From Ectocarpus siliculosus (taxonomy: Eukaryota > Sar > Phaeophyceae > Ectocarpales > Ectocarpaceae): 40,152 nucleotides of DNA. Where the stretch lies: assembly GCA_000310025.1 (NCBI GenBank), contig FN649741.1, positions 3,133,471 through 3,173,622 on the forward strand. Reading direction: 5' to 3'. The position numbers and the translations under genes were made by a program. Below are positions 1 to 40,152 of this stretch, in pieces (position 1 is the stretch's first letter; every line of letters begins with the position of its first letter). Under the pieces are notes generated by a model. It saw nothing but the letters and a program-made list of their open reading frames with translations. It had not been told where the DNA came from and made no database searches.

Positions 1-1666
1 CCAGTGTATATGTGGTGAGTGATGTCCACGTGGGTTCCAGATGTTCGATATAAGAAAAAATTTCAAAAAGGCGACTGTACGACAGAATCAACGCGACCTT
101 GGTTGGCACACATTTCTTGTTGAATTCGGTGACTTTGTCGGTCGGCGACAGTACGACAGGATCAAGGCGTGGTCAGCACACGTTACTCATGAGACGTCCT
201 CAAGGTTTTGCTCACAGCGACACATGTCGACCTCTGATCTGGTGTGGTACCTCGATCTTGCCGAGTAATGTTCTCTGTTGAAAGGACGGTGCTGTTGGGC
301 TGATGGCGATGTACGCCGGCAAGGCGTTCGTTGTCGCTGGAGTGGTGGTTGGTGCGGGTTGCTACCCGCAACCTTTTAATTAAGACAGGGTCTGGTGTTG
401 ACCGGACGGGTCGCATTCCTCTCGCATGTTTTATGGGCTTGCCACACGCAAATGGCAAAAGATTGGCGTCATCCAACCAAACAGGTTGTTACTCACCAAC
501 ACCCAACCAGTGAGCACACGAAGAAAGTGAGTGCGGCACCGCTGCCGACCAATGGTGGGGGAGGCAAGTAATCATCTGGTATGGTTGTGCGCAGCAGTCG
601 ACTTGAGCCAAGGCGTGGCTGCCAGCACAATCAATCCGCGAAGAATACCAGCTCCAGATCAAATGTTGGACAGGCGCTCAGGACAAGGGTTACGCATAGG
701 GAGTCAAGACGATACGTACTCCCTAAAACCAATCGAAGATTAGAAACATCAACATGTTCCAATGGTGATCTCTTGCACAGAATAGTCATATCGATGTATA
801 TACACCCCTCGTGAAGACCAATGAGGCGTTGTGCCACCCTTCACGCCGTACTTTTGTTCTCGTACCCAGGAAGGAGGCGTTTCACTATTTAGGCCGGCAT
901 CCTCCTAGGCACCCCCCCGCCTTGAACACTGCAGCAATTGTTCCAACAAAATAATGGGAAAAGCAAAGAGACCCCCCGATGTCCCCGTCCCAATACATAT
1001 GTACACTCAGCGGATCAACTCAATACGAATGGAGGATTTGCGCTCGGCCTCAAGTTTCCGCATGCTCGTAAAATTACTGCGTTGCGGTTTCAGGCAGTTC
1101 ACATCGACGGCAGCCTAGACTGCCAAGCAAAAGTGTGTAGAAGAACACAACAAAAAGTCTGCAATACGGGGAACCACTGAAACTTGTGTATCCCTTTTTG
1201 AGACCACAAAACCACCACGACCGTACCAAAAATACCCGGGTGACGACTAAACCTCAAAACCAAACCCACCGGTTGACAGGAGGGGGTGGAGGGGGGGGCA
1301 GGGTATTGCCCCATCGCGCCGCACAAATACACGTCTTCAGGTTTCCCAAGCGGGTCTGCTGATGCCAGTAGTGGCAAACGCTACGTTCAAGCGGGCATCA
1401 ACTCAATCGGAACCGTCGCGCTTCGTGATCGTTGGAAACACGCTTGGTACGGTAGTGGCATTTGACAAAATTCGGCACGTAGATACCTTCGCGCGCTGTT
1501 GGAGCGCACATCTTGTCTACGCACAATCCGCAACCCCGTTGGAGAGCACAACACGCTAGCGATGAAGACAATGAAGAAGCAGGGAATAGAGGGAGTGAGG
1601 CACTTGGCGAGCATCTCTCTCAACCTCCGTTCATACCGCCCGATCCGGTAACGAAAGTACTGCTTA
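1..1666. other. Region downstream of the phosphatase gene
   Basis: I see no convincing coding exon here. The part from about 1180 to 1300 is rich in A and C on the plus strand, so T/G-rich on the minus strand. This resembles the long T/G-rich stretches that follow stop codons elsewhere in the window, and may be the 3' untranslated region of the minus-strand phosphatase gene that stops at 1667. A diverged direct repeat sits at the left edge (about 71-112 and 144-182, sharing GTACGACAG and GCACAC). The short open frames here lack splice-consistent extension and family motifs. Confidence 0.4.
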
Positions 1667-4600
1667 CTAGGACAAGAGTGCGCTGCGCAGCCGCGTTCTC
1701 CACTCGGCGTCAAACCCGATGGAGTCGAGGTAGTCGTCGATCGACCCGTACTTCACCTGACAGCCGTGCCGGGAGGGTAACGTGCGACAGATGCGGACAA
1801 AAAACGGGTGCGGGTGTGAACACTAGGCTGTGCGGCGAACTCCGGAGATTCCGCGGCGGCGACGGGATCATATCGAATAGCTGCTTTCATCCTCTCTGCG
1901 GCACTTTTTATTCCGGGGTGCGGCACGCTGTCCACAATTATCGCTCTGCGGGCTCTTGGTATTACGATTGGCGACGAAAGCACCCAACATCAACGGCAAC
2001 GGCCAGCAACCCACCCGAATGAAGCGCAGGACCCCCTCCATGACGTGGGGCGGAGCACCCAAAAATGTGTCTGGATCCAAGTCTTGCTGCAATACCGGCA
2101 TTGTCGGCACGGCCAGAAATCGACATTGCCGAGAAAAAATGGAGCACGAAATGAAAACCCGCACGGCAGTTGAGGCATCACATGATCGTGGAGTGGTTTG
2201 AGTCGGAAAATAGACTGCACCGCGAGAAGTAGCGCACGTAGAAGCGGGTGTGACCAAACGCCCAAACAAAAAACCACACAACCAACAGACACCAAACAAA
2301 AAAACACAGAACAAAAGGCAGCGTCACATTTTCAGCAAGGCGTGCATGGTCCCTCGATCGATTGGCCAAAAGACCGCACCACACACAAAGCGGCGATGTC
2401 TTACACACGAATCGTGTTGGTGCGCAGGTCGGCGTATCGCTTTGTTCAGAGCTTCTTGTGGCAAATATTGCAGCTTCCTCATCAAACTGCGTCGATGACG
2501 CCAGCAAAGACCGACGCGGGAACCACTTCTAGGACTATGACACACTTCTTTGCTCCGCGGCCGATAAGAAACACTGAAGCGTTCGGCGCTCGCGTATTAC
2601 ACTCGTTGTCCATCCGATTGCGTGTTGTCACGTTGTCACGTTGTCACGCTTGAAGATCGCGCACACGCAACACCATGGTCTAGAAAACAAATTAACAAAC
2701 CTGCGCAAGCGCTCCAACCATGGCATCTCTGTCGGCGAGCTGCTTGTAGGCACTGTCAGACTTAGCGTAGTCATCCACAATCGCCTCATCCGGCACGCCG
2801 AGAACGGCCAGCGTTAACGCTACCACCAGCCCCGTGCGGTCCTTCCCTGTATGTGTGCATGCCGGTGCACACAGTGGTCAGCACAAGGTTCATGGGAGGA
2901 GGAAAAGATCCCCCCGCCACGGTTTCGAGAAATCGCGAAATCCGGGCGCTCGTAGTTTGTCGTGCTGGCGTCTGGCGGAGTCGATGCTGCCGCGGTTATG
3001 GCCAACGCCATTCAGACCGCGCCCTTGCTACTGCCACTCGCGGTGAATTTGTAGCCGGCCGCCCCGGTGGTCTAGTGGTATCCTTGAGAACCGCTTGTCG
3101 CAAAGGTCGTGAGTTCGAATCCCCATCGGATGCAAAATTTACAAAAAATTGCGGGTGAAAGCGAAACATAGCTGAAAAAGCTCTCGTGAGTACCAAACTT
3201 CGACGTTAGCACCGTTGACGAGGGAAAGGGACCGCTGGACCCTTCTCGCGATAAAAACAAAATTCAGCACGCACCGCAGGAGGAAGGGGGGCACGAAAAA
3301 CATAAAAAGAACAAAAAAGGCCGGGTGTATACCCCCTCCTGTGTGACCCTGTATGGTTGTAGTTGTACGAAAAAATACACTGAAAGTGTAGTGCACGTCT
3401 CACCACGAAGAATGGGGTCGCCATAATAATAGGACGAAAACACAACACGCACACACACACACCTATGCTCAGCAACGTGCATGTATCGCTGACATGGCTG
3501 TAACACACCTGCGGTGCAGTACAGGGCAACGGGATGGTGTTCCTTCGACGCCAGCAGACGCAGCACGCGGTTAATCCCGTCCCCCGAGTACTGCAGGAGC
3601 AACTGGCATCAATCAACCAAGAACAAAACCGAGCAGAAACGGGACGTGACCAGATGGCAAAACGAATCACATGAACAGCAAAGCATTAGCAGCAGCGTTC
3701 ACCCGCAGCCTTCTCTCGTGCGGCCACACGCCGGCAACAATAGTGCCCGTGGGTACGACCTGCCCACTCAGGACAAGCCGGTGAGGAAAAGCGGAGGATT
3801 TGCGAGGTTCGAAACAAAAAGATACGTGCCGTTTGTTAATCCGGCAGGCGCTCAAAGGGGTGGTAGGCTTCTGTGGATGTAGGTCAACACATAATTGATG
3901 CAGGTGAACACATGGTTGAACACGATCTTTTGTGTCCCGCAGTGCAATCTGTCCCTATTTTTGTACCTCGTTGAGGAGCACCAAGCCGCCGGCGTTGATC
4001 TCTCGCAAAAATATGCCGCGCGCCTTCTGCGTGCAACGACGGGATACCATCGTTGCTGGGGCGAGCGCCAGAACTGCTGCCTGCGACATAACAGAAAAAT
4101 AAACAGATCACGACAACTTTAGCTACAAACCGAGATCAACGGGAGTGGCGCGGAGGTGTTAACCCCTTTGGGTCTAGGCTGGACTGTCAGATTTTTTTTT
4201 TTGCGCCAACTTGGCGCCAAAAAAAAAAAATGAGAGCGAGAGCGAGCGGGAGAGAGAGAAGTGCAGAGAAAGAGACCAGTGTACTTCTGCACACGCAACA
4301 GCTATCTCCACCTGTAGGCCATGAGAGAAGCCGGCGACAGGGTGGTGGCCACAGACAGGGTCGTAGAAGGGTTGGTGGGTGGTCGCGCTACGGTCAGTAG
4401 GGCAGGTTAGCTGTGTAGCCTTTGAAATGATCAGTCGTCTAGCTGCCTCAACTAGTCTATTTTCGGTATATTGTAAATGATCAGTCCAGAGAGGGCAAAA
4501 TGATCAGTGAAGACCCATAGCTGGTATTTGTACTTCTGTACTTCTCTGTTCTCTGTCCCCCCCCGAAATGTGCCCTGCCAACTCTCTAGAGCTCCTGTGT

Positions 4601-7088
4601 TTTTCAAACAACAAGCACATCCACCAGCACACACCTGTACCTCGTGGTTTCCTAGGTTCGGGCGAGGGTGGTATGTGTGGCGCTACGAGTGTGGATGTGT
4701 TGCTGATATGTTTTACTCGTCTACAGCAGTAGTAGTAGTGTTGTTGTAGCGTTCGTTGTAGCTGTTGACACAATGACTGCTGGATCTTGGGAACGATTTT
4801 CAAATTGTTGGGAACCACGATATCCTCGATATCTGGGCTTCGGCAGGGACTGCAATACCCCTCCCTTTTGCTGTCCTCTGCTCTTTGCAGCAGTGGCTTC
4901 CTACGTTCGGGCGAGTGTATGTGTGGTGCTTCGAAAGAACACATATATGTATGTATGTATGTACTGTATGCACACACGCGTTCATTGACATGTGCATACG
5001 TTGAGAGATTCATGATTTGGCATTGATTGGCCCCATTCCCATTCCCGAGACCTTGATGTTACCCGCTGTCACTGAAGTCTCTTCATTGGTCAGCCGGTTA
5101 GCGTGGATGCTAATAATCTAGACACACCTACCCTATGGACTTGCCAATACACGGCGCGAAGGGCTGCAGGGCGGCAACTCCACGACTTGCCACTACACCA
5201 GCATTTGCAAATGATCAATCAATGATCAGTGAGAACGCCTGAAGACTCAAAAGGGTTAAGGGCACCTCACCCATCCAGCCTAGGAATGTCATCAGCAGTA
5301 GAACTCCTGAAAAAGCAAGGTGCTTCTGCTCACCCCACGGGTCCGGATCTCTCCACATTTGGGGATGGTGAAAAGACATCAAACAGCATCCTGTACGCGA
5401 ACCGCGAACAGCGTATGGTAGCACAAAGATTGACGCACGGACCTTGTGCCGCCTGCGCAATCTCTGGAAGACCCCCTTCTTGTAGATGCTCTCATCGATC
5501 AGAGAGACGAAGTATCTCCTCTTCTTCTCTGATCCCCCGCCGTTATGTCCCTCCACAACCACCCCCTCCTCCGCTCCCCCCGCTCCTGCTGATGCTCCCC
5601 CTACTTTGCCTTGTACCGGTAGGGCGTCGTTGCTTTCCCCTTGGATCGCCTCGTCCCACGCGGGCCCCTGCGACACCCCCGTGCCACTGTGGTCACCCCC
5701 TCCGACGTTGACGAACCCCTCGTAGACATCGCCGTGGATCAGCTCGTCGTGACCCAGCTCGGTCGCGCTTCGGAGGTCCACCTACGACACCACCCGGCAC
5801 GCAGCGGAAAACAAGGGAAAATAAAAAACGGGGACCAAGACTTAAAGAATGTTGTATCCGTCGGTTATCGTATGCGCTGGTGTGAATTGCGGGCCACTTC
5901 TCGCCGGTCGTGCGACGTGATACGGCCGCCTGAGGACCACATAACACCGGGTGCCACTAGAGGCCACACAGCGACCCTACGGTGAGCAGACAAACGTGCT
6001 TCTATCTCGTTTCGACGTCACAAAGCGTTCAGCGCAGCGGATTTATTGCTCTCATGGAAGTGTGTGTAATTCATCTTTCATGCCAGACCCCGTCGCAGGC
6101 ACAGCACTATATGCCCCACCGATTGCAGAACTTCTCTTCGCCTCCTTGAAAGATGAAACGTGCTACTGTGACGTGTTATGTGTGTTGTTGTCTCCTCCCG
6201 GCCGCGTGTCCACGTAGGCATGAATCGAATCTAGCGTCACGCCCCGACGTAGTTCAGTTGGCCGTGCTAAGCGCTGAGAGTCGTGAGCACGTTGTGCGGC
6301 GCCCACCCCCTCCTCCCGCCCCCTCTTCCCGCCCCCTCCTCCCGCTACAAAACCGGCCACAGGGCAAGGAAGACACCTCCTTCTATGCTCACCAGAGTTC
6401 GCAAGCCGGTGCTGTCTCTGAGTGTCTTTGCGTCCCTCTCCGTCGCAGCGGACAAGTGCCCCGTGCGAAAAACGCGCCCCGCAACGATACCGTACCCTTC
6501 CACCGAACTCAGGTCCCTGATGTTCTGCACCCCCTCCAAAACGAAAGGGTCCCGTTCCCTAGCAACATCCGCTGCCGCTGCCGTTGCGGAACACTTCAAG
6601 GTGCGGGCGCCCCCTCCACTTCCCCTTCCACCCTCATTGCTGCTGCCGCCGCCGCTACAACCACCACCTTTTCTGAAATTCCCATCTGAAGGCGATGATG
6701 ACGCCGCTGCTTTCAGACGAGAAAACAAGGATGAACCGATATCGCGTCCGTGCCGCAGCTGTACGGATAAACGGTGACGGCCGCCGCCTGCGTCTACGCC
6801 CGGGCCAACGTTGCTGTTGATGTCATTGTTGTTGCTTGTGGAGCGGTGGTGATGATGAGCGTAGTCCAAAGACCGGTTCGTTATCGGAGGCAAGAAAGCC
6901 AGCGACGCAGCGCCGGAAGTCGCGTGAATAGCAAGCGTGGTGTAGACGACGCAGACAGCCTTGTTGGTGAAGGAGCAGCCCGGGGATACTCGCTTCGGGA
7001 GGCGCTGCGGCATCTGTTTGGCGGGCGCGGGGTGGGGGTGGGGGGGTGGGGGGGGTATACGACGGGCCGGGTGCCCTCTTTGGATCAC
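1667..7088 (-). CDS. DSP-like protein tyrosine phosphatase (Y_phosphatase3 type) with a plastid-type leader
   Basis: My model has 7 exons on the minus strand: 7088-6393, 5781-5443, 4080-3967, 3602-3509, 2846-2701, 2086-2015 and 1756-1667 (stop TAG). They total 1551 nt, or 516 residues if the first ATG is used. All joins are phase-consistent with GT/AG borders. Visible family landmarks, in order, are GVQNIRDLSS, then RVFRTGHLS, then TL|VDLRSATEL across the exon 1/2 join, INAGGLVLLNE, and the catalytic loop YCTA|GKDRTG (CX5R) split by an intron. The C-terminus (QDLDPDTFLGAPPHVM, YGSIDDYLDSIGF) is typical of this family of cysteine-dependent phosphatases, which act on phosphotyrosine or phosphoinositides; the substrate is not predictable. 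The N-terminus is not conserved. A second Met 25 codons in (7013) starts a signal-peptide-like stretch ending in ASLAFLPP, resembling the ASAFAP plastid-targeting motif of red-lineage algae; I infer possible plastid import. Exon 2 carries a Gly-rich low-complexity insert. The start choice is unsure; the catalytic part is well supported. Confidence 0.86.
3054..3290 (+). repeat. tRNA-headed SINE, copy 1 (inside a phosphatase intron)
   Basis: The sequence starts with GCCGGCCGCCCCGG. It carries an A-box-like TGGTCTAGTGG at 3068-3078 and a B-box-like GAGTTCGAATCC at 3111-3122, so the head resembles a tRNA (the 5' part recalls tRNA-Glu). The T-arm and acceptor stems do not pair, so it is not a functional tRNA. 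The same head, plus body words CTTCTCGC..TAAAAA and GCACCGCA.GAGG, recurs at 27033-27262. That makes a dispersed tRNA-derived SINE family the best explanation. The right end is approximate. It lies in the intron that splits the phosphatase active-site loop. Confidence 0.6.
4163..5255. mobile_element. Possible piggyBac-like non-autonomous element with TTAA flanks
   Basis: TTAA at 4159-4162 is followed by CCCCTTTGGGTC. The sequence GACTCAAAAGGG at 5244-5255 is followed by TTAA at 5256-5259. The reverse complement of the right end, CCCTTTTGAGTC, matches the left end at 10 of 12 positions. TTAA target duplication with CCCTTT-type ends is typical of piggyBac elements. No transposase frame is visible inside, so it would be non-autonomous. 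The words ATGATCAGT or ATGATCAAT recur at about 4427, 4477, 4499, 5211 and 5222, as subterminal repeats might. A GCGCCAA-C-TTGGCGC hairpin flanked by T and A runs sits near the left end (about 4190-4230). It lies in the intron between phosphatase exons 2 and 3. The terminal repeats are short, so chance cannot be excluded. Confidence 0.4.
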
Positions 7089-7410
7089 GATGGTGAACGA
7101 TGGCTAGCGTTAGAAGATCAGTATGCGCACAAGAAACAGCCGCACAGCGAACGCTGCAGTGCCGAGTGATACACCAGCACGGAGGGTGAGCGATGACAGA
7201 TCATATCCTGAAGGAAAGGTGGTGGGAGACGAAGCCCAACCTAAATGGCTTCCAGAGGCGCTTCCCTCAGGAACCAAGAGCAAACACGATCACCCCGAAC
7301 TAGATTATCGGGGCCCGTGGATGCCATCGACAACAGCGAGGACTAGCCTTAATGGGTGTAATGTGGGGTGCGGCACCGTAGGGGCTATGTAGGCTGGGAA
7401 GATGCTCGGA

Positions 7411-7589
7411 AGCGGAAAGCAAGTGTCAACGGATGCACAGCCCGGAACGGTTTCTGTGGGGATTGAAATAGATACCAAACGACCGTTGTGACGCTGCTGC
7501 AGCGGAAAGCAAGTGTCAACGGATGCACAGCCCGGAACGGTTTCTGTGGGGATTGAAATAGATACCAAACGACCGTTGTGACGCTGCTG
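7411..7589. repeat. 90-bp tandem duplication, two copies
   Basis: The block from 7411 to 7500 is repeated at 7501-7589 with no mismatch that I can see; the match stops one base short of a full second unit. The flanking bases differ on both sides. The perfect identity suggests a recent event, or a sequence still under exchange. Confidence 0.95.
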
Positions 7590-7762
7590 TTTAGACACTT
7601 TTGTTCGGTAGTAAAGCAGTACAAAATCCGGCCTATGTAATCGCCCCATGGACAGATCGCTGAACCCTGTTCGCGACAACAAGCCAAGGCAAGGATCTGC
7701 GATGAAAATTAAAATTCCAAAATTTGGCAGATGCACTCCATGAAGGACACGAAATGTTATAT

Positions 7763-7803
7763 GCAAGGTGCGCAGAATGCGCTGCAAGGTGCGCAGAATG
7801 CGC
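7763..7803. repeat. 21-bp tandem repeat, two copies
   Basis: GCAAGGTGCGCAGAATGCGC followed by T, then the same 20 bases followed by A. It lies in the same intergenic region as the 90-bp duplication. Confidence 0.85.
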
Positions 7804-8666
7804 AGGTGGAATACGAAAGAAGGAGAAACGATGGACATGCATCGTAATATGCACATGCTCGAGTTCTTCATATGGAGAGCCTGTAACGATAGTGATGCCT
7901 TGGTACGCGTCGTTTGCGTAACACTGGACGCAACACCGCACAGCAGTCCACCCAGCTTGTGCCCTCCACTCTGGCAACGCGGAGGATGGGAGTGGAACTG
8001 CACGGCGATATCGTGCGATGTATGCTAGAAGGTTGTAACACAAACAGCGGCCGCCGACACCAGCGAAGCAGCCTTCAATTGCAAATGTATCTCCTGGTAC
8101 ATACGTGCATACTGCTTTAGCTTCGTTAGGACGCGGTGGAGAAGAAACATTCAAAGCCCTGCAATCGGAAAAAAAGCGGAACAAGAGACAAGACAACGCC
8201 CACACTACACCTGCCTGATGCATGCGAGCCTCAACATAAGCAAAAACATCGGCCAGCGACAGTCGACCAGCTCTGTTAACCTCTAGTAACAGTCAGTGCA
8301 TGTGTGTGCGAGTCTTACGGCAGACAGCATCCATGTCCTTGAAATCACCAACACATCATCGCTCCCTACACCTCCTGTCAAAGCAACACTTGGCGGACGA
8401 GTTGGAGGGACACACCTAATTGGCGACTGACCACAACTGCTATAATTAGCAGGCCACGGTCATCTCCTACCTTGTCCGCAGCTGCAGGCTTCCGGCACGT
8501 GCGTCGAAGGGGTATGCCTCTCTCCGTTGGTCGTACGAAGCGCGAAGTACCACGTCCCCAACGACAGCAGCAGAGAGGAGAGAGGAGGAGGAGACCAGAT
8601 CTCCCATTATTTCCCATGGAGTTCCATCGCGTGTTTTATCGGAGATCTCTGAAACGCCTGAAGCTA

Positions 8667-8742
8667 CGGGACTGTCGAGATGTAGCACAGCAATTCAACA
8701 AATCAGATCACTTGTGCTACATCATATCTCTCCGCAGTCCCG
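8667..8742. repeat. Imperfect hairpin upstream of the LRR gene
   Basis: The left side contains GGGACTG then ATGTAGCACA. The right side contains the complementary TGTGCTACAT then CAGTCCC, with about 20 bases between the inner arms. The direct repeat TGGATGAGATAG follows twice at about 8757-8786. It may be a remnant of a small foldback element. Confidence 0.5.
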
Positions 8743-8870
8743 TGCAAGCTTGGGCTGGATGAGATAGCACGCGTGGATGAGATAGTGGAGTCGCGGTACC
8801 CGTCTGATCAAAAACCGCGAGAAGCAACCAAAACCCCGGTTGCTGCGAGCAACCAAATACAGCAGTTTAG

Positions 8871-11842
8871 ATGGAAGAAGTCGACGAGCTCGTGCCGCAT
8901 CCAGACAGTAATGGGCTGTTGAACCTTACGCACAGGGCTTGGGTGCTGTTAGACAGCGTAATATGGACCATGTAAGCTCTCTCGTTTGTTTTGAAGAAAA
9001 GGGCATCAGCTGATTTGATCCATCCTCCGATTCCTTCATATCTACATAGTCAGTTACCAAGCAGGAGCCCCACGTAAAATCACTCGTTATGAGCAATCGC
9101 TCTGTGCTGACCTTGCTGAGCTTTGACGACCTGCTCTTGAACATGTGCCTTTTGCTGCTCCTAACACGCGTTTGTGCGGGGAATATTCTAACGGGGGCAG
9201 GAAACGAGAGCTGATTGTTCTCAACGTCTCTTTCAACAACATCGAGTACCTCCCTCCTGAGCTAGGCGACCTCGTTCTTCTGAAGTGAGCACCAAACGTG
9301 AACAAATAAACACGTACGGTAGCATTGACGGTGGTAGTCGGCAGCTCTCAGCAGGTAGAACCGCCAACACGTCTGTACGCTATGACACATCTATATCCAA
9401 AACCATCATACGTGAAGACGAAGTTTTCCCTGCGATGCATTGCTGTTCTCTTCTCGCTCAACGTCTCCAAGGTTGAAGCTGAAGCAATTCTCGGCTACGA
9501 TCGGTGCTCCATGATGTATCTGTACGCTGCCCCCCCGTTGTTTGTTCTGTCTCAGAGAGTTAGATATATCATGTAACAAACTGGAGGCATTGCCTCCCGA
9601 GGTGGGAAAGTGCATTCGGTTGCGGAAGCTAAAAGCAAACGGCAACTACGTGGAAGGAATCCCGGCCGAGCTTGGACATTGCTCTCTACTTGAGGTACGG
9701 AGAGACAGAGAGGCATCTGATCAGAATTTCGGGACACAAGTTGGCTTGTGACCACGGAAGGCATCCGCGTCAGTTGGACCAGTACAGACATTAGAAGGTA
9801 CTGAGTGGAGACCGGAACGGTTTTATTGTGAAGACAACAACAATCTCGAGAGGTGTTTCCCTGGAGCAGGTCGTGATTTTTCTGCACCTTTGCACCCCGC
9901 AAAAGAGCTATTTGTTTCTGGGTGAATCGCAACTATTTCAATACGTGACGTCGACATCATTATTTTATGACGACGAGACTACTGAATTATGTGTATATCC
10001 GAAATGTATTCCACTGTCTGACAAACTAAGAAACCCAGACACCTACGCTACAGTTGTTGCAGATGATCTTACTTTTGATAAACACATTCTACATGCAACC
10101 CTCGCTATCCATACCGCATGCAATATTTTCGTTTGAACCTTAACCTGTTTTGTACTCGTACAGGAGTTGATCTTGTCCGAGAATAAACTGGAGGAAATTC
10201 CCGAATCTCTGGCTAATCTCAAGGCCCTACGAGTCCTCCGGCTACAAAATAACCGGCTCAAGACCCTTCCGTACGCGCTCGGAGCGGTAATTACCCTGGA
10301 GGAGCTCGATTGCGCGGGAAACGCGGACCTGGACGTAGTCCCGGCGGCGTTGCATAGTGACACGGCGATGATCCTCTGGGTTTGCCGCTTGCATAAAGGT
10401 TTGTCAAGCAGCGGAGCTCTGCTGGCCTCAGTTAGACGTTTCTCTTTATCGAGCGTACACATGATTCATGCAACCACAAGGAGACGCGAAAGGACTCGAA
10501 GGGTAGAGGACACGTCCGTGGAAGAGAGGTGATCATCTCATACTGCATTCGTGTGCACACGAACGGCAGGAGGGGTCATGCCGCACTTTTCATATATTAT
10601 CCAAGTGCTTGAATCTGTGGTCGAATGATCTCAGTACAGCCAAGAAGAACGATGCAGTCGATCACCTATGGGTATATAGGCTTTTATCGGTTACACCCAA
10701 AGCTTTGGTGCATGAAAACATACTTTTGGGGGGATAGAAACCTGATTGAATGGGCGTTTGGGGAAGAGGCGGCGAAATTCGACCGGGTACACCTTTGCCG
10801 TCCGTTGGTTAAGCAGATAAAAGAAAGGCTGAACCTTCGATACGTTTTGGAGGAGAAGCTGTACATCGACTCAGTTGGAGATATGCTTGTGGCCAGTGGA
10901 CGAGAGAGTACTATTCCCCCCAGCCCGACGCTTGAAACCAATGGTATTTCTACCGCCATTGTGCGTGTGCCCTCAACACCCAGACCACGCGGAGGATGCT
11001 GAGCAACTCCAGCGCCTGAACGACGCGTTGGAAAACAAGGCCCAGAAGATAGAAGAGACAAAGCTCCGATTAAAGGTGACTATGACGTAGACGTGTGCAG
11101 AGCAGCATCTTGCCCCCTCTGCCGCAGCTCATCTAAGGCTTCGCAACCTCGAACTGTTTTCGCTAGGCATCTTTGTCGCGCCGTTCGTCGCATACCGAAA
11201 CTGCCAAGCGTGTTCTGGGAGCTGTTGGCGTACGCGCTCTCTCCTTTCTTTAAGGGGGGTGAGTCGGTGACGATGCTGGAATCAAATGCGCAGCTATGCC
11301 ATCTCCTCCGCCGACGCCACCTGCCGAACGTACACCTCCAACACATGCGGAATCAGACATTCGTTCGTTGCAGTCCGTGGCAACGTAGGTTGTAGCAAAC
11401 CGCTGTCGAAGAGGCGAGGCCTCCCTGCTTGCCCCTAACCCCGTTGGACAAGACACCAACTACGTCGGTCAAATGCCAACCTTGACGATGCGAAAGGCGG
11501 CCACTCAATACACCCGTCTCTCGGCCATCTCCCTGCCTGACTTTCTTGTCTCTGCTGTGCCTGTAGGAAGAGATTCGAATACTGCAGGAGCAGCGAAGGG
11601 CGCTGCTGAAGGAACGACCAGGGGCATACCTTGCGGCCAAACGAAAGGTATGCTCAAAGCGACCCCCTCCAAGCCAAAGTTCATGATAACATCGGCTATC
11701 GGATGCGGTGAAGGTGTTTGCATCTGCCCTTGGTCAGGCATCAGTGAGAAGAGCTCTCGTAAACTTTATCCCGCTGGAAAAACACATGGACGGGCTCACT
11801 CTACCTCTCGCAATGCTATTGAGCGTCATAGTCCGTGTGTGA
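8871..11842 (+). CDS. Leucine-rich-repeat protein with C-terminal coiled coil
   Basis: My model has 7 exons: 8871-8971, 9201-9284, 9556-9694, 10164-10398, 10984-11075, 11567-11647 and 11738-11842 (TGA). They total 837 nt, or 278 residues, with every phase agreeing. About residues 15-160 are LRRs of the intracellular Ras-group/SHOC2 type with a 22-24 residue period: LNVSFNNIEYLPPELG, LDISCNKLEALPPEVG, LKANGNYVEGIPAELG, LILSENKLEEIPESL, LRLQNNRLKTLPYALG. The repeats end in VVPAALHSDTAMILWVCR, a capping-like segment. After it comes a charged heptad-like stretch (AEQLQRLNDALENKAQ and EEIRILQEQRRALLKERPGAYL) likely to form a coiled coil. Such proteins are protein-protein scaffolds in the cytosol; no enzyme domain is seen. 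The final exon is the least certain, since the stop falls soon after the splice. No signal peptide is visible. Confidence 0.85.
10625..10983 (+). other. Unexplained open frame inside LRR intron 4
   Basis: Between exons 10164-10398 and 10984-11075, the plus strand has a frame open from 10625 to 11002. It contains a protein-like segment (LIEWAFGEEAAKFDRVHLCR, then LVKQIKERLNLRYVLEEKL). I do not recognise a family, and skipping it gives the better LRR-to-coiled-coil join. It could be an alternative exon or a transposon remnant. Confidence 0.25.
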
Positions 11843-13258
11843 ATGGTCCTGTCACCCACACCACTGCTCACCTCTGTGGGGAAGCCCGATATTTTCCCAA
11901 ACCAAATCCCCAATAGCGAATCAGCAGAGGACTATTTGAGTCGGCTTCGGGCGTTCAATCAGGGCTTAAAAAGCATATCGGAATCGGAGTTAACGCATGC
12001 ATAACCTTTTCGTTGTCCCGGGAATGAAATTTACACCGACCCTCCCTCCGCCTTGACTGCTTCAAGCAACGAGCACCGCGTGTGTCCATCCGTCTGCGCT
12101 CAACCCTCGCCACTTTCACAGGTGGACGCGACCGTCTCGAAAGTTTGCAGCGTGTCGTGATAGAGAGAGGCACAAGAGCAAATTCTTGAGAGGGAGAACC
12201 GGCGTACGCGTTGACCAGGATGACTCTTCCTACGCCACAAGAGACGGCGCGATAGTGAATCTCGATCGTCACAAGAAAGACGATACCAATAAATCTCTTG
12301 GAGCATTGCGGAGGGCCACTTTTTGATCCCAGCTCCAATGCAGCTACGCGATTAGACTAGGTCGCCACAAGAAATATCACCAGGCCCTCGGAACGCGGGA
12401 GGACAAAGCCACCCCCCACTCAGCCAATCCAACGCGACCCACGCCTATTAGGAGGAACACGCCGCACCAAAGGATGGAAGAATCACATACGGGCGCATGA
12501 ACACACATGAGCGGGCGCGTACCTTCAAATCCGACGGAAGCAACACTGACGCTGACCGCATCGCCAGTCTCCTGTGAAAAAAACTATTCGTGGATGCATC
12601 AGACCACCGACTGTTTATCTCACATCCGCCGACGCCACTCGGAACTCCAAACTCGCACCCAAAAACCAGGGAAGCGGTAGGCTATCAGTGCTCAACAGAA
12701 ACCCAAAGTATGTGGTGGGTAGATACGTTGTTATTTTAATAGTTCTATACGCTGCCCTTGCCCCTTGCCGGTCTCGCCACATCACGAAGGGAAGGACGTG
12801 CGACGATGGTCTCGAAGGACGCTAGTGATTAGACTTCCACGACCACCGCCCCCTTCGGCGATATCTCGGGCGAGTATCACCTCAACCACCCAGGGGCTCT
12901 CGCGCGCCCAGCGCATTTCGACGTGACCCGTAAGGCTCGTGTTTTGGCGTAACGGGCGCACGCGCTACCGTCGGGGCTGGCGCTGCTCCCCCGTTCTTTC
13001 CGGCACGCGAACCTTGTCTTCCTCCGTGGCGTCGCCTATTCGTCTGGTCGATACACAGGCCAAGGCAAAGGCAAAACAACGGGGGAAGAAGTGCCAGACA
13101 AGCGTGAAGACGAGGGGGAGAACGCACGCACGCAACGGCCCACACCTACGCAGGCAGCCATCACAAGACGTGTTACAATACTCGTGTTCGTGTTGTACTC
13201 TACGACGAAAGCGGTTTGAGTGACAAACGACACTCGGAAGCGAGACGCTTGATCCGCG
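11843..13258. other. Convergent intergenic region between the LRR and PAP/fibrillin genes
   Basis: Both neighbouring genes end here, so it should hold their two 3' untranslated regions. I see no supported exon, RNA gene or repeat family. Short open frames on both strands lack motifs. Confidence 0.4.
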
Positions 13259-16200
13259 TCACCTGTAGATGTTGACCACGGTCGTCTTCCCGCTCTCGGT
13301 CATGGTCGTGTCGGCCTCGAACGCTTCGATCCACAAGTCTCCGTCAAAGTACTTGGTTGTTTCGTAGTATTTCCAGACAGGGCAGGGGCCCAACGGACAC
13401 GATGCACACAGAAAAACCGACAGACGTGGAAGGTTGGTAAAGTACACAGAGAGGTAGACGGGCCGGCAGGCAGAAAGAAAGCGGGCCCGAACGCGCGAAC
13501 AAACACCAAAGAAAATCACCCTGGGATCTGCCGTCGAGAAGGCGTCGAAAGACATCTTCGAACATACCCCCCTCCCTGCTTTCTTGAACTTCACGGGGCC
13601 ACCTCGACGCACCAGTCATGAGCCCGTTTCATCGTGCGGTAGGTCACCAAGCACCAAAACTACCCGGAGGTGAACATAATTTTGGTGCATCTCCACGTAT
13701 GGAGCTACGTGGAGTATGGGGCAAAAAAAGAGTGCGGTTGCGCTCAGAGCTCAACCCAAGCGTTCGCAAAAGAGAAAAACGTTCGGAGTGCAATCAGGCT
13801 AGGGGTCCACGTCCGGGCTTGTGGTACGGGGGAGTAGGTCAGGACCATCAGTAGTGGCTGGGGCAGAGTTTTGTGGTACTCCCGGTCACACCTGTACTTC
13901 GACGAAGCCGGCGTCGGCGTTGAAATTTGGCAGCGGAACTTTGAACCCGAATAGGTCGGCCTCGATCCTGTCGAACTCAAACGAGATCTTGCCTCGATCA
14001 TCCATCTGCAAAAACAGCACATCGATGTTGGGTTGGGTTGCTTCACATTTTGCCGAGGGCGCTACCAGATTGCGGCGGCGTCACGAGTGAAATATGAGAA
14101 GAATAAACAACGCCGGAAGCGTTCAAAATTCAAGGCAGAAATATCGGTCGAAGAGCGACAGCGGTTTTGAAAAGTGGGAGACGATATCGTTATTAGTTTG
14201 GGGTTTCACGCACACAAAAAGTGAGAGAAGAGGAAGAGTAGGAAAGACCGCGGCATCGCGCATGCACCTACACCCACTCCCAGAGAGCACCACTCCTGAC
14301 GGTGCCATGAAAATATCACAATATCAAAATATCCCCCTTGAACCCTCGAAGCGGGCCGGCCTGCTTCACGAGTCAAGGCGACCCGCCGTTCTCGCGTTCA
14401 CGTATCTCGCTCTCACGTTATAATTAGTGACCGCACGTACGCTCTTCACGGCCCAAGACTTGTAGAAGCGGAGGACGTTGTCGAGCCGCCCCCCGCCGGC
14501 CCCGTCGTAGATGTAGTTGTAGACGTCGCTTGTGGGCGGCAGGAACTGTTCTCGAGTCAAGCGAGGGTCGAATCCCAAACGAGCACGTGTCGCGGCGAGG
14601 TTTTGGCGTGGGAAAAAGAAAACGGAATTATTCATGACGAGTCTAGCTTGCTCGAAAGCCGGTCACGAGGAAACGCAGAACACATAATAAGATGTTGGAC
14701 AATACAACCAACACAGCTCCGAGGCATCGGCTTGTCAAGGATAGACACTGCTGTGTTCGAAAAGCACGCGCTGCTGCGGTGGGCGAAGCCGAAGCATCCC
14801 GGGGCACGTGGTGCTGTGTTTTGTGGGCACATGCATCTCTGAAATTATCGGGGCGAGCGCAGAGTTGGCTTGACTCGAACGAGGCTGACCTTATAGCGTT
14901 CCTCCGTCGAGAAGTCCAGCTTCCACTTGCCTTTCATTATGTCGCCCTGGCACAGCTAAGAAGGCGCACGCGATTGAAACAGGGGGTGTGATTGGAGAGA
15001 GCCGTGACAAAACAAAAGGATCGGCGCAATTACGTCGCGCTGGAGGAGACTCAGCAACACCAACACGAATCATGCCGAGACAATGCTCTAAAACTCGACG
15101 CCCTTCGTTACCGGAAGAGTCGCCGCCATGTATTCATGTTGCCATGGCGTCTCGCAGGGATGGTGGCTGCGTGACAGATCTACACATAAGCTTGGGCGGT
15201 GCTTCGGCTCACATGTGTTGTGCGCTCGTGTGGGGCGACGCTGCACATACCTTCGAGATGTCTTGGGGCATCTTCTTGACGGACAAAAGCGCTTGCGTCA
15301 ACTGCAGAATCTCCACCTTTGTCGGGAGCACAGACGACATGCGCAGCAGGGGGTGTTCGGCGCCAGCATTGCAAAGAGGGGATGCGATGACAAGGTGCGC
15401 GCCAGCGGGAAATGTAGTGGGCGAGCGGGTGACACCGGGGAGGGAAACGAACGAAATGGTGACCAAGAACACGGGGGTTCTCCGAATGTAGGTATGCTTT
15501 CACACATGTTGGTCCATACCATCTCTGACCAGGAAGAGCAAAAAAGGGGCATGGTGCCGCAAAGGTACAAGAGCAAAGAACTGTCCCTTGAGCTACCCCA
15601 TGCATAACCCCTCGTTCGCGGCTGGCAATTGTCGATGCTTCTTGGGTTACATGCCTTGTGGCAGACACTTGCCAAAGATAGTCTCGGGGGGACTCTGTTA
15701 TATTTCCTTTCTTGTACCGCCCCCTGCTCTAAGCTACTCTAGGGAATATTTTGTTTGTCTGGGGTGGTGGGGTATCAGCACTCACCGAGTCCGGGCTCGG
15801 GAGTCGTTGTGCCCTGCGGGATTGCACTCCGGCAGCAAAACGAACATCCCCCGGCAAAATGAAGTAGGTGGTGTTTGGCAATGTTAGCGCTGATGGAAGC
15901 ATTCTTTTTGCGAGAGTGCACCGTGCAAGGAGACCGCGGGTAGCATGTACAACGGCCATGTTTTTTTCGGAACAAATCGCCTGGGGTTCTCTCCTCCCGG
16001 GTTGTTCTTTCCGTGTTCATATCCAATGCGGCTTCCTGACCTACCCTTAGGAATGACCAACACGCGCACGGTTGTGGTCGACCTCTGGCGTTGGCTTCCC
16101 TCGCGCAGGGCAAAACTCGCGCCCCTTTGTCCTAACCTCCTTCCAGGGAAACCCCAGCGCTGTTACGGTAGCCTAATGGGCATGATGCTCACGGCTTCCC

Positions 16201-16538
16201 GCACGGAACGGCACCGCCGTGTATCCGAGACATTTTGCTGCCACAATCGCTCCAAAACGTTACCCACCCCGGTAGATGCAGACGAAACCAGAACTTATCA
16301 GGCGAGAAATCAGGCGCTTCCTCACAATTTGATCCTCTGCCAGCATCTTGTAGAAAATGTTGTTCTTATCCATGGTTTCGAATATAACTCGAAGCTCCTG
16401 TCGCTCAAAGTCCACCGCGAGACGCTCGGACCCAGGTTCATCTTCAGCCGTAGTGTCTATGAAGTCGTCCGGCGGAGCTCCCCCCATCTTCGCCATAGCG
16501 GAGGAGCTGCTGGCATGCCAGCGCCGAGGGCTCGGCCT
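13259..16538 (-). CDS. PAP/fibrillin-like (plastid lipid-associated) protein
   Basis: My exons on the minus strand are 16538-16326 (start in doubt), 15316-15251, 14955-14890, 14545-14441, 14005-13892 and 13351-13259 (TGA). All join in phase 0. The first ATG at 16496 gives 204 residues. Landmarks are GKWKLDFSTEERY (the G-x-W-x-L strand of the fold), FEFDRIEADLFGFKVPLPNF, GFVEVQ|YFDGDLWI across an exon join, and a final TVVNIYR. This order matches PAP/fibrillin proteins, lipocalin-like plastid proteins tied to plastoglobules and lipid binding; the assignment rests on motif order only. The frame stays open upstream of ATG 16496 to a splice acceptor after the long C tract at about 16548-16565, and reads RPSPRRWHASSSSA. 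That would suit the end of a transit peptide, so a leader exon probably lies further upstream; I could not find it. The last exon could instead splice at CAG|GTGACG and continue. Confidence 0.7.
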
Positions 16539-17414
16539 CTGCCGGGTTTGGGGGGGGGGGGGGGCAGCACAAGTTGCGGAGCACTTTCCTTACCCCACTC
16601 GTTGCGGCCTGTTTGCCGATGAAGTACCTTTGCCTTCAAACTCGAAGGCTATTCTTGCGAACGGTAAACCGACTACATTGTGATCCCGGCCATGCTATCC
16701 CGTTGTGCCCAACGGGGCCATTGCTTCCATCATCACTGCGCCATACAGAGGTTTTGCATCAGAACGAGAAACATTTCAATTGTGGTCGCAGCCTAGAACC
16801 CGCGAACAGCTTGTGTTCCGTGCGTTTGTTTTGGTCTGGAGGATCGTTGTGTAGGTCGAGGCAACGCGGCCATTGCTGGCTAGAGAGGTGCCGCACAGCT
16901 GCCTCGAGAGGAACTTGACGCGTTTGGAGGGAGAGCAGGAACAAAGGTCGCCACCCAGCGCTTGGCGATACGCCTGATGACACGAAAGTAGATATATATG
17001 AGGCTCAGGGGTTTGCCTTGGTTGGATCGCCATCACGAGGATCACAGTCATCACGAACGCCGAACAGCAGCAGCCCCAGATTGATCGGCGGGGAAGCCAC
17101 GATATTGGTAGAAACCAGCAAGCACAAGAAAACCAACAATTTCGCCGAATCGGGCTGATATCGAGTTATTCAGCGCGTGAATGTCTCGAAGACGCAACAC
17201 CAGCTCTATTTTGTCGACCACGTTGGCATCGCTGTGCTTATACAAACCCATCTATTTTGCAAAGGTAGACGCGTGCGATGGAAACAAACGGGACGATTTT
17301 CAATTGATGAATCCCTTCGCGAAAGACACGTGGATTTTGTAGCCCATACGTATGTAGTCGACACCGTTGGCTGCAACAGGGGTGCTGTGGATGGGCGGCG
17401 CCTATTTGATCTTA
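16539..17414. other. Upstream of the PAP/fibrillin gene; no callable gene
   Basis: This should contain the promoter and any missing leader exon of the minus-strand PAP/fibrillin gene. Short frames on both strands around 17051-17422 look protein-like in places, but no frame connects by splice sites to a recognisable family. I found no initiating exon with matching phase. Confidence 0.3.
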
Positions 17415-17513
17415 TTCGATAAAGGCGAATCATTGACAACAGCAACAGCAACACTAGACTACTTGAACACAGCGCTGGCTGTTCAAGTAGTCTAATGCGT
17501 CGCCTTTATCGAA
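17415..17513. repeat. Nested inverted repeat at the left edge of the copia fragment
   Basis: The inner arms are TAGACTACTTGAACA (17455-17469) and its perfect reverse complement (17480-17494) around a 10-base loop. The outer arms are TTCGATAAAGGCGA (17415-17428) and its reverse complement (17500-17513). The left side has about 26 bases between inner and outer arms, and the right side only 5. The right arms lead straight into the copia coding remnant, so the left arms look like a short inverted copy of it. Confidence 0.85.
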
Positions 17514-17961
17514 CAAAAAACGCAAGCAAGGCGGCAGACCGGAGGTCGGAGTCGGGAGGGTTGGTGATGTGTGCGGGTGGGTGCGTGACTTGGTTTTCAA
17601 AGACGCAGAGGTGCATGACGCTTTCCACAACGGAAGCAGAGCATGTGGCAATCGCCGACGTCTTGAAGGAAGTGTCGTTCATGAGGCATGTTAGGCGTTT
17701 AATATATTTTGCCAGTTGCCGGTATGCCGTGCATGTCCGGTCTTGGAGGATAATCAGGGAGCGATTCAGATTGCGCACAACCTGGTCACAAACTCCAACT
17801 CGAAGCACATCGATATACGGCATCACATTGTCAGGGAGCTGGTAGGCAGGGAGGAGATTTCGATCACTCGTGTGACGTCGCAGTTTCAACATGCAGATTT
17901 CTTGGCGACGGCGATTAACGAGGAGTCCTTTGCGTTGCACTGCGGCGACTTTTGTAATTAA
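17495..17961 (+). pseudogene. Ty1/copia retrotransposon RNase H fragment, frameshifted
   Basis: The sequence encodes the C-terminal end of a copia polyprotein: RRSESGGLVMCAGGCVTWFS, then LSTTEAEHVAIADVLKEVSF, then in another frame LEDNQGAIQIAHNLVTNSNS, KHIDIRHHIVRELV and a final HADFLATAI. These match the RNase H landmarks (TEAE, DNxxAI, KHID-RxHxxRE, AD-x-xT/A) of copia elements. The reading frame changes at about 17700-17735, so the copy is broken. No integrase or reverse transcriptase core is present to the left. No paired LTRs could be recognised; an AG-rich microsatellite follows. Confidence 0.8.
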
Positions 17962-18004
17962 TTTGCAGTGAAGGAAGTGTTTTGGGGTCGAATCGTGTTC
18001 TATC

Positions 18005-18049
18005 GTGGAGGGAGAGAGAGGGGGGGGGGCAGGGAGAGAGAGAATGAGC

Positions 18050-18082
<33 letters not shown>
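18005..18082. repeat. G-run and (AG)n microsatellite
   Basis: A run of about 10 G within AG repeats is followed by an uninterrupted AG tract. It sits just downstream of the copia fragment. The long minus-strand frame that crosses it (Ser-Leu repeats) is an artefact of this tract. Confidence 0.9.
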
Positions 18083-19653
18083 TTCGGTGGAGATGTACCA
18101 CCATGTTTTTGGTGGTTATGTTTGGGATTGTTCTTTATTGTTTTGGAGGAGTTCGTACCCAAGAGAGTACTATTGATTTTCGCCGAAGCAGGAGGGTATT
18201 CGATATACTCGTAGCATGGCATGAAGGCAAGATGAAGGGTGATATCTTGGGTACAAGTATACAGTACATCTACGGAGATTGCAGTGACGAGGTGCGGAGG
18301 AACGGGAAGTTTCGCGATATTTTCCTGAAGGAGTGTCATGGTGTAGATTCATGGAGATTCGTTTTGGTGTTTGAGCGTGTGGCGCGACTTGGTGCCGTGA
18401 TTTACTGACGAGCTCAAGCACGCCTCCCAATAATACAACGAATTTTCCCCATCTACCGCCCGTCATGGACGACCTGCGTTCCACTCCAAGCACCCAGAAC
18501 TGGGCCACCTGGTTTACAGCTTCGAATTTACGAAATCATACCGCTTGCGCACCCAAATCACTTGACAGGAGAGTAGTCGTACTGTCGAAGCAAGTGCAGT
18601 CACAGATAGATTTACAGCACCGTCCTTTATGCTACGCTGTGGTTGCGAATGTTCTACTGTAGTCCAAGGACGAATAGAGCCAGCACAGGCAGAGGAGGAT
18701 CCGAGGCCAAAAAGGGGGATGACGTCGACTCTTGATGTATGCATATGCAACACAAAGCTGCACGGTCTGTACCGTTGGCTAAACATGTCTGTCTACACCT
18801 CGTAGACCGGTTTTCAATGCCCGATTACGCCATGACGACGACGGTGCTACACCCAAATGGTATGTTTTCGGAAGGCTCTGCGCTGACGCCTTGTTTCGTT
18901 GCCGAACTACCCTGGGGTACTCAGCAGTAGTCTATGCTATGCTATTCCATACTGGCTTCAAAATCGGTCTCGAGGGGGGGCTGGTATCTCATGAAACCTA
19001 TAGGGTACGCGTCACAGCCCTCGTGGTACATTTGAAGGGCTAACCTGCTAACCTGCGTTAGGTGCTGGAAGTGCGCATGATGACGTGCCCACTTGATGTT
19101 GGGTGGACTCGACGTCGGGAGAAACCCTGCCACCCGTCCCAGGTTGGCAGTCAGAATCCCCCAGAAGCCGAGGGCACGCCAGGGCGACGGAGCAACTCCT
19201 GTGGCCATATGAGCCGGAAAATCAGTAACAGCTGCCGGGCAGACTTCAACGGGGGCGCGTGCGTGTTGCCTGCGGCACGTGCGTGTGACGTGCGTACGGC
19301 TCCCCTATTGTACTGGGTGTGCCGTACACCATCCATAGAACTTTACAGCAGTACATCGAACCTCAATCTCCGCACATCCGCACATCCGGCATCTCGGAAT
19401 TATTCGGCTTTGAACCGAACGCAGTCGGGCCGCTTTCTAACAGTACCGGCGCGTGCCCTCGTTGACTCAAAAATCCTTCGTGTGCCTTCCGATGTCATTG
19501 TGGACGCGCGTGCCTCGTTGCCTCCCTCACCACTGCTGGCGCGTACTCTGCCACCCCACTGGGACGCTTGCATCACACATCACTCATCGGTCCGGCACCC
19601 CCCGTGAAGATCGTTCGACAACAGCAGCAGCAGCGGCAGCGGCCAACGATCTC
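18083..19653. other. Region between the copia fragment and the sucrase/ferredoxin-like gene
   Basis: This holds the presumed promoter and 5' untranslated region of the plus-strand gene starting at 19654. A CAG/CGG-rich stretch (about 19620-19645) directly precedes its ATG. The first several hundred bases may still belong to the copia element (its 3' LTR region), but I could not pair an LTR. No other gene is supported. Confidence 0.35.
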
Positions 19654-22600
19654 ATGGCTCCTTCGTCTCGTCAAGCTCTTGCCGGCGCAAGCCTGGTGGC
19701 ACTGGGCGCCGGCGCTCTGCTCTGCGCCCGCGCTTACGGCAGTAGCAGCACCGCCACCGGCAGCAGGTCTAGGGGTTCGTCGTCGGCAGCCGGGTCGGAA
19801 GGCGACGTGTCAACCTCTCCTGGAAGAAAGACAGCAGAGGTGAAGGAAACATCGGAGAAGATGCGGAAGGCGGGCGACGGGCCAGCTGCTCCCAAAGAGC
19901 CCTGTGGGGGGTGTGACTGCGGCTTGATGGAGCCCGGACCGATCGAGGGCACGATGCACGCGTACGAGAGGCACATCATCATCTGCAGGTGAGGTCGGTG
20001 GTGATCCCGGGCCGCTGTTCCCGACCACAGCAAGTTGTGGTATTCCCTCCCATGACTTGAGTGCGTCATGCTGTGACACGATGGCAAATGTGCTCCAGTG
20101 TTGCTCCAGACAACAGACCGGGCCGCTTGCTTGGCACGTACAGAACGCACACGCGGCAGTGTAGTCATTTGCCGGGCAAACACGTGGCACCGCTTGTTTG
20201 GGGGTGATGAATAACTACGAAGACGATATGACGTTGGCGCATGATGCTCCCACAAAGAAGGTACAGCATTCACCAAAGGATACGTCTAGCTGTATAGCTC
20301 CGCCTTCGCCGCCTGTTCGTTTGTTGTACACCAACTACACCAACGGTCGAACCACCTCTTTGGTCATCGGGCAATTGTAGGTCTCCAATACGCGCCGCGT
20401 CCTGCTCAAGTGGCGGCAGACGTACCTGCGTACGGTACAGATAGTTGCCTGCTTCTGCGCCGTGCCTGCTTTTTCATCTAAACAGCAGTTCGTCGCCTTT
20501 GATCCGCTTTTCGAGACTGCGGTGCAGTAGTAACGGCTGGCTCGCGATTTCTCGGCTCAATCGTTGTTATGTCCTCGGAGTCTTTCTCAATTTCGAGTTT
20601 CCCCGTGTTGTGCACACCCGGTGGATTTTGTGTGGCCTTAAAATACTTCATGATACCATGGCCTCCGCCAGACCTATTTGTGCTGCAATTTTCTACTATG
20701 CAGCTCGTTCGAGAAATACAATGCATACATGCATGCGCGGCACTATTTACCCGCCGCCGGTATTGCAGAATACATTTTATTCGTTCACCCACCAGAGACG
20801 ATACGTGTGCATTGCGCCACATCACGATTGACTCATGTTTTACGTACAGTAATGGGATATTTTTTTTCGCAATTTGTTCGCACGGATTTTGTCATTGGTG
20901 GCAGTTAGGAAGACCGAACGACATGTCGTATGTTTGTCCTTCCCCAAAATCGAAGTCAACGTGATGCATAAACGTGCGGCCCGAGTCACGTGGGTATTGC
21001 ACATCGGCTTAGAATGGCAGACGCACGAGATGTTACTTCAACAAAAATATGCTTGTGGTGCCCGGGCTGCAGTCTTTTTAAGCACATCGATTCCACGTAC
21101 GGTGGAACCCCGTAATCCAGAAGGAAAACATTCCGTGGACAAAGCTGGGCTGTGGGCGCCCCTGATTCTGACGCAAGCATGCGGGAAACACACGAAGAGT
21201 GCCCTTAAGCCCGCCCTCACGCGCGATTGACCGCCTAATGTCTCCTCGGCCCACCCCGCTAACCAACGGACCCGCCCCCCGCCCCCCGGCCCCGCTCCAT
21301 TTCTCTCAGTGGACACCAGAATTGGCCGAAGGTAGTCGAGGCCGAAGAGTCGTCGTTGGCCGAGTCGCTCTTCAACCTGTGCCTGGGCGCAGGCCTGATC
21401 TTCACTAAGAAGGTCGCCTTGGCGGCGAAGAAGGCGGGCGTGCCCAAGACCCGCCAGGTCAAGATCTCGGCTTGCTCGGAGCCGTCGCGCGGGCGCGAGG
21501 GCACCACTGACGTCATCGTTTACCCGGAGGTGAGGCAGCAGGCGACAAAGCGTTTGAGTTTCTGGGGTAGTATTCAGAAGTAGTCGTCGTTGTTGCCCCT
21601 GTGCCGCTTTTGCTTCTACTGCGGGTGCAGATGAGAGGCCATCTTGCGGTCTCAGTCCTTCGCGAACGGCGCTGCTGCAGGAAAGGCAGGTCCTACCCAC
21701 CCCGCTCGTACTAACTGCTGTGCTCTCTCTCTCAGGTCAAAATTGCAGGCCGTTATTTTTTTTTTGCACCAAAGATAAAACCCACACATCCAAGGACCGA
21801 ACCTCCCCCCCCCCACCCCTTGGCCGCGTGTCTCGGTCTCGATGGGCCGTTTCTTGCGTGCTCCAGGGGCTAATCTACTCCCTCTCCCGAGACGACACGA
21901 GCTCCTTGGAGCAGTTCCTCAACGTCCAGCTCATCAACGGAGAAGTGGCGACGCAGCTCAAGCCCGTCCCCGTGTCGTATAAGAAGATGGTGCTGGTGTG
22001 CACCCACATGTCTCGGGACAAGCGGTGCGGCCGCGCGGGCCCCCAGGTGCGTCAGCGCTTATTTGTGTTGCCATGTCGGTGGGTGTACTCATCATCATTG
22101 CCGTGCATGCCGTAGTCGTTGTTGAAGAATTGACCTCGCATCCATACAAAGCCGGGATGGAGCACGCCGGGTTTTCACCGGACCAGACAAATCGTACCCA
22201 CTATTTATATTGTGGGGAAATAGTACCACTGTATGGAATTATGCGTACTGTCATATCGTCGTCGGCAGTGGGTTTGGTTTGATGCGCGTAACGTGTTTGT
22301 GCCTTTGAAGCGTCATGTGCTGTACATAAGTGGCGCTCATTCCAAGCGGGAAATGGAAACGACAACACGTAACACATTTATATTTCTGGAGAACCACGCC
22401 ACGCCACTCATTTTTTATTTCCAAGTTCAACTTGAACCCTATTGGGTTGAACTTGCATGTCTTCATTTTTGCCATATAGGTACGCTTGTTGCACATAAGA
22501 CACAACATATTTGGGCAGCGTGTTGCCGGGAACACCCTTTCTATCGGACAGATTTGGAATCAACAAGCAGACAAAGTTTCGTGTATCGCACAGGTTGTTC

Positions 22601-22986
22601 GCTCGCTTTGAGAACTTAAGTTGCGGCGTGTCGACATTACCGTGTACGCACATGTGCTACAGCCGCCCGGAAGGGAGCTTAGCAATCCCGCCTCACCCGC
22701 TCGCCCCAGCGCCGCCGTTANNNNNNNNNNNNNNNNNNNNNNNNNNNNNNNNNNNNNNNNNNNNNNNNNNNNNNNNNNNNNNNNNNNNNNNNNNNNNNNN
22801 NNNNNNNNNNNNNNNNNNNNTTTTGGAAACAAAAAAAAAAAAAAATTTTTTTTTTTCCCCAGGTTTTTCCTCCCCTTTTAAAAATAATATTGGGGGGGGG
22901 GGCAAATTCCGGTTGGGCCAATTTTCCCCACCCCCCCGGAAAGGGGGTTTGAAATCCCCCCCCCCCCCCTCCCCCCCGGGCCGCGG

Positions 22987-23018
<32 letters not shown>

Positions 23019-23898
23019 GCCCTTCCTCCCTTTCTCGAATCGCTCTGACACCGAACCAGGTGATCGGTGAGATGGAGAAAGCCCTACAAGAGAGGGGGGT
23101 CGGCCCCGATGAGATCGCCGTGCGAGGAAGCTCCCACTTCGGAGGGCACAAGTACGCCGGGGTGCTGATCATCTACCCCCAGGGAGACTGGTGAGTATGT
23201 CGAGCCGATGTATCAATATGGGGCCGTATCGTCGACTACGTCTGTGGATGCAGTATGTTTTCTGGCGACGGACGAGTGGGCTTGTGGCCTGGGTGCATGC
23301 ACGGCGGAATCACGTCGACCCTTTTCAGGCGTTGGCGTCCGCAACAGGCCGTTGTTGAGGCCTTGGCCTCAAGCAAAAAATAGGGTGCCGAGGCAAGCTC
23401 AGCATGGAAATGCAGCCCAGTTGAGCCAGGCGGTTTCAACCAAAACCTCGCACAAGGCATCCGGCGAAGGTGTTGGTGTGCGAAAGTCTTCCAAGTCGGT
23501 CGCTCGCGCATAAACAGCAGAATGCGATTGCCGCAGCAGCGAGACACATGTTGCGCGTCGGCTTCCGCTCGTTTCTCAATGGAAACACACCCACGGCTTC
23601 TATCTTGTCCTGCTTCTTGCTTGATTTGTGCAGGTTCGGGTTGGTTTCCAAGAAAAACGCCCCGGCGATTGTCGACAAGTGCGTCCTAGGCACCGAGGGG
23701 ATGAAGACCAACTGGAGGGGAAACATGGCCGACCCGGGCACGAAGAAGGAACCGGCCACCAAGCCGGAGCCGGCCACCGCCGCGGCCGCCGCTGCCGGGC
23801 CCACGCCCACGCAAGAACCGAAGTCGGCGGAGTCGGCGTCCATCAACGGGGGCGGGCCGACCTCGAAACCCCGGCGCGAAAGCGTTGACGGCGCGTGA
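19654..23898 (+). CDS. Sucrase/ferredoxin-like (Apd1/Aim32-type) thioredoxin-fold Fe-S protein
   Basis: My model has 5 exons: 19654-19988, 21310-21529, 21867-22046, 23060-23190 and 23634-23898 (TGA). They total 1131 nt, or 376 residues, with all phases agreeing. Residues of about 8-27 are hydrophobic and Ala/Leu-rich (a signal anchor or transit leader), followed by a Ser/Gly/Ala-rich linker. The conserved part begins at CGGCDCGLMEPGPIEGTMHA and continues with HIIIC|SGHQNWPKVVEAE. The probable cluster ligands are C-THMSRDKR-C (CX8C) in exon 3 and H-FGG-H (HX3H) in GSSHFGGHKYAGVLIIYPQG of exon 4. Two Cys plus two His coordination of a [2Fe-2S] cluster is reported for Apd1/Aim32. Their roles are in redox and mitochondrial or cytosolic stress responses; the precise role here is unknown. 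The C-terminal tail after WRGNMADPG is Pro/Ala/Lys-rich and looks disordered. The N gap lies in intron 3, and the phase match across it argues that no exon is lost. Confidence 0.9.
22721..22820. other. Assembly gap of 100 N
   Basis: One hundred unresolved bases, a conventional gap size. The bases to its right, to about 23025, are long A, T, G and C homopolymers typical of poor-quality read ends and should not be interpreted. The gap is in intron 3 of the sucrase/ferredoxin-like gene. Confidence 0.99.
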
Positions 23899-25850
23899 AG
23901 TAACTGGTGTTTTCATTCACGGAAAGTTGTTTTCTGTGGTTCGGGTATGAATGCTTAACGGAAAAAGATATTTCGAAACACAGCCCCCGCGTGCACTCTT
24001 GCGCTCTCCTTTCCGTTCTTGTCATGTATTTTAGGATACGTTTGTTAGAGGAGGAGTTCGTCTTGCACGAATTTGATGACTCGAGGTTTCGCCTCGCGAA
24101 ACAGTCAACAAGTTGGTGTGAGGTTCAAGTGTTCGGACTTGTTTTTTTTTTCTGCTGAGGCGCATGAGCGCGATTGTAGCTCGTGTGCTGTGGGTGTTAT
24201 ATGTGCACGGGTCGCGCATGGGAGGTAATATAGGTGGGTTGGGCTAAAGTGTGACGATAGCGTTTGGGTACTATCGCGCAGGGAACACTGCGAGGGGCTA
24301 GGAAGGTTTATTCAGGTGTGTTGGTTGAGTGTACTTTTGTGCGGCAGCGTGGAGCGGCTTGCGTGTGGGTGATTTCCGATGCTCTTGTCTCGAGGGGAGC
24401 AGGGTGCGGAATTTGTAGAATATTCGGTGTGGGGGAGCCACGGGATGAAGCAAACAGGCCCTTAACGGGCTGTTGCGCTTCATAGATTGACGTATTTTGG
24501 GGTTTTGCTTCTATTGAGGAAGGACCGTCGAAACGCGACTGTCTGTCGTGTCACGGGGGAGAGGAAAGGGAAGAGTTTCCCGGGTAACTGTTGTCATAGT
24601 CTCGGCTGTGACTGGTTTGTAGTGTGCCTGTTGGCCTACATCTTTCTGTTTTCTTTTTAGTGTTCTCGAGTGTAACGCGTTCGTATAACTCGATTTTTTA
24701 CTGTCTTTTCGCCCACTTTGAATCCTTTTGAATCGCGAACAAGGGCCGTTGATCACAAAACTGTTGCAACAGTATCAAACGCGTACGTTTCATGTAACGG
24801 TTCAACGGACGCTTTTTTCATGTTATTGTTGCTTGTGTCAGTGAAGTTTAGTCCGTGTTAGCGTTTCGGCACTCGGCTGTTCTGGGTGAGGGATCGCAAG
24901 GGTGGACGCTGCGCTGGTGGCGACTTTGAGGCGTGAGTTTTCGGAGTGGTCTAATAGTGCAGTACTTTGCCGGCGGGGATCGCGTGGCCTGCACGTGTGG
25001 GAAATGTACTAGCTGTGCTGTTGCTCAAAGATTTGGTGGGGGATCGGAGTACCAACCGACACACAATTTTTTCTGTGTACGGTTCAGGTGGAGCGGGTTG
25101 TTTGTTCTTGATTTACGAAGGGTCGGGGCGTCCATGATGCTTCTTCCATCGTTTAGAGCCGTTGGTGTTCGTAACGTCGTGTGGTGTCGGGGTGGGGATC
25201 AGTTTTAAGTCAACGGTGGTGGGGGCTAGTCCGTGGTAGTTGGTTTTGCTTTTGTCAAGTGTTTTTGTTTGGCTCTGCTGCCGTGTATTATGTTGCACGT
25301 GTCCGGTGTGTCTGGCGAACAAGTGACGTCAAACTGAGATAAAGCCAGTCGGTGATCGTTTGTCTTTGTTACCATCCAGCCATCGTCGGGGTCCATGCGC
25401 ACGCACGCGTTTGTTTTACCGGGGGTCACCGGCGTAGGCATGTTGTCTTTTTCGGGAGTAAGCTTGCCTCTGTCGCGTGGTGTTCGGTGCGGTTGGGGCA
25501 CGTGACGTGTGGCAAACACTGGAACTCTTGCGGCCGAGAGGAGCCGGGGAACATTCAATAGGTTGCCATGTAAAAATACGTGTTCTGCGTTCTACAAACA
25601 TTTAACAATCTCGACAAGTCAACATGTGTACTCGTGTTTTGTGTTTTTCTTTGGCCTCTTCATTTAGCAGTGCGATTTATGCATTCGACGCGGCTAAGGC
25701 TCGCTCGCTCGGTATCTACGGACTCTTTTGCCCACGCCGTTTTCAACACCCGACAATATTTTGTCTCGAGGCCGGGAGGTACGAGCCCCGCATCGTATAT
25801 CGCATCAAGTTTGCAGCCCCGACGCCCTAAGAAATAAATGGAGTGCAATG
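23899..25850 (+). other. T/G-rich stretch, likely long 3' untranslated region
   Basis: After the stop at 23898 the plus strand is rich in T and G for nearly 2 kb, with no exon-like frames. An AATAAA lies at 25833-25838. Long 3' untranslated regions are known in brown algae, so I infer that part or all of this is the transcript end of the sucrase/ferredoxin-like gene. Small hairpins occur (GTTTCG...CGAAAC near 24090; CGATAG...CTATCG near 24255). No transcript evidence is available here. Confidence 0.4.
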
Positions 25851-27032
25851 CCGGTGGCAGTCGTAGTTTTTTAAGATTTAATTGAAATACCGCGACCGAG
25901 TAAAGTAGGTGTAACGAACTGTCACGGGAAGGTGTTTTCTCTTATCGAAGCCCACGGCTCTTGGACAATGCTAGAAAGGCTTACCTGCATGCGAGGTCAG
26001 GATCGCAACACGGACATGGTGCTTATTGTCTGTGCCTGGAATCGTGTGATGCCGCACTTTGCATGCCGCCGCGCGGTCTGCACGAAGAAAGCAAGAGAGT
26101 CGACCTCTCGGTAAGACCCCCAAATCGCAAACTCTTCGCTGCGCGGAAAATCGCGGTCACGATCGTAACGTACCCAGCTCTTTCGCCACATAGCTTGAAT
26201 GGCACCAAGAGGACAAACGTATCGATCAACAAGTAGCCGATGGTTACCTGCAGCATCTCGTAGTATCTGATGCTGTATTTTCCTACGTGATGTGGTCAGT
26301 CGTTCGTGCTGTCGCATCTCGTTGCTCGTGGGGCAAACGATCTTATATTAGATGGAAATCGCCCCGCCCCCCAGCGAACGCAGGAACACACCCACTACGT
26401 CAATTCCTCTGGCTTCTAGCCCTCCGATCAGAAAAGCCTGAGGGGCTAGCCTTCATCAAGCCCTCTGCTTGCTGTAAAGTATTGCGATTTTCATCACAAG
26501 AACGTGCCGTAGATGTTGACTTGCCCGGTGCTCATTCGGAGAGCTACCTTCGGGGTCTTTCGCCAAAGAGTAGAGCCAGTGGGCGACGCTGAACTCGCTT
26601 AGATACACGTACACGTACAGGGACATACACACACACACAGCGACTCCCCTGATTTAGACTGACACCTTGTCCCCGCATACATACTCTACAGAGCGGCAGG
26701 CACACAAACTGCAAGCGCCGGAGAGGCACACACGAGAGTTGCGACGACGTAATCCCGTTACCCCGAGCTCGGCTTTGGAGTAGAAACCACACCACTGGAT
26801 GCCGCACAGCACGTGCCGTTCCTGAGAGACGTGAATGCTCAGAGCTATCGCACATGGACATGCAGAAGGAAGTCGGCGGCGAACAACGAGGCCACCGGGT
26901 CAACACACGAACGCACAACATCCCAACACAAATACACACATGCCATGGTCAAAACACAAAATATTTATACCCCAATCACGCTCTTCGCCGTCCGTGTATT
27001 AGCATCGGAAATATCTCGCCAACACCCCAAAG
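25851..27032. other. Intergenic stretch with weak minus-strand exon-like pieces
   Basis: On the minus strand, between 26260 and 25997, there are splice-like signals (a CTTTCTTCGTGCAG acceptor near 26080) and short protein-like pieces such as YLLIDTFVLLVPFKLCGERA. I could not chain them into a gene. An AC-rich microsatellite lies near 26600-26640. Otherwise I see nothing. Confidence 0.25.
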
Positions 27033-27262
27033 GCCGGCCGCCCCGGCAGTAGTCCAGTTGGTATCCTCAAAACGTTCTAGTGGCCAGGGTCAGGCGTTCG
27101 ATTCCCGGCGCAAGCGAGTTTTTCTTGCAAAGTGAGTCTTTCTCTCGCTTTCGTTCCTGGCCTGGGTGGCAAGCGCTAGTTCGTGTGTACACAGAGGGAA
27201 CAGAGTGCTGCACTCTTCTCGCATTAAAAATCGAAGGGAAAGCACCGCAAGAGGGGTGAGTA
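27033..27262 (+). repeat. tRNA-headed SINE, copy 2
   Basis: It begins with the same GCCGGCCGCCCCGG as copy 1. An A-box-like TAGTCCAGTTGG lies at 27050-27061, the shared GGTATCCT follows, and a B-box-like GCGTTCGATTCC is at 27094-27105. The body shares CTTCTCGC.TTAAAAA and GCACCGCAAGAGG with copy 1. It lies just downstream of the FNIP-repeat gene, antisense to it. The right end is approximate. Confidence 0.6.
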
Positions 27263-27418
27263 GGCGGGCTCAGCGAGAGGAACCCTTCTTGTGTGTCCAC
27301 GGGTTGGAGTAAACTGCGCAAATGCTGCGAGCGCAGACGTGAAGTGAGGACAATAAAAAACAACGCCAAGAGCACTCCGCCCATAAACGAAGCACTGTAC
27401 CCTGCATACATCCCCCCA

Positions 27419-28713
27419 TCACAACGGTGGGCCATTCATCTCCTGAGCGCCGTGCGACCTCAGGATAAGAATTTCAACAAGAGGGTCGGCGACGGGCAAG
27501 GCTCCTATGCATACCAAAAGAGGTTCCAAACCCCCCGAGACCCGCACGCCGGGCCAAGACGGCAGGTCTTCGCCGGGAGGCCAAGCGATCGTCAGCTGCT
27601 TCAGAGAGGCCGGCCACTCGAAGCTCTCGTCCGGCAAGGGAAAGTCCCTGCTGAAGGTGAGCTGCCGAAGCGATGCTGGCCACGAGACGTCGCCAATTGC
27701 TTGGTCGAAGCACTCCCCGAAGACGATTTTCACGAGCGAGGGAGGCCACGTCACCTTGTCGATTGGCTGGTTGAACTTGTCGCCGAGGTTCAGCTCGGAC
27801 AGCGATGCCGGCCACGTCACCTTGTCGATGGGCTGATCGAAGTCCCGCCCAACACACAACTCCCGCACCGAAGCGGGCCAGCGGATCCGGTGTATCGGTT
27901 GATTGAAGCCGGACCCGATTGTAAGCAGCCTCAGCGACTCCGGCCACGTGACCTCGTCCAACGACTCGTTCCGAACGTGGCCGAATAGCAAAACCTGTAG
28001 CGATGCCGGCCAAGAGATCCTGCCCAGGGGCTGGGCGAGTAATCCCCAAACGTACAGCTGCAGCAGCGACCTCGGCCACACGAAGCCCTCCACTGGATGC
28101 GTGAAGTCCCCTTGGAACAGCAAAACTTGGAGCGATTCCGGGAACGCTCCCGGGTGTATGGGCTGGCTGAAGGACGGGCCCAGAACAAGGACGCGGAGAA
28201 GAGGCGGCCAAGCGAAATTGTCCATCGGCATGTTGAAGCTCGCTCCGAAGACCAGAAACCGCACGGACGCCGGCAGCGACAGGTGCTCCACGGAACGGTT
28301 GAAACCCGGGCCTAGGCCCAACAGGGTCAATTTCTCGGGCCATTGAATACCTCGGGGCAGGTCGTCGTCGAAGCCGGGACCCAGAGAAAAGGTCGTCACC
28401 TCCGACCACGCATCACCCGTCATGTTCCGCAGAGCCAGGCCCGGCAGCTTCCAGGTCACCGTACGCGCTCGGACCACCGGCACGCGGGTAACGTTGCGCC
28501 TCTTCACGCTTCGTGTCTCGCGGGTGGTGGCGGTGCCGCGCCACAAGCGGGTCGGCGTCCCGTGCTGCACGTTCAGCTTCAGCAGGTGCATGCTGCGGCA
28601 AGACGCGCAGAGCTCCAACGACGCGAGCTGGAGTTGCATCGTCGACGTGTACCACTCCCCGCCGCTTGCCTGGTTCAGGGCGATGATTAGCGCGTCTAGG
28701 CACCGGCTGGGAC
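27419..28713 (-). CDS. FNIP-repeat protein (13 repeats of 22 residues), 5' end unresolved
   Basis: A single long minus-strand exon ends in a stop at 27419. The best exon start is 28713, after a TTTTCTGGCTCGCGCAG acceptor (entering with 2 nt of a split codon). The frame also stays open to an ATG at 28786. The central part holds 13 units of 22 residues with consensus WPASLxxLxxGxxFNQPIDxVT, for example WPASLSELNLGDKFNQPI and WPESLRLLTIGSGFNQPI. This is the FNIP/LRR-like repeat known from Dictyostelium and expanded in several protists. Before the repeats are about 95 residues starting CLDALIIALNQ. After them is a short unmatched tail, EILILRSHGAQEMNGPPL. The role is probably protein binding. The 5' exon may lie in 28941-28740, where the frame MVTAPLSCALHDRLVELW and FEGELGLLEFWTARKERL looks coding. 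No donor placed there is convincing. Confidence 0.8.
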
Positions 28714-28941
28714 CTGCGCGAGCCAGAAAACACATACAAAGCAAAAAGTCTTGAGTCGGTTCAGCCGTTCTTTGCGGGCAGTCCAAAACTCAAGCAGCCC
28801 CAGCTCGCCTTCAAATCTGGGTGGTACACAGCGTTTCGGCCGCTGCTGGAGCCACAACTCGACCAAGCGATCGTGCAGGGCGCATGACAAAGGTGCTGTC
28901 ACCATTCGTGTGCGTGCATCGACGCGTGGGATGCAACACAA

Positions 28942-30085
28942 CCTTTTTCGGCGAAAAGAACGAATGGATGCTAGCTTGAAAACGCCGACATGTCAGGGGT
29001 CGAGCGGGAGAAAACGGAGGGCTCTTGTATAGTGCTAAGTAATGAAATGTGGTCGCTGCTTCTTGAGCAAACATTCGAACATACACCAGTAATAGTGGAG
29101 TGGGCTCATGAGAGCGGCGTCCTCAGGGGGTGATGCAAGATGAGACGATAAAGGCATGTAGCAGGGTTAGCCCACAGCTGGCTGCCGGCTGCCAGTTGTG
29201 GCATTTCCCAACCTCACGCAGCTGATGATGTGTTTTGACTCGAAGACTCGAAGAGTGCGACGAACCTCAACGGACCAAAGAGAACAAACTTCTTGCAGGA
29301 TCTGTATGCATAGGACTCTTCAGTCTTAATCACATGGTTTAATGTGATTACAACAACAACATGGTCTTGGAAAGGGTGGCGTGCGAGCTTGTGAATGTAT
29401 GCTATGTACTGCTGTACTGTGACGACCAAAATTCGATGGATCGTCAGAGTCAAATGCTGGATGTGAGACTGCAGTCGTCCCGCAAGACAGAAACGCATAT
29501 ATATGCAAAAACCTGATGATCTTGGGGGGCGCCGTCGCATGGCCATTGCGGTTCTCTTTTTTCGTGATGTCTCGCTGTAAAACATCTCATCTCTAACTCT
29601 ACTTTATGTACACGTTTCTGTCTTTCCGGCTGGAAAGCCCGCACTAGGGATTCGTGGGGAGGGGATTCGGGTAGCAATTTAGATGTTTAAACTCTTCCCT
29701 GCTTCATGCTATGCATACAATACACGGGGTCAACATGTCAGTTTTTGAATTGCAGTATATGATGAATACTCCCGTCGCACAACGCCCCACAACCGACCGC
29801 AGTGCCTTGGCTGCGACAAACTCACCAGTTTCGACATTCGTGTGCCGCCCGCTCCTTGTACTAACCATGATACAGAAAATCTTATGAAGAAATGGCTCCC
29901 TGGCAACCTAGCCGTTGTTGCGTGCGCTGCTGTGCAGTGCTGTGTAAGGTTGGCGGGTGGTGGGTCCGCTCACCGCACCGGGTGCAGCTTTTAGCTGCGG
30001 ATGAAAGATATTATGGGGGGTAGGGGTTCGATTCTGCGCGCCCCCTCTTTCTTGAGGGTTAGGGCAAGCAATGTTTGGGGCGGCG
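28942..30085. other. Divergent region between the FNIP-repeat and HID1 genes
   Basis: Both genes should be transcribed outward from here. I see no gene. An imperfect hairpin lies at about 29169-29198 (CCACAGCTGGC...GCTGCCAGTTGTGG). At about 29985-29999 is GCAGCTTTTAGCTGC, and at 30023-30034 a B-box-like GGGGTTCGATTC without a convincing A-box; it may be another tRNA-related remnant. Confidence 0.35.
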
Positions 30086-30477
30086 GGGCTCTCACAAATC
30101 CGCTGTCAGCCGGAGCCTGCTGATCTGTGTCTCTCCCGCTGCTGCTTTGACCCCTGATCACGTCATCACGCAACTGTCCTAGAGTTGTTTAGATTGTCCT
30201 CGGTGGTACAGCAGCAGTCATGGGCACGGGCGCGAGCAAGGTCGCGTTCAGGGATGTTCTTGCGCAGCTGAAGAACGAGGATATCGCCACGAACGACGCC
30301 GCGTTCTGGTCCAAGCTGTGGAAGACGGAGACGAATCCCCATGTAAGCGGGGAATGGCAGACAGGGAGCTATCAGCTGACCCTGTCAATGGTGTGCAGAA
30401 AGAGCTATGTAAGGCGAGAAGTATTTTCCCGGTCCTGTAGAAGCATCACTGCTCTGCTCCGGTGTTTGTCACGCACG
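30086..30477 (+). repeat. Arm A of the HID1 compound inverted repeat (mate A' at 30972-31363)
   Basis: Each base n in this arm pairs with base 61449-n in the mate, with no indel and no mismatch that I could find over 392 bp. The arm contains upstream sequence, HID1 exon 1 (30220-30342) and the start of intron 1. Confidence 0.95.
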
Positions 30478-33400
30478 TATACTCGAAGTAGAAGTTTAAG
30501 ATTCAAAATCGCGAAGGTACACTTCGTGCACCGCAAGACCGCAGACACAGCACTCTTTTTATTCTCAATAATATCATGGACACTAAAGAGTCTAAGATAG
30601 AACAGCAATGAATTCACCGCGTCAGCGGAAGTACCTGTATTTCTACGATTTACCGACGAGCATAGAGCGATATCTCCCCTGTGGGTAGCAGGGTCAGCAA
30701 GCAGACAGCTTGCGCACCTTGGCACACCGCTGTGCCGTGCCATCATGGTCTGCAGCACAGCAACAATTTGTTCAAGGCATGTTTTGTCCAACCGACTCCT
30801 GCGACAGCCAGGTGTTGTTCCTCGGCCTGCCCTCGTGGCAGCAGCAGTTGCAGTGCACCCAGATTCACGGCTCGCCCATACCCACCACCAGTGCCCTTTG
30901 CTCTCCCGCACGAACGCCGACCGTGTGACCGCGTGGAGCAAATGACACTCATACATTTCCGCCGCAAAATCCGTGCGTGACAAACACCGGAGCAGAGCAG
31001 TGATGCTTCTACAGGACCGGGAAAATACTTCTCGCCTTACATAGCTCTTTCTGCACACCATTGACAGGGTCAGCTGATAGCTCCCTGTCTGCCATTCCCC
31101 GCTTACATGGGGATTCGTCTCCGTCTTCCACAGCTTGGACCAGAACGCGGCGTCGTTCGTGGCGATATCCTCGTTCTTCAGCTGCGCAAGAACATCCCTG
31201 AACGCGACCTTGCTCGCGCCCGTGCCCATGACTGCTGCTGTACCACCGAGGACAATCTAAACAACTCTAGGACAGTTGCGTGATGACGTGATCAGGGGTC
31301 AAAGCAGCAGCGGGAGAGACACAGATCAGCAGGCTCCGGCTGACAGCGGATTTGTGAGAGCCCGCCTCCTTGTACCAGCGTTCTTGCCATGCACACCACT
31401 AAAATACTGCTGGATTTTGCGGCGGAAATGTATGAGTGTCATTTGCTCCACGCGGTCACACGGTCGGCGTTCGTGCGGGAGAGCAAAGGGCACTGGTGGT
31501 GGGTATGGGCGAGCCGTGAATCTGGGTGCACTGCAACTGCTGCTGCCACGAGGGCAGGCCGAGGAACAACACCTGGCTGTCGCAGGAGTCGGTTGGACAA
31601 AACATGCCTTGAACAAATTGTTGCTGTGCTGCAGACCATGATGGCACGGCACAGCGGTGTGCCAAGGTGCGCAAGCTGTCTGCTTGCTGACCCTGCTACC
31701 CACAGGGGAGATATCGCTCTATGCTCGTCGGTAAATCGTAGAAATACAGGTACTTCCGCTGACGCGGTGAATTCATTGCTGTTCTATCTTAGACTCTTTA
31801 GTGTCCATGATATTATTGAGAATAAAAAGAGTGCTGTGTCTGCGGTCTTGCGGTGCACGAAGTGTACCTTCGCGATTTTGAATCTTAAACTTCTACTTCG
31901 AGTATACAGCAGTATTTTAGTGGTGTGCATGGCAAGAACGCTGGTACAAGGATTTATATTCGTTCAAATGAACAAGCGCGCAGCTCGATCTGGGTGCATG
32001 CGGTGGGTCTGATGTGTTACGAAAACGAGTGAGCGTCTCCTCGTCCTCGGTCCAAGTTTCCCCAACACTCTGCGTATGCGTATGAACCTGACTTGGTATC
32101 GCGTTATTCGTCCGCAGGGTCAATTGTTGTCAAAAGACGAGCGTTATTACTACGGCAGCAGTCCGCAGAGTGAATGCAAGAAGGACATTCTTTGAAGACG
32201 CCTCCTAATCTCGCGTGTGGTATGAGTTAGACCATAGGGTTGAAGGAACATGCATAAAACGACGACGGGAGGCAGGCCGCGCGATGGGCACGGCTTTTCC
32301 GGCCCGGCCCTCACCCACGAGCACCCCCTTCCCCTCTTATTCCTGCTTATTCCGTGAAAAAATGCGCTTGTTGTGCAGGATGTTTTCGAAGTAATCTCCC
32401 CCACTGCCGTGAGAAAGCTGAAGGTCGCGCGTCCGGGAAACGTTGAGGCCCTCCTGAGGATGGCTGTCTCGCACCTGGAGAAGGTGATGACGTCATGTGT
32501 TTGGCGGGGGGGGGGGGCGTACTCTTATGTTTTGCATGCCTTAGCGGTTAGACCATTGACCACGCGTCCTCGAGAGGACGGATCATTGTTTCCACAGGAC
32601 CGATCACCGATGGCCAATCGTTCCTTCCTACTTTGCCAAAGGTGGCTCAAAAATGTCTTCCCTAGTCTGTCTATCCTAACGATATCCCTTCCCGCCTTTT
32701 CAAACCACTTCCTACTCCCCAGTACAGCTACCGTCCTCTCCTCTTTATTCCATGCCTCAAACATCTCCCTGTACGTCCCTTGTATTCTTCCCAGCTCAGT
32801 CATGTACACTTCCCTCTCATCTTCGTACCACGGACATTCCGCGACTACATGAACACGGTCTTCGCATTCGAAGCCGCAATCAAATTTGAACTTGTCGTCT
32901 TCGTCGTCTACCGTCCTATGTCTTCGTCGACGTTCTCGAAGGCCTATGTCCCCGGTCCTGAATTTGACCTTAAGCTTTGTCCCTGCATCCATTGGTCCAT
33001 GTAGGTAATCCTTGAACCCTATTCCTTCTTTCAACATTCCGTACACTTCTAGACCCTCCTTATCCTTGGTTTCTTTCCTTAGATTATGTTCTTCTCTCTC
33101 GGCACAAGCAACAGATATCTTCTCCTTGAACCCCTGTAGACCCTCCGTTTCCAGCGTTTCATCTTCGTCGATGTCTAACCCCTTCCATACGTCCTCTACA
33201 ACCTTGCCCATTCCGTGGGTTGTCTACCCCTCTTTTTGTTTGCCCACTTCGCCTCCCATACTATTCTCGGCAACCTCTCCTCTCCCATCCCGCACATGCG
33301 ATACTGCCATGTCAGTTTGGGGGGGGGGGGCAGAATCGTGTTCCAAGTTTAAGTTTACAATAACGGCATGTTTTGTTGTGTGAACACCGGCATGTTTACC

Positions 33401-34135
33401 TAGTTGCAGTTTCAGGCGAGCAGAGTTAGTGTCGGGCCTCATCGCAAAACTGTCGCCCCCGGTTCCATTGACTGGTAGGTTTTTGTCGGCATACATCCTT
33501 CACGCATGTGCGTCTGTGAGGCGAAACGTTAATTGCGCATGCTGCACTCTTACCCCTTTTGGAATGGGTTTATATGGGAAGCGTTATCCAGCGGACTCCA
33601 AGTCCTATCGTACCCCTGTAAGTGTGCTCCTGACAGTCGAGGGGGATATTCGATTTGGGGTTATCAGATTAGGAACATCCGAAGCGTGGTACATACTGTG
33701 CTGGCAATACCTGCATACTTGTATGCACCGCCGTACACCGCTTGATGAAAAACCTGGACTTGTCTCACGCGGGGCTTGAGTCGAGACATCGCAGCATTGC
33801 CACGGCACAAGCCTGCCGTCCCCCTTCGGCCCTTGCCGGAGCAATTCCTCTTCACTCGAAAACGAGAACAAGACCAACAAATTCCTTTCCTCTTTCTTGT
33901 TTCCTTCCAGGTGGTGGACGATCCCGATCCCTTCGTGCTCAAGAGCGCGATGACCGCCGTGAGTGTGCTGACCAGGGTGTTGCCCTTCATACTGGAGGCG
34001 TACACCGACCCGGAAACGGGGGAGGTCGATCCCGCTCTGCATTCGATGTTCTGGTCGGCGGAAGAGGAACCGCCGTCGACCGCGGCGACGGCGACTAGGG
34101 ATGGGGCCGGGGCGGGGGCGGGGACGGGAGAACAG

Positions 34136-34166
<31 letters not shown>

Positions 34167-36012
34167 CAGATGCACGGGTGGCGCTGGGGTCGGCGATGGT
34201 GTCGGCCACCATGCGGCTGCTGTTCACGCGGCAGCTCACGGTGGACGTGTACTCTTCGTGCGAATCGGTCGACGCAGGTGTGGTCATGCTACCGGTGTTG
34301 CTGTTGTTGTAGCGTTGGCAGTCCTTTTCACGCCTGTTCCGCACCGAGTTTTTTTTTAGAAGTTTCCCTGTATACGTGTAAAGCCTAGTCTGTCATTGGG
34401 GTTTAATTGTTGGTGGAACCTCCGATCGATCCACCCCCATCACGCCGTCAAGTGTGCGGGATAGTGTCCCTGTGCTCTGTAACGGGGATAGATGCAGCGG
34501 CGGAAATAAGTCCAACCCATAAAATACTACCTTTTTCACACTTTTGGTGATGAGTTTACTTACTTGAACCGATCCGAAAGGAGAGCGGTCATCCGTTGGA
34601 CGTCACATTGGTTTGTAAGGAGCCGAGTTTTTGTTTTTCGCCGTGTCTGAGTGCACGGTGTCCAGTTGCGGTGCCATGGGGGTGGTTTGAGGCAACCGAC
34701 ACATGAGCATGCCCCCCCCGTCCCCCGTCGCCGTCTCCTAACACGTCCGTTCTGGATCAACCGAGCAGATGCGGATAACCCCCTTGAGATCCATGATCCG
34801 AGGGCGTTGTGGTCGGGGGGGTTGGACGTGGGTAGGAAAGCAAGGATCCAGCGAAGCCGAGAGCTGGAGGCTAATCGAATCGAGGTGGGTGCGGCAAGGA
34901 GAGGGGGGGGGTAGGAGGGTTGGTCCCTCCGCTACTTTCATGTTGTCTATCAATGGCGTTGTCGCGAGGGGCTGCGGGGATGACGGGAAGGTGGTGCAAG
35001 CCGTGTGACGTGCGCCTGGCTCTTGGCACTCCGGCTCGCTGTAGTTCCACTCGGTGTGCTCTCGACCGACGCGGCCTGGGGGTGGTGTCGTGCTTGTGTT
35101 GGCAGCTTTGCCGTGGCGGTATACAGAGGGAATGTCGTCACACGCCACCCCATCGCCAGGAGCGTTGTCGTTTGGGGATGACTTGAAGTTTGGCAACCAT
35201 CTGCGTCGATTGTCGTGTCTCCCCGCTGAACGTCGTTCACCAGTCAGCGAGGAGTATCTCCCCGCAGAATGACTGTATCGTTCAGGGGGGGGGGGGGGGT
35301 CGCGACGGACTTGGTTGTTGCCAGAATAACATGGGCCTGTGTGAACCCTCGTCGACGCGGCGCGTCCGGCCGAATATCCGAACAGGTGATGCGGCTGCTG
35401 CTGGTGCTGATGTGCGAGCCTCTGTTCCAGCGGAACGTGGGCTTCGATCCGACCGCCTCCAGGTGCGTGTGCGCTGGGGGGGGCGGCGGATGGTTGCGTG
35501 TCGGATAGGAGTATGCGGCCAGTGCGTCGAAGGACAGGAGCAGAGCTGCTCACCGACTCTCGTGCCTGACAGCACGCTCGAGGTTTTTGGATAGGCGGTG
35601 TGAATACAACGGCGAAAACAACAACGCACCATCGCACAGACAGCAGTGAAGCGTGTCTGTACAGCGGTACGGGACCGGATCATCCAATGGAACGAGACTC
35701 GCACGGGAAGTTTCTGCCAGCGCCCCACCCGGTCTTGCTCTTGGTCACGATACGGATGATGACAAGTGCGAGAGATACGAAGAGTATTGCAGGCGTGGCC
35801 ACTCGTCCTACCCGTCCCGCTGCCGCCGTTTTTCCGTGTGCGTCTACGACTCCTGGCAGGGCGCCCTGCAGCCGGGCTCGGTCCGGGATTTCTGTGCGTC
35901 GGATTTTTGTTGTCGATGTTGTGGTGCCGTCTGTCTTTTTTGCGATCATGCGGTAGGCGCTCGAGTCCCCGGAGCCAACGTGGACAAGGTCTACGCCAAT
36001 CGTCTCTCTGCC

Positions 36013-36043
<31 letters not shown>

Positions 36044-39000
36044 GTGTTCCTTCTCTTTCTGTATCCTCTCTCTCCGTCTCTCTTCTCTCGCTCCCTCCCT
36101 CCCTTCTCTCTTCGTTAGCGTACCGCGGAACCGGCACCGGTGACATGTACACCGCAGGCATGAACGCAACCCTATACCTACTTCGTGGCATGCCTCCGGA
36201 CGGCGACCACGTCGCGCAATGCCTCAGCCCCAGCTCCCACCCCCACCCCCGTTCTCGCGACCCGCGTCACACGCGACAGGTTTGCGGAAGAGGTCTGCAA
36301 GGCCGACGCCCCGTTCGCCGCGGAGCTGTTCTTCTCCCTCTTGAGCGTCATCGCCACGTACGATCCAGTGGGCTGGGGGGTCCCGTACGCGGGGTCGTTC
36401 ACCACCGACCTACCCGCCCGCCAACTGGAAATGTCGGCACAGGTATGCACGTGTGCGTGCGCCGAAGATTCGTGTGTACGAGTTCTTGATGCTTGGGTTT
36501 CCCTCCCTGGTTTACGACGCCCGTTCCCCTCCGCGGCGAAAACCCCTGTTCCGTTGGGCTCGTATGTTTGTAATTGTTTACCCCTGCTTGCTATCTTCCG
36601 TCTCTTTTTTTTTGTCGGTCCATGCGAATTCTGGCGTTCTCTATCCGAGAACCTGCGCTTCAAGCTCTGCAGGAATGTACACGGCTGCTGTTGTCTTTAT
36701 TTTGGCTTCTCTGCTTTGAGGCGTACTGGTCTCCGGTTGAGCTCTCCGGAAGATGAGTTGTTGTGCTGGTACATGAGTGGTGACAACACCAAAGGGTTGG
36801 AGTGGTTTCAAGTGGCGTCTTCGTCAGCCCTCCTTCGTCCCTTTCTCCCTCCTCTACACAGTGCAGTTCAGACTCTTTCGTTGCCTCCTCCAACCCCCCC
36901 TCCACGCCGATAAACACTCACGCTTTCGTCTCTCTGTCTTGGTGCGTATTCTCACTCGTGTATATTTCGTTTCCTAAGCCCCCCGCGCCCCCCACTCTTC
37001 ACGTCTTTTCGCTCTCATCTGTGATGGCCGTTTGCGCCGTTTTCCTTGATCCTTCCCCCGGTGTTGCGTGTGGGTTTGGGTTATTAGTTGTTGATCGTGC
37101 TGCTGGACCACGGGAAGCCGCCGTTACCCGTGGTGACCAGCTCAGCGGGGCCGGACGGAGAATCGCCGGTGAGTGCGCAGCATCCGCTCGTTCTTTGCTG
37201 TGTTTGTGGTTGTCGCTGTTGTTATGGCTGCTATGGTTGTCGCTGTTGTTATGGCTGCTATGGCTGTTGCTGTTGTTATGGCTGCTATGGCTGTTGCTGT
37301 TGTTATGGCTGCTATGGCTGTTGCTGTTGTTATGGCTGCTATGGCTGTTGCTGTTGTTATGGCTGCTATGGCTGTTGCTGTTGTTATGGCTGCTATGGCT
37401 GCTGCGGCTGCTGCTGCTGCTGCTGCAGTTGTTTCTTGTTGGTGGAGGTGGTAGTTCGGCCGCTGTTCTTGTGTCAACTCCTTCGTCTTGCGGTACGTAG
37501 AAGTAGGAGTATATGCAGTATGTGGTGCGGGACGGGTCCCTGTCGGTTCCCGTGTCGCACGCGAGGTACTACTGTTGTCTGCACCTTGATAATCTCTCAG
37601 GCCCTCAGCAACAGTTGAAGTTATTTCTTTCCTGGAGGACTTTTCGTGTCCCATCGCCAGACCTGGTGTCCTGCGTCCCCGAACACCCTTGTGCCAAGAA
37701 ATTTTCTGCATTGCATGTTTTCCTGCTGCCCCTTTTTCCCTATGATAAACCGCTCACGTAGTGTCTAGTTGGTGGGGTGCGCCTTCGACATGTCGGGTCA
37801 ACCGGTTTTTCAACCTTGTAGCCAAGAATGCGGCATCACCAGCAAGTGCCAGCGGCTGCCAAGCCCCTCCATCTCGTGACCGCTCGCGTGCATGTGCTCG
37901 CCTCTTCTTTCTTGTTGTGAGTCTGTCTGCTGTTGCCGCCTTCCTTTTTCATAGCACGACTTTGTCCTTGTCACCGATCGATGTCGTTTTTTGTTGAACG
38001 GCGACCTGTCTTGCTCGGAAGGACCAGCAGACGGCGGTAAGGGAAGACCCTCCCACCCCCGGCGACGTGGGCTACAACGTCTTCCGCAACCTGGTGCTGC
38101 ACGGCCTTAAGGACGAGGAGGACTTCGAGCTCGTCTACACCGGTCTGTCGCGGCTGCTCAACACCCTGCACCGCTCGCGGAACACCTACATGCCCGGGGC
38201 GGCCACGGAGGTACGATCTGAATTTCCGTAGGAAACGATACGGATAACCGGCGGCGCGCTGCGCACCAACAACCCGCCGTTTTTGTCGCGATGCTCTGGT
38301 ATGTTTTTTTTGTTGCGCCCCCCCCCGAGTTTATGTGGGATCGCAGAAAGGTTTGTGTTTTCCTCTTATCACGTCTCGGAGCTTGATCGATTATCTTGTT
38401 GCGAGTAGAGATGTGGGCACCCGGTTCTTTGGAGGGGATTTCCCGTGCGTTTTGTTATTGATTGCGCTGCTGCAATGAAGAGTTCACCGCACGTGCCACC
38501 AATAGTCAGTAGGTATAGTGTCGATGTAACATAGTGGAGGTTCGCCCCTACTGCACATTTAATGCTGTTGTTTTTTGAGTCTGGAAACGAACAAGTGCAC
38601 AACACACAAGGTCAACAGCTGGACCGAACTTCGATCGTGCCTTGGTTTGTCTACGTAGGTTTACTGCTACCAGGAGGTGCTGGTGCTGCTGTGGAAGCTG
38701 CTAGAGGAGAACCCGGTCTTCATGCAGTACGTTCTCAAGAACTGCGACATCAATGAGGTGTGCGTTATTCTAGCCTATCTATTGTGGTTGATCGAGTTCA
38801 GTTCGCTGGACGACGACGGACGCCTTGCCTTCCCGGTAGCCCCGTCTCCGTTTTTTCGAGAACATGTTACCGCAGGTTTTGTCAGGGTACGGCACCCCCC
38901 CCGTGCGACGACTCCCTCGGCAACACGAAGACGAAAGAATCCCGTGTAAGTATTCCTCGTCCTTTTTTTCCATCTCGTTTGTCCACCCTCGCCGTGGCCC

Positions 39001-39904
39001 CCCTTTTCTGCGCGGGCCCACGCGCCGCCGAAAATTTTGACGGCGACGCCGGCCCGCCTCGACCGCACGCACGCACGCGGCGCGGTAGATCTTGGTGCCG
39101 GTGTGCTACCTCCTGGTAGAGAACCGTAAGGACGTCTCCAAGGGGGGTCTGATCCACATCTGCACCTTCGTGCTGCTCAAGCTTTCCGGCGAGAGGGCCT
39201 TCGGCGTGGCCATCAACAAGGCCTGCAGCGTGCGGCTGCCGACGGACCTGCCCCTGTTCTACGGTGAGCGATGTTATGAGCCCGTGAGCTGCGATGGTAG
39301 AGGACGGAAGTAGGCGTCACGGCCGTGGGCCGAAAATATTCAGTGCTTGTGAGTGTGTGCTTGGTAGCATCGAAATTTGCGCTCTCCTCAGGCTTGGCGC
39401 GCGCGACGAGAATTATTGGCCCGCGCTTTGCGCGTGCGGCGAGAATTAAAAACTCGCAATGTAGGTTAATATACTGTTTTCGTCGTTGACAAGGCGGGAG
39501 CCGCCAATCAAGCCAAGTATCCAGCGCTGAGCCATCTTGTCCCATGTGGCCATCGCGTATGCAGAGCTCCGAATGAAACGCCGAGAGAAGCAGGCCCAGC
39601 GAGGGCACGCTCCAACCCAACCGAGATGCGCGATCGACGGCATACGGCAACGAAAACAAGCAGCGAAATGAGCACGCCCCCCTCCCGTTTCTGCGTGCAC
39701 GTTGAAAATCAAATAACCAGGCTCGCACCTGGACCTCCTGATCCTGACCGTGCACAAGCTCCTGGTTGCCGGGTCGGACAGGCTGAGCACCCTCTACCAC
39801 TGCTTCCTGACGGTGCTCTGCAACGTCTCTCCGTATGCCAAGGGCCTGAGCCTGATCGCGTCCGTGAAGCTGCTCAGCCTCTTCGAGCTCTTCACTAGTC
39901 CCGG
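30220..39904 (+). CDS. HID1: HID1 homologue (Golgi/secretory trafficking), N-terminal 11 exons, gene runs off the window
   Basis: Exons: 30220-30342, 32379-32483, 33911-34277, 34769-34884, 35386-35462, 36280-36442, 37088-37168, 38031-38210, 38659-38757, 39089-39263 and 39721-39904. All GT/AG borders and phases agree, giving about 556 residues of a family usually near 790. The start MGTGASK fits N-myristoylation (Gly2, Ser6). Family landmarks in order are DAAFWSKLWKTE, VSVLTRVLPFILE, DPRALWSGGLDVG, SVIATYDPVGWGVPY, LLIVLLDHG, EVLVLLWKLLEENP, GGLIHICTFVLLKLSGERAF and VRLPTDLPLF, then HLDLLILTVHKLLVAGSDRL and VLCNVSPYAKGLSLI. HID1 is a peripheral trans-Golgi protein needed for dense-core-granule and Golgi sorting in animals; the fission yeast relative Ftp105 anchors a deubiquitinase at the Golgi. 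Exon 3 carries an alga-specific low-complexity insert (AT/GA-rich, then 11 Gln). Exon 8 could start 3 nt earlier (CAGCAG). Intron 1 contains the compound inverted repeat and intron 2 a retrotransposon fragment. Confidence 0.95.
30477..30972 (+). repeat. Arm B of the HID1 compound inverted repeat (mate B' at 31412-31907)
   Basis: Base n pairs with base 62384-n over 496 bp, without visible mismatch. Arm B is the spacer between A and A'; its mate B' is the spacer between C and C'. I recognise no gene or transposon within B. Confidence 0.95.
30972..31363 (-). repeat. Arm A' (inverted copy of A, with antisense HID1 exon 1)
   Basis: This is the perfect reverse complement of 30086-30477, joined to B by a shared base at 30972. 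Three bases (31364-31366) separate it from arm C. Confidence 0.95.
31107..31229 (-). pseudogene. Antisense duplicate of HID1 exon 1 within HID1 intron 1
   Basis: The minus strand repeats the 41 codons of exon 1, beginning MGTGASKVAFRDVL, and its GTAAGC splice donor. There are no downstream HID1 exons on this strand, so it cannot give a full protein. The copy also includes about 134 bases of upstream sequence, so it may carry a promoter fragment firing back towards the real exon 1. Confidence 0.9.
31367..31412 (+). repeat. Arm C of the HID1 compound inverted repeat (mate C' at 31907-31952)
   Basis: Base n pairs with base 63319-n over 46 bp. C and C' flank B' exactly, with one shared base at each junction (31412 and 31907). 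Confidence 0.95.
31412..31907 (-). repeat. Arm B' (inverted copy of B)
   Basis: This is the perfect reverse complement of 30477-30972. In the simplest reading it is the ancestral orientation, because C' and the unique sequence leading to HID1 exon 2 follow it. Confidence 0.95.
31907..31952 (-). repeat. Arm C' (inverted copy of C)
   Basis: Reverse complement of 31367-31412. It marks the right border of the compound repeat; unique sequence continues from 31953 to HID1 exon 2. Confidence 0.95.
32484..33330 (-). mobile_element. Non-LTR retrotransposon 3'-end fragment in HID1 intron 2
   Basis: A minus-strand frame from 33211 to 32525 (228 codons) is highly charged and ends in a Cys/His knuckle, DCGFECEDRVHVVAECPWYE (CX3CX4HX4C), followed by Glu/Arg-rich sequence. 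This resembles the region after the reverse transcriptase in LINE-type elements, where such a zinc knuckle precedes the end of ORF2. No reverse transcriptase or endonuclease core is visible, so the copy would be 5'-truncated, as is usual for LINEs. Long G runs flank it (about 32505-32517 and 33319-33331), preceded by similar words (CATGTGTTTGG and CATGTCAGTTTGG). Near its 3' end the minus strand reads GTGGTCAATGGTCTAACCGC, a tRNA A-box-like motif. Class assignment is by motif only. Confidence 0.55.
34133..34167 (+). repeat. CAG repeat encoding polyglutamine in HID1 exon 3
   Basis: A CAG/CAA tract encodes 11 consecutive Gln after a Gly/Ala-rich stretch, within the coding part of exon 3. The flanking HID1 sequence resumes at DARVALGSAMVSATMRLL, so this is an insertion in a loop rather than a frame problem. 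Confidence 0.9.
36001..36113. repeat. CT-rich microsatellite in HID1 intron 5
   Basis: Runs of CTGT, CT and CCCT. It lies within the 817-base intron between exons 35386-35462 and 36280-36442 and may help form a pyrimidine tract. Long frames crossing it are artefacts. Confidence 0.9.
37215..37403. repeat. 27-bp minisatellite, seven copies, in HID1 intron 7
   Basis: The core GCTGTTGTTATGGCTGCTAT recurs every 27 bases from 37215, at 37242, 37269, 37296, 37323, 37350 and 37377. The first two units differ slightly (GGTTGTC instead of GGCTGTT). A CTG run follows. Because 27 is divisible by three, all frames stay open on both strands and imitate coding sequence, but the HID1 splice join skips it. 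Confidence 0.95.
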
Positions 39905-40152
39905 GTTAGTGTCTCCAAAAACGCCGTGATTTTACCGGGGGGGGGGGGTAGGCTGTTCTGTCCTATTAGTGGCACGACGCTCGTGTTTCCTTTTTGTTGT
40001 TGTTGTGATGGCGGGCTACGATTTATTGGCGGACCTCTGTAAAGCAGCAACAGCGGAAGAGGGTTTGGCCAGTAGCGAGCGGGTGCGTTCGAGAGGCGAA
40101 AGGGGGAGGGGGGGGGGGGGGGGGGGGGGGCCCGGGGGAAAAAAAACCTCAG
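39905..40152. other. Right edge of window: HID1 intron 11 and poor sequence
   Basis: After the donor at 39905, intron sequence continues to the end. G runs at 39938-39948 and of more than 20 G near 40109-40130, then A runs, suggest low-quality contig-end sequence. The remaining HID1 exons lie beyond. Confidence 0.7.

Follow-up and report, generated by a model that had tools for sequence, protein, structure and literature searches.

The HID1-type gene and the repeat over its first exon

The window (the whole stretch of DNA that was analysed, 40,152 nucleotides; C16:3133471-3173622) belongs to an Ectocarpus siliculosus assembly that comprises 492 contigs and 189.46 Mb. The EsV-1-7 motif, which is expanded in brown algae, has at least 150 scored matches among 880 candidates in this assembly and none in 14 control genomes, as fits a brown alga. 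Exons 1 and 2 of a gene on its forward strand, the latter beginning at 32379 behind a CAG acceptor read from the sequence, together match the Pfam models Hid1 (PF12722; E 2.2e-14, 53.1 bits) and Dymeclin (E 4.1e-12, 45.7 bits). Further downstream, the piece 33749-34309 scores 35.2 bits with Hid1 versus 27.3 with Dymeclin, and the piece 39717-39926 scores 72 bits with Dymeclin versus 54.6 with Hid1; Hid1 lies above its cut-off in all three gene pieces. Profile matches of the two models were found at this locus only, exon by exon on the + strand, and reach C16:3177843. Because both models match this one locus alone, the matches were read as one gene, which looks like a single HID1/dymeclin-family gene with HID1 as the likelier name. 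A 456-aa open frame with FNIP repeats (27419-28789, - strand; Pfam PF05725, E 9.1e-31) lies upstream of this gene and opposite to it, and a 27-bp tandem repeat (37207-37405; 7.4 copies, 98% matches) lies inside its span.

The first exon is covered by a compound repeat at 30086-31952, in which three inverted-repeat pairs are interlocked in the block order A-B-A'-C-B'-C'. Its blocks and the adjoining gene features are as follows:

30220..30342, + strand: coding exon 1, followed by the donor GTAAGC; included in the Pfam match of exons 1 and 2
30343..32378, + strand: intron 1, 2036 bp, with splice sites read from sequence alone
30086..30477, + strand: block A, the 5' region of the HID1-type gene, which takes in the start codon and exon 1 and runs into intron 1
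30477..30972, + strand: block B, copy one, containing a dispersed repeat of about 117 bp
30972..31363, - strand: block A', the exact reverse complement of A, with exon 1 present in antisense
31364..31366, no strand: GCC at the A'/C junction, either the left flank 30082-30084 minus one G, or filler
31367..31412, - strand: block C, the inverted copy of C'
31412..31907, - strand: block B', a perfect inverted copy of B
31907..31952, + strand: block C', 46 bp, adjoining a right flank with no further match among the best 40 of 469 candidates from the assembly

Direct comparison reproduced the interlocked perfect pairs described in the first-pass annotation: 30086-30477 is the reverse complement of 30972-31363 (A/A', 392 bp), 30477-30972 that of 31412-31907 (B/B', 496 bp) and 31367-31412 that of 31907-31952 (C/C', 46 bp), in each case with 0 mismatches. 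Adjoining blocks have one base in common, at 30477, 30972, 31412 and 31907, exactly as had been noted, and the exon that was said to be HID1 exon 1 is a HID1/dymeclin-family exon 1 and lies in A. The repeat finder gives arms of 395 and 49 nt, having stretched two of the pairs by 3 bases across one mismatch. At arm lengths of 392, 496 and 46 bp, chance origin is not an issue. Exon 1 and the splice sites look intact, and the 935 extra bp fall in intron 1, which without them measures 1101 bp. The possibility of a tRNA upstream of A, raised by a T-arm-like stretch there, was dropped as ARAGORN detected no tRNA.

No substitution separates the copies in 932 compared sites, which places their divergence below about 0.3% (95%). 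This backs a recent origin, one of the options named in the first-pass annotation, unless gene conversion keeps the arms alike; the compound would accordingly be recent, or held uniform by gene conversion, or false.

Junctions, further copies and base rate

Among the five internal junctions, one fuses the outer ends of the segment (end of C to start of A). The inner breakpoints A/B and B/C are each found in a normal and an inverted form, with a 1-base overlap and with nothing lost, and the outer junction has either no shared base or a 3-base filler. The junctions thus show little or no homology, as the class of circle-mediated duplications requires. The extra bases at the outer junction read GCC, or GGC on the opposite strand, and coincide with 30082-30084 once a G is dropped from the G4 tract at 30085-30088, a left-flank match with a chance of about 1.8% for the single offset tried. 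As the repeat could therefore run three bases further with an indel, GCC may belong to A, with a 1-base indel, rather than being a scar, which is suggestive only. The three bases that had been taken for a circle-closing scar are present, and the left-flank match weakens that interpretation of them. By eye, the outer bases beside A and C' have no short common direct repeat that would mark a target-site duplication (the repeat finder reports repeats of at least 20 nt).

Assembly searches with 29950-30600 as the query returned local copies only, and with 31364-32200 they returned local copies together with the dispersed repeat inside B; no further copies of A or C were reported for these two queries, nor was a further full-length copy of B among the best 40 of 469 candidates, which were scored. 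Those best 40 of 469 candidates place the dispersed repeat of about 117 bp (31683-31799 and its copy) at at least 38 other sites, with 80-89% identity. When the sampled pieces described below and the rest of the window were searched, B', A with its left flank and C' with its right flank matched only their own flanks. A mobile element was rejected because A and C have no other reported copies and B no full one; the further genomic copies expected of a TIR transposon were absent from the best 40 of 469 candidates for the query spanning B and C. A second allele or paralogue of the locus was likewise set aside, none having been reported in the assembly by searches that may miss matches (the profile search overlooked exon 1). 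The edges of the dispersed repeat were considered as a clue to the ancestral orientation of B and are uninformative, as the repeat sits wholly within B. Base skew of the intron parts is mixed and does not decide that orientation.

The base rate of such structures was taken from 24 pieces of 10 kb of the same assembly at hand-picked, not random, positions; two of these are all N, and the sample amounts to 215,946 non-N bases, or 0.216 Mb of 189 Mb (about 0.1%). Within none of the 24 pieces was there an inverted pair that reached both 100 bp and 95% identity. The longest sampled inverted pair (149 bp, 94.6%, in piece L016) is a dispersed repeat, and five shorter ones measure 47-83 bp at 80-92%. 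Direct repeats of more than 100 bp and more than 90% identity number two (181 bp in L007 and 367 bp in L021). Judged by this sample of about 0.1% of the assembly, the compound is not a usual product of it.

Several other repeats were observed in the window and the sample. The dispersed repeat of about 149 bp at L016 6338-6486 has matches of 133-149 bp at 90-97% in L007, L010, L011, L021 and L022, and a weaker match at window positions 22095-22186. A perfect 90-bp tandem duplication (2.0 copies; 89-bp exact match) occupies 7411-7589. An open frame of 232 aa with no Pfam match (32525-33223, - strand), apparently antisense within intron 2, looks like a transposon remnant; six sampled pieces (L002, L006, L010, L011, L016 and L017) contain matches to 63-145-bp stretches of this DNA at 81-90%.

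Orders with shared junctions and the routes to them

When all block orders were enumerated with A first, C last, every block used twice and the junctions kept unchanged, six isomers resulted, identical in their five junctions and in copy numbers. They can be divided by the number of steps required: (i) whichever way B lay in the ancestor, four of the six take a tandem duplication and a single inversion; (ii) the observed order and one other result from two inversions after a tandem duplication, or from one inverted insertion of a circle. In the assembled order, the insert consists of A-B-C circularly permuted and inverted, with the outer ends fused, which is what marks a circle-mediated duplication. 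The circle model of the first-pass annotation therefore has the right topology, as inverted self-insertion of a circularised A-B-C gives the observed order for either orientation of B; it is not unique, given the six isomers.

Self-insertion of a circle is the most economical reading of the assembled order, one we hold tentatively and at somewhat less than even confidence. By this route, the 932-bp segment A-B-C would have been copied once and the copy returned inverted inside itself. The A-B-C circle would have been closed by end joining and would have broken at one inner point. It would then have been joined, in reverse orientation, into the donor or its sister where that was broken at the other inner point, leaving intron 1 longer by 935 bp. 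The circle is favoured because it yields the observed order in two steps, whereas a tandem duplication needs two further inversions, and because a broken circle that enters one break uses two breakpoints twice each without coincidence. The zero mismatches in all three pairs are as expected of one event, and it also counts in favour of the circle that the assembly searches reported no further copy of A or C and, among the best 40 of 469 candidates, none of full-length B. Against it, five other orders fit the identical five junctions. The circle reading would suffice for the order, but it rests on the assembler's phasing of perfect repeats of 392 and 496 bp.

Junctions of this kind have been described in proposed circle-mediated duplications in human, which carry microhomologies of 1-2 bp or have gained or lost 1 to 27 bp (PMC7450558). 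The 1-base overlaps and the filler of at most 3 bases resemble these and so favour the circle. The segmental duplications of that study (Chicote 2020), in which circular DNA converts A-B/C-D into B-A/D-C, likewise have fused outer ends with 1-2 bp microhomology or short indels; they differ in segment size (22-3918 kb), in the distance between copies (0.09-58 Mb, or a different chromosome) and in that other primates supplied the ancestral state. In eccDNA-mediated duplication (Takahashi and Innan 2020, PMC7188851), too, a circularised copy is proposed to have been cut elsewhere and reinserted with the block order swapped, and in its lariat class part of the copy is flipped. Those cases are human (3 circle and 20 lariat candidates), with insertion at another location and flipped regions of more than 500 bp, whereas the target inferred here is the donor segment itself, and the copy is inverted and totals 0.9 kb. 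In the parts covered of PMC7450558 and PMC7188851, insertion of a circle into its own donor segment is not described, and a literature search on eccDNA reintegration returned no paper matching all terms. Judged by titles and abstract openings, the papers that a search on small inverted duplications singled out held nothing close. Cattle colour-sidedness reportedly arose by serial translocation via circular intermediates, with reinsertion of a circle in permuted order. In its Discussion, PMC7188851 cites cattle in support of eccDNA reintegration.

With four of the six isomers reachable by a tandem duplication and one inversion, a circle is not required. The assembled order lies one repeat-arm flip (in the A, B or C arms) from three of those four, so a tandem duplication of A-B-C followed by one inversion and then by a homologous-recombination flip between inverted arms (A/A', 392 bp, or B/B', 496 bp) is the reading that comes second, albeit on the unlikely side. 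Direct tandem duplications do happen in this genome, as the 367-bp example in L021 (93.7%) testifies, and an inversion polymorphism between inverted repeats is known at human PLP1 (PMC4352052), where the arms are far longer, at about 20 kb. Arms of 392-496 bp are short for such a flip, no intermediate was seen, and three events would have had to take place without any substitution in between. If the compound did arise in this way, its isomers may still interconvert.

An assembly or library artefact could take the form of a mis-phased simpler isomer or of a false duplication, for example one in which two orientations of B were merged. A simple inversion of B, present in both orientations, has just four of the five internal junctions, and the zero mismatches between arms would fit such a fault, as would the runs of N, perhaps gaps or withheld sequence, that occur in the window and in 9 of the 24 sampled pieces. 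The junction between the end of C and the start of A nevertheless demands a real join, the sole N run of the window (22721-22820) lies about 7.3 kb away, and the 215,946 sampled bases contain no similar structure, which argues against a pervasive fault; an artefact, of the whole compound or of its block order, is considered unlikely. At the C. elegans rcan-1 locus, which carries a complex inversion/duplication, PCR failed and a long read and short reads together resolved the structure (PMC7058356). That locus resembles the present one in local inversions and duplications that affect a gene together with the sequence upstream of it, and differs in having five inversion/duplications, two full gene copies and a reported change in expression.

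Serial template switching in replication (forward through A-B, back through A, back through C-B and forward through C) gives an identical product in one pass, as the first-pass annotation had stated. It is not the equal alternative that was proposed there, because it must reuse two breakpoints: its four free inner ends fall on two positions only, so that two pairs of switch ends coincide. In a uniform simulation of ends within 932 bp, both coincidences within 2 bases arose with a probability of about 3.3e-5 and at least one with about 1.1%, under a crude model with uniform free ends that was set up after the structure was seen. Routes by breakage and joining have the coincidence built in, and it is in this respect that the simulation sets template switching apart. 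Replication errors are reported to produce small inverted triplications in yeast rad27 (FEN1) mutants (PMC13334657), for which, as for DUP-TRP/INV-DUP structures at PLP1 (PMC4352052), template-switch models have been put forward. Both classes share inverted copies with the present case, but they contain a triplicated segment with three copies and the middle one inverted, whereas A, B and C each occur twice here; the inner overlap is 1 base here versus a median of 6 bp in PMC13334657. Template switching is thus regarded as very unlikely. Retro-copying of a circular RNA was rejected, as the outer junction does not coincide with GT/AG sites.

Taken together, we read the compound as a recent, end-joined local rearrangement that looks real, with circle self-insertion as the preferred, still tentative, account of its order.

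Predicted RNA folding and implications

The antisense copy of exon 1 in A' raises the question of a hairpin in the pre-mRNA. When A-B-A' is folded alone, the start codon is predicted to pair with A' (-1025.6 kcal/mol). When all 1867 bases are folded (-1379.3 kcal/mol), pairing of B with B' takes up 496 of 496 bases and that of A with A' 0 of 391, in a program that cannot represent the pseudoknot in which A:A' and B:B' are both formed. An exon-1 hairpin was accordingly rejected as a stable RNA fold. A 392-bp A:A' hairpin of the pre-mRNA over exon 1 could in principle form, plausibly only during transcription. Because B is predicted to pair with B', no effect on the gene is claimed. The idea that circle self-insertion left both flipping isomers and a nascent 392-bp hairpin over exon 1, and with them an antisense switch of the gene's own making, is highly improbable; the predicted B:B' fold speaks against the hairpin part, unless the hairpin arises co-transcriptionally.

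As a general caution, six structures have identical junctions at this locus, and short reads alone therefore cannot back one mechanism over another. If the assembled order is a phasing error, the locus is marked for correction. If it is real as assembled, the start of this HID1-type gene would carry a very small and recent rearrangement in which every junction is readable, and which could help to distinguish three routes: reinsertion of a circle, template switching, and duplication with inversion.
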